Of a stretch of DNA of 64,000 bases, positions 1 to 64,000 are shown piece by piece. Position numbers and translations under genes: made by a program. Position 1 is the first letter of the stretch, and each line of letters opens with the position of its first letter. Origin of the DNA: Longimicrobiales bacterium (GTDB lineage Bacteria; Gemmatimonadota; Gemmatimonadetes; Longimicrobiales; Gaopeijiaceae); contig OX639991.1 of NCBI GenBank assembly GCA_951828585.1, positions 3,070,576 through 3,134,575 of the forward strand, written 5' to 3'. The notes beneath the pieces are model-generated. The model ran no database searches, had not been told where the DNA came from, and saw only the letters and a list, made by a program, of their open reading frames with translations.

Positions 1-459
1 TTCAGCTCGATCGGGATCTTCACGGAGCTCTCGGACATCTTCCAGCAGGGAACCTGGCCCTACACGATCACCTATGGGGCGCTCATCATCTTCTTCGCGT
101 ATTTCTACACGGCCATCATCTTCAATCCGGTGGACCTGGCGGAGAATCTCAAGAAGCAGGGCGCCTTCATCCCGGGCGTGAAGCCCGGTGCGCGCACCGC
201 AGAGTACATCGACCGAATCCTCACCCGCGTAACCCTCCCGGGCTCCCTCTACCTGGCGATCATTGCGCTGCTGCCCTTCTGGATCCTGGACATCTTCAGC
301 ATCCAGACCTTCCTCTTCGGCGGCACCAGCCTCCTGATCGTGGTAGGGGTGGGACTCGACACCGTGCAGCAGGCCCAGCAGGACCTTCTCCTGCGCCGCT
401 ATGACGGCTTCATGAAGAAGGGGCGGGTTAAGATGCGCGGACGCGGGCGCTACATGTAG
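1..459 (+). CDS. secY: Protein translocase subunit SecY, C-terminal part
   Basis: The frame is open from base 1 to a TAG at 457-459, so only the last 152 residues are present. SecY is the pore-forming subunit of the SecYEG inner-membrane translocon. Visible are two late transmembrane segments (about residues 23-40 and 75-115 of the fragment), separated by the cytoplasmic loop that carries NPxDLAENLKKQG and IPGxKPG, both typical of the SecY C-terminal half. The tail is short and basic (GRVKMRGRGRYM). It is followed after one base by adk, the usual spc-operon order. Confidence in the family is high; the N-terminal part lies outside the window. Confidence 0.95.
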   Translation, partial: FSSIGIFTELSDIFQQGTWPYTITYGALIIFFAYFYTAIIFNPVDLAENLKKQGAFIPGVKPGARTAEYIDRILTRVTLPGSLYLAIIALLPFWILDIFSIQTFLFGGTSLLIVVGVGLDTVQQAQQDLLLRRYDGFMKKGRVKMRGRGRYM

Positions 460-460
460 G

Positions 461-1159
461 TTGCCGGTGAGTGGAGCGAATGGTGGGGGCGGGGTCGTCG
501 TCCTGCTCGGGTCTCCGGGGGTTGGCAAGGGCACGCAGGGCGTCCGGCTCGGCCGGGATCTCGGCTGGGCGCATGTCTCGACGGGAGACCTGTTGCGGGC
601 GGCGCTCACGGCGGGCACGCCGCTCGGACTCGAGGCCAGAAAGTACATGGACGTGGGCGAGCTGGTCCCCGACGACGTGATCGTCGACCTCGTGCGAGAG
701 CATCTCGCGGCGATGTCGGCGGACCGGGGGGTCGTTTTCGACGGGTTTCCGCGCACCGTTCCCCAAGCCGAAGCGCTGGATGACGTTCTGGCCGGAGCGG
801 GTCGCGAGGTCGACCGCGTCTGCCTGCTCGAAGCTCCCGAGGAAGTCCTGGTCAAGCGCATATCCGGGAGGCGTTCGTCGCCCGGCGGCCGGGTCTACAA
901 CATCTACTTCGATCCTCCGCGGAAGGATGGATTCTGCGACGAAACCGACGAACCACTCATACACCGCGCCGACGATCACCCCGATACCGTGCGCACGAGG
1001 CTCGCCGTGTACCAGGAAGCCACCGCCCCGCTCATCGGGTATTACGGCGCGAAGGAGCTTCTGGCCCGGGTGGACGGCGAGGGCGATATCGAACAGGTGT
1101 ACGCGTCGCTGCGCGCGGCGGTCGGGGAGCCCGCAACGCCCTCTCGCGCGAGCGGCTGA
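461..1159 (+). CDS. adk: Adenylate kinase
   Basis: Cytoplasmic enzyme that interconverts ATP + AMP and 2 ADP. The 232-residue product has the P-loop GSPGVGKGT at residues 17-25, the NMP-binding region with STGDLLRAA, the DGFPRT motif near residue 96 and a long LID segment (SGRRSSPGGRVYNIYFDPP onward) with RADD and DTVRTRL. The LID lacks the four-cysteine zinc site. The TTG at 461 directly abuts the secY stop; the GTG at 467 is an alternative start. The stop overlaps the map start (TGATG), so the two are probably translationally coupled. Confidence 0.95.
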   Translation: MPVSGANGGGGVVVLLGSPGVGKGTQGVRLGRDLGWAHVSTGDLLRAALTAGTPLGLEARKYMDVGELVPDDVIVDLVREHLAAMSADRGVVFDGFPRTVPQAEALDDVLAGAGREVDRVCLLEAPEEVLVKRISGRRSSPGGRVYNIYFDPPRKDGFCDETDEPLIHRADDHPDTVRTRLAVYQEATAPLIGYYGAKELLARVDGEGDIEQVYASLRAAVGEPATPSRASG

Positions 1160-2004
1160 TGGTCGGAAAACGGCGTCCCCTGATCCACCTCAAGTCCCCG
1201 GACGAGATCGATGCGATGGAACGGTGCGGCCGCATCGTCGCCGCCCTCTTCGCCGAAATCGAACCCCAGGTCCGCCCCGGGGTCTCGACGGGATCACTGG
1301 ATCGCTTCGTCGACGACTTTGTACGGTCCCATGACGGGGCCGTGCCGGCCTTCAAGGGCCTGTACGGATTCCCGGGGAGCGCCTGTATCAGCATCAACGA
1401 AGAGGTGGTGCACGGCATCCCCTCCTCGCGAAGGCTGCGCGCCGGCGATGTCGTGTCCATCGACGTGGGAGTGAAGCAGCGGGGGTGGTGTGCGGATTCG
1501 GCCTACACCTTCCCCGTGGGCGAGATCGGGGCGGAAGCGGCCAGCCTCATGGAGGTCACCTACCAGGCGCTGGCCGCGGCAGTGGCGGCGACCCGCCCGG
1601 ACCACCACGTCGGGGACATCGGCGCGGCGGTGGTCGAGACGGTGCGCCCGAGCGGCTACGCGATCATCCGCGATCTGGTGGGTCACGGGATCGGGCGGGC
1701 GATCCACGAAGAGCCCCAGGTCTCGAACATCGGCAGGGCGGGCTTCGGCGTTCCGCTCCAGGCGGGGATGGTCCTCGCGATCGAGCCCATGCTGGCGGTG
1801 GGCACCGACGAGATCCGGACGCTGAGCGACCGCTGGACGGTCACCAGCCTCGACGGGTCGCTGTCGGCTCACTTCGAGCACACCGTCGCCGTTACGGAAA
1901 CGGGGCCGCGGATCCTGACGGGCGGCGGCATCTGGGACGGCGCGGCGATGGTGGCGGGGCGACCCGATCCGGAAGGGACTGGGGCTACCGTCCCTCAACC
2001 GTAA
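1159..2004 (+). CDS. map: Type I methionine aminopeptidase
   Basis: Removes the initiator methionine from nascent proteins; a dinuclear metal hydrolase with the pita-bread fold. The 281 residues show the family's metal ligands: the Asp in [16 protein letters not shown] (two Asp), the His in [13 protein letters not shown] and the Glu residues in AIEPMLAVG and [10 protein letters not shown]. Length is slightly above the usual 250-265 because of a C-terminal tail rich in Gly and Pro. It follows adk with a one-base overlap. In many bacteria infA comes next; here only 82 bases separate it from rpmJ. Confidence 0.95.
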
Positions 2005-2086
2005 GCGTTATCCTTTTAAGCTGTGCTCCGAAGGAAGGGGCTGGATCTTTTTCAGGCAACGACATGAACGAAAGGGGAGCTTCGGC

Positions 2087-2203
2087 GTGAAGGTGCGAAC
2101 CAGCGTCAAGCCGATGTGCGAGTATTGCCGCGTCGTCCGCCGCAAGGGCGTCGTGCGGATCATCTGCAGCCGGAACCCCCGGCACAAGCAGCGCCAGGGC
2201 TGA
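2087..2203 (+). CDS. rpmJ: Ribosomal protein bL36
   Basis: A 38-residue protein of the large ribosomal subunit that starts at GTG 2087, preceded by an AAAGGGGAGC ribosome binding site. The sequence begins [14 protein letters not shown] and contains the C+ zinc ligands Cys11, Cys14, Cys27 and His33. It lies seven bases before rpsM, the standard spc/alpha position. No infA gene is visible between map and rpmJ. Confidence 0.95.
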
Positions 2204-2210
2204 GGCGGCA

Positions 2211-2591
2211 ATGGCACGCATCGCGGGGATCGACCTCCCCAGGGCAAAACGGATCGAGGTGGCGCTCACCTACGTGTACGGCGTCGGCCGCACCTCGTCT
2301 AGGAAGATCCTCGAGGCGACCGGGATCAGCCCGGACCTCCGCACCCACGAACTGAGTGACGAAGACGCCAGCCGTCTGCGCCGCGAGATCGAACAGAACT
2401 ACAAGGTCGAGGGTGCCCTCCGTACCGAAGTGTCCATGAACATCAAGCGGCTCATGGACATCGGCTGTTACCGGGGTCTCCGGCACCGCCGGGGTCTCCC
2501 GGTGCGGGGTCAGCGGACCCACACGAATGCCCGTACCAAGAAGGGCCCGCGGCGGGCCATCGCGGGCAAGAAGAAAGCACCCAAGAAGTAG
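2211..2591 (+). CDS. rpsM: Ribosomal protein uS13
   Basis: Small-subunit head protein that contacts the P-site tRNA and bridges to the large subunit. The 126 residues begin [20 protein letters not shown], contain the helix-two-turn-helix region ([14 protein letters not shown]) and end in the basic Lys/Arg tail after [17 protein letters not shown], which reaches the decoding centre. Length and gene position are normal. Confidence 0.97.
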
Positions 2592-2660
2592 CGCCCGGCG
2601 AACGGGACTTCTCGCAACGGATCCACGCAACGGGGACTTGTGCCCGAAGGAAGGTGGCGG

Positions 2661-3053
2661 TTGGCAACGCCCAGATCTGGCAGGACGAAAAAGACGAAGA
2701 AGGTGGTCGCGGCCGAGGGCGTCGCTCATATCAAGGCCACCTTCAATAATACGCTCATCACCATCGCCGACCAGGCCGGCAACGTCCTGGTCTGGGCTTC
2801 CGCCGGAACGGCGGGCTTCACGGGCTCCAAGAAGTCCACTCCCTTCGCCGCCACCATGGCCGCTGAACAGGCCGGACGCGATGCCGTGGCGATGGGTGTC
2901 CGCAAGGTTGTGGTCCGCGTGCAGGGTCCGGGGTCGGGTCGCGAATCCGCCATCCAGGCGCTCGCCGCGGCCGGGCTCACCATCGAGTCGATCCACGATG
3001 TGACCCCACTGCCGCACAACGGCTGCCGCCCACCCAAGAAACGCCGCGTCTGA
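2661..3053 (+). CDS. rpsK: Ribosomal protein uS11
   Basis: Small-subunit platform protein. I chose the TTG at 2661 because a strong GAAGGAAGG binding site sits just upstream (2646-2654) and it gives the usual short basic N-terminus ([13 protein letters not shown]). An upstream GTG at 2640 would include the binding site in the coding region. The product is 130 residues, with the conserved [29 protein letters not shown] and C-terminal [18 protein letters not shown] regions. Confidence 0.95.
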
Positions 3054-3071
3054 GGGAGCTGGAATCCGCTT

Positions 3072-3707
3072 ATGGCTCGATATACCGGTCCGGTTTGCAA
3101 GCGTTGCCGCAGGGAGGGACAGAAGCTCTTCCTGAAGGGCGCGAAGTGCTATACCGAGAAGTGTCCCGTCGAGAGACGGCAGTATCCGCCCGGACACCAC
3201 GGCCCGGCCTCCGTCCGCCGCCGCAAGCAGTCCGACTATGCCGTGCAGTTGCGGGAGAAGCAGAAGGTCAAGCGCGTCTACGGGCTGCACGAGAAGCAGT
3301 TCCGCAACCTCTTCAAGTACGCCGCCGGGCGCCCCGGCGTCACCGGCGAGAACCTCATCATCGCCCTGGAGAGCCGGCTGGACAACGTGTTCTTCCGCAT
3401 GGGTCTCGCGGTCAGCCGCCGCCAGGCACGCCAGCTGATACGGCACCGGCACGTCGAGGTGAATGGTTCGGTCGTCGATGTGCCGAGCTACCGATTGTCG
3501 GCAGGAGACGAAGTCGCTCTACGCGAAGGCTCGCGGGACCTGGAACTGGTCGAGGTCAGCCTCGGGGCGCGAACCCGGCCCCAGTTGCTCGACTGGCTCG
3601 CCCTCGACGAGGACAAGCGGGTGGGCAGGGTCATCAGGCAGCCTGTGCGGGGAGACATCCCGCTGGCTGCACAGGAACAGTTGATCGTCGAACTCTACTC
3701 CAAGTGA
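3072..3707 (+). CDS. rpsD: Ribosomal protein uS4 (zinc-binding form)
   Basis: Primary 16S rRNA-binding protein and assembly initiator. The 211-residue product keeps the zinc-coordinating cysteines Cys9, Cys12, Cys26 and Cys31 (the C+ type), then the S4 RNA-binding domain (LDNVFFRMGLAVSRRQARQL, HRHVEVNG). It lies between rpsK and rpoA, as in the alpha operon, where S4 is often the translational repressor; no regulatory pseudoknot was resolved by eye. Confidence 0.97.
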   Translation: MARYTGPVCKRCRREGQKLFLKGAKCYTEKCPVERRQYPPGHHGPASVRRRKQSDYAVQLREKQKVKRVYGLHEKQFRNLFKYAAGRPGVTGENLIIALESRLDNVFFRMGLAVSRRQARQLIRHRHVEVNGSVVDVPSYRLSAGDEVALREGSRDLELVEVSLGARTRPQLLDWLALDEDKRVGRVIRQPVRGDIPLAAQEQLIVELYSK

Positions 3708-3784
3708 TCCACTTGCGGAGACCGTTGGCACAGCCGGCCTCGCGGATCCCGAAGGAAGCAAACAAAAAAGGGGGAATACCGAGC

Positions 3785-4828
3785 GTGAATCTGGAGATTG
3801 ATCTTACCGGTCTCGTGCTTCCCGAACGTATCGAGATTGCCGAGGAGTCGGCAGACGGCCGCTCCGCAGATTTCGTCCTCGAACCGTTGGAGCGAGGGTA
3901 CGGCCACACCCTGGGCAACGCGGTGCGGCGTGTCCTCCTGTCGTCGCTTCAGGGGGCTGCCGTGCGGGCCTTCCGCATCGAGGGGGTGGTGCATGAGCAC
4001 CAGACCATTTCCTCCGTGGTCGAAGATGTCCACCAGGTGATTCAGAACCTGAAGTCTCTCGTGGTGTCTCTCGACGACGACATCGACGAAGCGGTTCTGG
4101 AAGTCCAGGTGAAGAAGAAGGGTCCGGTTACGGCGAGGAGGATCCGGGGCCCTGCGTCGGTGACGATCCACGACCCGAACCATCACCTGCTGACCCTCGC
4201 GGATGATCGCGAGGTGCATATCGAGCTCCATGTGAACAAGGGACGGGGCTTCATGCTGGCCGACCAGCAGCCGCTGCCGCCGGGCGCAACGGTGGACCTG
4301 GTGCGGATCGACGCGATCTACAACCCGGTCCTGCGCGCCAACTTCACCGTCGAGGAAACGAGGGTGGGACAGCGCACCGACTTCGACCGGCTCACGATCC
4401 GGGTCGAGACCGACGGGTCGGTTGCTCCCGCCAGCGCGGTCCGCTATGCCGCCGAACTCGTGCGCTGCCACCTGCGCTACATGCTCTATTTCGCCGAGGG
4501 CGGCCTTCCCGAGGCGCAGGTTCGCGAGCTGGCTCCGGTGCCCGAAGAGGCCTTGGCGCTCATGGAAAAACCGATCGACGACGTGACCGAAATCAGCGTG
4601 CGTTCCCGCAACGCGCTTCAGCTGAAGTCCATCCACACCCTGGGCGACCTCATCGTGAGGACCGAGGAGGACCTGCTCAGGATCAACAACTTCGGGAAGA
4701 AGTCGCTTGCGGAGCTCTACAACATCCTGGACGAGCACGGGCTCCGCTTCGGTATGAAGCTGGAGCAGGGCGAGGACGGACAGCTGTTCTACGTCAAGGA
4801 GGGGGCTTCCGCCGACGTGGAGCAATAG
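3785..4828 (+). CDS. rpoA: RNA polymerase alpha subunit
   Basis: 347-residue alpha subunit. The start is GTG 3785, preceded by an AAAAAAGGGGGA binding site; the frame is open far upstream but that part is not RpoA. The N-terminal assembly domain carries [21 protein letters not shown], the signature of alpha. The C-terminal domain has [19 protein letters not shown] and [15 protein letters not shown], which bind UP elements and activators. It is followed 26 bases later by rplQ. Confidence 0.97.
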
Positions 4829-4854
4829 GCGGAGAAACCGAGGAAACGAGAACC

Positions 4855-5205
4855 ATGCGTCACCGCAAGAAGGGGAGAAACCTCTCGCGCTCTCCGAGTC
4901 ACCGGAGGGCTCTGCTCAGGAATATGGCCACGTCGCTCTTCCGTCACGAGCGGATCACCACGACGACGGCTCGGGCCAAGGAGCTGAGACCGTACGCCGA
5001 ACGCCTGATCACGCTGGCCAGGCGCGGGGATCTGCACGCCCGCCGCCTAGCCGCGCGGCGCATCGCGGACCGGGAAATCCTGGGCAAGCTGTTCGACGAC
5101 ATCGGACCCCGGTACGCGGAACGCCCGGGGGGATATACGCGCATCCTGAAGCTTGGCAACCGACAGGGCGACGCTGCCGACATGGCGCTCATCGAGTTGG
5201 TGTGA
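4855..5205 (+). CDS. rplQ: Ribosomal protein bL17
   Basis: Large-subunit protein near the exit tunnel and the last gene of the alpha operon. The 116 residues begin [20 protein letters not shown] and show the family core [24 protein letters not shown] and the C-terminal [26 protein letters not shown]. Normal length. No obvious terminator lies in the 73 bases before the next gene. Confidence 0.97.
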
Positions 5206-5278
5206 TAGAATCCGGCTCTGTGAGCGAGGCTGTGCGGGCCTCGGAGCGCAAACTCGACAAGGACAGGGGTAAGGCAGA

Positions 5279-5842
5279 ATGGCAACGTTGAAGTCTCGGG
5301 CGGGGGCCGCCAAACTCGGTGCACCGCTGATGGCATTGAGCTTCCTGATGGTCGCGGGCTTCGTGTACTGGCTTTCCGTGACGGCCGAGCCTACGGAGGT
5401 CGTGGTGGAGGCACCCGACGCCGTGTTGGAGAACGTAGTCTCCTTCGACGCGTTCTCGGCGGGTCCCGCCGGATACCTGGGAGAGATGGTCAGTCTGGAG
5501 GACGTCTTCGTCGAAGCCCTCCTCGGCTATCACTCGTTCTGGACGAACCTGACGGACGCCAACGGAACGGCCTATCTCCTGCATCTATCCGACTCCCTGG
5601 TTGCCGATTCCCTGGTTTCCGTCTCCACCGGTATGGTCGTCACCGTTACCGGAGCCGTCACCGCGATGAACGATTCGATTCTGGACGCGTGGGACGGTGC
5701 GGGCGCGTTCCGGGTCGAGGTGGACAGGACTCTGGCCGAATTCGCCGAGAACTTCATCGAAGTCACCTTGATCGAAATGCCGGAGCCCTCCGAGCCCGGC
5801 GAGGCCGATGAATCCGGCTCCGACGAGGGCAACGGAGGCTAG
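5279..5842 (+). CDS. Membrane-anchored hypothetical protein, possible OB-fold
   Basis: 187 residues, family not recognised. Residues 15-33 form one hydrophobic segment (LMALSFLMVAGFVYWLSV) after a basic N-terminus, so the bulk is probably outside the cytoplasm. The soluble part is acidic. It contains alternating strands around YLGEMVSLEDVFV, DANGTAYLLHL and TGMVVTVTGAV, a pattern that could form a small OB-type barrel; this is inference only. The C-terminus is low-complexity Glu/Pro/Gly/Ser. It is preceded by a GACAAGGACAGGGG binding-site-like stretch and follows the alpha operon on the same strand. Confidence 0.6.
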   Translation: MATLKSRAGAAKLGAPLMALSFLMVAGFVYWLSVTAEPTEVVVEAPDAVLENVVSFDAFSAGPAGYLGEMVSLEDVFVEALLGYHSFWTNLTDANGTAYLLHLSDSLVADSLVSVSTGMVVTVTGAVTAMNDSILDAWDGAGAFRVEVDRTLAEFAENFIEVTLIEMPEPSEPGEADESGSDEGNGG

Positions 5843-5878
5843 CGGCCCGTGGCGGGAATCACAGCTGCCTCCAACAGC

Positions 5879-5911
5879 CCGTGGACAGAATCTCCCCGGC
5901 ATTGTCCACGG
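5879..5911 (+). terminator. Possible terminator hairpin
   Basis: A 9-bp perfect inverted repeat, CCGTGGACA and TGTCCACGG, with a 15-base loop, follows the hypothetical gene by 37 bases. There is no T run, so it is not a classical intrinsic terminator. The left arm and loop also match part of a dispersed repeat seen near 15.5 kb and 43.0 kb. Confidence 0.35.
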
Positions 5912-6066
5912 ACTGCCAAGCCGTCAGTCTGACCCGACACCCGCGTCCTGCAAGGGACGGTGCGCTGCCCCCGCCGCGCGCGGGGCAGAAGGCAGACCGG
6001 GTTTTCCCTGGATGTTCACCCCGTGCACCCCGGCCAGCGCCGTGAAGATCCCGTGGATGTAACGAC

Positions 6067-7395
6067 GTGAGGGAGTCGCGACTGTCCAGGATCCGTTCCG
6101 GGGACGCCACGCTCGGCGTGATCGGGCTGGGCTACGTCGGGTTGCCGCTCGCTGTCGAGGCCGCCCGGAACGGAATCCGCGTACTCGGCTTCGACGTGGA
6201 CTCCCGGGTGGTGGACGGCGTCAACGGAGGCCGCAGCCACATCCAGGATCTGCCCGGCGACACGGTGGCCGACCTCGTAAGGAGGACCCTCCTGGCGGCC
6301 ACTACCGACATGTCGCGCCTGGAGGAAAGCGACGTGGTCGCGATCTGCGTGCCCACACCGCTCTCCAAGACCCGCGATCCGGACATCTCCCACGTCCTGG
6401 CCGCCGCGGAGGCGGTGGGTGCCGCTCTCGCCAAGGGGCAGCTCGTGGTGCTGGAGTCGACGACCTACCCGGGCACGACGCGCGAGGTGGTGCTCCCGAT
6501 TCTGGCTCGGAGTGGTCTGGAGGTCGGAAAGGACTTCTTTCTCTGCTTTTCGCCGGAGCGCGTGGATCCCGGCAACGAAGTCTGGAAGACGGGGAACACG
6601 CCGAAGATCATCGGGGGTGTGACACCCGAATGCACGGAAGCCGGGACCGCCTTCTACTCGCGTTTCGTGGACCGCATGGTCCCCGTCTCTTCGGCGGAGG
6701 CCGCGGAGCTGACGAAGATCCTCGAGAACGCCTTCCGTGCGGTCAACATCGGCCTGGCCAACGAAATGGCCCTGATCGCCGACCGGCTCGGACTGAACAT
6801 CTGGGAAGTGATCGCGGCGGCGTCCACCAAGCCTTTCGGCTTCATGAAGTTCACGCCGGGTCCGGGGCTCGGCGGGCACTGCCTTCCCGTGGATCCCCAC
6901 TACCTGTCCTGGAAGATGCGGAAGATGGACTACCGCACCCGCCTTATCGATATGGCCTCGGAGATCAACGCCGAGATGCCGACTTTCGTGGCGGGCAAGG
7001 TCAGGGAGGCGCTCAACGGGGTGGGTAAGCCGGTCAAGGGATCGAGGATCGTGCTCCTCGGCGTGGCCTACAAGAAGGATGTGGGAGACGTGCGGGAATC
7101 TCCCGCGATGGACATCCTGGACCACCTGGAGCGTGACGGTGCCGAGGTGCTGTACCACGATCCCTATGTGCCCGCCTGGGGTACAAGGGATGGCCGCACG
7201 CTCACATCCGCTCCACTCACCGACGAGCTGTTTAAGGGGATCGACGCGGCGGTGATCGTCACCGACCACAGCTGCTTCGATGTGGCCCGGATCCTGTGCC
7301 TCTCGCCAGTGGTGGTCGACGCGCGCAACGCGACGGCATCGATGCCGGCTGCCGACCGCGCCGCCCGCCCGCAGCGATGGATCGTGAAGGGGTGA
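6067..7395 (+). CDS. Nucleotide-sugar 6-dehydrogenase (UDP-HexNAc type)
   Basis: 442-residue NAD-dependent enzyme of the UDP-glucose/GDP-mannose dehydrogenase family, closest in motif style to the WbpA/WecC branch that oxidises UDP-N-acetylhexosamines to uronic acids. The Rossmann motif VIGLGYVGLPLAVEA is at residues 18-32. The catalytic cysteine lies in PGLGGHCLPVDP near residue 278. VAYKKDVGDVRESP marks the C-terminal domain. The start is GTG 6067. Two more UDP-sugar genes follow within 11 bases, so all three likely feed surface polysaccharide synthesis. The exact substrate cannot be fixed by eye. Confidence 0.85.
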   Translation: MRESRLSRIRSGDATLGVIGLGYVGLPLAVEAARNGIRVLGFDVDSRVVDGVNGGRSHIQDLPGDTVADLVRRTLLAATTDMSRLEESDVVAICVPTPLSKTRDPDISHVLAAAEAVGAALAKGQLVVLESTTYPGTTREVVLPILARSGLEVGKDFFLCFSPERVDPGNEVWKTGNTPKIIGGVTPECTEAGTAFYSRFVDRMVPVSSAEAAELTKILENAFRAVNIGLANEMALIADRLGLNIWEVIAAASTKPFGFMKFTPGPGLGGHCLPVDPHYLSWKMRKMDYRTRLIDMASEINAEMPTFVAGKVREALNGVGKPVKGSRIVLLGVAYKKDVGDVRESPAMDILDHLERDGAEVLYHDPYVPAWGTRDGRTLTSAPLTDELFKGIDAAVIVTDHSCFDVARILCLSPVVVDARNATASMPAADRAARPQRWIVKG

Positions 7396-7405
7396 CCACG
7401 CGCCG

Positions 7406-8728
7406 ATGAAGATCACTGTACTCGGGAGCGGCTACGTGGGGCTCACGACCGGGGCCTGTCTGGCGGAGACGGGCAACGACGTGGTCTGCGTGGACATTCT
7501 GGAAGAGCGGGTCGAGGCCCTCAAACGGGGCGAAATCCCGATCTTCGAGCCTGGGCTGGACGCGCTCGTGTCGCGGAATCTCGCCGAGGGGCGGCTGAGC
7601 TTCACGAGCGGCGTGGCGCGGGCCGTGCGCGCGTCCCGCATTGTCTTCATCGCGGTGGGGACTCCGCCGGACGACGACGGATCCGCCGACCTGCAGTATG
7701 TGCTGGCCGCGGCGCGCGACATCGGGCGCGCCATGGACAGCGAGCGCATCGTGATCACGAAGAGCACGGTGCCCGTGGGGACCGCGCGGCGGGTACGCGC
7801 GGCGATCGAGGCCGAGACGGATCACCCGGTGCACGTCTGCTCCAATCCCGAGTTCCTCAGGGAGGGCGCCGCGGTCACCGACTTCCAGAGGCCCGACCGC
7901 GTCGTGCTGGGCGTCGACGACCCGAGGCCGGCCCGAGTATTGCGGGACCTCTATGCGCCCTTCGTCCGAACCGGGAACGAGATTCAGGTGATGGACGTCG
8001 CCTCCGCCGAGATCACCAAGTACGCCGCGAACGCCATGCTCGCCACGCGCATCAGCTTCATGAACGCGATCGGGCGGCTGTGCGAACGGACGGGCGCCGA
8101 CGTGGACCAGGTGCGCCGCGGCATCGGATCGGACCGGCGCATCGGCCCGACGTACCTGTTTCCCGGTGTCGGGTACGGGGGTTCGTGCTTCCCCAAGGAC
8201 GTCAAGGCCCTGGCCTCGACCCTGAGGGACCTGGAACTGGACGCGTCCATCCTGGATGCCGTGGAGCAGGTCAACGAGCGTCAGAAACGGTTCCTGGTGA
8301 AGTTGGCGGTTGAGCGGTTCGGCGAGGACCTGCGGGGGCGGACCTTCGCCGTGTGGGGCCTGGCCTTCAAACCGAACACGGACGACATGCGCGAGGCGCC
8401 CAGCCTGGTCACGATTCACTCCCTGCTCGAGCGGGGCGCCAGGGTCGTCGCGCACGATCCGGCGGCAACCGGCGAGGCCCGGCGCATTCTCGGCGACACC
8501 ATCGAGTACCGCGCGCACAACTACGATGCCCTCGAAGGCGCCGATGCCCTCTTCATCCATACGGAATGGCACCCGTACCGCCACCCCGACTTCGCCCGGA
8601 TGCGTACGCTGCTCGCACAGGCGGTGATCCTGGACGGCCGCAACCTCTATTCGCCCCGGGCCATGCGCGCGCACGGGTTCGAGTATTATTCGGTCGGCCG
8701 CCGTCCGGTGACCCCGGAAGCCGCGTAG
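7406..8728 (+). CDS. ugd: UDP-glucose 6-dehydrogenase
   Basis: Oxidises UDP-glucose to UDP-glucuronate with two NAD+. The 440 residues begin with the Rossmann motif GSGYVGLTTGACLA. They contain the STVPVGT and NPEFLREG motifs and the active-site cysteine in VGYGGSCFPKDVKAL. WGLAFKPNTDDMREAPS is typical of the NAD-binding C-terminal domain. It lies ten bases after the related dehydrogenase and six bases before the decarboxylase that would use its product. Confidence 0.92.
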   Translation: MKITVLGSGYVGLTTGACLAETGNDVVCVDILEERVEALKRGEIPIFEPGLDALVSRNLAEGRLSFTSGVARAVRASRIVFIAVGTPPDDDGSADLQYVLAAARDIGRAMDSERIVITKSTVPVGTARRVRAAIEAETDHPVHVCSNPEFLREGAAVTDFQRPDRVVLGVDDPRPARVLRDLYAPFVRTGNEIQVMDVASAEITKYAANAMLATRISFMNAIGRLCERTGADVDQVRRGIGSDRRIGPTYLFPGVGYGGSCFPKDVKALASTLRDLELDASILDAVEQVNERQKRFLVKLAVERFGEDLRGRTFAVWGLAFKPNTDDMREAPSLVTIHSLLERGARVVAHDPAATGEARRILGDTIEYRAHNYDALEGADALFIHTEWHPYRHPDFARMRTLLAQAVILDGRNLYSPRAMRAHGFEYYSVGRRPVTPEAA

Positions 8729-8734
8729 AGCCCC

Positions 8735-9679
8735 ATGCGCATTTTTGTTACCGGTGCGGCGGGCTTTCTCGGCTCCCACCTCGTGGACCGCCTTCTGGCT
8801 GACGGATGCGAGGTGGTCGGGGTCGACAACTTCGTCACCGGTTCCCGGAACAACCTGGAGCATCTCGAGCGGGAGCCCCGCTTCGACCTGATCGAGCACG
8901 ACATCTCCAGGCCGTTGTTCGTGGAGCCGAAGGTGGACGGTGTCCTCCACTTTGCGTCTCCCGCCAGTCCCGTCGACTACACCGCGCTTCCGATCCAGAC
9001 GCTCAAGGCGGGAGGACTCGGGACGCATAACGCCCTGGGCATCGCGCTTCGGTACCGGGCCCGCTTCCTGCTCGCCTCGACCTCCGAGGTCTACGGGGAC
9101 CCCAAGGTCCACCCACAGACGGAGGACTACTGGGGAAATGTAAACCCCGTGGGGCCCAGAGGTGTATATGACGAAGCGAAGCGGTACGCCGAGGCGATGA
9201 CCATGGCCTACCACAGGGCACACTCACTGGACACCCGCATTGTCAGAATCTTCAACACCTACGGAGCCCGCATGCGACCGTCGGACGGACGCGTCGTCTC
9301 GAACTTCATCGTGCAGGGGCTGCGCGGCGAGGCCATGACGATCTACGGAACCGGCGAGCAGACCCGATCCTTCTGCCATGTGGACGACCAGGTCGAAGGC
9401 ATCGTCCGGCTCTTCCACTCGGGGCGCGTCGAGCCGACCAACATTGGCAACCCCGACGAATTCACGATCCTCGACCTGGCCATCATTGTCGGGCAGGAGA
9501 CGGGCAGCCGAACCGCTCCGGTCTTCACTGCGCTGCCCCCCGACGACCCCGCCGTGCGCTGCCCGGACATCTCCGCCGCGCGCCGGGAACTCGGGTGGAG
9601 GCCAACCATCGGGTTGCGCGAGGGCGTCAGAAAGACGATCCCTTATTTCAGGGGGATGGTCGACAGGCATGAAGACTGA
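8735..9679 (+). CDS. uxs: UDP-glucuronate decarboxylase (UDP-xylose synthase)
   Basis: Short-chain dehydrogenase-type enzyme that converts UDP-glucuronate to UDP-xylose. The 314 residues start [20 protein letters not shown] (NAD-binding GxxGxxG). They show the catalytic STSEVYGDP and the YxxxK pair in YDEAKRYAE, and the UXS-type segments [11 protein letters not shown] and [21 protein letters not shown]. It is directly downstream of ugd, giving the UDP-Glc to UDP-GlcA to UDP-Xyl route. Family confidence is high. Confidence 0.92.
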
Positions 9680-9686
9680 GCGGGGA

Positions 9687-10619
9687 ATGAAGATCGGGCA
9701 TAGATCAATACGGTTGCGGGCGTTGCTCGCGGTGATCCTTCCGCTGTACGCCGCCGCATGTGGCGGCGACCGGCCGGAAGAGACCGCACGACTACGCGGG
9801 GACCGTGCCTTTGCACGCGGCGACTACGAAGAGGCGCTGGCCGAATACCGCCTCTCGCTGTTGCGCGAGGATCCGGGCACGGAGGGACTCGTGCGCGCGG
9901 CGCATGCGTACGTGGTGCTGGGCCGCGTCGACGAAGCCCGGGCCCTGTACGACGAGGCAGTCCGGGAGGACGGCGTCCACACGGATCAGGCAGTCTCCGA
10001 CTTCGTGGCGCTGGCCAGGCGTGAGCACGAAGAAGGCGACAGCTACGGCGCGGCTTCCGCGATGGAGGCGGCGCTCCACTTCCGCCCGGGCATTCTCGTG
10101 GAGGAGCTGGCCTTGCCTTTGGCGCGGCACTATAGCCGGGCGGGCGAGTACGGTCGCGCAGGGGCGTTCTTCCTGCGGGCCCTCGAGCGAAATCGCGACG
10201 ATCCCGAAGTCGTCCTGGAAACGGCGGAGGCGCACGAAGAGATCGGGGACTGTGAGAGTGCTCTCGTGTACTACGACGAGTTCAGGGAGTTGGCGCCGCG
10301 CCGGGAGGCGGAGATCCGGCTGAACCTGGGCAACTGTTCCTTCCGCATTGCCGGCGAACGCAGGGCTCGGGGCGCGGACGAGGAAGCTATCGAGTATCTC
10401 GACGCGGTTCTGGAATTGAACGAGCCGAGAGCCCTCATCGCGCAGGCCCACTTCGAAAAGGCCGAGATTCTGGCCGGAATGGGGGACTGTCCGGCCGCGC
10501 TGGAGTCCTATCGGGCGGTGGCCAACGCGGGTGCCGCGGGACCCCGGGCCCTGGTCCGGCGGGCCCGCGACCGCATCGATGAGATCAGGTTCGGACAGGT
10601 GGAGGACGGACAGTGCTGA
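9687..10619 (+). CDS. TPR-repeat lipoprotein
   Basis: I chose ATG 9687 because it gives a clean lipoprotein signal (basic n-region, hydrophobic LLAVILPLYAAAC) with the lipobox Cys about 25 residues in and GAGCGGGGA just upstream; ATG 9669, overlapping the uxs end, is possible. The mature part is helical with several tetratricopeptide-like repeats (GDYEEALAEYRLSLLRED, GRVDEARALYDEAV, GDCESALVYYDEF). TPR lipoproteins of this kind usually scaffold envelope complexes. The end overlaps the bamD-like gene by seven bases, so they probably act together. Confidence 0.75.
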   Translation: MKIGHRSIRLRALLAVILPLYAAACGGDRPEETARLRGDRAFARGDYEEALAEYRLSLLREDPGTEGLVRAAHAYVVLGRVDEARALYDEAVREDGVHTDQAVSDFVALARREHEEGDSYGAASAMEAALHFRPGILVEELALPLARHYSRAGEYGRAGAFFLRALERNRDDPEVVLETAEAHEEIGDCESALVYYDEFRELAPRREAEIRLNLGNCSFRIAGERRARGADEEAIEYLDAVLELNEPRALIAQAHFEKAEILAGMGDCPAALESYRAVANAGAAGPRALVRRARDRIDEIRFGQVEDGQC

Positions 10620-11476
10620 ACCGTTCGGCGGACGCTGGCGCATCGGCATCCCGCGGAAAGGATGCCCACTCCCTGTACACGCGGGGACTGGTCCTCGTAG
10701 GACTTCTCGGTGCCGCCTGCTCTTCGGCCCCTCCGTACTCCGGCTGGACGGAGGATCAACTCTACGAGCACGGTCAGAGAGCCTTTGACGAGGGTGACTG
10801 GGGCGAGGCGAGGCGCGCGTTCGAGCGACTCGTTCTCGCCTTCCCGCTCTTTGATCAGGCCGTGGAGGCGCGCTACTACCTGGCGCAGGCCTTCTACGAG
10901 GACGAGCAGTATGTGAGCGCCGTCTCCGAGTTCACTCGCATCGTGCAGGTCTACCCGGACCACGAGCGGGCGCGTGACGCGTGGATGGGGCTGTGCCGCT
11001 CTCATGCGGCGCTGTCCCCCCACCCGCAAAGGGATCAGCAGTCCACGATCAGCGCGCACAACACCTGCCGGAACGTGGCCAGCGACTTCCAGGGGACCCC
11101 GATCGGGGATTCGGCGCTGATGGTAACCCTGGAAATGAGGAACAAACTGGGTGAGAAGGCGTTGGGCATCGGCCAGTACTACTTCCGGAACGATCTGTAT
11201 GAGTCGGCCGATCTTGTCTTCAGCCAGCTGCTGGACGACTATCCGGACACGGACGCCGCGCCGCGGGCCCTGGCCCTGCTTATCAGGATCTACGAGGAGT
11301 GGGGGTGGGACGACCAGCGCGAAGGTGCCCGGACCCGGCTCCTGGAGAGCTATCCGGATTCTCCCGAAGCCAGGGCGCTCGATCAATCCGCCCGCAGCGA
11401 CACGGTCTCGATCGTCATGAGCCGTGCGCCGCCCCGCCAGCGGTCGCCGCCGGCATGGTCGACAGGCGGCGGGTAG
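10613..11476 (+). CDS. bamD: Outer-membrane assembly lipoprotein BamD-like
   Basis: 287 residues with a lipoprotein signal ending LLGAACSSAPP (lipid-modified Cys about residue 36). The TPR core has the BamD pattern: YEHGQRAFDEGDWGEARRAFERLVLAFP, YYLAQAFYEDEQYVSAVSEFTRIVQVYP and ADLVFSQLLDDYPDTDAAPRAL. BamD is the essential lipoprotein partner of BamA in beta-barrel insertion. A Pro/Arg-rich tail follows the repeats and overlaps nadD by 22 bases. Confidence 0.85.
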   Translation: MLNRSADAGASASRGKDAHSLYTRGLVLVGLLGAACSSAPPYSGWTEDQLYEHGQRAFDEGDWGEARRAFERLVLAFPLFDQAVEARYYLAQAFYEDEQYVSAVSEFTRIVQVYPDHERARDAWMGLCRSHAALSPHPQRDQQSTISAHNTCRNVASDFQGTPIGDSALMVTLEMRNKLGEKALGIGQYYFRNDLYESADLVFSQLLDDYPDTDAAPRALALLIRIYEEWGWDDQREGARTRLLESYPDSPEARALDQSARSDTVSIVMSRAPPRQRSPPAWSTGGG

Positions 11477-12078
11477 GGATCTTCGGCGGCACCTTCGATC
11501 CGCCGCACCGGGGTCACTCGATCGTGGCGGCGGAGGTCATGGAGGCGCTTGAGCTGGATCGTTTGCTGTGGGTGCCCGCCGCAGTCCCTCCCCACAAGCA
11601 GGGCCGCCGGGTGACTCCCGCCGAACTGCGGCGACGGATGGTCGCCGCCGCGATCGCGAACCATCCCGGTTTCGAGTTGTGCGACCTGGAGCTGAAGCGG
11701 GACGGGGTATCGTATACGGTGGACACCCTGCGTCGGCTCAGGTCGGCGCACCCCGGGTGGTCGCTGTTCCTGATCGTCGGCGCGGATCTGCTGGAAGGGT
11801 TCGCCCGCTGGAAGGACCCCGACGCAATCAGTCGCATGGCACAGTTGGTGGCGATCACAAGGGACGCCACGTCGATTCCGCCCGGGGGCGCTGTTCGCGC
11901 CGGAGTTCGAATCGTCCCGGTGACGCCGGTCGATATCTCGTCGTCGGAGATCCGGAGGCGGGTTGCCGGCGGAAAGGCCGTTTCCACCATGGTGGCGGCC
12001 CACATTATGTCCATTATTGAAAGTGAACGACTGTACCGGACCTCCCGCCCGCACGGGCAGGGGCGGCGAGGACGGTAG
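11455..12078 (+). CDS. nadD: Nicotinate-nucleotide adenylyltransferase
   Basis: Makes nicotinate adenine dinucleotide in NAD biosynthesis. ATG 11455 gives 207 residues beginning MVDRRRVGIFGGTFDPPHRG with the nucleotidyltransferase GGTFDPxHxGH motif. WVPAAVPPHKQGR, the GADLLEGFARWKDP segment and the C-terminal ISSSEIRRRVAGG (the SxTxxR-like motif) confirm NadD. The frame is open upstream, but that part overlaps bamD in another frame and is not NadD-like. Confidence 0.93.
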   Translation: MVDRRRVGIFGGTFDPPHRGHSIVAAEVMEALELDRLLWVPAAVPPHKQGRRVTPAELRRRMVAAAIANHPGFELCDLELKRDGVSYTVDTLRRLRSAHPGWSLFLIVGADLLEGFARWKDPDAISRMAQLVAITRDATSIPPGGAVRAGVRIVPVTPVDISSSEIRRRVAGGKAVSTMVAAHIMSIIESERLYRTSRPHGQGRRGR

Positions 12079-12124
12079 GCACGCAGAGGCGGACATCCCC
12101 TGCCAGGGGGGTCCGAACGGTAGC

Positions 12125-15448
<3,324 letters not shown>

Positions 15449-15460
15449 TCCGTGGACAAT

Positions 15461-15575
15461 ATGTCAACTATACTTTACATAATGTAATGGTTCATTTACA
15501 TTACAGACAGCTTGACCGAGGCAATTCAGTGTGGATCCATCGCCGCTCGAATGCCGGGTGGGCTCCTTCCGCGGT
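15461..15575 (+). repeat. Dispersed repeat with ATTAC/GTAAT-type dyad, copy A
   Basis: An AT-rich segment with TTACATAATGTAA (a 13-base near-palindrome at 15475-15487) is followed about 50 bases later by ATCGCCGCTCGAATGCCGGG. The reverse complement of 43022-43138 has the same layout: an AACTAT box, the dyad, a similar gap and ATCGCCGGTCGAATGCCGGG. Copy A overlaps the 5' end of radC and may supply its promoter or operator. Alignment was done by eye. Confidence 0.55.
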
Positions 15576-16328
15576 TTGCTGAGGGGCTTGGTTACTTTCC
15601 GCGTCGACCCGGAAACGGGCGGTTTGCCCGGTGGGCTGCCCAGCCACGCGCACCCTCCCGAGGCCCGGCCCCGGGAGAGGCTCCAGCGCTTCGGCCCCGG
15701 CCCCCTCTCGGAGCACGAGCTGCTGGCGCTCGTCATCGGCTCGGGCAGCGGGTCGACTTCGGCGCGCGCGCTCGCCGAGAAGGTACTCGGCCTCTCGGGG
15801 GGCAACCTTCACGATCTCGCACAGATGGACCCGGGACGCCTGGTGGAGATTCCGGGGATCGGGGCGGCGGTCGCGTCGAGGATCGTGGCTGCGATCGAGC
15901 TTGGCCGAAGGGTGGGGTCGGCGCGTCCGAGCCGCGAGGACCCGATCACCGGTCCCGCCGACGTCCACGACATCTTCGCTCCCACTCTGGGCCACCTCGC
16001 CCACGAGGAGTTCCACATTCTCCTGCTCAACTCCCAGAACGTCCCCATCTGCCAGCGCCAGGTCACCCGTGGAATCCTGGACGCGTCGCTGATCCACCCG
16101 CGCGAGGTCTTCCGCGACGCGATCGTCCTCAGGGCCGCGGCGCTGATCCTGGTGCACAACCACCCCTCCGGGAATCCGGAACCCTCGGCGGAAGACCTGA
16201 AGGTGACCCGCCAGCTGTGCGACGCGGGGGACCGGATCGGCATCCCGGTACTGGACCACATCATCGTGGCGGGGGGGAGTTTTTCTTCGCTGGCGGGGAG
16301 AGGGTGTCTGCGGGGGGCGGGGGGCTGA
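15531..16328 (+). CDS. radC: RadC/YicR-family JAB metalloprotease-like protein
   Basis: 265 residues from GTG 15531. The N-terminal half has a helix-hairpin-helix region (LVEIPGIGAAVASRIVAA) and the C-terminal half the JAB1/MPN-type motif HNHPSGNPEPSAED (HxH...S..D zinc site). The function of RadC remains uncertain despite the historical link to DNA repair. The first 25 residues or so coincide with repeat copy A, so the true start could be downstream; no better start with a good binding site was seen. Confidence 0.85.
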   Translation: MDPSPLECRVGSFRGLLRGLVTFRVDPETGGLPGGLPSHAHPPEARPRERLQRFGPGPLSEHELLALVIGSGSGSTSARALAEKVLGLSGGNLHDLAQMDPGRLVEIPGIGAAVASRIVAAIELGRRVGSARPSREDPITGPADVHDIFAPTLGHLAHEEFHILLLNSQNVPICQRQVTRGILDASLIHPREVFRDAIVLRAAALILVHNHPSGNPEPSAEDLKVTRQLCDAGDRIGIPVLDHIIVAGGSFSSLAGRGCLRGAGG

Positions 16329-16550
16329 CGCGCAAGCCGTTTGGCCGCAAGGGAATAGCCCCAGGTTGCAGGAACGCCTGCACCGCTCTGGGCGGGGATA
16401 CGGGGTGCAAATGCACCGGGGGTGAAGTTATGATGACCGTGCTCGCAATGAATGGGACGTTGGCGCGTACCAGAACAGTCTGAAGTGCGCGCTCCCCGGC
16501 CGCGGTTCGACCCGTGGCGCACCGACGTATCAGTCGCAGAAAGGACACTC

Positions 16551-19439
16551 ATGTTTGACACGCGTTTCCAAGCCCACTCGACTCCAATGCGCGGAGCCTG
16601 CCGAGACAATGCGGGCGGCCCTGCAATGGCCGGGCTGGCAGCCTTGGCCGCAACCGCCACGCTTCTTTGCTCTACCGGCGCCGCGGCCCAGGTCCCCATG
16701 GACGCCCCCATCCCCCCCGACCCCGCCGTCGTCACCGGCACGCTCGACAACGGGCTCACCTTCTTCATCCACCAGAACGACCAGCCCGAGAACCGGGCCG
16801 AACTGCGCCTCGTGGTCAACGCGGGTGCGATCCTGGAAGACGAGGACCAGCTCGGGCTGGCGCACTTCGTGGAGCACATGGCCTTCAACGGCACGGAGAA
16901 CTTCGAGAAGCAGGCCCTGGTGAACTACCTCGAGTCGATCGGGATGCGCTTCGGGCCCGACATCAACGCCTACACCAGCTTCGACGAGACCGTGTACATG
17001 CTGCAGGTTCCGATGGATGACCCGGAGGTGCTCTCGACGGCCTTCCAGATCCTGGTGGACTGGGCGAGTGCCGTCGTCTTCGATCCGGAGGAGGTGGACA
17101 AGGAGCGCGGGGTCGTGATCGAAGAGTGGCGCGGGCGGCGCGGGGGACAGGCGCGGATCCAGGACCAGCAGTTTCCGTTCATGCTGCATGGATCGCGCTA
17201 TGCCGACCGGCTCCCGATCGGTGATCCCGAAATCCTTCGCAACGCACCCGCCGAACGGCTGCGCAGCTTCTACGAGGATTGGTACCGTCCGGACCTGATG
17301 GCCGTGATCGCCGTGGGCGACTTCGACCCCGCCGCAATCGAGGCGACGATCCGGGAGCGGTTCGGTGGGCTGCAGAACCCGGCCGATTCGCGTCCCAGGA
17401 CCGAAGCGGAAGTCCCGATCGACCACGGACCGCTCATCCTGATCGCCACCGACCCGGAGGTGCCGTTCAACCAGGTCCAGGTCATGTACAAGCGGCCTGT
17501 CAATTCGCAAGGTACCCTGGGCGACTTCCGCAGTGCCCGCGTGCGGTCGCTGTACGCCGGCATGATCAACCGCAGACTGTCCGAGTTGCAACTGCAGGCC
17601 GACCCGCCCTTCCTCGGCGCGGGTGTAGGTCTGAGCGGGGGGTTCTCCCGCAACATGAACGCGGCCCAACTTTCCGCCAACGTGGCGGACAACGGTTTCC
17701 GGCGGGGATTCGAAACCGTCCTTACCGAAGCGGAACGGGTCGCGCGGCATGGTTTCACCGAGGGCGAACTGCGGAGACAGAAGATCGCGCTTGCACGCCT
17801 CTACGAGAGCAGGCTGGCGGAGGTGGAGAACCGGGAGTCGGGATCGCTCGCAAGCCGTTATATCAACGTGTTCCTGGAAGGGACTCCCTATCCCCCCGTC
17901 GAAGTTGAGAAAGCCATGGTGGACGCCCTGCTCCCCGGGATTACCCTGGAGGAGGTCAACGCGGTCGGTCAGGACTGGATGCAGGACGAGGGCCGCGTGA
18001 TTCTGGTCTCGGGTCCCGAGAAGGAGGGCAACGCGACGCCGACCGAGGAGGAGATGGCCGCCATCTTCGCGGCGGTCGCGGAGAGTGAGATCGCGCCGTA
18101 CGAGTTTACCGAGGTCGATGCGCCGCTGGTTGCCGAGGTGCCCGGGGGTTCTCCGGTGGTTTCGGAAGAGGTGGTGGACGAGATTGGCGTCACAATCTGG
18201 GAGCTTGAGAACGGGGTTCGGGTCGTCCTGAAACCCACCGACTTCAAGGACGACGAGGTCCTCTTCTCGGCGACGAGTCCCGGCGGCACCTCGCTGGCGT
18301 CCGACGAGACCTTCATGGACGCGGAGATCGCAACCCAGGCGGTGGGGCAGGGCGGTGTCGGGGAGTTCGACCAGATCGCGCTGCGCAACAAGCTGACCGG
18401 CAAGCAGGCCACGGTGTCGCCATCGATCGGGCAGCTCACCGAGGGGATCAACGGCCGGGCGTCTCCGCAGGATCTTGAGACGGCGTTTCAGCTCATCTAC
18501 CTGTATTTCACGGCTCCCAGAAGGGATGAGGACGCATTTGCGGCCATCAAGGCCCAAGCGGCCGCGATGGCCAACATGAGCGCCATGCCGCAATTCGTGA
18601 TGCTGGATACCGTGGCGACTACCATGAGCCAGGGGCATCCCAGGGCGGGGGGCAGCATGACCCAGGTCCTGGCGGCCATGCAGAATGCGGATCTTGGTGC
18701 CGCACTCGACTTCTACCGGGACCGCTTCGCGGACGCCTCCGACTTCTCCTTCTACTTCGTGGGCGCCTTCGATCTGGACGGAATTCGGCCACTGGTCGAG
18801 ACCTGGCTCGGCGGACTGCCCAATCTGGGGCGCGTGGAGACCTGGGTGGACCACGGCATCGATCCGCCCACCGGAGTGATTGAAAAGGTTGTGCACAAGG
18901 GACTGGAGCCACAGAGCCAGACCCAGATCATCTTCGCCGGCGACGCCGAGTATTCCATTGAGGAATCGACGACGCTCACAGCCATGGCGAGCATTCTCCG
19001 CATCGAGTTGCGTGAGCTGCTCCGCGAAGATCTGGGCGGCACCTACGGTGTGGGCGTTTCGGCGTCTCTCTCGTACCGGCCGGACGAGGAGTATCAGATC
19101 ACCGTTCAATTCGGCTCGGACCCCGAGCGCGCCGAGGAGCTGAGCGCGGTGGTCTTCGAGGAGATCGCCCGCCTGCAGGCCGAAGGGCCGGACCCCGAGA
19201 CGGTGGCCAAGGTGCGCGAGACCGACCGGCGCTCCAAGGAGACCAACCTGGAAGAGAACGGCTATTGGCACAGCCAGCTCAGAGGCTACGAACAGGCCGG
19301 GATGGACATCCGCAGAATCCCGTTGTACGATCGGATCGAGGGCTGGACCGCCGAGCAGGTTAAACAGGCTGCTATCCGCTATCTGCGGCTGGACCAGTAC
19401 GCCAAGTTCGTGCTGCTGCCGGAGAAGAAGATTCCGTAA
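16551..19439 (+). CDS. Secreted M16-family zinc metallopeptidase
   Basis: 962 residues from ATG 16551, preceded by AAAGGACACTC. An export signal runs to about residue 47 (LAALAATATLLCSTGAAAQ). The N-terminal peptidase domain has the inverted zinc motif HFVEH at residues 105-109 and the distal Glu in ERGVVIEEWRGRRGG. A second M16 half (from about residue 560, WELENGVRVVLKPTD) lacks HxxEH and is the usual inactive partner, so this is a full-length two-lobed pitrilysin/PqqL-like enzyme. Likely a periplasmic peptide-degrading protease. Confidence 0.9.
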   Translation: MFDTRFQAHSTPMRGACRDNAGGPAMAGLAALAATATLLCSTGAAAQVPMDAPIPPDPAVVTGTLDNGLTFFIHQNDQPENRAELRLVVNAGAILEDEDQLGLAHFVEHMAFNGTENFEKQALVNYLESIGMRFGPDINAYTSFDETVYMLQVPMDDPEVLSTAFQILVDWASAVVFDPEEVDKERGVVIEEWRGRRGGQARIQDQQFPFMLHGSRYADRLPIGDPEILRNAPAERLRSFYEDWYRPDLMAVIAVGDFDPAAIEATIRERFGGLQNPADSRPRTEAEVPIDHGPLILIATDPEVPFNQVQVMYKRPVNSQGTLGDFRSARVRSLYAGMINRRLSELQLQADPPFLGAGVGLSGGFSRNMNAAQLSANVADNGFRRGFETVLTEAERVARHGFTEGELRRQKIALARLYESRLAEVENRESGSLASRYINVFLEGTPYPPVEVEKAMVDALLPGITLEEVNAVGQDWMQDEGRVILVSGPEKEGNATPTEEEMAAIFAAVAESEIAPYEFTEVDAPLVAEVPGGSPVVSEEVVDEIGVTIWELENGVRVVLKPTDFKDDEVLFSATSPGGTSLASDETFMDAEIATQAVGQGGVGEFDQIALRNKLTGKQATVSPSIGQLTEGINGRASPQDLETAFQLIYLYFTAPRRDEDAFAAIKAQAAAMANMSAMPQFVMLDTVATTMSQGHPRAGGSMTQVLAAMQNADLGAALDFYRDRFADASDFSFYFVGAFDLDGIRPLVETWLGGLPNLGRVETWVDHGIDPPTGVIEKVVHKGLEPQSQTQIIFAGDAEYSIEESTTLTAMASILRIELRELLREDLGGTYGVGVSASLSYRPDEEYQITVQFGSDPERAEELSAVVFEEIARLQAEGPDPETVAKVRETDRRSKETNLEENGYWHSQLRGYEQAGMDIRRIPLYDRIEGWTAEQVKQAAIRYLRLDQYAKFVLLPEKKIP

Positions 19440-19448
19440 GGCCCTGGA

Positions 19449-19486
19449 GGGAGGCCCCGCTCGAGTCGCAGGAGCGGGGTCTCCCC
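19449..19486 (+). terminator. Probable transcription terminator
   Basis: A strong GC-rich hairpin, GGGAGGCCCCGCTC and GAGCGGGGTCTCCC around a nine-base loop, starts ten bases after the M16 gene stop. There is no T tract after it (CAGGATTCTC follows), so termination strength is uncertain. Confidence 0.5.
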
Positions 19487-19521
19487 CAGGATTCTCCCGC
19501 CCACCCCGCCCCACCCCCCCC

Positions 19522-21435
19522 ATGCCCCCCGCCGACCTGACCCGGCGCGAACGCATCCCGGTTCGCGTCCTCGACGACCACGACAGCATCGCCGCCGAAG
19601 TGGCCGGCCGAATTGCGCAACTCATCCGGGACCGCGCGGCCGAGGGTCGCATCGCCGTGCTCGGCCTCGCCACCGGCTCCACGCCCGTCGGCGTCTACCG
19701 CGAACTCATCCGCATGCACCGCGACGAAGGTCTCGACTTCTCCAACGTCGTCACCTTCAACCTCGACGAGTACTTCCCCATGCGGCCCGGCAGCCTCCAC
19801 AGCTACCACCGCTACATGCGGGAACACCTCTTCGACCACGTCAACATCCCCCCCGCCCACCGCCACATCCCCCGCGGCGACCTCGACGCGGCCGACGTGG
19901 AGGCGCACTGCCGCGACTACGAGCGCCGCATCCGCGACGCCGGCGGGATCGATCTCCAGCTCCTGGGAATCGGTCGCAGCGGCCACATCGGCTTCAACGA
20001 GCCGGGTTCGGGACGGCAGTCGCGCACCCGCTGCCTCTACCTCGATACCGTCACCCGCGGCGACGCCGCCGGCGATTTCTACGGCGAGGAGAACGTGCCC
20101 GCTCAGGCGATCACCATGGGCGTCGCGACCATCCTGGATGCGCGCGAGGTGGTGCTGCTGGCGACCGGCGAGCACAAGGCCGAGATCGTGCGGCGGGCCG
20201 TCGAGGGCAAGGTCCACGCCGACGTCGCGGCCACCTTCCTGCAACGGCACCCCGCGGCCACCGTCTACCTCGACCCGGCCGCCGCCGCCGCGCTCACCCG
20301 CATCCGCACCCCGTGGCTGGTCGGCGACGTGGAATGGACGCCGCACTGGGAGAACGAAGCGGTCATCTGGCTGAGCCGCCGGACCGGCAAGCCGATCCTG
20401 CACCTGGCCACCGACGACTACCGCGAGCACCACCTCGGCTCGCTGGTCTCGCGGCACGGGTCGGCGGAGCCGCTCAACGGACAGGTCTTCAATGCGCTGA
20501 TCGCCAAGATTCGCGGCAAGAGCCGGCTCCCGCGCGGCCGCAGGATGCTCGTCTTCTCGCCGCACCCGGACGACGACGTGATCTCGATGGGCGGCCTGCT
20601 TCGCAAACTCGCCGAGAACTGCAACGACGTGACGGTCGCGTACCAGACCTCGGGCAACATCGCCGTCTTCGACCACGAAGTGCGCCGCTATCTCGACTTC
20701 ATGAGGCGTGCGGCCGGCGTGATCGACCTGGGGGACCGCGAGGGCCTGGAGGCCGTGTTGAGGTCGGTGGAGGAAGGCCTCGCCCGCAAGCAGCCGGGGG
20801 ACGTGGACCCCGGGGTCGTACAGCATCTGAAACGCATCATTCGCGAGAGCGAGGCGTGCGCGGGCATCGAGTCGCTGGGGCTGTCCGGCGACCGCGCGCG
20901 CTTTCTGAACCTGCCCTTCTACCAGACCGGCAAGGTGCGCAAGAACCCGGTGACCGAGGCCGACGTGGCGATCGTGCACGAACTGCTGGAAGAGGTCCGC
21001 CCGTCCATGGTCTTCGCCGCCGGCGACCTCTCGGATCCGCACGGCACCCACCGCATGTGCCTGGAGACGGTGGAGCGGGCGCTGGAGCGCTACAGCGGCG
21101 ACCCGCCGTGGCTGTGGCTCTACCGGGGCGCCTGGCAGGAGTGGAGCGTGAACGACGCGACCGTGCTGGTGCCGCTCTCGGAGCACGAGATGCGCGGCAA
21201 GGTGCAGGCGATCTTCAAACACGAGTCGCAGAAGGATTCCGCGCCTTTTCCGGGGCCGGACGCGCGCGAATTCTGGCAGCGCGTGGTCGACCGCAACCGG
21301 GGGACGGCCGACTTCCTGGCGTCGCTGGGCCTGCCAGCCTACCGGGCGATGGAGGCGTACGTCACGTTGCGCGCGGGGCGGCGGGTCGAGGCGCGCGAGA
21401 TCCCCACGTCGTCGCTTGCCGAGGAGTCGGCCTGA
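19522..21435 (+). CDS. Glucosamine-6-phosphate deaminase fused to PIG-L/LmbE-type deacetylase
   Basis: 637-residue two-domain cytoplasmic protein. Residues about 15-270 are NagB-like: LATGSTPVGVYREL, FNLDEYFP and GIGRSGHIGFNEPGS hold the catalytic Asp and His. From about residue 340 a PIG-L domain begins with SPHPDDDVISMGG (zinc-binding HPDDD) and ends its site with DPHGTH. The family converts glucosamine-6-phosphate to fructose-6-phosphate, and the PIG-L half may remove N-acyl groups first, which would couple deacetylation and deamination in amino-sugar catabolism. That coupling is inference. The start ATG 19522 lies in C-rich sequence with no clear binding site. Confidence 0.85.
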   Translation: MPPADLTRRERIPVRVLDDHDSIAAEVAGRIAQLIRDRAAEGRIAVLGLATGSTPVGVYRELIRMHRDEGLDFSNVVTFNLDEYFPMRPGSLHSYHRYMREHLFDHVNIPPAHRHIPRGDLDAADVEAHCRDYERRIRDAGGIDLQLLGIGRSGHIGFNEPGSGRQSRTRCLYLDTVTRGDAAGDFYGEENVPAQAITMGVATILDAREVVLLATGEHKAEIVRRAVEGKVHADVAATFLQRHPAATVYLDPAAAAALTRIRTPWLVGDVEWTPHWENEAVIWLSRRTGKPILHLATDDYREHHLGSLVSRHGSAEPLNGQVFNALIAKIRGKSRLPRGRRMLVFSPHPDDDVISMGGLLRKLAENCNDVTVAYQTSGNIAVFDHEVRRYLDFMRRAAGVIDLGDREGLEAVLRSVEEGLARKQPGDVDPGVVQHLKRIIRESEACAGIESLGLSGDRARFLNLPFYQTGKVRKNPVTEADVAIVHELLEEVRPSMVFAAGDLSDPHGTHRMCLETVERALERYSGDPPWLWLYRGAWQEWSVNDATVLVPLSEHEMRGKVQAIFKHESQKDSAPFPGPDAREFWQRVVDRNRGTADFLASLGLPAYRAMEAYVTLRAGRRVEAREIPTSSLAEESA

Positions 21436-21545
21436 GGCGGTAATCTCCCGGCGGCTCGCGCGGATACAACAACGGGCCAGGAGAGAAAGGAACATCGGGC
21501 ACGAATCGCCCGGACCCCGGTAACAGCAATAAAGGAGGAATTCAT

Positions 21546-21710
21546 ATGTACGAATGTCCGGTATGCGGCGGCGAGGTCGAGATCTCGCCCGACCCCGTCG
21601 AGGGAGAGCTGCTCGAGTGCGCCGAGTGCGGCGTCGAGCTGGAGATCATGGCGCTGGATCCGTTGACGCTCGGGGAGGCCCCCGACGCGGAAGAGGACTG
21701 GGGTGAATGA
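21546..21710 (+). CDS. lysW: Amino-group carrier protein LysW
   Basis: 54-residue acidic carrier on which lysine (or ornithine) precursors are built; the substrate amino group is attached to the C-terminal Glu. Zinc ligands are Cys4, Cys7, Cys25 and Cys28 (CPVC, CAEC) and the C-terminus is the diagnostic EDWGE. A strong AAAGGAGG binding site lies at 21531-21538. The stop overlaps the lysX start. Confidence 0.96.
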
Positions 21711-22543
21711 GGGTCGGGTTTCTTCATTCGCTGATCAGGAAGGACGAAAAGCTCCTGATTGCGGAGCTGCGCCGGCGCGCCGGGATCGAACTGGTCTTTC
21801 TGGACGATCGCCGGCTCGTCTTCGACTTCCATGCGCGCCCCGAGGTGGACGTGGTGCTGGAACGCTCCATCAACCACTCGCGCGCCATGCACGCGCTGCG
21901 GCTCTTCGAGGGGGCGGGGACTCCGTGCGTCAACACGTACGAGGTGTCGCGCCGCTGCGGCGACAAGATCCTCACGGCGGCCTCGCTGGCCGAACGGGGA
22001 GTGCCGCAGCCCGAGGCGCGGGTCGCCTTCACCCCCGAATCCGCGCTCGACGCGATCGAGGAGCTGGGCTACCCGGTGGTGCTCAAGCCGGCGGTGGGTT
22101 CGTGGGGACGGCTGCTCTCGAAGATCAACGACCGCGACGCGGCCGAGACCGTGCTTGAGCACAAGTCCATCCTGGGCAGCTACCACCACTCCATCTTCTT
22201 CGTGCAGAAGTACGTCGCGAAGGGGGGGCGCGACATCCGCAGCTTCGTGGTGGGCGACGAGTGCGTGGCCGCCATCTATCGCACATCCGGGCACTGGATC
22301 ACCAACACCGCCCGAGGCGGCCTCGCCACCAACTGTTCCGTCACCCCCGAGCTCGCCGACCTGTCGCTGCGCGCGGCCGATGCGGTCGGCGGCGGCGTCC
22401 TCGCGGTCGACCTCTTCGAGAGCGCCGACGGCCTCCTCGTCAACGAGGTGAACTACACGATGGAGTTTCGCAACAGCACTGACGTGACGGGCGTGAACAT
22501 TCCGGAGCGGATCGTGTCGTACCTGGCGGAAGTGCGGCCATGA
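21707..22543 (+). CDS. lysX: LysW-amino-acid ligase (ATP-grasp)
   Basis: 278-residue ATP-grasp enzyme that joins alpha-aminoadipate (LysX) or glutamate (ArgX) to the LysW C-terminus. It begins [17 protein letters not shown], typical of LysX, with ATP-grasp features [36 protein letters not shown] and the metal-binding [13 protein letters not shown]. The NTARGG loop contacts the substrate. Whether it serves lysine, arginine or both cannot be decided by eye. ATGA overlap with lysW. Confidence 0.93.
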
Positions 22544-22614
22544 AGCCCGTGTCGTTTCCGGCTGCGCCCCTGATCACGATCTACGGGCCGCGCGTGCCGG
22601 GGGACCGGCCATGA
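22540..22614 (+). CDS. 24-residue coupling ORF between lysX and lysY
   Basis: An open frame of 24 codons starts with ATG overlapping the lysX stop (ATGA) and ends with TGA overlapping the lysY start (ATGA). The peptide ([19 protein letters not shown]...) is not recognised. Its best explanation is translational coupling that carries ribosomes across the 67-base gap. It could also be chance. Confidence 0.35.
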
Positions 22615-23633
22615 TCCGCGTCTCCATCGCGGGCGCCTCCGGTTACGTCGGCGGCGAACTCCTGCGCCTCCTGCTCGCCCACCCCGACGCCGAGGTCCGC
22701 CAGATCACCTCCGAGCGCCTGGCGGGCAAGTACGCACACCGCGCCCACCCCAACCTCCGCACCGCCACCCGCCTCCGCTTCCACGCCCTCGACGAACTCA
22801 ACGAGTGCGATGTCCTCTTCCTGTGCCTCCCGCACGGCGAGTCCTCACGCCGCATCGACCGCCTCAGGCGAATCGCCCCCCGCATCATCGACCTCGGCGC
22901 CGACTTCCGCCTGAGCGACCCCGCCGAATACGAACGCTTCTACGGCCAGCCCCACCCCCGCCCCGACCTCCTCGACCGTTTCGTCTACGGAATCGCCGAA
23001 CTGAACCGGGACGCGCTGGCCGGCGCCGACCTGGTAGCCTGCGCGGGCTGCAACGCCACCGCCTCCATCCTCGCGCTCCGTCCCCTCTACCTCGCCGGGG
23101 TGGCCGACTCGGCGGTGATCGAGGTCAAGGTAGGGTCGAGCGAGGCCGGCAACCGGTCGACCCCCGGCAGCCATCACCCCGAGCGGAGCGGCGCGATGCG
23201 GTCCTACAAGCCCACCGGGCACCGCCACCTGGCCGAGATCCAGGCCGTGCTCGGCGCCCCGGTCCACTTCTCCGCCACCGCTGTCCAGATGGTGCGCGGC
23301 GTCCTCGCCACCTGTCACGTCTTCCTCAACCGCGACCTGGACGACAAGGACCTCTGGCGCATCTACCGGAGCGCCTACGCATCCGAACCATTCGTGCGCA
23401 TCGTGAAGGAGCGCGCCGGGATCCACCGCTACCCGGACCCCAATCTGCTGGCCGGATCCAACTTCTGCGATGTCGGGTTCGAACGCGATCCGCTCGCGCG
23501 GCGGGTGGTGGTCATGAGCGCCATCGACAACCTGATGAAGGGCGCGGCGGGGCAGGCGGTGCAGGTCTTCAACGTCATGCACGGGCTGACCGAGACTCGC
23601 GGGCTCGGATTCCCCGGCCTGCATCCGGCCTGA
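22611..23633 (+). CDS. lysY: LysW-aminoadipate 6-phosphate reductase (ArgC-like)
   Basis: 340-residue NADPH-dependent reductase. The N-terminal Rossmann motif is AGASGYVGGELLRLL. The catalytic cysteine is in ACAGCNATASILAL near residue 147, and HFSATAVQMVRGVLATCH plus NLMKGAAGQAVQ complete the ArgC/LysY pattern. It reduces the phosphorylated carrier-bound substrate to the semialdehyde. It follows lysX via a coupling mini-ORF and precedes a class II amidotransferase. Confidence 0.92.
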   Translation: MIRVSIAGASGYVGGELLRLLLAHPDAEVRQITSERLAGKYAHRAHPNLRTATRLRFHALDELNECDVLFLCLPHGESSRRIDRLRRIAPRIIDLGADFRLSDPAEYERFYGQPHPRPDLLDRFVYGIAELNRDALAGADLVACAGCNATASILALRPLYLAGVADSAVIEVKVGSSEAGNRSTPGSHHPERSGAMRSYKPTGHRHLAEIQAVLGAPVHFSATAVQMVRGVLATCHVFLNRDLDDKDLWRIYRSAYASEPFVRIVKERAGIHRYPDPNLLAGSNFCDVGFERDPLARRVVVMSAIDNLMKGAAGQAVQVFNVMHGLTETRGLGFPGLHPA

Positions 23634-23709
23634 TCCCATGGGGTGCCGGAGACCTTGTGGCCCTACGCCGCCAGCCAACCGCCGTTCCCCAGACCGCCGG
23701 CACTAACCC

Positions 23710-24360
23710 ATGTGCCGCCTCCTCTGCGTCCGGGGCCGCGAGGACTTCCCGATCCACCAACACCTCGCCCCCTTCACCCAGATCGCCCGGGACAGCCGCG
23801 AGTACCAGGGCCACGGCTGGGGCTGCGCCTGGCTCGAGGACGGCCGCTGGCGCCTCTACCACGACATCCGGCCCATCTGGGAGGACGACTGGCGGCCCCC
23901 GGGCCGCACCACCCTGCTCCTGGCCCACGCCCGCAGCGCCTTCCGCGACGAAGGGATCGGCGTCGAGAACAACATGCCGTTCCACGACGGCGAGCGCGTC
24001 TTCATCTTCAACGGCGAGCTTCACGGCGTGCGCATCAAGGAGCGGGGGCGGATCGGGGCCGAGAAGGTCTTCAACTTCGTCAAGCGCTTCGACCGTGGCG
24101 ACTTCCGGTTCGCGCTGGAACGCGGTCTTGAGGTGATTCAACGACGGACCCGCTACATGCGCGCCATGAACCTGATCGTCGCCGACACGGGGCGGCGCGT
24201 TCACCTGGCCACCACCTTTCGGGAAGATCCTCGCTACTTTCAGATGCACACCACGGTGCAGGGTTCCACGCGTGTGATCTGCTCCGAGCCGTATCCGGGA
24301 CTCTCACACCCGGGGCCAACCTGGACCCCCGTCCCGAACGGCACTCTGACTGCCTTGTGA
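23710..24360 (+). CDS. Class II glutamine amidotransferase-like protein
   Basis: 216 residues beginning MCRLLCV, so Cys2 becomes the N-terminal nucleophile after Met removal, as in class II (Ntn) amidotransferases. Other features are HGWGCAWL, LLAHARSAF and FIFNGELHG (the NGxL/H region). There is no synthetase domain, so it is a stand-alone amidase of the YafJ/DUG3-like group. It sits between lysY and lysZ on the same strand, with 31 bases to lysZ. The position suggests a role in the LysW pathway, perhaps releasing ammonia or trimming gamma-glutamyl/LysW-linked compounds; the function is unproven. Confidence 0.75.
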   Translation: MCRLLCVRGREDFPIHQHLAPFTQIARDSREYQGHGWGCAWLEDGRWRLYHDIRPIWEDDWRPPGRTTLLLAHARSAFRDEGIGVENNMPFHDGERVFIFNGELHGVRIKERGRIGAEKVFNFVKRFDRGDFRFALERGLEVIQRRTRYMRAMNLIVADTGRRVHLATTFREDPRYFQMHTTVQGSTRVICSEPYPGLSHPGPTWTPVPNGTLTAL

Positions 24361-24391
24361 CACCCCGGTTTTCGAAGAAGAAGGCGGACAT

Positions 24392-25183
24392 ATGCTGGTA
24401 ATCAAGATCGGCGGCGGCGACGCGATCAACCTCGACGGAATCGCGTGCGACCTGGCCACCGTCGAGGGACCGAAGGTGATCGTACACGGCGCCAACGCGC
24501 TCCGTGACCGGCTGGCCGAGCGGCTGGGCGTCGAGAAGCGGATTCTCACCTCGGTCTCCGGCTACGCGAGCGTGTATTCCGACCCGGAGTTGATCGACGT
24601 CATGCTCATGGCGTACGCGGGGCTCAGGAACAAGCGCATCGTGGAGTCGTTTCAGTCGCACGGGGTCAACGCGGTCGGGCTCACCGGACTGGATGGCGCC
24701 CTGGTGCGGGGCATGCGCAACAGGGGGATCCGCGTGCGAGAGGGCGGCAAGACGCTCATCAAGCGCGATTTCTCGGGGAAGCCGATCGCGGTGAACCGCA
24801 AGCTGCTGGGGTTGCTGCTGGACAACGAGTTCGTGCCCGTGGTAACGGTGCCGATCATCGACGAGCGCAACGTGGCCATCAACTCGGAGAACGACGACAT
24901 CGTGGCGGTGCTGAGTGCGGCCCTCGAACCGGAGCTGGTGGTGCAGCTCATCGAGGCGGCGGGATTTCTGGAGGACGAGAACGACCCCGGGTCGGTGGTG
25001 GCGCACATCCCGCGCGCGGATCTGGCAAGACGCGAAAAGGAGGCGTCCGGACGCATGAAGCGCAAGCTGATGGCGATTCGTCGGCTGGTCGGGTCCGGGT
25101 CGACCAGGGTGGTGATCGCGGACGGGCGCAGCGAACATCCCGTGGCGGATGTGCTGGCGGGGAAGGGGACCCTGATCGGATGA
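24392..25183 (+). CDS. lysZ: LysW-aminoadipate kinase (ArgB-like)
   Basis: 263-residue amino-acid-kinase-fold enzyme that phosphorylates the side-chain carboxyl of the carrier-bound substrate. It starts MLVIKIGGGDAIN (the KxGG phosphate loop), with VIVHGANALRDRLAERLG, GLTGLDGALVRG and INSENDDIVAVLSAAL. The last is the metal/ATP-binding N-x-D-D region. The end runs into a short tandem repeat before lysJ. Confidence 0.92.
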   Translation: MLVIKIGGGDAINLDGIACDLATVEGPKVIVHGANALRDRLAERLGVEKRILTSVSGYASVYSDPELIDVMLMAYAGLRNKRIVESFQSHGVNAVGLTGLDGALVRGMRNRGIRVREGGKTLIKRDFSGKPIAVNRKLLGLLLDNEFVPVVTVPIIDERNVAINSENDDIVAVLSAALEPELVVQLIEAAGFLEDENDPGSVVAHIPRADLARREKEASGRMKRKLMAIRRLVGSGSTRVVIADGRSEHPVADVLAGKGTLIG

Positions 25184-25212
25184 GTATGTGAGTATATGAG
25201 TATATGAGCAGG
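25181..25212 (+). repeat. Octamer tandem repeat in the lysZ-lysJ junction
   Basis: Four successive 8-base units, TGAGTATG, TGAGTATA, TGAGTATA and TGAGCAGG, fill the space from the lysZ stop to four bases before the lysJ ATG at 25217. Each unit contains a stop codon. No good ribosome binding site is otherwise present, so the number of units sets the spacing to the weak GCAGG site. Confidence 0.7.
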
Positions 25213-25216
25213 TCAT

Positions 25217-26968
25217 ATGAGTAGCCGCGAGAGCGGGGACGGGGGACGGGGGCTGGAGCGCGTTGGCGCCGCAGCCGAACCGCGGGCCCGCACGGTGGAG
25301 GAGCAGTTCGCGCTCGAGGTCTACCCCAAGCGCGACATCACGATCGTGAAGGGGCGGGGGGCGGAGGTGTGGGACGACCGCGGCCGCCGCTACATCGACT
25401 GCGTGGCCGGAATCGGGGTCGCGAGCGTCGGTCACGCCAACCCGGCCGTGGCCAAAGCGCTGGCCGAGCAGGCGCGAACGCTCGTGACCTGTCCCGGAAT
25501 CTTCTACAACGACGTGCGCGCGCGCCTGCTGGAGAAGCTTGCGGCGATCGCGCCGGGCGACCTCTCGCGCGGCTTCCTGTGCAACTCGGGGGCCGAATCG
25601 ATCGAAGCGGCGATCAAGTTCGCGCGCCTCACGACCGGCCGCACCGGCATCGTGTCCGCCATGCGCGGCTTCCATGGCCGCACCCTGGGCGCGCTGTCCG
25701 CCACACACAAGAACGACTACCGGGACGCCTTCAAACCCCTCGTCCCCGGTTTCTCCTTCGTCCCCTTCAACAACCCGGGCAAGCTCCGCGACGCGGTCGG
25801 CGAAGACACCGCCGCCGTTCTGATCGAGCCGGTCCAGGGTGAAGGCGGGATCCGCCCCGCCACCGCCGAGTTCCTCCAGGTGGCACGCGAAGCCTGCGAC
25901 GAAACGGGGGCGCTGCTGGTCTTCGACGAGATCCAGACGGGGTTCTGCCGTACCGGCCGCATGTTCGCTTGCGAGCACTATGGGGTCGTCCCCGACGTGC
26001 TCTGCCTGGCCAAGGCGATCGCCGGTGGCGTGCCGCTGGGGGCCGTTCTGGCCGACGACCGCATCCAGCTGCCGCCCGGCAAGCACGGCACCACCTACGG
26101 CGGCAATCCTTTGGCCTGTGCCGCGGCGCTGGCCACGATCGGATTCATGCAGGAGGAAGGGCTCGCCGAACGCGCGGAGGTGCTGGGCGCGCGCTTCCGC
26201 GAACGCTTCGAAGCGGCGATGCCGGATCGCGTCCGCGTGTTGCGCCAGGTCGGCCTCATGATCGGCATCGAACTCAAGGAGCGATGCCGTCCCCACATCA
26301 TGGCGCTGGGCGCGGAGGGGGTGCTCACGCTGCCGGCGGGAACGACGGTGATCCGGGTGCTGCCGCCGCTGGTGATCACGGAGGGGCAGATCGACGAGGT
26401 GGTGGAGGTGATGGTGCAGGTGCTGAACCGGGACGTCACCGCGATGCCGGACGCCGTCCAAGCCGATCTGCCGAGTGGGCTCAATCCCGCGCTCCGCCGG
26501 GCCCAGGCCCGATCGATTGGAGAAGAGAGGAGTGTTTTCCAACCCGGACATGATCATGAACGAGCCGGGGGGGAGGGGCTGAGGTTGGGGGGTGTGATGG
26601 TGAGGGGTGGATGGAGGTTGGGATGGTGGGGTGGGGGAGGGGGCGGCGCAAGGGCCGCCAGCCCCGAGGCGAGCGGAGCGAGCCGAGGGGCGGGCGGGGC
26701 CGGTCATGCTGCGGGGTTCAGCGCCTTGGCGATGAGGTGGAAGAGCGCCTTGCGGGCCCGCTGGACCTCCTGGCCCGCCTTGAGGCTGTCCACGGCGTGC
26801 GCCGCGGCGTCAATCTGCTCGAAGGTGATGCCGGGCTTCAGAAAGCCGTCGGCCCCGGGCAGCGATCCGAGCTTTTCGTACGGGGTCATGACCAGCTCCT
26901 GGGGGTACTTCCTGCGGCGGTGCCCGTTCGCATCCTCGACCTCGACCGCGAAGAGGCAGGTGCGGTGA
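25217..26968 (+). CDS. lysJ: LysW-aminoadipate semialdehyde aminotransferase, 3' end replaced by IS sequence
   Basis: Class III PLP-dependent transaminase. Residues about 25-415 are complete: [45 protein letters not shown] and the PLP lysine in [15 protein letters not shown]. The frame then continues without a stop through the left end of an insertion sequence at about 26533. It goes on antisense to that element's transposase, ending at 26968 and adding about 145 unrelated Gly/Ala/Ser-rich residues. Normal family length is about 395-430, so the native stop appears lost. Activity may survive because the catalytic fold is intact. Confidence 0.88.
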
Positions 26969-28054
26969 TGGTTGAGAAAGGGCGAGAGATGGTCGCGCAG
27001 GAACGCGTCGGCATCCGGTGCCAGAGACTCCGGGATGTGGCTGCGCCCCAGCCACCGGCGTACGACGTTGCCGTTCTTGGACTCGACCAGCGCGTTGTCG
27101 TTCGAGCGCCGGGGCCGCGACTTCGTGAACTCTTCGACGTGCAGCTTGTTCAGCATCTCCGCGACCCGGTGGTTGATGTACTCCGACCCGTTGTCGGAAT
27201 GGAAGGCCAGGACGCGGAAGGGGAACGCGCCGACGAGCTCCTCGAGCACGGGGACCATGAACTGCTCGGTGATCCGCCGAACCGACGCAAGTTGTTGGTA
27301 CTGCGTCACTTCGTCGACCATGTTGATCACGTAGGCCCCCTTCTCGCCGTCGCGGTCGCCGCTGTGCACGGTGTCGACCCGCACGAAGCCCGGGCGGCCC
27401 TCCGGCCGGGGCCTGCGCCGCTGCCCGATCGGCGACGACGAGCCCCGCGTTGCGCGGTACGTGGTCCGGGCACGCCGGTACGCCCGGCGGGCACGCAGGT
27501 TGTAGATGTGGCCGTTCGAAATCCCCGCCAGGCGCTCGAAGCGCTTGTCGCCGAAGACATGGTACATGCGCCACAGGATCCTCTTCGTCGCCGGTCCCGA
27601 GAGCTGGCCGAAGGCCTCGTCCACCTCCGCCAACAGTATCGCGTCAGCGGTCGTGTAGACCGTGGCGAAGGGACGCGAAGGAGGGCGCAGCCGGTGGTCG
27701 CGGATGCGGCCCGTGCGGCGCTGCTGCCTGATCAGCCGCGTCAGCTGGGCGTCCGAGTAGCCGGTGACCTTGGCGGCGTACTTCCTGACCAGGCCCTTCC
27801 CGGCCCTCGACAGGCCGAAGTGGTAGCGGAACCGGACCAGCGTCCGCTCAATGAACGCGTATGCCGCCTCACGGTCGTGGGGGGCGATGTCCGCCCCCTC
27901 GCTCCCGCCGAGGAAGGCGCGGATGTCGTCGACGGTGCGAATCCGTTCGGTGCTGAGTGTCACGATCATGCTCCCATGATCTGCTCGCACCCCCGCTCAT
28001 ACTCACTTCCCGTTGGAAACCGGCTCCCCGCTCATGATCATTTCTCATTGGACA
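26533..28054 (-). mobile_element. Insertion sequence with integrase-type DDE transposase
   Basis: About 1.5 kb. The left end starts TGTTTTCCAA with ATGATCATGA 15 bases further in. The right end, read in reverse, starts TGTCCAATGAG and also carries ATGATCATGA, giving imperfect inverted repeats with TGT/ACA tips as in IS481-like and related families. No clear target duplication was found. One transposase gene on the minus strand fills most of it. Confidence 0.7.
26704..27990 (-). CDS. Integrase-core (DDE) transposase
   Basis: 428 residues. The N-terminal part is helical with a helix-turn-helix-like region (GYSDAQLTRLIRQQRRTGR), followed by a basic linker and an rve-type catalytic core: Asp in FVRVDTVHSGD, Asp in LAFHSDNGSEY and Glu in NALVESKNGNVVR. 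This matches the IS481/IS3-type retroviral-integrase fold. The start may be the GTG/ATG at 27990 or an ATG at 27969. It is antisense to the end of the lysJ reading frame. Confidence 0.85.
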   Translation of the reverse strand: MRADHGSMIVTLSTERIRTVDDIRAFLGGSEGADIAPHDREAAYAFIERTLVRFRYHFGLSRAGKGLVRKYAAKVTGYSDAQLTRLIRQQRRTGRIRDHRLRPPSRPFATVYTTADAILLAEVDEAFGQLSGPATKRILWRMYHVFGDKRFERLAGISNGHIYNLRARRAYRRARTTYRATRGSSSPIGQRRRPRPEGRPGFVRVDTVHSGDRDGEKGAYVINMVDEVTQYQQLASVRRITEQFMVPVLEELVGAFPFRVLAFHSDNGSEYINHRVAEMLNKLHVEEFTKSRPRRSNDNALVESKNGNVVRRWLGRSHIPESLAPDADAFLRDHLSPFLNHHRTCLFAVEVEDANGHRRRKYPQELVMTPYEKLGSLPGADGFLKPGITFEQIDAAAHAVDSLKAGQEVQRARKALFHLIAKALNPAA

Positions 28055-28160
28055 ACGCTAGAGGTAGCAACGGGGTGCGCGTGGATGCATATTGCACCCG
28101 AGCAGCCGAACCCGAAATGCGCAGCGCGGCTCCGAGCCATCCTCAAGAAAGGCCAATCAC

Positions 28161-28769
28161 ATGAAAACCACTTTCCCGATACCGGTCATGTCGATCATCC
28201 TCTCGCTTGCCTTCGTCGGGGTGACGGGCTGCGGAGGCCAGCCCGAAGGGGGTGGGGACTCCCAGGGCGGTGAACAGGGCGAGCAACTTGAAGTCGGCGA
28301 AGGTGCCGGCGGCGAGGCCAATGAGCGTGCCGAAGGCGGCGAGAGCGGTGAACATGCCGAGGGCGCTGAAAGCGGGGAGCACGGCGAAGGCGGTGGCGAG
28401 GGCGAGCACGGCGAGGGTGGCGAACACGCTGAAGGTGACGAGCACGGTGAAGGGGGTGAGGAGGGAGAGGAGTCGGGCGAATACGTGGACCGCGGCGACG
28501 AATGGGACGCGACGCGGCGCGGCATCCGGCTGAGGCTCGCGTTCGATGCCGAACGCGACGCCTTCGTGGGCACCGTGGAGAACACGTCGGATGGAACCGT
28601 GTGCGCGGTCCGGGTGGAGGTCCACCTTGCGGGCGGCCCCGAACTCGGCCCCACGGAACGCCAGGATCTTGCCCCGGGAGAGTCGGCCAGCGTGGAGCTT
28701 CAGGCGCAAGGCGAGGATTTCGACAGCTGGACGGCCCACCCAGAGACTTCGGCCTGCGGCGCTATTTGA
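28161..28769 (+). CDS. Lipoprotein with Gly/Glu/His-rich repeat and C-terminal beta domain
   Basis: 202 residues from ATG 28161 (AGAAAGG upstream). The lipoprotein signal ends SLAFVGVTGCGG, with the lipid-modified Cys about residue 24. Residues about 30-110 are a low-complexity acidic stretch built of repeated GEHGEGG/GEHAEG-type units, possibly metal-binding through the histidines. The C-terminal 90 residues (IRLRLAFDAERDAFVGTVENTSDGTVCAVRVEVHL) look like an FxLYD-type beta-sandwich. The gene is convergent with the glycosidase gene that ends eight bases away. Confidence 0.7.
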   Translation: MKTTFPIPVMSIILSLAFVGVTGCGGQPEGGGDSQGGEQGEQLEVGEGAGGEANERAEGGESGEHAEGAESGEHGEGGGEGEHGEGGEHAEGDEHGEGGEEGEESGEYVDRGDEWDATRRGIRLRLAFDAERDAFVGTVENTSDGTVCAVRVEVHLAGGPELGPTERQDLAPGESASVELQAQGEDFDSWTAHPETSACGAI

Positions 28770-28776
28770 GCGCGGG

Positions 28777-30759
28777 TCAACCCGCCATACCCGAGGTCCC
28801 TTCGGCGAGCTCTTCCAACGCCCCCAGCGCGAAGAGCGGCGCCCAGCTCTGGAAGCGCTGGCCGCACCCTTCACCCGTTTGGGCATCGAAGTTCTCGCGG
28901 CACATGCCCGTGCGGCGACGGTCGGCGAGGAACATATGCGCGCCCTTCCAGGCCAGGTCCCCGGCGAGGTCGTCGAAGCCGTAGCGGCGGAGACCCTGCA
29001 GGACGAGGTAGTTCATCGGTGGCCAGATCGAGCCGCGCCAGTACTGCTGGTCGGCGAAGGCGGGGTCGTCGCGTGGAATGGTGGGGAGCATGTGGTCGCC
29101 CCGGAAGCGGGCGGGGTCGCGCAGGGTATCGATCATGCGACGGGCGCGCCTAGGCGACGGAACGCCCGCGATGAGGGGGAGAAAGTTCGATGCGGCGACC
29201 CGCGTGGAGCGGCCGGACGGGAGTTCGTCCAGGTAGAGACCGGCCCGTTCGGACCAGAGGACCCGGTTCATGGTTGTCACGAGGCGGCGGTAGGCGCGTT
29301 CCAGGCGCCGGGCGGTGGCGTCGTCGCCGAGGATGCGGGCGATCCGCGACAAACATTCGAGGTCAAGGGCGCGGTAGCTGCACAGGTCGACGGCCGACAT
29401 GGCGAGGATCTGCCGGTCCGGGTCCCACTCGGCCTCTTCCCAGAGGGGGAGGTCATCCTGGCCCGATTCCCAGGCCGCGCGCTGGTGGCCGCCGACGCCG
29501 TGCTCCCAGGGGGGGACGCGGTCGGGGGCGGGAACCAGGTCCGTGTCGGAACCCCAGGCGAGGAGTCCCGGGGTGAGGCCTTCGCGGCGCGGCCGTCCGC
29601 CCTTGTCGGCAACCCACCAGTCGCACCAGTCGAGGAGGCCGCGATAGGCGGTCGCCAGGGCGGTGGGGTCGCGGTGGAGGCGGTGCAGCGTCAGGGCCCC
29701 GAAGGAGCCGATGGGGGGCTGGGAGCGGTCGGGGGTGCCGCCGTGGCGGCTGCGCCAGTTGGGAACATTACCGTTTGGGTATTGAGATTCGATGCCGGCG
29801 AGCAGCGTGGACCAGGCCAGGTCGCCTGACACGGTGGCCAGCAGGAGGGCGTTGAAGAAGGTGTCCCAACCGAAGATGGTCCAGTCGTCGGGGTTGGGGG
29901 GTGGGGGTGACGGGGTGGCGGCGTCGGCGTCCGCGGCCGAAGCGGTGCCGTCTCCGGGTGTGTCGGCCGGCCGGCTGTGCGCCGGCGGTTTCGGAAAGAT
30001 CCAGCGTCGGCCCGCGGGGGTGTAGAGCCTGCCGGTTTCGGGTTGCAGCAGGACCATCCACATCAGGTTGTCGGTGATGCTTTCGACGAGGTCGGAAGGG
30101 GCTCCCGCGACGCTCGGCCGCCGCCGCCTCCACTCCGCGCGAGCCTCGTCGATCCACCGTTCCGCCCCGTCGAGTCGGGCGGTCCCCACCCCACCCCACG
30201 CTGCCACCATCACCACACGTCCCTCCACCCCTTTCTCCACATCCAGACACCTCGCCACCTCACTCCCCGACGACCTTGCCACCGGACACGACTCCGTCCC
30301 CCTGGAGAACGCGGCCGTGATCTCCACGCCGCCCTTCAGGCTGCCCCGCCACGCCCCGCCCCCACCCCCGGTCCCCGCCCCCACATCCCCTCCCCCCACC
30401 TCCACCCACCGCCCCTCCCACCCCCACGGCGCATCCCCGATCACCTCCAGACGGCCGGGCGCCTTCACCGTCGCGCGCAGCGCCACCGCGTCCCCACGGC
30501 GCGACCACTCCAGGACCAGCGTGCCGGCCGACGGCGCCGAAGACGGCGACGGTTCCGCATCCAGGTCGAACTCAACGCGCGCGTAGGATCCATCGGGCGC
30601 ATGGGGACCGACACGCGACACCATCCAGTACCAGTCGTCCCGGTCGCGGCGGCGTCCCTCCGGGTCGGTAAAGGCGAGCCGCACCCCGATCCCGTCGTCC
30701 GGTCCCGCGGCGAAGACCAGGCCGGCCCAGCGGTTTGCTTCCAGGGCGCCGACGAGCAT
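28777..30759 (-). CDS. GH63-like alpha/alpha-barrel glycosidase
   Basis: 660 residues. An N-terminal beta-sandwich-like part (about 1-200, Gly-rich) precedes a six-hairpin catalytic domain with FGWDTFFNALLLATVSGD, SQPPIGSFGALTLHRL, QYWRGSIWPPMNYLVLQGL and ENFDAQTGEG. These fit GH63/YgjK and mannosylglycerate-hydrolase-type enzymes that cut alpha-glycosides. No signal peptide is visible at the assigned start. It lies downstream of a second alpha/alpha glycosidase on the same strand and presumably works with it on an alpha-glucan or related substrate. Confidence 0.75.
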   Translation of the reverse strand: MLVGALEANRWAGLVFAAGPDDGIGVRLAFTDPEGRRRDRDDWYWMVSRVGPHAPDGSYARVEFDLDAEPSPSSAPSAGTLVLEWSRRGDAVALRATVKAPGRLEVIGDAPWGWEGRWVEVGGGDVGAGTGGGGGAWRGSLKGGVEITAAFSRGTESCPVARSSGSEVARCLDVEKGVEGRVVMVAAWGGVGTARLDGAERWIDEARAEWRRRRPSVAGAPSDLVESITDNLMWMVLLQPETGRLYTPAGRRWIFPKPPAHSRPADTPGDGTASAADADAATPSPPPPNPDDWTIFGWDTFFNALLLATVSGDLAWSTLLAGIESQYPNGNVPNWRSRHGGTPDRSQPPIGSFGALTLHRLHRDPTALATAYRGLLDWCDWWVADKGGRPRREGLTPGLLAWGSDTDLVPAPDRVPPWEHGVGGHQRAAWESGQDDLPLWEEAEWDPDRQILAMSAVDLCSYRALDLECLSRIARILGDDATARRLERAYRRLVTTMNRVLWSERAGLYLDELPSGRSTRVAASNFLPLIAGVPSPRRARRMIDTLRDPARFRGDHMLPTIPRDDPAFADQQYWRGSIWPPMNYLVLQGLRRYGFDDLAGDLAWKGAHMFLADRRRTGMCRENFDAQTGEGCGQRFQSWAPLFALGALEELAEGTSGMAG

Positions 30760-30795
30760 CAGGGGTGGGTGGAGGCAACAGGCGCGAGTGGCGGT

Positions 30796-30963
30796 TCAAC
30801 GACCGCGAGGACCCTCACCCGCGAGTCGATCGAGTTTCACGGCGAGAGCACGCACGAGGGCCTCCAGTTTCTCGAGTCGCGCCTCGATGCCGTCGATTCT
30901 GTCGCTGATCGTCTCAATCGCGTCATCCTGCTCCATGTCGCGCAGCAAGTCGAAGATGCCCAT
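30796..30963 (-). CDS. Small coiled-coil protein
   Basis: 55 residues starting MGIFDLLRDMEQDD, with a heptad-rich coiled coil (IETISDRIDGIEARLEKLEALVRALAVKLDRLAG) and a short basic end. It starts two bases after the stop of the upstream glycosidase gene and ends 36 bases before the next one, inside what looks like one transcript. Its family is not recognised; general resemblance to SlyX-like small coils only. Confidence 0.6.
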   Translation of the reverse strand: MGIFDLLRDMEQDDAIETISDRIDGIEARLEKLEALVRALAVKLDRLAGEGPRGR

Positions 30964-30965
30964 CG

Positions 30966-33638
30966 CTAGTTGTTTCCCGCCGTCAAACGCACCCGTGCCG
31001 CAACCCGCCCCGCATCCCCCGAAAACCTCACCCTCACCCCCCCATCCCCCACCCCCACCACCTCCGCCCCACCCCCCACCACCTCCGCGTCCACCACGGT
31101 CCCCAACAACCCGAAGCTATACTCCCGTCCCGCATCCCCCTCGACCGTCAGCAGCCACCCCTCCCCCTCGGCCACCAGATCAATCACACGCGGCCCCCCA
31201 CTCCGCTGCCCGGGCTCGAGATCCATACGCGGCGGCGCCACCGTCAACCCGCCCTCCCAGGTCGCGACCAGCTCCACCACCCCGCCCTCGGCCACCCGCA
31301 CCCGAAGCGGCGCAGGCCCGGGCCGCATGCGCGCCCCCGCCCCCACCCGCCCCTCCACCTGTTCCGTCCCCCCCACATTCACCCTCAACCCCCCCGCCCC
31401 CACCGGCAGATCCGGCACGAAGTCCACCTCGACCGGCGGCCCCTCGCTGCGAATCGCCACCCTCTGCTCCCCGCCCCCCTCCCTCCACTCCTGCACGATC
31501 TCCACATCCAGCGTGGTCTCGCCCACCCGCAACCCCCGCACCGCCGCCTCGGGCCAGTCCGGCGGCAGCTGCGGCGCCAGCCGCGCCCGGCCGTTCGGCG
31601 CGTCCGGCTCCCACCCGAAGACGCCCCTGAGCAGCGGCGTCACCAGCATCGAGGTGGCGAAGAACTGGTGCGGGACGGTTTGGTCGAGCGGCTGGTAGAA
31701 TGTCCCCGAAAACAGCTCGCCGTGACGGCCGAGGGTGAAGTCGAAGGTCATCTGCTTGATCGCGTCCATGAGGTGGAACCCCGCCCAGGGGCGGCGGTAG
31801 CGGTACTGTCCCCACGACGCGAACCCGGTCACGAAGGGCCACACGGTGCCCATGTTGTACTGGAGCGGGTGGTACAGCGGGCTTTCCGTGGAGAGCATGT
31901 GCGCGCCCCAGTCGGAGGACACGCGGTCGCCGGCGATTTGGGCCAGGGTGCCGCGCGCCCGCAACTCGTCGAAGAGGCCGAAGGCGGCGGCCGCGGCCGG
32001 CCACACGGTCAGGTTGTCGTTGGTGCCGCCGCCCGCGAGGATGCCGAAGGCGTGGTGGCCGTCGTCCTCGCGCCAGTACGCGTTGTTGAGCGTCGCGCGG
32101 GCCGTCGGGGCGATGCGGGTAGCCGCGTCCAGCACCTCGCTGTCCTCCATCCGCTCCGCCATCTCCAGCGTCCCCTCCAGCGCCCCGACCCAGACCCCCG
32201 CCAGGTAGATGTCCTGGTGCAGCGCCTCGCCCAGCCCGCCCACCTCCACCGCCCCGAGCCCACCCACCGTGTTCTCGATGATGCCGTCACCATCCGTCTC
32301 GGCCGTCAGGCACCACGCCCACGCGCGCCGGTACGCCGGCCACAGCTCGCGCAGCAGGTCGTCGTCGCCGCTGGCCAGCCAGTACTGGTAGACCGCGAAC
32401 ATCCAGTGGGGGGTCGTGTCGGCGTGGTAGTAGGCGTAGGGGTAGGTGTCGAACCAGGGGATGTGCGCGGCGGCCTGCGAGATCTCGTGGGTGATCTTGC
32501 CGTCGGCGCGCTGGTACTTCGCCAGGAAGGCGAGCTCCTCGGCGACCAGCTCCCACTGGCCGAGCGCGTCCATGGCGTAGGTGTTGATCATCGCGTCGCC
32601 GCCGAAGAACCAGCCGAAGCCGGGGCGCGTGCCGTTGCGGGACAGCCCCCACCCGGCCACGAAGCCGCACCCCAGGTCGGGGTTGCAGACGCGCTGCTCC
32701 TCCAGGTTGATCTTGGCCCATTCGAGCGCCAGGTCCAGGGACGGGTCGGGGGTCTCGACGGAGGTGGTGTAGGCGAGCGCGGAGTCGGCCCAGGCGCGGG
32801 TGTCGCGGTAGAGGGTCTCGGCGTTCGCGATCAGGCGGGCGTAGCGGGCGAAGACGGTGTCGCGCGGGACGGTTCCCGCCGCCACCGCGATCGGGATGTA
32901 CTCGCGCTGGGCGCGCTCGGGATCGACCGGCAGGACCATCGTTCGCGGCGCGTCTCCGAGCTGATGCGCCGGGTGCTCAACCGAATTGGTGGCCCACGGC
33001 GAGCCGACCACCGCGTTGCGCGTCTGCAGGCTCTCGGAGAGGACGAAGGCGCGCCGTCCCCCGTCCCAGTACGCGTACTGCCCACCCAGAGACCCCGGCC
33101 ACATGTAGTTGAGGACAGGGTGGAACTCGGCCACGATCTCCATCGAATCGGGGCTGTCGACCTCGAGGAGGACGAGGATCCCGGAAGCGGCGGTGTCCCT
33201 GGGCGCGAGGATGTGCTGGCGCACCTGGAAGGCCGCGTGGCTGTAGGTGATGGTGGTGAGTTCGGGGCGCACCTGCACCGTGCGCGCGACGCGGTGACCG
33301 GGAATGGGGGCGCCGTAGCGCGGGGTGGAGAAGGAGAGCTGGAAGCCGTTGCCGACCTTGAGCGGGTGGACCCAGAGCTCGGCCTGGCCGGTCTCAAGGC
33401 CGAGCCACGCGGCGCGCGGTCCCGTGACGCCGAGGTACTCGCCGGGACGCACTGGGCCGGTGAGCTCGATGGGGGAGGGGGGGATGGGGAAGCGGGGGAC
33501 GGACAGCGTGGTGAAATCGGCGGAGGGGGGGTCGGGGAGGCGCTGGGGGTGGGCGGGGTGGGGGAGCAGGAGGAGCGCGAGAAGTGCAAATGGCGCCACC
33601 TGTAAGAGGAACGAAAGGCGGTGTCGCGTGTGTCTCAC
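30966..33638 (-). CDS. Secreted amylo-alpha-1,6-glucosidase-like glycosidase
   Basis: 890 residues with a signal peptide (FLLQVAPFALLALLLLPHPAHPQ). An N-terminal beta domain (to about residue 280) precedes an alpha/alpha-six barrel resembling the glycogen-debranching C-terminal domain: GFGWFFGGDAMINTYAMDAL, KYQRADGKITHEIS, YAYYHADTTPHWMFAVYQYW and HPLQYNMGTVWPFVTGF. A beta-rich C-terminal region of about 200 residues follows. The likely substrate is an alpha-glucan or branched oligosaccharide in the periplasm. The start GTG 33638 overlaps the upstream hicA-like stop. Confidence 0.78.
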   Translation of the reverse strand: MRHTRHRLSFLLQVAPFALLALLLLPHPAHPQRLPDPPSADFTTLSVPRFPIPPSPIELTGPVRPGEYLGVTGPRAAWLGLETGQAELWVHPLKVGNGFQLSFSTPRYGAPIPGHRVARTVQVRPELTTITYSHAAFQVRQHILAPRDTAASGILVLLEVDSPDSMEIVAEFHPVLNYMWPGSLGGQYAYWDGGRRAFVLSESLQTRNAVVGSPWATNSVEHPAHQLGDAPRTMVLPVDPERAQREYIPIAVAAGTVPRDTVFARYARLIANAETLYRDTRAWADSALAYTTSVETPDPSLDLALEWAKINLEEQRVCNPDLGCGFVAGWGLSRNGTRPGFGWFFGGDAMINTYAMDALGQWELVAEELAFLAKYQRADGKITHEISQAAAHIPWFDTYPYAYYHADTTPHWMFAVYQYWLASGDDDLLRELWPAYRRAWAWCLTAETDGDGIIENTVGGLGAVEVGGLGEALHQDIYLAGVWVGALEGTLEMAERMEDSEVLDAATRIAPTARATLNNAYWREDDGHHAFGILAGGGTNDNLTVWPAAAAAFGLFDELRARGTLAQIAGDRVSSDWGAHMLSTESPLYHPLQYNMGTVWPFVTGFASWGQYRYRRPWAGFHLMDAIKQMTFDFTLGRHGELFSGTFYQPLDQTVPHQFFATSMLVTPLLRGVFGWEPDAPNGRARLAPQLPPDWPEAAVRGLRVGETTLDVEIVQEWREGGGEQRVAIRSEGPPVEVDFVPDLPVGAGGLRVNVGGTEQVEGRVGAGARMRPGPAPLRVRVAEGGVVELVATWEGGLTVAPPRMDLEPGQRSGGPRVIDLVAEGEGWLLTVEGDAGREYSFGLLGTVVDAEVVGGGAEVVGVGDGGVRVRFSGDAGRVAARVRLTAGNN

Positions 33639-33733
33639 AGCAGTTCTCCGAACTCCTCTGGCGTGAGTCCGGCGTCCCGAACAATGCGGCCCATCGTGAA
33701 GGCGTTCACGGGACTATTGCGGGGAACGGTCAC
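33635..33733 (-). pseudogene. HicA-like toxin, C-terminal fragment
   Basis: Only 32 codons from GTG 33733, overlapping the hicB stop. The sequence (VTVPRNSPVNAFTMGRIVR, then DAGLTPEEFGELL) matches the C-terminal half of HicA, whose normal length is about 60-80. The N-terminal half with the catalytic His is missing. The frame is open for only eight codons upstream (KRRGHE...). Probably a decayed toxin, perhaps no longer active. Confidence 0.6.
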
Positions 33734-33903
33734 TTCATGCCCGCGGCGTTTTCAACTGCCACCTCAAGGTATTCCCGAACGGCATCGGCGATGTTCGCGA
33801 GGGCTTCGTCTTCCGTCTCACCCTGGGACACACAGCCGGGCAAGCCAGGAACCCATACGGAGAAGCCCTCTTCGGATTGGTGAAGCGCTACGCGGTATCT
33901 CAC
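33730..33903 (-). CDS. hicB: HicB-family antitoxin
   Basis: 57 residues from GTG 33903: MRYRVALHQSEEGFSVWVPG, LPGCVSQGETEDEALANI and ADAVREYLE are the HicB partial-RNase-H-fold signature. It lacks a separate C-terminal DNA-binding domain. It is followed in overlap by a truncated HicA-like frame and then by the glycosidase gene. Confidence 0.8.
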   Translation of the reverse strand: MRYRVALHQSEEGFSVWVPGLPGCVSQGETEDEALANIADAVREYLEVAVENAAGMK

Positions 33904-33978
33904 TACCGATCTCCCTTCCAGACTCTGTCATTCATTGACATTGGAACGATGGAACAGGGCGGGTTGGAAGGCAAGAGG

Positions 33979-34022
33979 TTGCGCCCCAGATGGCTGATAC
34001 TATTATAATATCATAATGATAT
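33979..34022 (+). promoter_or_regulatory. Promoter and palindromic operator of vapBC
   Basis: TTGCGC at 33979-33984 and TATTAT at 34001-34006 (16-base spacing), or TATAAT at 34004-34009, form a plausible sigma-70 promoter in an AT-rich island. The 15-base palindrome ATATCATAATGATAT at 34008-34022 overlaps its downstream edge. Its arms of seven around one base suit autorepression by the ribbon-helix-helix antitoxin encoded 26 bases downstream. Confidence 0.6.
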
Positions 34023-34047
34023 CACTGAGGACGAAAGGACGCCAGTC

Positions 34048-34308
34048 ATGCCCGATCTGCTGATCCGGGGCATCCCCGACGAGCTGCATCGAGAGCTCAA
34101 GGCGGCGGCGGAACGAGACCACCGCAGCCTGAACGGCGAGATCCTGGCAAGGCTGTCGGCCTCGGTCCGCCCAGCGCAGGTGGATGCAATCGCGCTTCTG
34201 GAGAGGATCCAGCGCCGGCACCGGAAGCTCGGTCCGGTCGACCTCGACGAGGGCACGCTGCGCCGCCTGCGGGACGAGGGGCGTACACGATGGACGGGCG
34301 GGGAGTGA
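34048..34308 (+). CDS. vapB: FitA/VapB-type ribbon-helix-helix antitoxin
   Basis: 86 residues. The N-terminal MPDLLIRGIPDELHRELK, AAAERDHRSLNGEILARL is the FitA-like ribbon-helix-helix fold that binds DNA as a dimer. The C-terminal tail wraps the toxin in this family. It precedes vapC by 46 bases and is itself preceded by a palindromic operator. Confidence 0.85.
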   Translation: MPDLLIRGIPDELHRELKAAAERDHRSLNGEILARLSASVRPAQVDAIALLERIQRRHRKLGPVDLDEGTLRRLRDEGRTRWTGGE

Positions 34309-34354
34309 GCCGCGATGCGCGGGCGATCCGCGTCCACATGAACCAGGGCTGGCC

Positions 34355-34747
34355 ATGATCGTCGTCGACACGAACGTCATGGTGCGGTTCGTGGTCGGGG
34401 GACGCGCGGGGGCGGAGGCGGCGAGGCTCTGCCTGCGGGACCCGGAGTGGGCCGCGCCCGCGATTCTGATGAGTGAACTGCGCGGCGTGTTGCTCGGGCT
34501 CGTGCGGCGGCGGTCGATCACGTTGGATCAGGCCAGGGCCATGTGCGATGACGCCGCGCTGGTGCTGGGCGGAAGGATCGTCGCCGTCCCGTCCGCACGT
34601 GTGATCGACACCGCGCTGGAGTGCGGGTTGTCGGCCCAGGACGCGGAGTTCGTGGTGGCGGCGCGGGAGTTGGGGGTCCGGTTGGCGACGGGGGAGCGGG
34701 CGATTCTGACGGGGGCGCGGGATGTGGCGGTCTGGGTGGGCGAGTGA
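34355..34747 (+). CDS. vapC: PIN-domain toxin VapC
   Basis: 130 residues from ATG 34355. The PIN motif starts MIVVDTNVMVRFVVGG (Asp5), with ILMSELRGVLLGL (Glu), LSAQDAEFVVAARELG (Asp) and LATGERAILTGA. The family consists of magnesium-dependent RNases that cleave tRNA or rRNA and are held by the adjacent antitoxin. Confidence 0.88.
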   Translation: MIVVDTNVMVRFVVGGRAGAEAARLCLRDPEWAAPAILMSELRGVLLGLVRRRSITLDQARAMCDDAALVLGGRIVAVPSARVIDTALECGLSAQDAEFVVAARELGVRLATGERAILTGARDVAVWVGE

Positions 34748-34860
34748 GGCGGGACTAGAACACCGGGCGGATCGAGGGGTATGATCAAGGGTTGGCCCGC
34801 GCGGCCATTTGAGTTGACGGCCGAATGCGAGGACCCTTTTCCCCGACACGGAGATGTGCC

Positions 34861-37800
34861 ATGTCCCACCGCTACTGCCAACTCGGCGTGATCGCCGCTC
34901 TCCTGGTCGTTCCCTGCGTGAGCGGAACGGCGGCGCTCGCCGCGCAGACCGGCACCGTGACCGGAACCGTCACGGACGCGGCGTCGGGGCAGCCGATCGG
35001 CGACGCCTCGGTCAGCCTGGTGGGCACCGTGGTGAGCGCGACGACCGACCTGGCCGGGCGATACCGGCTCGCGGACGTTCCCGCGGGCGAGTACACCGTC
35101 AGGGTTCGAGCCGTTGGATACGGTACCCGCGAGGAGGAGGTAACGGTTGCCGCGGGGAGCAGCCAGGTGGCCGACTTCCGGTTGGCCGCTGCCGTCATCG
35201 ACCTGGGCGAGGTCATCGCCGGGGGGCTCGGAGGTCCGGTCGAGCGCCGGAAGTCCGGAGCCTCGCTGGCGACCCTCGACATCGGCGGGATTGCAGAGAC
35301 GATGCCGGGTGCCCGCTTCGGCCAGGCGCTGGAAGGACGCATTCCCGGCGTGCGCGCGGTCGGGACCAGCGGCGGGGTCGGGGCGGGGCGGACACTGGTC
35401 ATCCGCGGGATCGACTCCTTCGCCCACACCAGCCAGCGCCCGGCGGTGTACATCGACGGCGTCCGGGCCGACGCGGACAAGCAGGAGTGGGGCAGTCTGG
35501 CGAATGCCGGGTGCTGCCTCTTTTCCGGGGGGGCGGGCGAGGACCGCCTGTCGGATCTGAATCCCGAGGAGATCGACCGCGTGCAGGTGCTCAAGGGGCC
35601 GGCGGCGGCGACGCTCTACGGAGCCGAGGCGTCCGCGGGCGTGATCCAGGTGTTCACGAAACGCGGGCAGCGGAACACGCCGCCCACCTTCACCCTGAAT
35701 GCCGGAGTGGGCTTGAACAGGCTCCGGGCCAACCTTCCCACCACGCTGCGGTCCAACTTTACCGGGCCCGGGGGATTCCGCGCGTGGGATCCGAACGAAA
35801 CGCTCATCGAGAGCGGCATCGTCAACAGCTACGACCTGAACGCGAGCGGCGGGTGGGAGAGTCTGGCGTATTTCTTCTCCGGCGGGCTCAACTATGAGCA
35901 GGGATCGGTGAAGCCCAACGACCAGACCCGGGGGAACCTCCGGTTGAACCTCGATTGGACGGCGGCCGATAAACTGGCGGTCAGCCTGACCAGCGCGTTC
36001 GTGCGCAACCGGATCGGATCGCTTCAATCGGGCAACAACTGGCTCGGCGTCTACACGAACGCGCTGCTGAGCGATCCGCGAAATGCCACCGACGAAGAGC
36101 CCTACGGCGGCGGCTTGGGTGTGAACGTGCCCGACGCCAAGGCGATCGAGACCACCTCGGACACCGACCGCTGGACCGGGCGAATCCAGATCGACGCCAC
36201 TCCGCTGCCGCACTTCAGGCAGCAGCTCACCATCGGCCTCGACCGCTCGGTGGAGGAGAAGACCCGCCTTCTGCCGGCGGGTCGCGACTATGTGTTCCTG
36301 GGTGACGCGGGCGAATCCAGCCACGGCTTCCGAAAACCCCGGAGACTCACGGTGGACTTCCGCGTGGAGCACGACTACGAGAAGGCGTGGGGACTGGACC
36401 TGCTTACCGGTTCACTCGTGGTGGGCACACAGGGGTACTGGGACAAGGGTTCCGTGTCGATGACCACCCGGCGCGCGGAGGGCGTGTGCACGGACGATTG
36501 CCCCGATCCCGTTTCCGCCGACAGCACCTGGCATACGATCAGCCGGGGCGTCTTCGCCCTGAACCGCTTCGATGTCACCGACGACTTGTTTGTCACCTTC
36601 GCCCTCCGCGCGGACGGGCACTCCGACTTCGGTTCGAGCCACACGGTAGCGGTCTACCCCAAGGTGGACTTCAGCTACAGCCTGCCGCCCTCGCGGCTGC
36701 CCGCCGCAGTGTCGGGCATCAGGGTGCGCGGGGCTCTGGGGCGGGCCGGGAAGCCACCGCCCAGACGTCTGAAGTTCGACAGGTGGCTGGGTGCGTACAA
36801 CGAGGTGGTCGCACGCTTTCCAAACGAGGACATCGAGCCCGAGAACAAGCGGGAATTCGAGACCGGAGTCGATATCGGCCTCTGGAACGACCGTGTCGGA
36901 CTCGAGTTGACCTATTACGACGCGCGGACCGAAAACGCTCTGCTGGACTTCCTGGTGTCGGACGGCCTGTTCCGGGCGTGGCTGGCCGACCCCTGCTGCC
37001 AAATCGTGAACCGCGGGGTGGAGGCGGGTCTGGCCGCGACCGTGATCGACCGGCCCGGCTTCGGCTGGAGCACGAACCTCGCCTACGAGTGGAACCGGAA
37101 CCGGATCGCCGACCTCGGCCCCACCGCCCGGCCCGACTCCGTGCCCGTCTACGAACAGCGGGACAACGGCACCTGGGAACTGAGCCATTGGCGCCGCACC
37201 AGAAGTCTGAACGGCTGGTTCGAGGGTCAGTCCCTGGGGGAGCTCTTCGCGGGCGGAATCGCCGGCTACGATCCCGCGGCCAACCAGCACACGGCAACCG
37301 ACCACTGGTTCAGTCATGGGGCAGCCCGGCCCACGCACCTGGCCTCGCTCTTCAACAGCTTCCAGATCGGCGACCACCTCCGGTTTTCGTTTCAACTGCG
37401 GGGCGAGGCGGGGGCGGTCATGTCCAACTCCGGGCGCTCCCTCGGCATAAGGCAACTCGCCCACGACGAGGTTCTGAGGCACCGGGAATCGGATGGTTCC
37501 CTGACGCCCTTCGGCGACTCGGTGGTCAACCGGCACTGGGTGGCGCCCACGATCGACAAACGCGACCATGTCCGCCTTCAGCAGGCAGCGCTCACCTACA
37601 GCCTGCCGGAGCGGGTGAGCGGCATGCTGGGCCTGCAGCGCACGACGGTCACCCTTTCGGGGTACAACCTGCACTGGTGGGACGACTGCAACTGTCCGGA
37701 CCCGAGCCGGGAGTACAACGCCAGCGACTTCAGCACTTCGCCGTTCATGGCGCTGCCGCAGCCAAGGAGGTTCCTGCTGTCGGTGAGGACGCGGTTCTGA
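34861..37800 (+). CDS. TonB-dependent outer-membrane receptor (SusC/RagA-like)
   Basis: 979 residues from ATG 34861 (GGAGAT upstream; an in-frame ATG at 34825 is less likely). Signal peptide CQLGVIAALLVVPCVSGTAALAAQ, then a CarboxypepD_reg domain (TGTVTGTVTDAASGQPIGDA, ATTDLAGRYRLADVP). The plug follows (IPGVRAVGTSG, RGIDSF, LKGPAAATLYGAEASAGVI), then a long barrel ending in Phe (LLSVRTRF). The SusC-like layout suggests uptake of an oligosaccharide or peptide. No SusD-like partner is adjacent. Confidence 0.9.
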   Translation: MSHRYCQLGVIAALLVVPCVSGTAALAAQTGTVTGTVTDAASGQPIGDASVSLVGTVVSATTDLAGRYRLADVPAGEYTVRVRAVGYGTREEEVTVAAGSSQVADFRLAAAVIDLGEVIAGGLGGPVERRKSGASLATLDIGGIAETMPGARFGQALEGRIPGVRAVGTSGGVGAGRTLVIRGIDSFAHTSQRPAVYIDGVRADADKQEWGSLANAGCCLFSGGAGEDRLSDLNPEEIDRVQVLKGPAAATLYGAEASAGVIQVFTKRGQRNTPPTFTLNAGVGLNRLRANLPTTLRSNFTGPGGFRAWDPNETLIESGIVNSYDLNASGGWESLAYFFSGGLNYEQGSVKPNDQTRGNLRLNLDWTAADKLAVSLTSAFVRNRIGSLQSGNNWLGVYTNALLSDPRNATDEEPYGGGLGVNVPDAKAIETTSDTDRWTGRIQIDATPLPHFRQQLTIGLDRSVEEKTRLLPAGRDYVFLGDAGESSHGFRKPRRLTVDFRVEHDYEKAWGLDLLTGSLVVGTQGYWDKGSVSMTTRRAEGVCTDDCPDPVSADSTWHTISRGVFALNRFDVTDDLFVTFALRADGHSDFGSSHTVAVYPKVDFSYSLPPSRLPAAVSGIRVRGALGRAGKPPPRRLKFDRWLGAYNEVVARFPNEDIEPENKREFETGVDIGLWNDRVGLELTYYDARTENALLDFLVSDGLFRAWLADPCCQIVNRGVEAGLAATVIDRPGFGWSTNLAYEWNRNRIADLGPTARPDSVPVYEQRDNGTWELSHWRRTRSLNGWFEGQSLGELFAGGIAGYDPAANQHTATDHWFSHGAARPTHLASLFNSFQIGDHLRFSFQLRGEAGAVMSNSGRSLGIRQLAHDEVLRHRESDGSLTPFGDSVVNRHWVAPTIDKRDHVRLQQAALTYSLPERVSGMLGLQRTTVTLSGYNLHWWDDCNCPDPSREYNASDFSTSPFMALPQPRRFLLSVRTRF

Positions 37801-37859
37801 CGAGCGGTCGAAAACGCGCGGGTAGTGTAGTGCATGTCGTCTGCGTGCCCCGCGCGCGC

Positions 37860-39059
37860 CTACCTCTCCGAATCGCGCCTCAACCGCCGCACCTGCGGGT
37901 GCGGTACATCCATTTCGTCGGTCCAGACCCCGAGGACCTCGTCCACGCCGATGTCCATGAGCCGGAAGTCTTCAGGAATCTCGACGCGACCGAGCCAGGT
38001 TCCGTCGGGGCTCAGCACCAGCCACGGCTCCGGTCCGGCCGCCTCGCTCATTCCTCGGAACGGTCGGAGCCAGATCGCGCCCGCCGCGTCCACCAGCAGG
38101 TCCGCATAGGCAGGCCGGGTCTCGGGCACCGGCATGCCTTCAACGGCCTCGACAAAAGGCGGAGGAAGAGACTCGATGCCCTGCGGCAGTGGAAAGTTCA
38201 GGCGGGCATTCCGTTCGACCTCAACCTGTTGCGGAGTCAGCGTCAGCGGGAAGTCCGGGATTCGCAGAATGCGCATGGTGTCGCCGGCCGGACTCAGCTC
38301 CTCAACCTGCATCTGGTCCGAGGCGCCGGAGTAGATCCGGCCCCCGTGCGTGTCCACGAGTGCGGCCTTCCCGAAGAGAGGTTGCCCGTCGAGGACTTCG
38401 GTGACATACGTCTCGGCGCCGGGGGTCGATCCGATGCTGTCGACACGGATCCCCTCCAGGTCAAATAGTAGGAGCGCCTCCGGATCCCGGATCAGCCCGA
38501 GCCTCTCGGAATAGACCATGAGCACCTGCGCGACCAGGGTGCCGTCACCCAGGTAGTGAAGGTGGCCGCGGGCATAACCCTGGAGCCGGATGGTGCGAAT
38601 GTGCTCCAGATCGGGCCCGAACAGAACAACGCGGGAAGCGATGTCCCGCGCGAGGATGGAGTCGCCGACCCGTTCGATCTGCTGCAGGTTGGTGAACTCA
38701 CCGGGGCCCTGGCCGTCCCCGCCCGCCGAGGCCAGGAATCTCCCGTCGGACGAGAACTTCCGGATCTCGTTCGAGCCGCTGTTGGCCACGACCACGGATC
38801 CGTCCGAGAGACGCCCGATGCTCCTGACGGAGTAAAAGTTGTGCGGATCGCCGGTGCCGGATTCCGCGAGGTCGAGCAGGGGCTCCGCGTCGACCCGCCA
38901 GTGTGCCGAATCGCCCCAGGCGGGGCGGAGGGACTCGACGATTGTGATGCCCGCGCTGTCGCGTCGGATCGCTGACACGGGAGTGTCGTCTGACGGCGTG
39001 CAAGCGTGGAGGGATGCCGCCGTGGCCGCGAGCAGGAGGGGCCGGTACTGCGCGTGCAC
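37860..39059 (-). CDS. Six-bladed beta-propeller lipoprotein
   Basis: 399 residues from GTG 39059, which overlaps the stop of the upstream decayed copy (TAGTG). The signal ends ATAASLHACTPS, giving a lipid-modified Cys near residue 20. The propeller has NHL-like blades: GSVVVANSGSNEIRKFSSDG, GGDGQGPGEFTNLQQIERVGDSIL and GAIWLRPF. The end is DEMDVPHPQVRRLRRD. Common in Gemmatimonadota; the role is unknown, perhaps surface binding. It is convergent with the TonB receptor gene. Confidence 0.75.
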   Translation of the reverse strand: MHAQYRPLLLAATAASLHACTPSDDTPVSAIRRDSAGITIVESLRPAWGDSAHWRVDAEPLLDLAESGTGDPHNFYSVRSIGRLSDGSVVVANSGSNEIRKFSSDGRFLASAGGDGQGPGEFTNLQQIERVGDSILARDIASRVVLFGPDLEHIRTIRLQGYARGHLHYLGDGTLVAQVLMVYSERLGLIRDPEALLLFDLEGIRVDSIGSTPGAETYVTEVLDGQPLFGKAALVDTHGGRIYSGASDQMQVEELSPAGDTMRILRIPDFPLTLTPQQVEVERNARLNFPLPQGIESLPPPFVEAVEGMPVPETRPAYADLLVDAAGAIWLRPFRGMSEAAGPEPWLVLSPDGTWLGRVEIPEDFRLMDIGVDEVLGVWTDEMDVPHPQVRRLRRDSER

Positions 39060-39897
39060 TACACCCCTCCCCGCGTCAACCTGAACACCAGCGGGTGCTG
39101 CTGGCCCAGCTCGTCGATCCAGCGGAACCGTAGTAGACCCGGCCGCCGTGCGCCGCGACGAGAGATCTCCTGGGAAAGAGGGGCGTCCCGCTGAAGGACA
39201 CGTTGTCGGTGTACTCTTCGAACCCCGCGGTCCGGCCGATACTGTCCAGCAAGGCGCCCTCCAGGTTCAGGCGAAGGAGCGCGTTCGGAGTTCGCACGAT
39301 GCCGGGGGCAGCGGGCGGCGGGACCGACATGATCGCCTCGACGACCAGCGTCCCGTCCCCCAGGGAATGGAGGCTCTGAATGCTGGCATCGTGCACCCGC
39401 GCGGTGCGGATGAGGGTCGGATCGGGGACCGGGCCGAAGACTGCGATGTCGCCGTCGTAGTCCAGCGCGAGGATCGAGTCACCGACCAGCTCGATCCGTT
39501 GCAGGTTGCCGAATTCCCCCGGTCCCTCCCCCTGGCCACCGACGGTCGCGATATGGTCGCCGAGCGAGGAGAAGAGCCGGATCTCGTGCGTGCCCGCGTT
39601 GACGACGGCGATGGTGCCGTCGGGGAGCCTTCTCATGCCCCGGATCCGGAAGAAGGTGTGGGCGTCGGTGGGTCCCAGTGCGTGCAGATCCAGTAGCGGC
39701 TCCGGGTCGAGGCGCCACGCGGTCGAGTCGGTCCACACGGGGATGTGGGCTTCGAGGATCTGCACGCCGGCGCTGTCTTGCTCGGTGACGGGGGGACCGT
39801 CGTAGGGGTGGTCGCAGGCGGGGAGGAGGGGGAGCGCGAGGAGCGCGACGAGGGCGTGCGGGCGTGCGGGGCGGGGGATGGAATGAGGAGTGTTCAT
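39059..39897 (-). pseudogene. Six-bladed propeller lipoprotein with internal out-of-frame deletion
   Basis: ATG 39897 starts a lipoprotein (LLALPLLPACDHP) parallel to the next gene, with GEGPGEFGNLQRIELVGDSIL in the same place. After VAAHGGRVYYGS the frame runs into an early stop at 39076. In another frame the DNA then encodes FRWIDELGQQHPLVFRLTRG to a TAG at 39059-39061, which corresponds to the last 20 residues of the intact paralogue. About 130 codons are missing, and the deletion is not a multiple of three. The original stop still overlaps the GTG of the downstream gene. Confidence 0.75.
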
Positions 39898-39908
39898 ACG
39901 GTGAAATA

Positions 39909-42149
39909 TCACCCGTTCAGCGCCTCCAGTACACGTTCGGGAATGAAGGGCATGTGGCGCAGCGGCCGTCCCGTGAGCGCCGCGAAGGCGTTGGCGACTG
40001 CACCGGCCGCCACCGGTACGCCCGGTTCGCCGAGTCCCATCGGAGGTTCGTTCGAGGGAATGAAGCGAACCTCGATGTCGGGCATGTCGGACATGCGCAG
40101 GATCGAGTAGTCGTGGAAGTTGGACTGTTCGACCCGGCCGTCGCGGAGGGTGAGCCGCTCGAGGAGCGCTGTGCTCAGTCCGTTGACGATGCCGCCTTCG
40201 ATCTGCGCGCGGGCGTTGCGCGGCTGCACGACGATCCCGCCGTCGGCCGCGCACCAGAAGCGGTGCACGCGAATCCTGCCGCTCTCTTCGTCCAGCGAAA
40301 TCTCGGCCACCCCGGCCGCCAGCGTGCCGCTCCGTTCCACGAAGGCGACGCCCCGCGCGCGTCCGCTCGGAGGTTGGCCACTCCAGCCGGCCATTTCAGC
40401 GACCTCGTCGAGGACCGCGACGGCGCGCGGTGAACCCCTGAGCAGCGTCCGCCGCAACACGACGGGGTCGATGCCTTCGCCGCGGGCGACATCGTCGATG
40501 AAGGCCTCGATCGCGAATTTATTGGGCCCGTGCCCGACGGCGCGCCAGTGCTTGGTGCGCACGCCGTGGCTGGCCCCCCGCATCTCGATCCGCTGATTCG
40601 GGATGTCGTAGTACTGGATGGAGATCCCCGACGCGAGCAGACCGCGGCCGTCCCCGACCACGGTGTGCGTCCACGCGGAGAGGTTGCCGCTCGCGTCCAT
40701 CCCGGCGGTCAGCCGCTGCAGCGACATCGGGCGGAAAGCCCCGTACTGGAGGTCGTCCTCGCGGGTCCATATCAGCTTGACCGGACGGCGGGCCGACCTG
40801 GACAGCTGCACCGCCTCGAGGATGTAATCCGCCATCGTGCGGCGGCCGAGTCCCCCGCCCAGGTAGCAGGGGTGGAAGGTGACCTGCTCCACGGCCACGC
40901 CGAGTTCGCGTGCGACCGCCGCCCGGGCCATGTCGGGCGCCTGCGTCCCGGCCCAGACCTCGGCGCCGTCACCCGCCGCGTTCACCGAGGCGACCGCGCC
41001 CAGCGGTTCCATCTGCGCGTGGTAGACGTAGTCGTTGAAGTAGTCGGCCTCGTAGCGCGTGGCCGCGGCCGCGATTGCGTCCGCCACGTCCCCGCGCTCG
41101 GAGAGCGGACGTCCCTGGCTGTCTCCGTCCGCGATTTCGGTGTATGCCTCGAGCCCCGCCACGCTGTCGAACCCTTCCGCCCGCGCCCCCCGGGCCCACT
41201 CGATCTCCATCGCGTCGCGCGCGGCGAACGCCTCCTCGACCGTCTCGGCGATCACGCCGACGCCGTAGTTCAGCCGGACCGTCCCGACCACGCCCGGCAG
41301 CGCCCGCACCTCGGCCTCGTTGAACGACGCCGGATTGGCTTCGTGAACGGGGGCCCGCGCAATCACCCCGTAGAGCATGTCCGGCACCTGCACGTCCAGC
41401 GCGTAGACGGCGCTGCCGTCGGTTTTGGCCGGGACGTCGTGGCGCGCCACCGAGTGTCCGATCAGCCGGAAGTCCTCGGGCGACTTCAGCTCCGCTTCGG
41501 TGACTTCGGGCAGCTCGGCCGGCACCTCGGCGAAGGCGGCGACCTCGCCGTACGAGATGCGGCGGCCGCTGGCAGCGTGCACGACCACGCCCGGCTCGGT
41601 CGCCAGTTCGCCCACCGGCACGCCCCACTCGCGGGAGACGTTGTCGAGCAGCACGCGCCGGATCTGCGCGCCCGCCACCCGCAGGTTCGTGTAGTAGCCG
41701 CGCACGGCCATGCTGCCGGCCGTCATCATCGAGCCGCCGCGTCCGCGTCCTCCGCCCCAGCCGCGTCCGTACACCCCGGGTTCGACCGGGGAATGCTCGA
41801 TCCGGACCCGTTCCCAGTCGGCGTCCATCTCCTCGGCGAGGATGACGGGGAGCGCCGTCATGGATCCCTGGCCCATCTCGGCGGCCGGGCTGTAGATGAG
41901 GACCTGGCCGTCGGTCGCGATCCGGACCCAGGCGCCGAAGGGGTGTTCCGACGGGGGGGCGCCCGGGGTCATCAGCGCGTCCAGGGCGTCGGCCGAGCCC
42001 GGGCGGTGGGCGGCGAGGCCGGCTGGGCCGAAGACGAGTGCGAAGGACAGGCCGCCGCCGGCCTGCTTGAGGAAGGTTCTTCTGGAAGGGGAGGTCTTGG
42101 GGGGTGATTCGGGGGCCTCGCGGGGTGGGGACTGCGTGCGCGCGTTCAT
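39909..42149 (-). CDS. Molybdenum hydroxylase large subunit (isoquinoline 1-oxidoreductase beta-like)
   Basis: 746 residues from ATG 42149. A twin-arginine signal (SRRTFLKQAGGGLSFALVF) predicts export to the periplasm. The Mo-binding subunit features are EMGQGSMTALPVILAEEM, YALDVQVPDMLYGVIARAP, CYLGGGLGRRTMADYI and PMGLGEPGVPVAAGAVANA (the catalytic Glu region). It overlaps the 2Fe-2S subunit gene by four bases (ATGA). The pair probably oxidises an N-heterocycle or aldehyde with a c-type cytochrome as acceptor; the substrate is unknown. Confidence 0.88.
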   Translation of the reverse strand: MNARTQSPPREAPESPPKTSPSRRTFLKQAGGGLSFALVFGPAGLAAHRPGSADALDALMTPGAPPSEHPFGAWVRIATDGQVLIYSPAAEMGQGSMTALPVILAEEMDADWERVRIEHSPVEPGVYGRGWGGGRGRGGSMMTAGSMAVRGYYTNLRVAGAQIRRVLLDNVSREWGVPVGELATEPGVVVHAASGRRISYGEVAAFAEVPAELPEVTEAELKSPEDFRLIGHSVARHDVPAKTDGSAVYALDVQVPDMLYGVIARAPVHEANPASFNEAEVRALPGVVGTVRLNYGVGVIAETVEEAFAARDAMEIEWARGARAEGFDSVAGLEAYTEIADGDSQGRPLSERGDVADAIAAAATRYEADYFNDYVYHAQMEPLGAVASVNAAGDGAEVWAGTQAPDMARAAVARELGVAVEQVTFHPCYLGGGLGRRTMADYILEAVQLSRSARRPVKLIWTREDDLQYGAFRPMSLQRLTAGMDASGNLSAWTHTVVGDGRGLLASGISIQYYDIPNQRIEMRGASHGVRTKHWRAVGHGPNKFAIEAFIDDVARGEGIDPVVLRRTLLRGSPRAVAVLDEVAEMAGWSGQPPSGRARGVAFVERSGTLAAGVAEISLDEESGRIRVHRFWCAADGGIVVQPRNARAQIEGGIVNGLSTALLERLTLRDGRVEQSNFHDYSILRMSDMPDIEVRFIPSNEPPMGLGEPGVPVAAGAVANAFAALTGRPLRHMPFIPERVLEALNG

Positions 42150-42625
42150 CGTGTCCTCCCGGCTGGCGCGGCGCTCACGGCCGAGGCGCGTTCGATGGCG
42201 CGGATGATCCGGCCGTAGGTCCCGCAGCGGCAAAGGACGCCGTCCATGTGGCTTACGATCTCGTCGCGCGTCGGCGACGGGTTGGCCGCCAGCAGACTCG
42301 CGGCCTGCATGAGCTGGCCCGACTGGCAATATCCGCACTGCGGCACCTCCTCCTCGATCCAGGCTTGCTGGAGTGCGTGGGACCGGTCCGGCGAGAGGCC
42401 TTCGATGGTGGTGATCTCCCTCCCCTCGACTCGCGACAGGCGGAGGCGGCAGGAATGCACCGGGTCGCCGTCGAGGTGGACCGTGCAGGCGCCGCACTCC
42501 CCGACTCCGCAGCCGAACCGGGTCCCGGTCATGCCGAGTCGTTCGCGCAGGACCCAGAGGAGCATCGAGTTGCGGGGAGCGTCGCTGGTGACGGGGTTTC
42601 CGTTGAGGGTGAAGGTGGTGGCCAT
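42146..42625 (-). CDS. 2Fe-2S subunit of molybdenum hydroxylase (IorA-like)
   Basis: 159 residues from ATG 42625; the frame is open upstream but that part is not homologous. The plant-type ferredoxin cluster is GCGVGECGACTVHLDG...C and the second cluster is CGYCQSGQLMQAAS with CRCGTYGRI. It passes electrons from the Mo subunit and is translationally coupled to it. Confidence 0.9.
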   Translation of the reverse strand: MATTFTLNGNPVTSDAPRNSMLLWVLRERLGMTGTRFGCGVGECGACTVHLDGDPVHSCRLRLSRVEGREITTIEGLSPDRSHALQQAWIEEEVPQCGYCQSGQLMQAASLLAANPSPTRDEIVSHMDGVLCRCGTYGRIIRAIERASAVSAAPAGRTR

Positions 42626-42719
42626 GAGCGGTTCCCGGGTGTGGGGAGTTTGGTGAGCTGGTTCGAAGCTATAGGGGGGTGGGGGCGGCGACAACGGGGT
42701 GGGTGGGGTGGCCGGGGGT

Positions 42720-43005
42720 GTGGTGTTCCCGCGTGCGTGCGAACCACATGGGAGGGGACGATATGGGTGCTCCGCCGGGGACCCGACCCCGTGGGGGAAG
42801 CCCTGGACCTGGCGGATGTGGGGGAGGGCGAGCCGGGACCGATCGATGTCCTCGGCGCGGAGGGCCGCTACCTCGGCACCTTCGCACCGGAGGAAACGCC
42901 GCTCCCGCGTGCCTTCGACCCGGGCGGCCTCGTCGCCTTCGTCGAACGGACGAATACGATGTAGCCTCGATCGTCGTGAGACGACTCCCGGAGGCGGTTC
43001 GGTAA
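42720..43005 (+). pseudogene. C-terminal remnant of a six-bladed propeller gene
   Basis: On the plus strand the DNA encodes EGTIWVLRRGPDPVGEALDL, then GPIDVLGAEGRYLGTFAPEE and FDPGGLVAFVER, before a frameshift near 42950. In the next frame it ends TDEYDVASIVVRRLPEAVR at a TAA (43003-43005). This matches the last two blades of propeller lipoproteins like the one at 37.9-39.1 kb. No upstream part of the gene is present. The fragment is divergent from the hydroxylase genes. Confidence 0.6.
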
Positions 43006-43021
43006 GTTTCACCGACGTCCT

Positions 43022-43138
43022 GGCAGCCCGTGGGCAGAATCCCCCCGGCATTCGACCGGCGATGCATCCGCGTTGGGCACTTCGCTTCACCTGCTCACGC
43101 TGCAAAGATAACATTACGTTATGTAATGTTTGATAGTT
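43022..43138 (-). repeat. Dispersed repeat with ATTAC/GTAAT dyad, copy B
   Basis: Read on the minus strand this matches 15461-15575: an AACTAT box, then the dyad AACATTAC-ATAAC-GTAATGTT (8-base arms). After about 45 bases come ATCGCCGGTCGAATGCCGGG and ATTCTGCCCACGGGCTGCC. A 28-base piece (CAGCCCGTGG then CAGAATC and CCCCGGCATT) is also found at 5876-5903. Copy B lies immediately before the 5' end of the group II intron. Confidence 0.55.
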
Positions 43139-43389
43139 AGTGCGCCGTGGAAAGGCGCGCTTTCCTGGTGGGTGCGAATCCCACCCAGCTATCGCTCCGG
43201 CTGGTAGCGGCCAGAGCGGTTCATGGAGGTAACGACATGGGCTGAAGCACTTTGGCGAGAAGGGCCGCCTTGGGCGGCTCAGCGACCATGCAGGCCGGAA
43301 CGCGAGTGAACGCCGAGCAGGCCTCGTATGTGGACGCCCCCCGGTTGGCAAGCCTGACTTCGGGTCGGGGTGGGCGGTAGTCAGGTCAG

Positions 43390-43688
43390 GTACAGTCGTA
43401 TGTGCGGCCTCTTGATGCGGCGCTTCCTGGCCGCGGGCCCGTATGGTGTTCGTGAGATCGGATCCAAATCGAAACGGCGGGCTGTGTGGCCCATCGAGGC
43501 CTACTGGTTTTTCCGACCCCGTCTTGTCGACCGTTTTCCCCTACCCCTGTCCGGCGTCCTGCCTGCACTCTCCAGCTGGGACCTCCTCAGCTCGCGCCCA
43601 TGTGGGTGGTCGAGCCGTCATGCCCCGAAGATCTGGTCTCTGTATCCTCCTCTGGATTTTGGGTCTTAGCTCTTAGCCACCCGTCACT
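43390..43688. other. Unassigned sequence within the intron/IS110 boundary
   Basis: About 300 bases between the intron 5' region and the IS110 transposase stop. Open frames here show no recognisable protein family. It probably contains intron domain I sequence and the left end of the IS110 element, whose tip could not be placed because this family has no reliable terminal repeats. Confidence 0.4.
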
Positions 43689-44756
43689 TCACTGATCTGA
43701 CCCGCAGCCCTGTTGTGCGGCTGTCAACGGCGGCTGTCGCTCTGGGGCCCTGTAGCTCTCCCCTTTGACCGTCACGGCCCAGATGATGCGTGCCATCCGA
43801 TTGGCCAGGGCCACTGCGACTACCTTCCTGGGCTTCTCGTTCAGCATGCGGGCAAGCCAGGGGTCGGTGACGTTCTTGCGCCGAATGGCACTCGATATCA
43901 CAGCCGTCGCTCCCAGATAGAGTAGCCTCCGTATGTCGCGCTGACCCATCTTCGTGATTCGCCCCAGCCGCTGGCGGCCACCCGTCGAAGATTCGCGCGG
44001 CGTGAGTCCGACCCATGCCGCAAAGTGACGTCCGTTTCGGAAGGACTCCATCGGTGGCGCAAAGGTGTGGACCGCCATCGCCGTGAGTTCTCCCACCCCC
44101 GGGATCGTCATCAGGCGCGCGAGCTGCTCATCGTCCCTCACGATCCGACGGATCTCCCGGTCCAGCTCATCGATTTCCACGTTCAGATCCCCGATCCGCT
44201 CGATCAGTAGGCGGATGGCGGGGGGTGCCGGCGCCGGGAAGTGCTCCTCACGCGCGACGAATGCCTCCTCCAGCCTTTCGACGTTGTGGATCCCGAGTGG
44301 AACGACCAGACCGAACTCTGCCAGATGACCCCGAAGCGCGTTAATCGTCTGGGTGCGCTGCTGCACGAGCAGCCCCCGGCTCCGGAACAACACCGAGCGC
44401 GCCTGCTCCTCCTCGGTCCTGACGGTCACGAACCGCATCGTCGGGCGCTGGGCCGCCTCGACGATCGCTCCCGCGTCGTTGGCATCGTTCTTCTGCCTCT
44501 TCACGTAGGGCTTCACATACACCGGGGGAATCAGCCGGACCTCGTGGCCGAGCCCCAGGATCATTCGTCCCCAATGGTGAGCGCTCGCGCAGACTTCCAT
44601 CACGACCCTGCAGGCGGGCTGCCCGCCGAGAAACGTGAGCACCTTCGAGCGCGTGAGCTTCCTGCGCAGCACTGGCTCACCATCCGCTGTTGCCCCGTGC
44701 AGCTGAAAGTACCGCTTCGAGATGTCGATGCCGATGACACTGACCACTTTATCCAT
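43689..44756 (-). CDS. IS110-family transposase (DEDD)
   Basis: 355 residues. The N-terminal RuvC-like DEDD domain starts VVSVIGIDISKRYF, with VVMEVCASAHHWGRMI and KRQKNDANDAGAIVEAA. The C-terminal transposase_20 domain has MTIPGVGELTAMAVHTF and HFAAWVGLTPRESSTGG with the serine region. In this family the element is directed by a bridge RNA from a flanking non-coding region; the 110 bases upstream (44757-44870) could hold it, but this was not resolved. Confidence 0.9.
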   Translation of the reverse strand: MDKVVSVIGIDISKRYFQLHGATADGEPVLRRKLTRSKVLTFLGGQPACRVVMEVCASAHHWGRMILGLGHEVRLIPPVYVKPYVKRQKNDANDAGAIVEAAQRPTMRFVTVRTEEEQARSVLFRSRGLLVQQRTQTINALRGHLAEFGLVVPLGIHNVERLEEAFVAREEHFPAPAPPAIRLLIERIGDLNVEIDELDREIRRIVRDDEQLARLMTIPGVGELTAMAVHTFAPPMESFRNGRHFAAWVGLTPRESSTGGRQRLGRITKMGQRDIRRLLYLGATAVISSAIRRKNVTDPWLARMLNEKPRKVVAVALANRMARIIWAVTVKGESYRAPERQPPLTAAQQGCGSDQ

Positions 44757-45225
44757 GGAACCTCCGCCGTTCGTGGACCGGAACGCACCGCGTGTGCATT
44801 CTCCTCACCAGGCGTATGTTTGCACCCGGTGTAGGGGGGCGTCCACTCCATCGAAACGGTTATTGCGGAAGTCGACCCTCCTGTCAATAGGGGAAGGCCG
44901 TCGGTCGGCCGGGATGCCCGTCGAGGAAAGGGGCCTCAGGTGTGGAGGGATGACGGAGGAGCGAAAGCCTGCGGGAGTGGCTTTGCCTACGAACCCCGCG
45001 TGAAGGGGCGGAGAGTTCCGAAGCATCACATGCGTAAGCGAAGGGGCCGGGCCGAATGGAGGCTCGGTGCCGCCGGGGCGTGAACAGGCCCGGCGGCGCG
45101 ACGGCGAGGGACACCGCGCGGGTGAAGCCGTGCAGCCTCTGGAAGCCGGAGGAACGCAAGCCACCGGCACCGTGAGTGTGACCCCGAACCGGCGTTCCGC
45201 GTGCGAGTGGCATGATCCCACTGGA
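44757..45225 (+). other. IS110 upstream flank and intron body, no gene
   Basis: No convincing coding frame. The first 110 bases or so are the non-coding flank of the IS110 gene. From about 44870 the sequence is rich in complementary GC blocks and GNRA-like loops (for example GGAGCGAAAGCC and TGCGTAAGCG), as expected for group II intron domains I-III leading into domain V. Confidence 0.4.
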
Positions 45226-45241
45226 GAGCCGGATGCGGGAA
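45226..45241 (+). ncRNA. Group II intron domain V, 5' half
   Basis: GAGCCGGATGCGG plus GAA: the 5' strand of a domain V helix including the AGC catalytic triad, ending in the apical loop. The strand that should pair with it is found at 50336-50351, beyond an inserted element. Confidence 0.8.
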
Positions 45242-45327
45242 TTATGTTGCGGTCCCTATTATGTTGCGGACGGGTCGTATCGTATTGCTGGACATGGGGA
45301 TGCGCCATATGGCCGCAACATAATATT
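45242..45327 (+). repeat. Left terminal inverted repeat of the RIT element
   Basis: 86 bases. It contains the motif TTATGTTGCGG twice in direct orientation (45242 and 45259) and once inverted (CCGCAACATAA, ending 45323), which look like recombinase binding sites. Confidence 0.88.
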
Positions 45328-45384
45328 CTGACGAACGCCCGTTGCCTATGATCCTGCCTCCACCCCTGCAAAGGAGGCACGATC

Positions 45385-46623
45385 ATGTTCGAGGACCTGT
45401 TCATCGATCGCGGTGCGATCGCCCGCTATCGCGTCGCGCCGCTGCTGAGAGAGCGGCTGAGTTACCTGCGGCATCGTGCGCAGGAGGGGGCACGGCCGCT
45501 CACGCTGCGTAGGATCGCGGCGACTCAGCTCACCCTGATTCGTTTTCTGGATCTGCATGAGGGCGAGCGTGTCAGCGTGCCCCGGGTCGAGGCGGCGGCC
45601 GACCGCCGATCGAGTTGCTCGGCACAGCCGATAGAGCGTCAGGCTTTCGTCAGTCGTGCGGTGCAATGGCTGCGTTTTGCGGATCTGCTCGAAGACCCTG
45701 CACAGGCTGCTCCGCGGCGGCGGCACGCTCACGTCAGCGAGGTCACGATCTTCAGGGAGTGGATGCGCAAGGAACGCGGATGGTCCGAGGCGACGATCCG
45801 CAGCAGCAGCCGCACGACGGATCGTTTCTTCGACTGGCTTGACGAGTGGGGCACGGCCCTGGGCGCGGTCGTTATCTCCGACATCGACCGGGCGGTCGCG
45901 CGCTGGCACGCACGCGGCTGCGGTCGGCTCACGATCCGCAACTACGGACAGCGTCTGCGCACCTTCTTCCGGTTCGCCGAACACCAGGGCTGGTGTAGCC
46001 CGGGGCTGGCCGACGGGATCATGCCGACGCGGTTCCATCCCGGCGAGACGCTTCCGAAGGGACTCAACCGGGACGAGGCGCGACGCCTGCTCGCAACGTC
46101 CGAAGGCAACCGGCCGGTCGACGTGCGTGACCGGGCCATCCTGATGGTGCTGATCGCGTACGGATTGCGCGCCGGTGAGGTCGCCGGCCTGCGGCTCGAT
46201 GATCTGGACTGGGAAGAGGAGACGCTGCGGGTACGCCGCTCCAAGTCGGGATGCACGCAACACTATCCGCTCTCCCGCGGCGTCGGACAGGCAATCGTGC
46301 GTTACCTCACCGAGGTTCGTCCGATGCGCCCGGAGAGGGCGCTGTTCTTCACGCTGATCACTCCGATTCATCCGGTAGACCGGAACGTAGTGTCGGGCAT
46401 CGTCCGAAGACGCGTGGATAGGCTTGGGATCACTGGCAAGCGTCGCGGTGCCCATGCACTGCGCCACGCCGCAGCGCAGCACCTGCTCGACCGTGGCCTC
46501 TCCTTCAAGGAGGTCGGCGACTACCTCGGCCACCGCAGCACCTCGTCCGCCGCCGTGTACGCCAAGCTGCAGCTCAGCACCCTCCGCGAGATCGCCGACA
46601 TCGATCTGGAGGGGCTGGCATGA
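45385..46623 (+). CDS. RIT tyrosine recombinase A
   Basis: 412-residue tyrosine recombinase. The N-terminal SAM-like core-binding region (about 115-220) precedes the catalytic domain with Arg in IAYGLRAGEVAGLRL, the HALRHAAAQHLL box and the GHRSTSSAAVYAKL box with the nucleophilic Tyr. It is preceded by GCAAAGGAGG and overlaps the next gene by four bases (ATGA). First of three recombinases that are translated as a unit. Confidence 0.9.
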   Translation: MFEDLFIDRGAIARYRVAPLLRERLSYLRHRAQEGARPLTLRRIAATQLTLIRFLDLHEGERVSVPRVEAAADRRSSCSAQPIERQAFVSRAVQWLRFADLLEDPAQAAPRRRHAHVSEVTIFREWMRKERGWSEATIRSSSRTTDRFFDWLDEWGTALGAVVISDIDRAVARWHARGCGRLTIRNYGQRLRTFFRFAEHQGWCSPGLADGIMPTRFHPGETLPKGLNRDEARRLLATSEGNRPVDVRDRAILMVLIAYGLRAGEVAGLRLDDLDWEEETLRVRRSKSGCTQHYPLSRGVGQAIVRYLTEVRPMRPERALFFTLITPIHPVDRNVVSGIVRRRVDRLGITGKRRGAHALRHAAAQHLLDRGLSFKEVGDYLGHRSTSSAAVYAKLQLSTLREIADIDLEGLA

Positions 46624-47573
46624 TGCTCCGGGATGCAGTCAACGACTATATCGCCTGGCGCCGTGCCCACGGCGCGAAGTTCGACAGCGGGGCACGCCTG
46701 TTGTACCTGTTCCTTGAGCATGTCGATGGCACCATCGGCTGCGACACCGTCGTCCAGGCCGACGTTCTCGATTTCCTTGCCGGCAGGGGTCCGCTTACCC
46801 GGTACCGCGCCAACAAGTACGGTGCCTTGGCCGGCTTCTACCGCTACGCGATCAGCCGCGGCCATCTGACCCGGTCGCCGCTTCCAGCACGCAATAGCGA
46901 GCCGAGACGATCGCGCTCGGTACCGCCTTACGTCTATTCCCGCAACGAGTTGCAGCGCCTGTTCGACGCCATCGGTATCAGTCGGCAGGGTTCGCATCAG
47001 ATCGACGCCGACACTCTGCGGACGCTGCTGTTGCTGCTCTACGGCGCAGGGCTGCGCTTCGGCGAGGCCCGGCACCTGACCCTCGACGATGTCGACCTGC
47101 CCGATGCGCTGCTGACCATACGCAACACCAAGTTCTACAAGACCCGCCTCGTTCCCGTCTGCCCGAAGCTTGCCGACGCGCTGGGTGCCTACGCCGCCAA
47201 GCGCGCCGAACGCCCCTTTCCCAGGGGCACCGCCTCGACCTTCCTCGCCGATCGCGACGGTACTCCTCTGGCCGAGCGCACGACCCGCACCGCGTTCGCC
47301 AAGCTGCTCAAGGTTGCCGGGATCGGGCCTCCCGGCGACGGACGGCGAGCTCCGTGCCTTCACTCCCTGCGCCACGCAGCAGCCGTTCACCGGCTGGAGT
47401 CCTGGTACCGGCAGGGTGCCGATGTCCAGCGACTGCTGCCTGCTCTCTCCGTCTGGCTCGGGCACACCAAGCTCGACGGCACCCGGGCCTACCTCTCGAT
47501 GACGCCCGAGCTGCTGCAGCAGGCTTCGGTCCGCTTCAACGCCTACGTCAACGGAGGAGACAACCATGAGTAG
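46620..47573 (+). CDS. RIT tyrosine recombinase B
   Basis: 317 residues with the catalytic Arg in LYGAGLRFGEARHLTL, the HSLRHAAAVHRLE box and WLGHTKLDGTRAYLSM with the Tyr. It is coupled to recombinase A by ATGA overlap and to recombinase C by an 8-base overlap. All three in the trio keep their catalytic residues, so the element could be functional. Confidence 0.9.
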   Translation: MMLRDAVNDYIAWRRAHGAKFDSGARLLYLFLEHVDGTIGCDTVVQADVLDFLAGRGPLTRYRANKYGALAGFYRYAISRGHLTRSPLPARNSEPRRSRSVPPYVYSRNELQRLFDAIGISRQGSHQIDADTLRTLLLLLYGAGLRFGEARHLTLDDVDLPDALLTIRNTKFYKTRLVPVCPKLADALGAYAAKRAERPFPRGTASTFLADRDGTPLAERTTRTAFAKLLKVAGIGPPGDGRRAPCLHSLRHAAAVHRLESWYRQGADVQRLLPALSVWLGHTKLDGTRAYLSMTPELLQQASVRFNAYVNGGDNHE

Positions 47574-48561
47574 CCCCCGCACCCTCGGTCCCTGGCTCCG
47601 CCGCTTCCTCACCGAGCACATCGTCACCGAGCGCAACCTCGCCCGCAACACCCAGAAGAGCTACCGCGACACCTTCCTCCTCCTCCTGCCGTTCGTCGGC
47701 ACCAGGATCCGCAAACCGGTCGACCGGATCGCGATAGAGGACCTCACGTCCCGGCGCGTGCGCCAGTTCCTCGACCACCTCGAGGAGGACCGTGGCTGCT
47801 CCGTGCAGACTCGCAACCAGCGGCTATCGGCGATCCGCGCATTCGCACGCTTCGTCGCCAGTCGCGATCCCGCCCAAATCGAGTGGACCGGCTGTATCCG
47901 GGCGATCGCCTCGAAGAAGGCGGCGCCGAAGCCGATCGGGTGGCTCACCAAGACCGAGATGGCCGAACTGCTCGAGGCGCCGAACCGCCGAACGCCCAGA
48001 GGCCGGGTCGAACACGCCCTCCTCCTCTTCCTCTACAACACCGGCGCGCGCGTCTCCGAAACGACGCACCTCGTCGTGGACGATCTGCAGATCGGACGAC
48101 GCGACGGCGCACATGCGCTCGTCAACATCCGTGGCAAGGGCAGAAAAGAGCGGCAGTGTCCGCTGTGGCCGCGGACCGAAGCCGTGCTCGCCGAACTCGC
48201 GCAGGGCCAGAGAGCCGCGGACACCGTCTTCCTCAGCCGGCAACGAAGACCGTATACGCGGTTCGGCGTCTATCGGCTCGTCGAGCGCTCCGGGGCCCGC
48301 GCACCCTCGCTCGCCGGAAGACGGATCACGCCTCACATGATCCGTCACACGAGCGCCTGCCACCTGCTCCAGGCCGGGATCGATCTGAACACGATCCGTG
48401 CCTGGCTCGGACATGCCAGCCTCGACACCACCAACGTCTACGCCGAGATCGACATGGAGATGAAAGCCAAGGCCATGGCACTCTGCGATGCCACGGAGCC
48501 CGGACCAGATCGCCCGTGGAAGACAAGCAACGGACTCATGAGTGTCCTGACTGCACTCTGA
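47566..48561 (+). CDS. RIT tyrosine recombinase C
   Basis: 331 residues with a XerC-like N-terminal domain (ARNTQKSYRDTFLLLLPFV), the catalytic Arg in LYNTGARVSETTHLVV, the HMIRHTSACHLL box and WLGHASLDTTNVYAEI with the Tyr nucleophile. It ends four bases before the ISL3 target duplication, so the insertion spared the gene. Confidence 0.9.
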   Translation: MSSPRTLGPWLRRFLTEHIVTERNLARNTQKSYRDTFLLLLPFVGTRIRKPVDRIAIEDLTSRRVRQFLDHLEEDRGCSVQTRNQRLSAIRAFARFVASRDPAQIEWTGCIRAIASKKAAPKPIGWLTKTEMAELLEAPNRRTPRGRVEHALLLFLYNTGARVSETTHLVVDDLQIGRRDGAHALVNIRGKGRKERQCPLWPRTEAVLAELAQGQRAADTVFLSRQRRPYTRFGVYRLVERSGARAPSLAGRRITPHMIRHTSACHLLQAGIDLNTIRAWLGHASLDTTNVYAEIDMEMKAKAMALCDATEPGPDRPWKTSNGLMSVLTAL

Positions 48562-48572
48562 GAGAAAAATAT

Positions 48573-50213
48573 GGTTCTTCCCCTTTTCTGGTGGGTAGCA
48601 GGTCATGTGCGCAGGCCATCGGGGTAGAGGTCGAGGCCGCCGAGGTGGAAGAGGATGGCGTTCGCGAAGCGTTCCCGGTTGCGAAAGCCGCGGCTGCGGA
48701 CCTTGACTGTCTTGATCCGGCTGTTGATGCCTTCCGCCGGTCCGTTGGTGGCGCGGAGGATGATCGCATTGACGATTCCCCACAGATGCTCCCGGATCAT
48801 CCGGGCGGTTTTCAGGACCGGCTCCAGATCGCAGTCCGATGCCCACTCCAGCCACCGGTGCCATCCGGCCAGCGCCCAGGTTCTGCTCCGGTAGTTCCAG
48901 AGGTTCGCGGCCGCTTCCTTCAGCTCCCAGGCCTGGGCGGTCCGGCGGGTGCCCGCACGGAGCCTCGCGAACGCCAGCTTTTCGGCGTGCGTCTTCCGTC
49001 TGGGGCCCTTCAGCCACTGCCACTTGGTGCCCACGAGGATCCCGTTGCCCTCCTTCACCAGCGCCCGGTGCTCCGCCCGCCGGACCTTGTCCACCGCGTC
49101 GCCGAGGTGCTTGGCCACGTGGAACCGGTCGAACGCGATCTTCATCACGGCGTCCGGGATCATCGCCAGAGTCGCCGAGATGTAGGGCCCCCACATGTCC
49201 ATGCTGACGCTCTCGACAGCCTCCCGGTACTTCTCTCCCATGCCCTCGTAGAACGCCAGGAGCACGTCCTTGCCCCGTCCCGGGGCGACATGCACGACGT
49301 GGCCCGTCTCCGGATTCGACACCACGGTCACGTACTGGTGCCGGCGGCGGAACGAGGTCTCGTCCACCGAAAGGCGCCGAACCGCCTTCGTCTTGCGGCG
49401 CGCAAGTCCCCGCGCCACTGCACGTTGCATGATTCCGTCCACCGCGTTCCAGCTCAGCCGCATCCGGCTGGCGACCGCCTGTACGCTCGCCACCTTGAGC
49501 CACCGGATCACCTCCGCCTCGAACTCCATCGTGTACCTCGTGCTCCCCTCCGCCCACGGCACCTGAATCGTGACCACCCCGTGCTCCGGGCACTGGACCC
49601 GCGGGACATTGCAGACCAGAAAGGTCTTGTAGCCCCAGGCATCCAGGTTCCGCCACTCGCGGCGGCGCGTATCGTAGCCCGGGCACGCCTCGCCGCAGTG
49701 AGGACACCTCAACGGGCTCCCTCCGGTCCGTTGCAACTCCACCCGAAGTTCCTTGGGGTCCCGGGTCGGCTCCACCCTCGTGACCTTCCACTCCGGACCC
49801 AGGCCCAGAACGGCGTCCAGCCAGTCTCTTCCGGCCATGTCTGCGAGTTCCCTTCCGTCTCGTTGTGGACACCTGCCGGGAGCGAGCGCTCCGCGGCCTG
49901 ACCACGCAATTTCCTCCGAGTCTCGCGATCCCGAAAGGCAACCCGCTACTCTCCTCCCCGTTCAGCACCAGCGCCGGTGGCTTCCGCGCCCAACCAAGTC
50001 GTTGTGCGAGGAGTGGTCGAGAGGGTCACCCCGGCCGGTCGGCGGCACGTCAGCCTTCGCCGAAGGGGATCGCCCCTCCCGTCGTCTACTACATCCTCGC
50101 TGTTCCACTCTCTCCACCCACGCTCATCCCACCGCCGCTGTTGCGAAAGCCCGCCAACCCGCCCCATAATTCGACCCTCCCCCTTGCCCGCCCACCACGA
50201 CAGGGGAAGAACC
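48573..50213 (-). mobile_element. ISL3-family insertion sequence
   Basis: 1641 bp with terminal inverted repeats starting GGTTCTTCCCC at both ends. It is flanked by a perfect 8-bp target duplication AAAAATAT (48565-48572 and 50214-50221). It lies inside the RIT element between recombinase C and the right terminal repeat. Bases 49839-50213 are the non-coding upstream part of the element; no gene is seen there. Confidence 0.92.
48603..49838 (-). CDS. ISL3-family transposase
   Basis: 411 residues. The N-terminal zinc finger (RCPHCGEACPGYDTRRREWR) and second Cys pair (FLVCNVPRVQCPEHG) are typical. The DDE domain has LSVDETSFRRRHQYVTVV, VSMDMWGPYISATLA and FDRFHVAKHLGDAVDKVRR, with the C-terminal NGPAEGINSRIKTVKVRSRG. 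Intact length. Confidence 0.93.
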   Translation of the reverse strand: MAGRDWLDAVLGLGPEWKVTRVEPTRDPKELRVELQRTGGSPLRCPHCGEACPGYDTRRREWRNLDAWGYKTFLVCNVPRVQCPEHGVVTIQVPWAEGSTRYTMEFEAEVIRWLKVASVQAVASRMRLSWNAVDGIMQRAVARGLARRKTKAVRRLSVDETSFRRRHQYVTVVSNPETGHVVHVAPGRGKDVLLAFYEGMGEKYREAVESVSMDMWGPYISATLAMIPDAVMKIAFDRFHVAKHLGDAVDKVRRAEHRALVKEGNGILVGTKWQWLKGPRRKTHAEKLAFARLRAGTRRTAQAWELKEAAANLWNYRSRTWALAGWHRWLEWASDCDLEPVLKTARMIREHLWGIVNAIILRATNGPAEGINSRIKTVKVRSRGFRNRERFANAILFHLGGLDLYPDGLRT

Positions 50214-50216
50214 AAA

Positions 50217-50302
50217 AATATTATGTTGCGGCCATATGGCGCATCCCAATGTCCAGCAATACGATACGACCCGTCCGCAACATAATAGGGACCGCAACAT
50301 AA
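50217..50302 (-). repeat. Right terminal inverted repeat of the RIT element
   Basis: The reverse complement of the left repeat with one mismatch in 86 bases. Its inner end overlaps the ISL3 target duplication (AAAAATAT), which shows that the IS inserted just inside the RIT end. Confidence 0.88.
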
Positions 50303-50334
50303 TTCCCGTTATGTTGAATTCCACATAACGGGAA
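50303..50334 (+). repeat. Palindromic appendix at the RIT right end
   Basis: TTCCCG, then the 20-base inverted repeat TTATGTTGAATTCCACATAA, then CGGGAA. The outer hexamers are reverse complements of each other. The inner 20-mer begins and ends like the two tips of a RIT element, so this may be a minimal leftover of recombinase activity. There is no counterpart at the left end. Confidence 0.7.
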
Positions 50335-50351
50335 ATCCGCACGTCCGGTTC
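50335..50351 (+). ncRNA. Group II intron domain V, 3' half
   Basis: A plus TCCGCACGTCCGGTTC pairs with GAGCCGGATGCGG of the 5' half to give the canonical domain V stem with a 2-base CG bulge. The uninterrupted loop would read GAAA. Confidence 0.8.
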
Positions 50352-50396
50352 GCACGGGCCACACGGAATGATCCGACCGCGCTTCCTCGCACGTGC

Positions 50397-50654
50397 TCAT
50401 TCCGGCCCTTCCCCCGCCGACGCACGGCGTTCCGGCGCGGAGGTCCGCCATTCGATGCGGCCGCACCGCTGCTCCCGGGCACCGGACCCGATCTCGCTAG
50501 CCGGCCGCGCGATCATGTGGTAGTAGTAGTTCCCGGCTGCCATCGCCCGCACCTCCGAGACCGGGACGGTGCGCTTGCACTCCTTGCACCAGGGGACGGG
50601 CTTCGGGCCGGCGGCCCACCCGTAGCTAATGCCTACCACCTCGCCCCCGCTCAT
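50397..50654 (-). CDS. Hypothetical protein with CxxC motif
   Basis: 85 residues from ATG 50654 (the frame is open to 50708). It contains WCKECKRTVPVSEV, a possible half zinc ribbon, then NYYYHMIARPASEIGSG and a polar tail. Family not recognised. It overlaps the end of the upstream small gene in another frame. It sits directly beside the intron 3' region, so it could be part of the gene the intron entered. Confidence 0.4.
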   Translation of the reverse strand: MSGGEVVGISYGWAAGPKPVPWCKECKRTVPVSEVRAMAAGNYYYHMIARPASEIGSGAREQRCGRIEWRTSAPERRASAGEGPE

Positions 50655-50832
50655 TCCGTCGCTTTTCGCGGCGCCTCCGATAGACGACACTTCCCCCTGG
50701 ATCCCCATCGGCCAGGCACTCCAGCACGAACTCCGCCTTCATCCCGTAGAACCGGTTCGCCGCCACCGCCTCGTCCACGAGGGACGCGAGCCGGCGAACC
50801 GCCTCCTGCACCTTCGTGAGATTTTCGACCAT
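50626..50832 (-). CDS. Small helical hypothetical protein
   Basis: 68 residues starting MVENLTKVQEAVRRLASLVD, EAVAANRFYGMKAEFVLECL: amphipathic helices, then an Arg-rich end. Family unknown. Its 3' end overlaps the CxxC gene, suggesting a two-gene unit on the minus strand. Confidence 0.4.
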   Translation of the reverse strand: MVENLTKVQEAVRRLASLVDEAVAANRFYGMKAEFVLECLADGDPGGSVVYRRRREKRRNERGRGGRH

Positions 50833-51182
50833 CCAATGCCACCTTCGTTTCAAGTGAGCCAAAGGAAAACCCAAGCCATAGTATCGTCCGCCGTTTTTCC
50901 ACGCCACAACTCAACCCGCCACGCTCCCTCGTCTTCCGCTAGACTTCCCAGCCCTTTGGTGCTCCATCCGGGCCCATCGCGGGAAGCGTCGGACCCAGTG
51001 GGAGGCCGGTGTGGACCTACCCCGCTTTCACGGACGGTTATGTTTTGGTGTTGATGGTGTCTGATAATGGTTTCTTTTTCTCGCTCTTTCAACGGTGGAG
51101 AGGGGTAACGAGCGACCCCGACGAAGCGAGCAGGCCGGAGAAGCCCGGAGAGCTTCGGCCGCCCCGGAGCTGCAGGTTCGCT
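50833..51182. other. Non-coding stretch before the IS3 element
   Basis: 350 bases with no supported gene. The part from about 51030 to 51100 is unusually T-rich for the region (GGTTTCTTTTTCTCGC) and probably includes the left end of the IS3-family element, whose inverted repeat could not be matched to the right end by eye. Confidence 0.4.
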
Positions 51183-52034
51183 TCAGGCCGCATGGTTGAG
51201 TTTCTCGAAGTCCGCCGGCGATTCGTAGCCGAGCGCGGAGTGGAGTCGGCGGGTGTTGTAGAAGCCCTCGATGAATTGGAAGACTTCACGCCGCGCCTTG
51301 GCCACCGTCGGAAAACGCCGCCGGTCGATGAGTTCGCACTCGAGCGTGGCGAAAAAGCTCTCACACATAGCGTTGTCGTATGCGTCGCCCACCGAGCCCA
51401 TCGACTGCGCGATGCCCGCCTCGCGACAATGCTCCCCGAACGCCAGCGACGTGTACTGCGAGCCTTGGTCGGAGTGATGGACGACTCCACCCCTCGGCTG
51501 GCGGCGGCGGACCGCCATCTCCAGCGCGGCCCCGACCAGCTCGGCCTTCATGTGGGGTGCCATCGCCCAGCCGACGATCCGCCGGCTCCAGGCATCGAGC
51601 ACCACGGCGAGGTACAGCCAGCCGGTCCAGGTGGGCACGTACGTGATGTCCGCCACCCACAGTTGGTCGGGACCCTTGGCCGAAAAGTCCCGGTTCACCA
51701 GGTCCGGCGCGGGCTCGGCCTTGGCGTCCCTCTTCGTCGTGCCCGTCTTGAATCGCCTCCGCGTCACGCCCTCGATGTCCAGCTCCCTCATCAGGCGTGC
51801 CACTCGCTTCCGGCTCACACGCTCGCCGTCGGCCAAGAGCGCCGCGTGGATCCGCGGGCAGCCGTAGGTCTCGTCGCTGTCGCGCCAGATCGCCTTGATC
51901 CTGACCTTGAGCTCGGAGTCTCGCCCCGCTCGCGCCGAGGGCGGACGGTTCAGCCAGCCGTAGTACCCGCTGGGGGAGAGACCCAGCACCCGGCACATGG
52001 CTGCAAGCGGAAAGGTTGCCCGGTTCGCCTTCAT
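51183..52034 (-). CDS. IS3-family transposase, OrfB
   Basis: 283 residues. An HTH_21-type region (ETYGCPRIHAALLADG, RKRVARLMRELDIEGV) is followed by the rve core: Asp in WVADITYVPTWTGWLYLAVVL, Asp in VVHHSDQGSQYTS and Glu in NAMCESFFATLECELID. It overlaps OrfA by four bases. An A7G run in OrfA just upstream (52091-52098) is a candidate -1 frameshift site to make the OrfAB transposase. Confidence 0.92.
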   Translation of the reverse strand: MKANRATFPLAAMCRVLGLSPSGYYGWLNRPPSARAGRDSELKVRIKAIWRDSDETYGCPRIHAALLADGERVSRKRVARLMRELDIEGVTRRRFKTGTTKRDAKAEPAPDLVNRDFSAKGPDQLWVADITYVPTWTGWLYLAVVLDAWSRRIVGWAMAPHMKAELVGAALEMAVRRRQPRGGVVHHSDQGSQYTSLAFGEHCREAGIAQSMGSVGDAYDNAMCESFFATLECELIDRRRFPTVAKARREVFQFIEGFYNTRRLHSALGYESPADFEKLNHAA

Positions 52035-52348
52035 GAACGCATACCCCCGCCAGGGATCGATTCGCTCTCCCTCGCGAACCAGGCCGCGGCTTTTTTTAGG
52101 ATGTCCCGCTCCATCCTGAGCCGCTTGACTTCCCGCTTCAGCTCCCTCATCTCCTTGCGTGCCTCCGTCGTCAGACCGTCACTGCGCCGGCCCTCGTCCA
52201 GGTCCGCCTGCTTGACCCAGTTCCGGATCGTCTGCTGCGAAGGCTCGAACTCGCGTGCGAGAGACCCCGGACTACGCCCGGCTCTCACCAGCTCGACGAT
52301 ACGTTCCTTGTACTCGGGCGGATACCGCCCTCGTCTTCTTCCCGCCAT
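52031..52348 (-). CDS. IS3-family OrfA (helix-turn-helix protein)
   Basis: 105 residues: the HTH domain (YPPEYKERIVELVRAGRSPG, QQTIRNWVKQAD) and a leucine-zipper-like coil (EMRELKREVKRLRMERDIL). A run of seven A followed by G near the 3' end (coding KKAAAW) is the likely programmed frameshift site. AGGAGGTGAGTC lies upstream of the ATG. Confidence 0.9.
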   Translation of the reverse strand: MAGRRRGRYPPEYKERIVELVRAGRSPGSLAREFEPSQQTIRNWVKQADLDEGRRSDGLTTEARKEMRELKREVKRLRMERDILKKAAAWFARESESIPGGGMRS

Positions 52349-52406
52349 GACTCACCTCCTTGGTTGAACCCAATGGAAAGGTGTCCGTCATAGCGGGGCA
52401 ACTCCA

Positions 52407-52580
52407 GTGTCCGACCGGACCATCGAATACGACCCGAGGTTCCTGATCCCGGTCTTTAACTGGGCTGTGAGGTCCCGGGACGAGCAGGGCCGCCCGCTCC
52501 TCGACTCAAGGTGCTATGCGAGCTTGGCGGCTGCAATGTCGGCCCAGCCCTTGGCGGGCAGGACAAGCGTCGAGTGGTGA
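52407..52580 (+). CDS. Small ORF next to the IS3 end
   Basis: 57 residues from GTG 52407: VSDRTIEYDPRFLIPVFNWA, then a polar middle and AQPLAGRTSVEW at the end. It reads like real protein sequence, but no family is recognised. It begins within about 15 bases of the presumed IS3 right end, so it may be the tail of a gene cut by that insertion. Confidence 0.35.
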   Translation: MSDRTIEYDPRFLIPVFNWAVRSRDEQGRPLLDSRCYASLAAAMSAQPLAGRTSVEW

Positions 52581-52614
52581 CGCGGCGGGCCCGTCGCGTG
52601 GTGGGGGATCTTCC

Positions 52615-53202
52615 ATGGGTGAGTCGGTCAGGTGGTTCCGCGCCGCCGCCGAGCAGGGCCATACCGAAGCCCATATGTATGTGGCCCAGGCCTATCTCGA
52701 AGGTGACGGCGTAGAGCAGGACTCCGAAGAGGCCGCCAAGTGGTTCAGGGCCGCGGCGCAGGCGGGACACCCGGACGCGCCGGTGCACCTGGGCATGATG
52801 TATGCGGACCTGGAAGCCGACATGGACGCCGATCCCGACGCCGAGCGGTTTCTCGAAACCGCGGCTGATACCGGCTACCCGTCTGCCAGGTACCTCCTGG
52901 CCGCGCTCCGCGATGAAGAAGACGACGAGTTCGACGACCTCGGGGACCTCGACGACCTCGACGACTTCGGCGACCTCGACAACTTCGGCGACCCCGGCCC
53001 GGAGGAAAGCAAGCGGTCGCCGAACCGGATGTCGTACTCGCGTACGACGCATCGTTCGTCGTACGCCTCGAGGACACGCTTGCGGAATTGGCGATCCCGT
53101 GGTGCGTACTCCCTGACCTTCCTCCCTCTTCGTGGCATCGGTTCGTCAAGTCCGGGGGAGGGTGCGTCCGCCGCGATTCGCACGGCCTCCAGGATGTCCT
53201 GA
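52615..53202 (+). CDS. Sel1-repeat protein with altered C-terminus
   Basis: From ATG 52615, Sel1-like repeats are clear: SVRWFRAAAEQGHTEAHMYV, AQAYLEGDGVEQDSEEAAKW and FRAAAQAGHPDAPVHLGMMY. An Asp-rich stretch follows. After about residue 130 the frame reads antisense through a broken nuclease gene (from about 53010), giving a Ser/Arg-rich tail that is probably not native. Sel1 proteins act as protein-binding scaffolds. Start uncertain. Confidence 0.6.
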   Translation: MGESVRWFRAAAEQGHTEAHMYVAQAYLEGDGVEQDSEEAAKWFRAAAQAGHPDAPVHLGMMYADLEADMDADPDAERFLETAADTGYPSARYLLAALRDEEDDEFDDLGDLDDLDDFGDLDNFGDPGPEESKRSPNRMSYSRTTHRSSYASRTRLRNWRSRGAYSLTFLPLRGIGSSSPGEGASAAIRTASRMS

Positions 53203-53641
53203 TGGATCGATGGCGGGAAGTGTTCGGAAAGGATCCGGCGGGCAGCGCGGGACACGAGTTCCGGGTGGCGGCACAGCGGCTCGTGAACATCCTGCCGGAA
53301 CCCGCCGGTGATCCCAAGGCGCTTCGCTTCGCTGACGCGGAGGTCTTCCCCTCGTCCCGTGGACAGTTGTGATTCCTCGGGTGTCTCCCACAAACGATCG
53401 TCGTTTCGGAGCCTGCCGAACGGGTAGTAGGCGCGGGGTGGCGCACCTGGTCGTCCGAACTCCCGCCAGAGCTCCTTGAAGCGCTTGTCCGCAGTCTCAT
53501 AAGCGATGAGCCGGCCCTTCGGTCCCAACCCGACGCGGGCGAGCGCCAGCAGGAGCATCAACGGCTTGTGGGGCGCCCGTCCGCCATGGCTTCGGTCATC
53601 CTGACGGCGGCCACGCGTTCGAGGAATTGGTCGGAGGTCAC
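53010..53641 (-). pseudogene. SBD-HNH (phosphorothioate-DNA-type) endonuclease, broken
   Basis: GTG 53641 opens VTSDQFLERVAAVRMTEAMA and stops early. One base out of frame near 53575 the family's APHKPLMLLLALARVG, LWREFGRP and LLSEHFPPSIHQDI-like segments (here ILSEHFPPSIHQDILEAV) run on to ERCVVREYDIRFGDRL at about 53010. That is the start of the HNH domain, and the zinc-binding Cys/His half is missing. In the intact family a sulfur-binding domain recognises phosphorothioated or methylated DNA and the HNH cuts it. Two lesions, so non-functional. Confidence 0.65.
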
Positions 53642-53718
53642 GATGACTTCTGGTTCTCGCGTCTACGTGGTAGGAGACCCGTCCGCCCTACACGGGCTCG
53701 CCATGCATTCCACCCTCC

Positions 53719-54294
53719 TCACCAACTCCTTCTCCCCAGCAACATGTCGACCGCCCAGGCACTGAACACCTCGGGATCGAAGTGCTCGCCGATCCACTCC
53801 TTCATGTGCTCGTGGTCCCGCGCGTTCGGATCCTCCAGGACTTCGAGCATCTCGTAGTAGCCCCCGACTCCTCCGCAGTCCTCCGGCGGACACCGCCGCC
53901 GGCCGCCGACGCAGGCGGGCAGCCGGACGGTGCGGTCGTAGGGGAGGATCTTCTGCAGCGTGACCCTGTGCTCCCAGTGGTCGCCGAAGTCGTACATGTA
54001 GGTGATCCAGTCCTTTTCGCGCTTCAGGAGGTGGTCGATCCGGTATTTCCTCTCGTCGTGGTCCCGGGGCGTCCCCGGCATCGTGAATTCGCTACGCCAC
54101 GGACCGGGCCTGCTGTAGCGCTGGTCACCCTTGCGGAACATGTGGAGGTGGCAGTTCTCCCACCCCATGACCACCTGGATGAGATGGTGCAGGATGTCGA
54201 GGTACATCGACGGCGGCACGAGGACGCGGCGCCAGATTGGTGGCTTCGTTCGCAGCAGGGCGATTCTGAGCTGGTAGGTGACTCGTGGAGGCAT
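53719..54294 (-). CDS. pRiA4b ORF-3-like protein
   Basis: 191 residues from ATG 54294; the frame is open upstream but that part is Pro/Arg-rich and unlikely. It has the family core YQLRIALLRTKPPIWRRVLV, LDILHHLIQVVMGWENCHLH, FDYGDHWEH-like MYDFGDHWEHRVTL and CPPEDCGGVGGYYEML. The family is found on plasmids and in mobile regions; the function is unknown. Confidence 0.88.
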   Translation of the reverse strand: MPPRVTYQLRIALLRTKPPIWRRVLVPPSMYLDILHHLIQVVMGWENCHLHMFRKGDQRYSRPGPWRSEFTMPGTPRDHDERKYRIDHLLKREKDWITYMYDFGDHWEHRVTLQKILPYDRTVRLPACVGGRRRCPPEDCGGVGGYYEMLEVLEDPNARDHEHMKEWIGEHFDPEVFSAWAVDMLLGRRSW

Positions 54295-54524
54295 GATGGA
54301 GGACAGGTGACGGGGGTGCTTGCGGGGTCGGGTTGCAGGAAGGTATTTGGGTCGGGGGCGGGCGTCTAACCAACGACTCGGCTGGCGACCGGGGTTCCGC
54401 GTTGCTCTCGCAGCGCCCGGTGAAGGTGGGTTTCGTCGCTGCCCGGCGATCCTCATCCGCCCCACTGGACTTCTCGCCCGCCCTGCAGTAACCCTCAGAA
54501 GAATCCGAGAATTGTCAATCACAC

Positions 54525-54538
54525 ATTACAAATGTAAT
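54525..54538. promoter_or_regulatory. ATTAC/GTAAT dyad upstream of the pRiA4b-like gene
   Basis: ATTAC-AAAT-GTAAT lies in the 266-base gap between the helicase stop and the pRiA4b-like start. On the minus strand it is followed by TTGACAATTC, a possible -35 box. The half-sites match those in the dispersed repeats at 15.5 and 43.1 kb. Confidence 0.4.
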
Positions 54539-54560
54539 CCAGACCTGGCATTCGTCTCCT

Positions 54561-56435
54561 TCACACCCCCATCTCCCCCAGAAACTGCGACGCCCTCCTC
54601 TCATACCCGAAGTACTCCCGCGCCCGCGTCAACGTCAGCGTCTCCCGCGCCCGCGTAATCGCCACGAAGCAGCTCCTCCTCTCCTCCTCCACCTCCTCAC
54701 TCCCCGGCCCCCTCTGAAGCGCCCGGTACGACGGGAACACCTCCTGGGCCATCCCGACAAGGTAGACGTGCTCGAACTCGAGTCCCTTCGCCCGGTGTAT
54801 GGTGATGCACTGGACCGCGTTTGGCCCCGGAGTCGGCGCTTTGGACGAGAGGTCGAAATGCGGCAGATAGGCGTGCAGCGTGACCCCGGACCCGTGCTCC
54901 CGGATGATGTCGCGGTGCAGCGTTTCCCAGGTCGCGACTTCCTCGGCAGTCAACTCGGCAAGATCATCGCCACCGAGGGACTCCCACCCCTCCTCCAGGA
55001 ACCAGTCCACGACCCCAGGGAAGTTCAGCCGGTCCACCAGATCGGTACGAATGCGCTGCAGCAGGTCCCTCCCTTCCTCGCCCGCGGCGCCAGCCACATC
55101 GACCCAGGCTCGCAGGAAGTCGCCGCCGACCAGCGCGGCAACCGCTCCGACCGCATGGGGGTCCATCAGGACGCCCGTCAAGCGCTCCCACTCCCGGCAG
55201 ACTCTGCGCAGAACGACCCGGTCGTGCCGGGAATTGGCCAGCCTCAGGGCCTCGACCAGGACGGCGAGAACCGGGGAGTCGAAGTCACTCTTCCGCTGAG
55301 GCACGAAGGCCTCTTGTCCCGCATTGCGAAGGCCATCGGCGGCGGAGTGGACGAGGTGGTTCGTTCGAGCAAGGACTACGCAGTCGGCAGGCAGGAGTCC
55401 GCGCTCCCGAATATCGCGCGCCACAAACCGCGCTTCCGCGGCATGGGAGCCAAAGACCTCATGGCGCACGACACCCTCGTACGGGAGCCGAGGTTCGCGG
55501 ACCGAAACCGTCTCCTTGGCTTCGATCAGCCGGGGGTTGTGCGCGATCAGTCTATTGGCATGATCCAGGATCTCGGGTGGACAGCGATAGCTCTCGGGCA
55601 GTTGAATGGCCTCCAGTTCGTAGTCCCGGCGCAGGTCGCGGAACCGCTGGGGACTCGCTCCGTTCCACTGGTAGATGATCTGGTCGTCGTCCGCGACAAC
55701 GAACAGATTGTTGCGCTGACCCGGTGCGATGAGGCGAAGAAGGTCGTATTGAGCCCGGTTCGTGTCCTGGAATTCGTCGACGCAGATGTGCGTCCATCCC
55801 AGCCGGACCACCCGGGTAACCGCAGGCTTTTCCCGGAGCAGCCGGTTCGCGAAAAAGAGTAGGCTGCCGTAGTCCAGCCGGTTGGTGCTGATGAGCGCGT
55901 CGCAGTAGCGGCGGAAGAGCAGCGGCAACCACTCCGGCGTAGAGGTCAGCGACGAGGACCGGCCCTGGCCGCTGTAGGATTCTGAGAGCAGCCCGTCGAT
56001 GAGGTGGAGCAGGTTGTACCGGTCTGACGGCAGGTGCAGGCCACGGCCGGGAAGCTCGGCGATCACCTCGTCGAGGATGGCGACGCGGTCTTCATCTTGG
56101 GTGAGAAGCTGGAAGTCCGGTCGGATTCCGATGTGGCTTCCATGCTGCCCAAGGATGTCGGCCGCAAACTTGTGAAATGTGCACAGTTGGGCGCGGTCAG
56201 TGTGTTCGCCGAGGATGTGGTCCACCCGCTCCCGCATCTCCGCGGCCGCCTTGTTGGTGAAGGTGAGCCCGAGCGCCGCCGCGTTGTCGTCCTTTTCCAG
56301 AAGCTGGGCGAGCCGCAGCGCAAGCACGGCGGTCTTGCCGGAACCGGGGCCGGCGAGGACCAGAAGCGGACCCTCCTTCCACTCCACGGCGCGCCGTTGG
56401 TTCTCGTTGAGATCCTTGAAGGTGATCACTGCCAA
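54561..56435 (-). CDS. gajB: UvrD-like SF1 helicase (GajB-like)
   Basis: 624 residues. The Q motif is LNENQRRAVEW, Walker A AGPGSGKTA (28-36), Walker B CVDEFQDTNRAQYD, then DDDQIIYQWNGAS, LPESYRCP, ITIHRAKGLEFEHVYL and FVAITRARETL, so all SF1A motifs are present. It overlaps the OLD nuclease gene by ten bases. In Gabija defence GajB senses DNA ends and drives GajA; this copy is longer than the founding GajB (about 500). A repair helicase is the alternative reading. Confidence 0.85.
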   Translation of the reverse strand: MAVITFKDLNENQRRAVEWKEGPLLVLAGPGSGKTAVLALRLAQLLEKDDNAAALGLTFTNKAAAEMRERVDHILGEHTDRAQLCTFHKFAADILGQHGSHIGIRPDFQLLTQDEDRVAILDEVIAELPGRGLHLPSDRYNLLHLIDGLLSESYSGQGRSSSLTSTPEWLPLLFRRYCDALISTNRLDYGSLLFFANRLLREKPAVTRVVRLGWTHICVDEFQDTNRAQYDLLRLIAPGQRNNLFVVADDDQIIYQWNGASPQRFRDLRRDYELEAIQLPESYRCPPEILDHANRLIAHNPRLIEAKETVSVREPRLPYEGVVRHEVFGSHAAEARFVARDIRERGLLPADCVVLARTNHLVHSAADGLRNAGQEAFVPQRKSDFDSPVLAVLVEALRLANSRHDRVVLRRVCREWERLTGVLMDPHAVGAVAALVGGDFLRAWVDVAGAAGEEGRDLLQRIRTDLVDRLNFPGVVDWFLEEGWESLGGDDLAELTAEEVATWETLHRDIIREHGSGVTLHAYLPHFDLSSKAPTPGPNAVQCITIHRAKGLEFEHVYLVGMAQEVFPSYRALQRGPGSEEVEEERRSCFVAITRARETLTLTRAREYFGYERRASQFLGEMGV

Positions 56436-58039
56436 CCACCCTTGGAGAGGGAGAGGGCCTTTTCCAGCACGCTACGGAACTCTGGAGTCACGCCAGCCTC
56501 TTTTCGCCCCTCCATCTCGATTGCGATTTCTGCGGCCGCTCTGGTCTTCTGTCCCTTCCGGTGACGTCGGTACACCTCGGCGTATCCATTTGTTCTCAGA
56601 TGCTCTTCCATGTTGGGATAAGGGAAAGCAAACCTCTCAGACTCCTTGGCGCCAGCGAGATTCTCCCTCAACTTGGGCTCGTCCTTCGCCCGGTTGCCGT
56701 CATCGACCCCGACGCAGTACCAGGGGATTCCGAGCTGGTTGGCGACCTTGGTGAGCATGCCGACATCGGACTGCCTGAATTCCACCACCCGCACGCCTTC
56801 CCGGTGGAGGTTGCCGAGAGCGCGGGCGGCGGCCGGATACACCCAGGTCTCGGTCTCGCCCTCGACCAGGAGCCAGCACCGCGCGAACAGCAGTTCCCCA
56901 CGGGCGCGGCGAATGTGGTAGTTGAACTTCCGCGTTTCTTCCTGCGACAGAAACCCGGGCGGTACGTGGAATGCCTTGATCCCGTCCCTGGTTCGGGCGA
57001 GTCGGCGGATATCGTATATAGCGGTTTCCGCGAGAAGCTCGCCGCTGTGGGTCGAGATCAGTTTCTGGCCGGTAAAGCCACGAACGAGTTCCCAGAGTGC
57101 CCGGATTGCTGAAGGATGCAGATGGGCCTCGGGCTCCTCGAGTGCGAGCACCGCGGCGCCTTCCGTCTGGGCTTCCAGAAAGGCCGAAAACAGCATGAGG
57201 ACAGCGAGGCTCTGCGTTCCTTCACCGTGTCGCCCCAAGGGGATCTTCGCGCCCGTCGTCGTCCCGAGTTGCACCTGTGCTTTCGAGAGCATGTCGAACA
57301 TCCGGCTGGGTACGGCTTCGATGGAGACGGCTTCGCCCGCAGCCATTGGCACAACGGACTGCACCCGGCGGAGCCCGGCCTGCACTTGCTCGAAGCTGGC
57401 GTGCGAGGAAACGACAAGGTCATTCACCTCCTGGAGCTTGGCTTCGATCTCGGCCTTCCTGTCCGGCGAAAGTTGTGAGTCCGTGAGAAAGGGTTTCCAA
57501 AATGGTCCCCTGGCGTCGAAGTGCCTCGCGGCGTCACGCAGTGCTCGAAGGTAGAAGTAGCGAATCTCATCCTGCAGAACCGTGAGAGCACGGCGCTCGC
57601 GGCGACTGAGCGAGTCCCCCTTGAGATCCAGGAATGACCACTCCTGGACGAATTCCCCGCCTGACCGATCGTAGCGGGAGGTGACCCGCAGACGAACATG
57701 GTTGCGTCCCTCTTCGTCGATCTGCAGGACACGCACCCGATTCAGTCGGCCGACCAGTCCGTCGTCCCATTCATCGTCCGCGTGATCCGAGAACGCCACC
57801 TCGATCTCGATCGGCTCAGTGGCGGAGGGCTCGGCCTCACTGTCGGTCAGATGATAGTCCAGTGTGTCGAACACATGGCGCCGCCGGGGGCCGAGGTCCC
57901 GAAGGCAGAGCTTCAGCGCGTCGAGGACCGAGGTCTTCCCGGTGTTGTTCTCCCCGATCAGCACGGTGACCGGCCCCAACTCCAGGTCGAGGCTTCTGAT
58001 CCCACGGAAGTTCCGGATCCGAACGGCGGTGATCCTCAT
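56426..58039 (-). CDS. gajA: OLD-family ATPase/TOPRIM nuclease (GajA-like)
   Basis: 537 residues. An ABC-type ATPase N-terminus has Walker A IGENNTGKTSVL (from residue 28), then HGEGTQSLAVLMLFSAF (signature), VLALEEPEAHLHP (Walker B) and ISTHSGELLAE (H-loop). From about residue 385 a TOPRIM domain has LLVEGETETWVYPAAA and YCVGVDDGNRAKDEP; the second acidic motif reads DDG rather than the common DxD. A class 2 OLD protein paired with UvrD is the Gabija layout. ATP represses and phage DNA triggers cutting in the known system. Confidence 0.82.
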   Translation of the reverse strand: MRITAVRIRNFRGIRSLDLELGPVTVLIGENNTGKTSVLDALKLCLRDLGPRRRHVFDTLDYHLTDSEAEPSATEPIEIEVAFSDHADDEWDDGLVGRLNRVRVLQIDEEGRNHVRLRVTSRYDRSGGEFVQEWSFLDLKGDSLSRRERRALTVLQDEIRYFYLRALRDAARHFDARGPFWKPFLTDSQLSPDRKAEIEAKLQEVNDLVVSSHASFEQVQAGLRRVQSVVPMAAGEAVSIEAVPSRMFDMLSKAQVQLGTTTGAKIPLGRHGEGTQSLAVLMLFSAFLEAQTEGAAVLALEEPEAHLHPSAIRALWELVRGFTGQKLISTHSGELLAETAIYDIRRLARTRDGIKAFHVPPGFLSQEETRKFNYHIRRARGELLFARCWLLVEGETETWVYPAAARALGNLHREGVRVVEFRQSDVGMLTKVANQLGIPWYCVGVDDGNRAKDEPKLRENLAGAKESERFAFPYPNMEEHLRTNGYAEVYRRHRKGQKTRAAAEIAIEMEGRKEAGVTPEFRSVLEKALSLSKGGWQ

Positions 58040-58506
58040 GCTTACCGACCATCCCGAAAGACGAGTGAGCGGCCTGGTCGGCTCGGCCCCGAGTCTCGCG
58101 CGTGGACCGCGATTGGCGAACGGAGCGGTGCACCCGGTGGGGAATTCAGCGGCCTTTTCATTGCCTTCCTACAAGATCACGGGGAATGTCTCGTCGAGCC
58201 TCCAACTGTAACATCGTCGCATCAACACACCGTCAACGGGCTCGATGGTTCTTTGATGTCAAGTAAAGTTGTCAGAATGGAATCCACAATTTACACATCG
58301 TGCGCCTTCCCCCCTGGTCACGGATGAAGCACCTCCCTCCGACGCCAAGCGGCGGCAGTTCCGCGGCGCCGTCCGGCACTTTCGGATCACGTCGTCAAGG
58401 CTGCGCGTCGGGTGGCATCCGGGCCACGACCCGATAGACGTCTGGAACGGAGTCCCGGAACAGGTCGCCCAGGCTCACCTCACACTCCTCGAGTACGAAC
58501 CTACAT
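58040..58506. other. Intergenic region upstream of the gajAB-like pair
   Basis: 467 bases. A TTGACG box (58236-58231, minus) and TGTTAC (58213-58208) with 17-base spacing could be the promoter of the nuclease-helicase pair. A plus-strand stretch at about 58340-58490 reads like a peptide fragment (RRQFRGAVRHFRITSSRLRV, GWHPGHDPIDVW) of unknown family, possibly a remnant. Nothing else is recognised. Confidence 0.4.
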
Positions 58507-58971
58507 TCACCCCCCACCGCCCCCAACAATCTCCCCTGGCGTCCGCTCCCTCAACCTGAACGGGTTGACCACCCGAACCTCCCCGAACGCATGCCCATGC
58601 TGCAAGTCTTCGGTCAACAGCATCGAGCAACCCAGGGATTGGGCCGCCGCGACAATGACGGCATCCCACCGCGACACGGAATGGCCGTCCTGCACATGCC
58701 AGGCGCGTTCCAGGATCTTGAGGTCGATCGCCACGGGTTGCCACACGGTGAGGTCCCGAACGATTTCGCGGGCCTCCGGCGGGTCGAAACCGATTCGCGC
58801 CTTGCCGGTCAGCATCACGTAGAGCTCCTGGAGGACCTGGAAGCTCAGGCGTCCGGTGCGGGCGCGTGCAAGGTGAGCGATCCACTCGTCGGCCCGAGCC
58901 TGCTTGGCCGGATCGCTACGGTCGTGACGGTAGACGAATACCTTCGTGTCAACGAAGACGAGAGCGGTCAT
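58507..58971 (-). CDS. PIN-domain toxin (VapC-like)
   Basis: 154 residues: ALVFVDTKVFVYRHDRSD (first Asp; Lys replaces the usual Asn of DTN), LSFQVLQELYVMLTGKAR (Glu), VSRWDAVIVAAAQSLG (Asp) and LLTEDLQHG. A Gly-rich end follows. It overlaps the antitoxin gene by 23 bases. Likely RNase toxin. Confidence 0.85.
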   Translation of the reverse strand: MTALVFVDTKVFVYRHDRSDPAKQARADEWIAHLARARTGRLSFQVLQELYVMLTGKARIGFDPPEAREIVRDLTVWQPVAIDLKILERAWHVQDGHSVSRWDAVIVAAAQSLGCSMLLTEDLQHGHAFGEVRVVNPFRLRERTPGEIVGGGGG

Positions 58972-59191
58972 ACAGTTCTTCCCGGGATGGCCGACGCCCG
59001 TCGGGCCAGTCGATCTTGCGAGGCTTTCTGGCCAGATACCGTTTCATGGCGATCTCGTAGTCGTCCTCGCGGTGCCGCTTCCGCTCCAGCAGTTCGCGGA
59101 TCCACCTGGAGACGCTGCGATCGTCTTCGGCGGCCTTGACCCTCAGCCACCGGGCGACATCCTCCGGCAAGGTGATGGTGATGTTCTTCAT
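58949..59191 (-). CDS. CopG/ribbon-helix-helix-type antitoxin
   Basis: 80 residues from ATG 59191 (AAGGAACATG context). The ribbon MKNITITLPEDVARWLRVKA and helices DDRSVSRWIRELLERKRHRE fit ribbon-helix-helix antitoxins; a basic C-terminal tail would contact the PIN toxin. The frame upstream of 59191 is not homologous. A 131-base gap separates the pair from the membrane cluster. Confidence 0.8.
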   Translation of the reverse strand: MKNITITLPEDVARWLRVKAAEDDRSVSRWIRELLERKRHREDDYEIAMKRYLARKPRKIDWPDGRRPSREELYDRSRLR

Positions 59192-59322
59192 GTTCCTTGT
59201 CCTTCTCCACAGATGCTTAGTGGCGACACGATTATCGTGAAACACGAAAACAGTGTCAAGCCTCGAGGCCGAGGAACTCCACGTTGTCCCGGCGGCCTCG
59301 TGGCCGGTCTGTCTTCCCCCCC

Positions 59323-60537
59323 CTACCACCGGAACCAGAACCTTCGCCACAACGCCTGCTGCCGCGCCTGAAACACCTCTTTCCGATCCCCCGTCGCATC
59401 CACCGGCCGGATCCAGAACCGGCATCCCATCGCCCCGAACGCCTCGGTCCTCGACACGCCCAACGCGTAGAACGGCTGCGTCACGCGCAGAAACTCCGTC
59501 GGCGAATACTCCCGCCCCTGCTCGATCGCCGCCGAATGCGTCGCCACCTCGCGATCACCCGCGATCCGGTGCCGGGGCGCGATCTTGAAGATCCGCATGC
59601 CCCGGTCGGTCAGCTCGATGCGAAACACGTACTCGGGATTGCCCTCCGCGTCGAGCCAGCAGGGTGGGGGATCGACGCCGCTGCCGCGGGTCAGTTGCTC
59701 GAGCTGCGTTTCCCGGTACTCGGCCCTTCCGACGGCATCGTCCCGCTCACGCTCGGCGTCCCATACCCGGCTGCGAAGCGTGTTCTCGCGGAAGCGGCTC
59801 TCGTCAAGCCCGGCACGCAGTGAATCGATCAGGGAATCCGGATCCGCCAAGAGCTGCTCCCTGGCACTGCGGAGCGCCTGGTCCAGGGTTCCGATCGTCG
59901 TTCGGGCGGTTTCCAGCGAGTCACGCAGCCCCGCCGCCTGGGCCGCCTGCTCGACAATCGCCTCAGCCTCCTCCGCGGTCAGTCCATCGCTGTCGGCCAC
60001 CCCGTCCGCCAACTGCTCGGCCACCTGCTCCACCTCCGCAAGCCGCTTCGCCAGCGAGTCCTGCAATGCGCTCGCCTCCCGCAAACGCCCCTCGCTCTCG
60101 GACGCCGCGTCCCTCAGCGAATCGCGCTCGGCCGCGAGTTGCACAGCCCGGTCCACCGCGTCGCCCGAAACCCCGCTCCCCGCCACCAGCGAGTCCGCCT
60201 CCGCCACACGCAGCATCGCCCGATCCCGCTCCCTCTCGGCGTCCTCCGCCCGCGCCTGCGCCGCCGCCACCGTGTCGCGCAACTGCCTCGCGTATTCGTA
60301 CCAGGCGTCCGCATTGCCCCAGGAGCTCGTTTCGGTGCCCAACATCTCCTGCGTGATGCGCAGATCGACCCTGGCGGTATCGAGCTGTGCCTGGGCCGTG
60401 TCACGCTGGAATTGCTCGAAGCGGAGCAGAACCGCGCACGCCAGCAGCAGAATGAACACGACGATGCTGAACGTCTCGGCCAGCGTCAGCCCCAGCGTCA
60501 GTCCCTTTCGGTAGTGTTTCTTCTCGGCGGGCAGCAT
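59323..60537 (-). CDS. MotB-like single-pass membrane protein with coiled coil
   Basis: 404 residues. A short basic cytoplasmic start and one transmembrane helix (LAETFSIVVFILLLACAVLL) are followed by about 220 residues of coiled coil rich in Ala/Glu/Arg. A C-terminal globular domain of about 110 residues follows (VFRIELTDRGMRIFKI, TEFLRVTQPFYALG, MGCRFWIRPVDATGDRKEVF). The topology resembles MotB/ZorB stator proteins but no OmpA-type peptidoglycan motif is visible. It is last in the four-gene cluster, 16 bases after the ExbB-like gene. Confidence 0.6.
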   Translation of the reverse strand: MLPAEKKHYRKGLTLGLTLAETFSIVVFILLLACAVLLRFEQFQRDTAQAQLDTARVDLRITQEMLGTETSSWGNADAWYEYARQLRDTVAAAQARAEDAERERDRAMLRVAEADSLVAGSGVSGDAVDRAVQLAAERDSLRDAASESEGRLREASALQDSLAKRLAEVEQVAEQLADGVADSDGLTAEEAEAIVEQAAQAAGLRDSLETARTTIGTLDQALRSAREQLLADPDSLIDSLRAGLDESRFRENTLRSRVWDAERERDDAVGRAEYRETQLEQLTRGSGVDPPPCWLDAEGNPEYVFRIELTDRGMRIFKIAPRHRIAGDREVATHSAAIEQGREYSPTEFLRVTQPFYALGVSRTEAFGAMGCRFWIRPVDATGDRKEVFQARQQALWRRFWFRW

Positions 60538-60553
60538 GCGTCCGGACTCCGGG

Positions 60554-62017
60554 TCAGGACTTGCGCCGGAATCTGGCCAGCCGCGCCAACCCCCGCCGCG
60601 TCAACCCCCTCCGCGCTTTCGCCATCGCCCGCCGGATCCGCGTGGTCCGCGACACCGCCGGCTCACCCGGCATTCCCACGCCCGCGGCCTCCCGCAATTC
60701 CTCGGTCAACCCGCGAGCCTGTTGCCTGGCGTCTTCCAGCGCACCGGAAAGCTCGGCCGACTGTTCCCCGGCCGCCGTCAGGTCCGCGTTCAGCTCTCGC
60801 GCCAGCCCGCGAACCGGCCCAATGCTCACGGTCAGTTCCGGCCCCACCCCACGCAGCTGCTCATTGATCGCGCGGGCCCTGCCGGGGACCGAGGCGAGCC
60901 CTTCCCTGGCGGCCTTCACGGACGCCTTCAGTCCGTCAAATTCGGCGTTCATTTCGCCCGCTTGCTCGCCGATTCCACGGATGCCCCGAGTCCCCACATG
61001 CAGTTGTTCCACCGCCTCCTGAAAGAGGGGCAGCACCCCGTGGCGGTCCACGGCGTCGGCGATCCCGGCAAGAGCCTGCTTCGCCCGATCCGCGCTTCCC
61101 CGCACGCCGGAAAGGGTCTTGCCGAACGCGGACACGGCCGCGTCGGTACTCTCCAAGCCCTGCAAGGTGGCGTTGACGCGTTCCGCGGCAGGCCCCGCAA
61201 CCTTGTTGATCGTGTCGAAGGTGCCCTCCACCTCGGCGAACTGCGCCTGCACGTCGTTGAAGCGCGTCCCGAGCCGCTCCGCGCGATCCTGCAGCACGGT
61301 CATGGCGTGAGCGCTCGCGCTGTAGACCGTCCTCAGCTGCCCCATCTCTTTGGTGAGCAAACGGGTCGCGCCGGCGATTCGGCCCGCGTATTCATCCAGT
61401 GCTTCGTAGGTCTCGGCCGTCTTCTTCGTTCTCTGCGCGATGATCTCGGCGATTTCTCCCAGACCGGCGGACGATTCCCCGAACCTGATGGCCATGCTTT
61501 CGAGGTCGTCGCGCGCCCGGTCGAGGCTCTCCTTCATCCGCGACACCGTCTCTTCGAGCTCAGACCGCGTGGTGTCCACGATGTCCCCGGGCGACTCGTG
61601 CGACATGGTGAACCAGACGCGGCCCGCGAGCCCGACAATGGTCGTCAGCAGCGCGATTCCGAAGTTCCGGATGGCCCCCGTGGTGCCGCTCGTATCGGTG
61701 CCGGGCGTTTCCCAATCGAAGGTGATCAGCCCGGCGATCATGGCGGCAAAGGTGAAGAGCAGGCCCAGGTAGTAGATCGACTCGCCCTTGGTATCCCCCG
61801 GGACATCGGCTTCGTCCACGAAGCGCCCGACGAAGAACGCATAGCCGATCATGACCGCGGCCACGAGCAACGCGACCAGCCACGGCCCCCCGCCGAAAAG
61901 ATTCCCGAAGACGATGACCAGAAAGCCAACCCCCAGCACCATCAGCCATGCGTCGCGGTGCTCCCTGAGCACTTCCCGGGATTGTGACGCGGAACGCTCC
62001 GCGGACGTAAGACTCAT
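60554..62017 (-). CDS. MotA/TolQ/ExbB-like membrane protein with long coiled-coil tail
   Basis: 487 residues from ATG 62017 (ATGA overlap with the upstream stop; GTG 62035 is an alternative). Four hydrophobic segments fall within residues 25-145. ESIYYLGLLFTFAAMIAGLITF and NFGIALLTTIVGLAGRVWF match the two pore-lining helices of the ExbB/MotA fold. A cytoplasmic tail of about 330 residues is almost entirely coiled coil and ends in a basic cluster. This is the layout of ZorA in Zorya defence, though no ZorC/D-type genes are adjacent in the window. Confidence 0.6.
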   Translation of the reverse strand: MSLTSAERSASQSREVLREHRDAWLMVLGVGFLVIVFGNLFGGGPWLVALLVAAVMIGYAFFVGRFVDEADVPGDTKGESIYYLGLLFTFAAMIAGLITFDWETPGTDTSGTTGAIRNFGIALLTTIVGLAGRVWFTMSHESPGDIVDTTRSELEETVSRMKESLDRARDDLESMAIRFGESSAGLGEIAEIIAQRTKKTAETYEALDEYAGRIAGATRLLTKEMGQLRTVYSASAHAMTVLQDRAERLGTRFNDVQAQFAEVEGTFDTINKVAGPAAERVNATLQGLESTDAAVSAFGKTLSGVRGSADRAKQALAGIADAVDRHGVLPLFQEAVEQLHVGTRGIRGIGEQAGEMNAEFDGLKASVKAAREGLASVPGRARAINEQLRGVGPELTVSIGPVRGLARELNADLTAAGEQSAELSGALEDARQQARGLTEELREAAGVGMPGEPAVSRTTRIRRAMAKARRGLTRRGLARLARFRRKS

Positions 62018-62886
62018 CCCTCCACCATGATCCACCTGGGTCGGGCCAGCGGCGACGCGTCCTGATCCACAAAGTAGTCCTCCCAGAAACCGCGCAGGGT
62101 CCCGCCCTGGATGCGCCCGGCCCCGCCCCGTCGCGCCAGCAGGAACACCGACACTTCGACGCCGGAGAGATCCACCCGCAGCGTCCCGTAGTTCGGGTTG
62201 CGCGAGAGCGGGCCGAAGTCCACGGGTTCACGGTAGAAGGACAGGTTCCGCGAGTTCTGAATCATGTCGGAGACGATGAGCAGCTGTCGCGGGATGTCGG
62301 CGGCGCGGGGCTGGAACGTGCTCACCGCGGCGACCTGTATCCCCTCCACGATCGGCGAGATCGAGTCGCCCTCCACATTCAACAGCGCGGCCAGCGTTTG
62401 CTGCAGCGGCGCCAGGAACTCGTCGCGATAGCGGCGCTCCGCGAGCATCGGATTGCCGGTTAGCGATGACACGTTGTCCGGGTGCGCGGGCTTGCATAAT
62501 CTCAATAGCGCGGATGTGTTCCCTCTGCCCGCCTGCCCGACGGTGAACACGCGTATCTCGGTCGTCACGGGCGCGTCTTCGATGGTTTGCAGGACGCGGG
62601 GCGCTCCCGAACCCTCCTGCACATTGGTCAGCGTGTCGGAGGGGTCGACCAGGATCGCGATCTGGGCCGCGTAATCCTCGTCTTCCGGACAGTTGACGGA
62701 GTCGAAGGCGCGGTTCTGGCGTTGGCCCCGAAGGAAGAGCACCACCAGAACCAACAACGCCAGCGCCCCGATGACGCCCCCGAGCACGTTCTTGCGCTTC
62801 GTCTCCTGCCTGCGTCTCGTCGCCCGCCCGCGGCTTGGTCCGCGCCCACGGCTTGACCCCCGCCCGCGCCTGCGGTCCCGCCTCAT
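62014..62886 (-). CDS. Single-pass protein with vWA-like domain
   Basis: 290 residues. A very basic Arg/Gly N-terminus (RRDRRRGRGSSRGRGPSR) precedes one transmembrane helix (GGVIGALALLVLVVLFL). The outer domain has a vWA-like metal site, AAQIAILVDPSDTLT (DxSxT-like), and RQLLIVSDMIQNSRNLSFY at the second site. Overlap with both neighbours (ATGA at each end) indicates one coupled transcript. Confidence 0.55.
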   Translation of the reverse strand: MRRDRRRGRGSSRGRGPSRGRATRRRQETKRKNVLGGVIGALALLVLVVLFLRGQRQNRAFDSVNCPEDEDYAAQIAILVDPSDTLTNVQEGSGAPRVLQTIEDAPVTTEIRVFTVGQAGRGNTSALLRLCKPAHPDNVSSLTGNPMLAERRYRDEFLAPLQQTLAALLNVEGDSISPIVEGIQVAAVSTFQPRAADIPRQLLIVSDMIQNSRNLSFYREPVDFGPLSRNPNYGTLRVDLSGVEVSVFLLARRGGAGRIQGGTLRGFWEDYFVDQDASPLARPRWIMVEG

Positions 62887-64000
62887 GTCGGCACGGCCTT
62901 GTCGTGGGGATCCAGCCTTGTGATTTCATTCACAAGCTCACGGCATTCGTCGTGGCAGTCCCTCAGCCTCTGCTCGCGTTCCTCCAGCGCCGCATGCATT
63001 TCACGGCTGCGCTGCTCCGCCTCCGCCTCGCTCATCAGGTCCGACTTCCGGGGCGCTTCCGGCAGCTCCCAGCCGACAACCCACGGGCTGTGCCAGATCT
63101 GCGGCTCCGGAGTCGAGCGGGCCTCCCTGTTGGCGGTCCGGTAGATGCCGAGCGCTCCGCCGCAACTCTTCTCCAGGTCACGCTCAAAGTCGCACAGATC
63201 CGTGTGCCGTGCATGCAGCTTGTTGTAGTCGTTCAGCGCGAGCCTCCGTGCTTCGACCGGATCGCGGAAGTCGTTTCGCAACTTGAGCGCCGCCTCGTTG
63301 TGGAGCTCGTTGAGCTGGCTCAGCAGGTCGCGGCGCTCGTCCTGCAGCCTCTCGTCGGTCTTCCGGCGGTGCCGCTCCCGCCGCCCGTATCCGGGGTACG
63401 GGTCGTCGGTCTTGAACCAGTCAATGGCGGCCCCGGCGCACATGGCAAGCCCGATCAGGAGAAGCATGTACGAATAGAAACCGTTCAGCCCGAACGGACT
63501 GGCGCGGAAGAGACAGAGGGCTTCCTGGTCGGCGTCGGTCTCGTCGGGGCCCCGCCAGCAGGTTTCGGGCAGGGAGTCGGCCTGTGGAGACTGGGCGACC
63601 AGGGTCGTATCGGGAGGAACGGGATAGTCCGGCGGCAGAGCTTCCCTGTAGTGGGCCACGAACAGATTCCAGAACACGGCGACCCCCACGACCGCGAGTC
63701 CTCCCACCAGCCCGCCGATCCGTCGCCGTGGATCACGGTGGTTGACCTGGCGCGCCATTGCGGCGAGCACCCCACCGAGCACAGCCACATTGACGACGCT
63801 GATCAACACCGCGTAGCTCGTGCCGGCCAGCAGCCCGCCCTCGACGTTGGCGCCGAAGAAGAGCCCGTTGACCAAGGTTTCCACGACGATCAGCGCAAGC
63901 AGGATTCCCCAGTGCCAGACGCGGCTCGCCGGGTAGTCCGCGTCGGCTGTCCGCCCCTCGTCACGCTTGAAACGATTGACCTCGCCGACCGCGTGCTGGG
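62883..64000 (-). CDS. Multi-pass membrane protein, 5' end outside the window
   Basis: The frame is open to the right edge, so the start lies beyond 64000; GTG 63884 is internal. At least 372 residues: a hydrophobic pair (VWHWGILLALIVVETLVNG, then LAGTSYAVLISVVNVAVLGG), a third segment (IGGLVGGLAVVGVAVFWNLF), a periplasmic loop with two Cys and a fourth segment (YSYMLLLIGLAMCAGAAIDW). A long cytoplasmic helical region ends it. Not recognised; it is first in the membrane cluster and coupled by ATGA to the vWA-like gene. Confidence 0.6.
   Translation of the reverse strand, partial: QHAVGEVNRFKRDEGRTADADYPASRVWHWGILLALIVVETLVNGLFFGANVEGGLLAGTSYAVLISVVNVAVLGGVLAAMARQVNHRDPRRRIGGLVGGLAVVGVAVFWNLFVAHYREALPPDYPVPPDTTLVAQSPQADSLPETCWRGPDETDADQEALCLFRASPFGLNGFYSYMLLLIGLAMCAGAAIDWFKTDDPYPGYGRRERHRRKTDERLQDERRDLLSQLNELHNEAALKLRNDFRDPVEARRLALNDYNKLHARHTDLCDFERDLEKSCGGALGIYRTANREARSTPEPQIWHSPWVVGWELPEAPRKSDLMSEAEAEQRSREMHAALEEREQRLRDCHDECRELVNEITRLDPHDKAVPT

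Follow-up and report, generated by a model that had tools for sequence, protein, structure and literature searches.

A RIT element in domain V of a group II intron, with junctions that suggest how RIT elements find and enter their targets

Introduction

RIT elements were described in 2009 (PMC10214605). Those of Cupriavidus metallidurans and others carry overlapping ritA, ritB and ritC genes, measure about 3,500 bp and are inserted in other genes (PMC2864759; PMC3414803), known targets being IS66-family tnpA and radC (PMC2864759) and a Tn6049-related transposase gene (PMC3414803). An inverted repeat of 28-9 bp and an overlapping palindromic sequence flank ritA and ritC, respectively; besides these, no convincing arrangement of binding sites was reported, the usual core and arm sites did not fit, and the division of the reaction among the three recombinases was judged hard to see (PMC3414803). 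The RIT elements analysed here share this gene order, approximate length and insertion within other genes, whereas neither a spacer rule nor an intron target is given in the excerpts of those two accounts (PMC2864759; PMC3414803).

Several tyrosine recombinases are likewise found in the strand-biased circularizing integrative elements (SE elements), in GInts and in Tn554 (PMC10214605). SE-type elements leave a 6-bp spacer footprint, and their circle keeps 6 bp of the previous site (PMC10214605); such memory of a donor spacer is common to them and the RITs described below. They differ in their gene sets and in having one joint region, marked by C and C' motifs, and the excerpt of that account describes no detached palindrome (PMC10214605). 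In place of the single junction of SE elements and Tn554, the RITs here have two junctions, a spacer in triplicate and a detached palindrome.

Experimental

The window is the whole stretch of 64,000 nucleotides that was analysed. RitA, RitB and RitC were labelled from gene order and length rather than by a family-specific model. The spacer table comprised 44 sites after L047, L048 and L144 had been dropped as duplicates or near-duplicates; 5 of the 44 had no readable second end, leaving 39 both-ended sites. It included L151, with its palindrome 2.7 kb from the RIT, and contained neither L080, which has a palindrome on each side, nor L145. L188 and L189, the latter read at one RIT end only, were absent from all statistics. 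Arm symmetry was tested on 33 sites, additionally leaving out L079, L062, L092, OWN2, L159 and L076.

A further 22 loci were additional or doubtful: 5 had no palindrome at either end, 5 had an adjacent one (2 of them counted already), 4 (3 distinct) had one 2.6-2.7 kb off, L080 was double, 5 were cut by a contig end, L055 was masked and L154 ambiguous. No overall frequency is claimed for the palindrome, because the remaining loci end inside repeats or have long inverted repeats.

Results and discussion

The RIT element and its host intron

In the window, a RIT element stands within domain V (D5) of a group II intron. Features are listed with their coordinates in the window.

43166-43305, + strand: 5' portion of the host intron, matching domains I-IV of group II introns (Rfam RF02003, 79 bits)
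43689-44756, - strand: IS110-family transposase gene, inserted into the host intron
45226-45235, + strand: D5 5' strand, left of the crossover, GAGCCGGATG
45236-45241, + strand: 6-bp spacer X, CGGGAA, target copy at the ritA end
45242-45327, + strand: left RIT terminal inverted repeat, 86 bp, starting TTATGTTG
45385-46623, + strand: RitA, tyrosine recombinase, 412 aa (Phage_integrase, 4.3e-30)
46620-47573, + strand: RitB, tyrosine recombinase, 317 aa, 4-bp overlap with ritA (Phage_integrase, 2.1e-16)
47566-48561, + strand: RitC, tyrosine recombinase, 331 aa, 8-bp overlap with ritB (Phage_integrase, 6.5e-30)
48565-50221, - strand: ISL3-family IS within the RIT, including 8-bp target duplications AAAAATAT; element proper 48573-50213, transposase 48603-49838
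50217-50302, + strand: right RIT terminal inverted repeat, ending CAACATAA
50303-50308, + strand: inner spacer X', TTCCCG, the target spacer inverted
50309-50328, + strand: detached 20-bp palindrome (pal20), TTATGTTGAATTCCACATAA, two recombinase-type arms back to back
50329-50334, + strand: 6-bp spacer X, CGGGAA, second target copy
50335-50351, + strand: remainder of D5, ATCCGCACGTCCGGTTC

The element was assigned to the RITs on three adjacent tyrosine-recombinase genes in the order A-B-C, with 4- and 8-bp overlaps and all matching Phage_integrase. Tyrosine recombinases carry the catalytic residues R..HxxR..H..Y, which were found by eye in all three translations (HALRH, HSLRH and HMIRH, each followed by GH...Y). 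Its length with spacers included and ISL3 removed is 3424 bp, and it has the terminal inverted repeats expected for an element of about 3.4-3.5 kb. ISL3, a later arrival in the window's RIT, is missing from the second RIT copy of the genome (OWN2).

An earlier note had read everything between the two D5 strands as a RIT with 86-bp inverted repeats, lying exactly in the apical loop. The placement within D5 was borne out: the half-strands lie where the note put them, and joined they fold as a D5, letter for letter the same as those of L183-L185. The RIT itself also stands, with ISL3 inside it and the palindrome and spacers (50303-50334) outside. The figure of 86 bp holds for the element end, and the repeat proper extends to 92 nt at 99% by taking in the 6-bp spacer. 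As to the loop, the position is approximate, since in the D5 fold the spacer CGGGAA is made up half of the final three bases of the 5' stem strand and half of the three that open the loop.

The host intron is of the Rfam D1D4-4 type by its D1-D4 match, with an LtrA-type frame in the OWN2 copy. Rejoined, its D5 hairpin folds as D5 at -20.1 kcal/mol (z -5.2 relative to 200 shuffles of its letters) and equals, over 33/33 letters, the intact D5s of the same-genus loci L183-L185. An uninterrupted D5, which the earlier note had proposed seeking in related genomes, was thus at hand, these three scoring 44.6, 51.6 and 44.7 bits against Rfam RF00029 (cut-off 40 bits). Judged by letter identity to these relatives, the window D5 is canonical once rejoined; in its split state it gave no D5 match in the Rfam scan. 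The D5 of a fourth same-genus genome (L186) is two letters off the window's and had no RF00029 match. Two intron copies with unbroken D5 in the source genome pass at 46.4 and 46.2 bits, and the unbroken copies passing were L025, L027, L183-L185, L190 and L191.

Compared with a standard group II intron, the window copy has its D5 interrupted, has taken up IS110 and is without domain VI, since its similarity to L025 ends after GGTTCG. A swap of intron halves between window and OWN2 was considered and rejected: the intron of OWN2 carries LtrA and a D6 of its own, and in the window copy D6 is simply absent. The effect of the RIT on splicing is confounded at this locus, as the intron is also broken by other events.

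Recurrence in D5

OWN2, the second RIT of the source genome, is identical to the window's over 3424/3424 positions and interrupts D5 in another intron, one that bears LtrA. Its orientation relative to D5 is opposite and the palindrome side is unchanged. A distant lineage (RitB 46% identical to the window's) was found in Mesorhizobium huakuii 583, with one copy in a true intron D5 and an identical copy in a D5-like hairpin on a second plasmid; the orientation flips between these two sites also. Counted towards recurrence in D5, besides the window and OWN2, were L163, L188 and L189. An empty copy of the intron, on the plasmid of another strain, documents a precise insertion with a 6-bp duplication, 900/900 bases being identical along the T_R flank.

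D5 is accordingly a target that RITs of two distantly related lineages have entered repeatedly. This is a clean case of one mobile element living off another, at the part of the host that is best conserved and least dispensable. The two are the only D5 lineages among 33 de-duplicated sites, and sites within one family are not independent. Residence in group II introns as the rule was rejected, 12 RIT loci having given no match in the Rfam scan; among 10 further loci, L163 was the D5 case, and L161 and L169 had an intron match elsewhere in the stretch, unsplit by the RIT. No additional D5 site was recognised in the viral contigs scanned and the phage records, and of the 121 genomes covered by a family search (E <= 1e-40) only G000, G309, G279 and G303 gave hits.

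Alternatively, the RIT could have entered one D5 once and then reached the other intron through homologous recombination, or gene conversion, between intron copies. The two RIT copies are identical, the introns are related (at 83% across the last 48 nt ahead of D5, 89% across 137 nt starting with D5 and 88% for domains I-IV), and a further intron copy of the window type, L026, bears a palindrome scar. Against this, the RITs are oppositely oriented with the palindrome on the same side, so that flank-to-flank conversion would need a later inversion; the upstream sequence differs beyond the 48 nt, with the LtrA frame there in OWN2; and the same flip separates two different D5-type sites in Mesorhizobium. 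We regard this route as unlikely, and spread by simple gene conversion is the less likely course given the orientation flip.

Spacers and detached palindrome

Two features go beyond the earlier reading: the 20-bp palindrome beside a RIT end and the 6-bp spacer in triplicate, both examined in the 39 both-ended sites. The integrated form reads T_L-X-pal20-X'-RIT-X-T_R, with ritABC in either orientation; pal20 is a separate palindrome made of two element-type arms, next to one RIT end. The outer copies of X represent the target 6-mer and are usually alike, and the inner spacer is often X inverted and otherwise different. The outer spacers agreed with 0-2 mismatches in 31/39 sites, against 113/1482 re-paired controls, and lay at least 3 of 6 positions apart in the other 8/39. 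The inverted inner spacer equalled an outer one in 24/39 sites (controls, 12/1482); in 4/39 it matched neither outer spacer within 2 mismatches.

The palindrome might instead be what an earlier RIT left behind, or an independent mini-element present by chance, and no working part. It does resemble two RIT ends with nothing between, and no adjacent palindrome was seen at five RITs inspected (L121, L146, L166, L086 and L128). Three of these (L121, L146 and L166) have homologous flanks at both RIT sides and fit recombination between two insertions, an explanation offered for these three only and not for L086 and L128. Across the source genome, pal20 with no more than 3 mismatches was located three times, in each case adjoining one of the genome's three RITs. 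More widely, it adjoins RITs whose RitB is 35%-100% identical to the window's (the low end being L054, L056 and L057), in Gemmatimonadetes, Acidobacteria and several Proteobacteria records; in the tabulated sites it stands one 6-bp spacer away, and by eye its arms are similar to the terminal motif of the adjoining RIT. A chance remnant is accordingly improbable.

Proposed insertion mechanism

The junctions suggest how RITs find their targets and insert. Probably, the RIT enters D5 site-specifically by tyrosine-recombinase exchange across the 6-bp spacer, from a circle with two attachment sites, which we infer from static junctions. The circle excised by RitABC would have two joints between RIT and pal20, giving the attachment sites RIT_L-spacer-pal and RIT_R-spacer-pal. 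Either could recombine with a target having a matching 6-bp spacer, and the asymmetry of the target would direct the pal arm to T_L and the RIT arm to T_R; ritABC would then face either way while the side of pal20 stays fixed. Target polarity is independent of RIT orientation: TR2 is A in 16/23 sites with the palindrome on the ritA side and in 10/15 with it on the ritC side.

The unused attachment site would retain the spacer of the earlier target. L059, from an Acidobacteriota genome, carries GACGTG as its outer and GGAGGG as its inner spacer; at L060/L062 of that genome the outer spacers are GGAGGG/GGGAGG, the inner one is GACGTG and the palindrome stands at the opposite RIT side, a swap as expected if the other attachment site was used. 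Likewise, the inner spacer of L163, GGCATC, is the target-side spacer of its identical copy L188.

While the element sits in D5, splicing should be abolished. Because the 6-bp copies are direct repeats, an exact X-X recombination would excise it precisely and restore D5. Spacer triplet, detached palindrome, fixed target polarity and the empty/occupied pair together make this a concrete, testable insertion model.

More tentatively, and with slightly less than even weight, RITs may be two-part elements, pal20 being a mini-element that forms a live junction with the RIT, and some lineages having D5 as their home site. One site of the circle would hold the spacer of the last target, so that an element could alternate between two spacers or insert both ways. 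The pal-RIT junction would stay live after insertion and could fuse two target copies, as at L121, L146 and L166, and at L080, where a RIT has palindromes and homologous outer flanks on both sides. If so, D5-homing lineages would be reversible hyperparasites that turn the intron off and restore it on exact excision.

Targets and arm symmetry

The earlier note had suggested that the recombinase trio targets palindromes and that other insertion sites would show a preference for inverted repeats; neither was supported. Over 33 sites, the arms of empty sites were no more symmetric than re-paired flanks, with p 0.69 at offset -1 and 0.61 at offset 0. At +1, p was 0.016 (33 sites, uncorrected) and became 0.097 once the two D5 lineages were removed. 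A preceding run, in which related sites were retained (38 in all), had yielded 0.0095 at +1, and 0.054 for the best of three offsets. The 31 non-D5 sites lacked general arm symmetry.

That RIT recombinases recognise hairpins or palindromes as such, as the integron integrase does folded attC, is thus the least credible reading, for although D5 is a hairpin hit by two lineages, some sites have symmetric arms (CTGGTG / CACCAG flanking the spacer at L064) and the +1 signal exceeds re-paired flanks, this signal fades as described and is absent at the other two offsets, and protein families are matched by 8 of the 10 frames scanned. Within D5, moreover, the spacer of the Mesorhizobium lineage is displaced by 4 bp relative to the window's and falls on the stem strand, so that the loop as such is not the rule. 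Under site-specific insertion, D5 would be hit repeatedly as a conserved sequence present in many intron copies and not for its hairpin shape. We infer that conserved sequence in multicopy mobile elements explains the targets better than a preference for palindromes. The 10 frames scanned against Pfam came from 31 that span junctions; they were the ones that looked recognisable by eye, a choice that keeps the target list from being an unbiased sample. Other recognised RIT targets were IS66, IS110, IS256 and serine-recombinase genes.

A RIT element within domain V of a group II intron

The genome containing the window consists of a single 4.47 Mb contig, and the recombinase-in-trio (RIT) element of the window, with its three tyrosine recombinase genes (ritABC), lies between the two strands of a group II intron domain V (D5). 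The following features were located:

45226-45241 and 50335-50351: half-strands of D5
45385-46623: RIT gene 1, phage integrase family match
46620-47573: RIT gene 2, phage integrase family match, overlapping both neighbouring RIT genes
47566-48561: RIT gene 3, phage integrase family match, overlapping RIT gene 2
48565-50221: ISL3-family insertion sequence nested in the RIT, transposase at 48603-49838, 8-bp duplication AAAAATAT

The inverted repeats of the RIT measured 92 nt at 99% identity, comprising an 86 bp element end and a 6-bp spacer; beyond the right repeat followed TTCCCG, a 20-bp palindrome and CGGGAA, in this order. The intron of the window also contains an IS110 element (43689-44756), and an IS3-family element with two reading frames (51183-52348) lies immediately downstream of it.

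When joined, the D5 halves read GAGCCGGATGCGGGAAATCCGCACGTCCGGTTC. The same hairpin was found at four of the five same-genus loci examined (L183-L187), and at L183, L184 and L185 it was letter-identical to the joined sequence. The scan with the Rfam domain V model RF00029, which took in L183-L186 of these loci, passed the three identical copies (44.6, 51.6 and 44.7 bits, respectively) and failed the fourth hairpin, L186. Unbroken D5 copies of the window's intron type in the same genome passed as well (L025, 46.4 bits; L027, 46.2 bits), and both RIT-split introns of this genome gave a match to domains I-IV and none to D5 at the gathering score. The reading of the earlier note, that a RIT splits the D5 of a group II intron, was borne out by three identical hairpins that pass the model. 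In the intron copies L024, L026 and L027 additional DNA separates the intron halves.

Further RIT copies in the same genome

The window's genome contains three RITs, of which two are identical and the third, related to them, lies within a frame judged by eye to be of IS110 type. The second copy (OWN2; G000:C1:833793-837216) was identical to the window RIT at 3424/3424 positions, compared without the ISL3 insertion, which it lacks. It also interrupts a D5, at the same six bases, with ritABC in the opposite orientation relative to D5 and the 20-bp palindrome on the same D5 side. Its host intron is different from, but related to, that of the window, with a match to domains I-IV and a frame of 469 codons from stop to stop that ends just 5' of D5 and was named LtrA-type by its appearance and place. 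Against L025, identity amounted to 89% across 137 nt from D5 onward and 83% across the 48 nt directly before it. Transfer of the RIT into the second intron by gene conversion between intron copies was rated slightly higher because of this similarity before D5, and is still considered improbable. Site-specific insertion of the RIT into D5, together with the two-part architecture of RIT and detached palindrome, is the likely reading.

In L026, a copy of the window's intron type, a deletion scar starts within the palindrome and continues into CGGGAAATCCGC; it follows that this copy, too, once carried the palindrome and that a former insertion was lost by deletion. At the scar (L026:2989-3011), the 5' strand of D5 is joined to the right half of the 20-bp palindrome.

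A second RIT lineage within domain V

In Mesorhizobium huakuii 583, the RIT of plasmid p_3 (L163), whose RitB is 45.6% identical to that of the window, interrupts the D5 of an LtrA-bearing intron of D1D4-4 type. The same intron with unbroken D5 was found on a M. loti 582 plasmid (L191), where it passed RF00029 at 47.3 bits and the right target flank matched that of L163 at 900/900 bases. The target 6-mer is CGCATC, present in p_3 as CGCATC on the RIT side and CGCACC on the palindrome side; the spacer of this lineage lies on the stem strand of D5, 4 bp upstream of the window's spacer. A RIT identical to the p_3 copy (3394/3394) lies in the opposite orientation on plasmid p_2 of the same strain (L188), within a D5-like hairpin that folded more weakly (z -2.65) and gave no Rfam match. 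An insertion of p_3 type was also seen, from one end only, in Mesorhizobium sp. AR02 (L189); behind it stand two consecutive recombinase gene sets (L189:4715-9201), the first apparently without ritC.

Palindrome and spacers

RIT loci were gathered from 80 genome contigs, 14 viral contigs, 16 plasmid stretches, 12 phylum-relative stretches and the window's genome. Where ends were readable, one RIT end, at either ritA or ritC, was separated by a single 6-bp spacer from a 20-bp palindrome, mostly NNATGT...ACATNN; at L054, L056 and L057 (RitB about 35% identical) a palindrome of other letters occupied the same place. In the window's own genome the palindrome occurred at three places, each adjoining a RIT. 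With the palindrome drawn left, the order is left target flank (T_L), outer spacer (X), palindrome, inner spacer (X'), RIT, X and right target flank (T_R).

The two outer spacers of the 39 both-ended sites, some of them close relatives, differed by 0, 1, 2, 3 and 5 mismatches at 16, 7, 8, 7 and 1 sites, respectively, and re-paired controls showed 0-2 mismatches in 113/1482. The inverted inner spacer equalled one outer spacer at 24/39 sites (controls 12/1482) and came within one mismatch at 31/39. An A at the second base into T_R was present at 16/23 sites where the palindrome lies ritA-side and at 10/15 where it lies ritC-side, as compared with 7/23 and 5/14 at the mirrored T_L position, which argues that target polarity is respected by the palindrome and not by ritABC.

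At four loci an insert of 2.6-2.7 kb lies between RIT end and palindrome, a possible cargo slot: a tyrosine recombinase gene and an IS91 transposase at L156:6537-9167 and L162:6549-9173, and unannotated DNA at L151:3934-6680 and L153:8037-10783.

In PMC3414803, ritA and ritC are described as flanked, respectively, by an inverted repeat of 28-9 bp and an overlapping palindromic sequence, and RIT insertions into a Tn6049-related transposase gene and radC are reported; according to PMC10214605, SE elements keep a 6-bp spacer memory. We make no claim to have been first to describe the palindrome or the spacer rule, Ricker et al. 2013 and Nielsen et al. 2017 lying outside the comparison. By text count, "Group II intron" occurred zero times in PMC3414803, PMC10214605, PMC8138268 and PMC5385486; the literature search returned no report of a domain V carrying a tyrosine recombinase insertion, and among the matches listed no RIT literature was recognised beyond those to "recombinase in trio".

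Targets and hairpin preference

Pfam was run on 10 of 31 junction-spanning reading frames, picked by eye and hence not an unbiased sample, and returned four IS66 transposases, one IS110, one IS256 (mutator), one serine recombinase and one HU-type DNA-binding protein, with no match for the other two. In our reading of this biased sample, RITs may favour conserved stretches of multicopy elements. At L123, L121 and L132 the RITs apparently sit at one conserved motif of serine recombinase genes (by Pfam for L123, by eye for the others).

Symmetry of the target arms was compared with re-paired left and right flanks at offsets -1, 0 and +1, with uncorrected p values of 0.69, 0.61 and 0.016 for 33 sites; 0.75, 0.63 and 0.097 for the 31 sites without the two D5 lineages; and 0.73, 0.60 and 0.0095 for 38 sites with related ones kept (best of three offsets, 0.054). 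Within this set of sites, a preference for inverted repeats was not found. The observation of the earlier note is upheld and extended, and its mechanism is corrected in part, in that the suggested targeting of palindromes is not seen as a general preference at these sites.

A proposed insertion model

From the arrangement of the spacers we infer a RIT circle. Such a circle would carry two attachment sites, one used at one target and the other at another, which would fit an Acidobacteriota genome in which L059 has the outer spacer GACGTG and the inner spacer GGAGGG, versus outer GGAGGG/GGGAGG and inner GACGTG at L060 and L062, where the palindrome adjoins the opposite RIT end. Likewise, in Mesorhizobium, GGCATC is both the inner spacer in the p_3 copy and the target-side spacer in the p_2 copy. 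With X' as inverted X, one element could enter the same target in both orientations, as seen for the D5 insertions of the window and OWN2. The complete version of this model, a two-site circle whose junctions stay live, is put forward tentatively, at a little under an even chance.

Exceptional loci

Inspection of another 22 loci, additional or doubtful ones, showed 5 with no palindrome adjoining either RIT end. At L121 and L146 the two flanks, read outward from the RIT, shared homology at distances that nearly match (66% over 1484 nt, and three stretches of 67-82%, respectively), and at L166 28 nt of the two flanks matched in register at 89%. The same comparison at 30 palindrome-bearing sites, several with short flanks, gave a single weak out-of-register match (L082). 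L080 has palindromes at both sides and outer flanks alike at 39/50 bases; over 36 bases the matches number 28, a value equalled by 1/741 control pairs. L121, L146 and L166 on the one hand and L080 on the other appear to be the two products expected from an exchange of RIT ends between insertions, by site-specific or homologous recombination. L086 (short-side flank 269 nt) and L128 (49 nt), the other two of the five, are not accounted for by such an exchange. At two RITs the inverted repeats extend to about 1.1 kb, each containing a toprim-domain gene (L158:2012-3150 and 6484-7622; L159:2016-3150 and 6484-7618).

Follow-up and report, generated by a model that had tools for sequence, protein, structure and literature searches.

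A four-gene cassette at the right end of the window

Four genes, here called A, B, C and D, lie on the minus strand at the right end of the window, by which we mean the whole stretch of 64,000 nucleotides analysed, part of a 4.47 Mb genome in one contig. A first reading made from the letters alone (the sequence-only reading) had described a four-gene membrane cluster at this place, and we recovered all four genes there (Table 1). It had also taken the genes to be coupled by ATGA overlaps; such overlaps are present at the A/B and B/C junctions, but 16 nt lie between C and D. Gene C encodes 487 aa from an ATG at 62017, or 493 aa from a GTG at 62035. The multi-pass protein that the sequence-only reading had proposed is A, which has four predicted transmembrane (TM) segments but is not complete in the window; adjoining genome sequence completes it to 478 aa. 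A look beyond position 64000 for more partners had been put forward as a check. About 430 nt upstream of A we found a separate block, which encodes an ABC transporter of the sugar type and two uncharacterised proteins that are related to each other. One of the two related proteins was scanned and matched no Pfam family; the pair (L005:7322-10683) is also present in a second locus (L025).

Downstream of the cassette are a toxin-antitoxin pair (RHH/PIN) and a Gabija pair that is complete, both of which had been recognised from the letters; PADLOC matched GajA at 1e-177 and GajB at 9e-204. The GC content of the Gabija pair is 0.638, as against 0.67 in the rest of the window. To its left is what looks like an IS3-type transposase pair, which fits a variable region. 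A PIN/RHH pair 87-93% identical to that of the window lies downstream of the cassette in a congener genome (L028:3811-4531).

Table 1. Positions of the cassette genes, of selected residues and domains, and of neighbouring genes
Feature	Coordinates	Strand	Basis or remarks
Gene A	62883..64000, continuing to window coordinate 64319	-	No Pfam, NCBIfam or convincing PADLOC match
Gene B	62014..62886	-	290 aa; AlphaFold model, Foldseek/VIA matches, alignment of 30
Gene C	60554..62017	-	AlphaFold model of residues 1-210, fold matches, profile matches
C pore threonine codons, T89 (61751-61753) and T126 (61640-61642)	61640..61753	-	Last two TM helices
Gene D	59323..60537	-	404 aa; single TM, coil, C-terminal PPCW domain
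D Glu21 codon	60475..60477	-	Sole conserved acidic residue within TM helix
D C-terminal PPCW domain	59323..59688	-	11-sequence alignment, two invariant Cys
PIN toxin with RHH antitoxin	58507..59425		
Gabija pair	54561..58039		GajA 537 aa, GajB 624 aa
IS3-type transposase pair	51183..52348		Assigned by look
SNase genes near cassettes	L034:5283-6119; flanks of L046, L077, L079, L082, L097, L098, L099, L103, L104, L106, L108, L114		
Defence genes near Gemmatimonadota cassettes	Window; L030; L034; L026		Gabija; DrmD-like helicase; SNF2 helicase; type III methyltransferase, respectively

Conservation and mobility of the cassette

To judge from their distribution, the four genes belong together, as had been claimed. 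All 10 further Gemmatimonadota loci that were retrieved in full keep the order A-B-C-D. Scanning genomes with A gave 141 relatives, from which 80 loci were kept with a bias towards kin of the rhizobial query, nearly all of them from Alphaproteobacteria; A-B-C-D are in order in 79 of these 80, and the remaining one is a truncated contig. Genes in unannotated loci were called with a simple script rather than a trained gene finder. Distances between A, B, C and D proteins correlate (Mantel r 0.85-0.95, 0/999 permutations). Because the same four genes recur in order and with correlated divergence, we conclude that their grouping is not due to chance.

The B gene is present in 12 of the 200 Gemmatimonadota genomes sampled and in 8 of 15 sampled genomes of the window's own genus; in a larger sample of that genus, 14 of 23 genomes carry the PPCW domain of D. 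Flanks are mostly unrelated between congeners, though the window's upstream block is common to one congener and its toxin-antitoxin pair to another. With tblastn we found B in 22 plasmids and A in 24, from Rhizobium, Sinorhizobium, Microvirga, Paracoccus and Tistrella, with the same A-B-C-D order in the plasmids inspected; 15 of the 24 cassette plasmids were typed as conjugative or mobilizable. The cassette was not found in the phage records searched, and its sole match to a viral contig (L182) turned out to duplicate a contig of a Faunimonas genome and was discarded. The sequence-only reading had named a conserved housekeeping operon as the outcome that would undo its proposal. This possibility is ruled out, because only some genomes of one genus carry the cassette and its flanks differ. 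The four genes travel together, carried by plasmids or lodged in variable parts of genomes. In some Rhizobium clades the cassette is widespread and may be inherited stably.

Protein C resembles ExbB, TolQ and ZorA channel subunits

Protein C has four TM helices followed by a coiled cytoplasmic tail about 340 aa long, in agreement with the long-tailed channel of the ExbB/MotA/ZorA kind that had been predicted. We compared an AlphaFold model of residues 1-210 (pLDDT 69.6) with known structures. By VIA, the best match of TM2-TM4 was ZorA (8vvi; Z 11.0, 2.4 A over 98 residues, C 44-145), and ranks 1-4 were all ZorA (Z 11.0-9.8, 2.3-2.6 A, 98-102 residues). TolQ, ExbB, PomA and MotA followed at Z 7.7-9.1, further down and interspersed with designed helical bundles. 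Helical models reach middling Z by chance. The first 8 Foldseek matches were likewise all ZorA, ExbB or TolQ, with E-values all above 0.001. In this model C has the pore fold of MotA/TolQ/ExbB/ZorA subunits, with support that is moderate because pLDDT is 70.

Single-sequence Pfam, NCBIfam and PADLOC matches of C and D were rejected as coiled-coil noise, and for this reason C was scanned by its TM region alone. PADLOC on the coil-free TM regions of several members gave ZorA2 models as the main matches (best E 1.1e-4). The profile match to ExbB/MotA that had been expected failed at the level of single sequences, where no NCBIfam MotA_ExbB match was obtained and no C member scanned reached the cut-off of Pfam PF01618 (MotA_ExbB), but it was recovered by profile comparison. 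With hhalign, C aligned to the ZorA and ExbB alignments in the same register each time, at P 0.0004 to 0.0021 and with low probabilities of 13-36%; the control with protein A was weaker (P 0.025-0.13). T89 of C is present in 30 of 30 aligned members and T126 in 29 of 30, both are conserved across the 79 loci, and both align with the pore threonines of ExbB, TolQ and ZorA.

Protein D has a MotB-like membrane helix and lineage-specific C-termini

Protein D has one N-terminal TM helix of the MotB/ZorB kind with an invariant T18-x-A-E21, followed by a periplasmic coil and a C-terminal domain of about 115 aa (PPCW), which corresponds to the coil partner with a new-looking C-terminus that had been proposed. 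T18 and E21 are found in 30 of 30 aligned members, and the Glu in 78 of 79 loci. MotB, ExbD and ZorB have Asp at this place, where it is needed for ion flow (PMC11890865, PMC12204202), and Glu21 of D is a candidate proton-binding residue.

The C-terminus differs between lineages. OmpA (PF00691) is present in 24 of the 30 aligned D proteins, which is the number of proteobacterial members, whereas the six Gemmatimonadota members, the window's included, carry the PPCW domain instead. A Pfam scan of the window's D found no OmpA/Pal-type peptidoglycan-binding domain. The PPCW domain (two invariant Cys in 11 sequences) has no match in Pfam or NCBIfam, and none was found in plasmids or viral contigs. 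Two further genomes of the phylum hold weak remnants of it. Distant PPCW domains elsewhere in Gemmatimonadota (L149, L150, L152) indicate that the domain is wider than the cassette, and in genome G002 it is split across two frames, like a decayed gene.

Protein B has a vWA fold in its model and A is a four-TM protein

Protein B had been described as vWA-like and single-pass, and its AlphaFold model (mean pLDDT 85.6) agrees, with a vWA alpha/beta fold at residues about 69-290 that matched vWA/integrin I domains by Foldseek and VIA (Z 11-12). B is an N-in signal anchor. Its N-terminus is strongly basic ahead of a single TM helix, VLGGVIGALALLVLVVLFLRG, and the vWA domain should therefore be periplasmic, with which the two invariant cysteines, Cys66 and Cys131, are compatible. 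The metal site is degenerate: in an alignment of 30, D81-x-[S/T]-D84 is conserved, the third MIDAS position varies and the canonical DxSxS...T...D is absent. In the window's B the site reads D81-x-S83-D84 ... S177-P-I ... S206-D207, with S177 and D207 sitting where the other two MIDAS loops would be expected. Protein A has a long soluble N-terminal part, its four predicted TM segments and a coil-rich C-terminus, with conserved motifs N-L-x-x-AHYRE, DPYPGY and YRxANxxAR. A, B and the C-terminus of D lie outside the Pfam, NCBIfam and PADLOC families and are new in this sense.

SNase and defence genes among the neighbours

Among Pfam families, SNase (PF00565) occurs most often in the genes flanking alphaproteobacterial clusters. 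Its profile matched 24 times in 366 kb of near flank vs 2 times in 800 kb of far flank; up to 2.5 kb from the cassette the matches are 26-fold denser than at greater distance (P 1.3e-10 counted by locus and 1.2e-4 counted by cluster). The SNase genes lie on either side and on either strand and mostly have signal-like N-termini. About half of the clusters have one adjoining the cassette; the other half and the window have none. A distant Gemmatimonadota locus (L034) also carries one, and plasmid records agree, with SNase beside the cassette in further plasmids.

Enrichment near defence genes had been put forward as a check, and the outcome is suggestive: such genes flank 4 of 11 Gemmatimonadota loci vs 0 of 10 control regions (one-sided p 0.055), the control being a small set of ten arbitrary regions from the same or related genomes that gave only generic PADLOC matches. 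The alphaproteobacterial flanks, scanned without a control, contain one strong match to GajA and a small number of further PADLOC matches; secreted SNase is the strongest neighbour there, and few flanking genes are classical defence genes. On a plasmid of Sinorhizobium fredii, CHAT-domain and DUF4041 genes lie in the vicinity of the cassette (L194:6754-7815, 14983-16458). At another locus an SH3-domain protein, a possible envelope partner, adjoins the cassette (L193:13631-14389), and PF08239 is present in 3 flanking genes of other loci.

Comparison with known ion motors

Ion motors of the 5:2 type drive flagella, Ton, Tol, gliding and Zorya systems. Kinship with ZorAB, together with partners foreign to Zorya, had been noted from the letters, and both points are borne out. 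C is closest in fold to ZorA and shares its long cytoplasmic coil, D and ZorB each have one TM helix with a conserved acidic residue, proteobacterial D and ZorB each have an OmpA/Pal-type wall domain, and the polar Ser/Thr ring of the pore is common to both (ZorAB features from PMC11890865). However, C has one extra N-terminal TM helix and lacks the cytoplasmic insert between the first TM helices of ZorA, the acidic TM residue is Glu in D and Asp in ZorB, and the window's D ends in PPCW rather than OmpA. The cassette also has two obligate extra genes, for the vWA protein B and the four-TM protein A, neither of which matches any Zor model. In Zorya, ZorB binds the wall and ions flow, and defence requires the ZorA tail and an effector (PMC11890865). 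The cassette has no ZorC/D, ZorE or ZorF/G and no cytoplasmic nuclease in the operon, and none of zorC/zorD, zorE or zorF/zorG was among the window neighbours scanned. As the Zorya effector genes are absent, we ruled out membership of Zorya and class the cassette with the 5:2-type ion motors.

With TolQR, ExbBD and MotAB the cassette shares the pore fold and threonine positions of C; it differs in that C falls below Pfam MotA_ExbB, lacks a cytoplasmic torque domain and has a long tail, and in its gene set. Force transducers with a vWA domain have been proposed beside tolQ-like genes, in a study that describes two vWA-motor pairings other than the present one (PMC12204202). They share with B an inner-membrane-anchored, periplasmic vWA domain encoded beside a TolQ-like gene, but B has neither the SHLS motif nor the acidic TM residue that mark the two vWA classes of that study, and the cassette adds a separate MotB-like axle (D) and the four-TM protein A. 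The text of that study does not mention Gemmatimonadota, rhizobia or nucleases.

A possible barrier to foreign DNA and its alternatives

We hold with moderate confidence that C and D form an envelope motor with A and B as obligate partners, and that it most likely serves to bar foreign DNA. The architecture has good support; the motor assignment draws on fold and conserved residues, and the defence role is one that we infer from mobility, kinship and neighbours. C and D would make up a 5:2-type motor that sits in the inner membrane and is driven by ions, with C as a pore ring bearing the long cytoplasmic tail and D as a two-copy axle that has the Glu in its TM helix and may grip the wall with its periplasmic C-terminus, through OmpA in Proteobacteria and through PPCW in the window's lineage. 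By analogy with Zorya, the motor would consist of C-D, and D would sense the wall. A and B probably regulate the motor or relay force or state in the periplasm and cytoplasm. Entry of a phage or plasmid would disturb the wall, upon which D would engage, ions would flow, the complex would change state and a partner would destroy the incoming DNA. In many lineages the product of the adjacent secreted-SNase gene is probably this partner.

Read most economically, the cassette would encode an envelope motor by which disturbance of the wall is linked to periplasmic events, for use against incoming DNA. We regard as possible, if doubtful, the more specific proposal of a new, periplasmic, proton-driven class of anti-DNA system, in which a ZorAB-like motor with a dedicated vWA and a four-TM subunit would sense wall disturbance as DNA enters and activate or position a secreted nuclease of the SNase type. 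Counting against a defence role are a neighbourhood of defence genes that is only suggestive (p = 0.055, small control), the scarcity of classical defence genes in alphaproteobacterial flanks, the possibly stable inheritance in some Rhizobium clades, an operon that, unlike Zorya, has no cytoplasmic nuclease, and the lack of SNase in half of the clusters and in the window.

The same parts could instead serve the envelope itself. A force transducer like Tol-Pal or Ton, in which C-D would drive B on outer-membrane or wall parts for envelope upkeep or stress and have no part in defence, would suit an inner-membrane-tethered periplasmic vWA protein such as B, the OmpA wall-binding domain on proteobacterial D, the SH3_3 proteins among the neighbours and the vWA transducers proposed beside tolQ-like genes (PMC12204202). 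We nevertheless think it rather unlikely, as the cassette is patchy, plasmid-borne and variably flanked, unlike an upkeep operon, is enriched beside secreted SNase genes and encodes a B without the two marks of the published vWA classes.

The SNase association could also speak for energised uptake or scavenging, for example of extracellular DNA, with SNase cutting the DNA and the motor powering import across the envelope; a wall-anchored motor and a periplasmic vWA binding domain would be in keeping with this. An outer-membrane receptor, a binding protein or a transporter is never a constant neighbour, however, and half of the clusters have no SNase, so that we consider uptake improbable. Still less probable is a device for surface or contact sensing or for motility, related to the AglRQS gliding motor, even though gliding is a setting in which vWA-partnered motors of the family are known or have been proposed (PMC12204202). 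The recurrent neighbours include no gliding genes, and many carriers are rhizobia and Paracoccus. To our knowledge, these bacteria are not known for gliding.

We found no description of the four-gene cassette in the literature searched; present in two distant phyla, it appears to be a new ion-driven envelope machine, kin of the Zorya motor. A portable 5:2-type motor encoded by four genes, with a vWA protein in the periplasm and a secreted nuclease as a repeated neighbour, would widen the known roles of ion motors and could reveal a defence that acts before DNA enters the cytoplasm. With carriers in Rhizobium, Sinorhizobium and Paracoccus the cassette can be tested in laboratory strains.

ZorA2-model matches in Gemmatimonadota proved to be other ZorA-like genes, without the PPCW domain. 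Six such loci (L117-L122) encode ZorA-like proteins of 547-781 aa, followed in L117 by a MotB-like gene, and are candidates for Zorya types in Gemmatimonadota.
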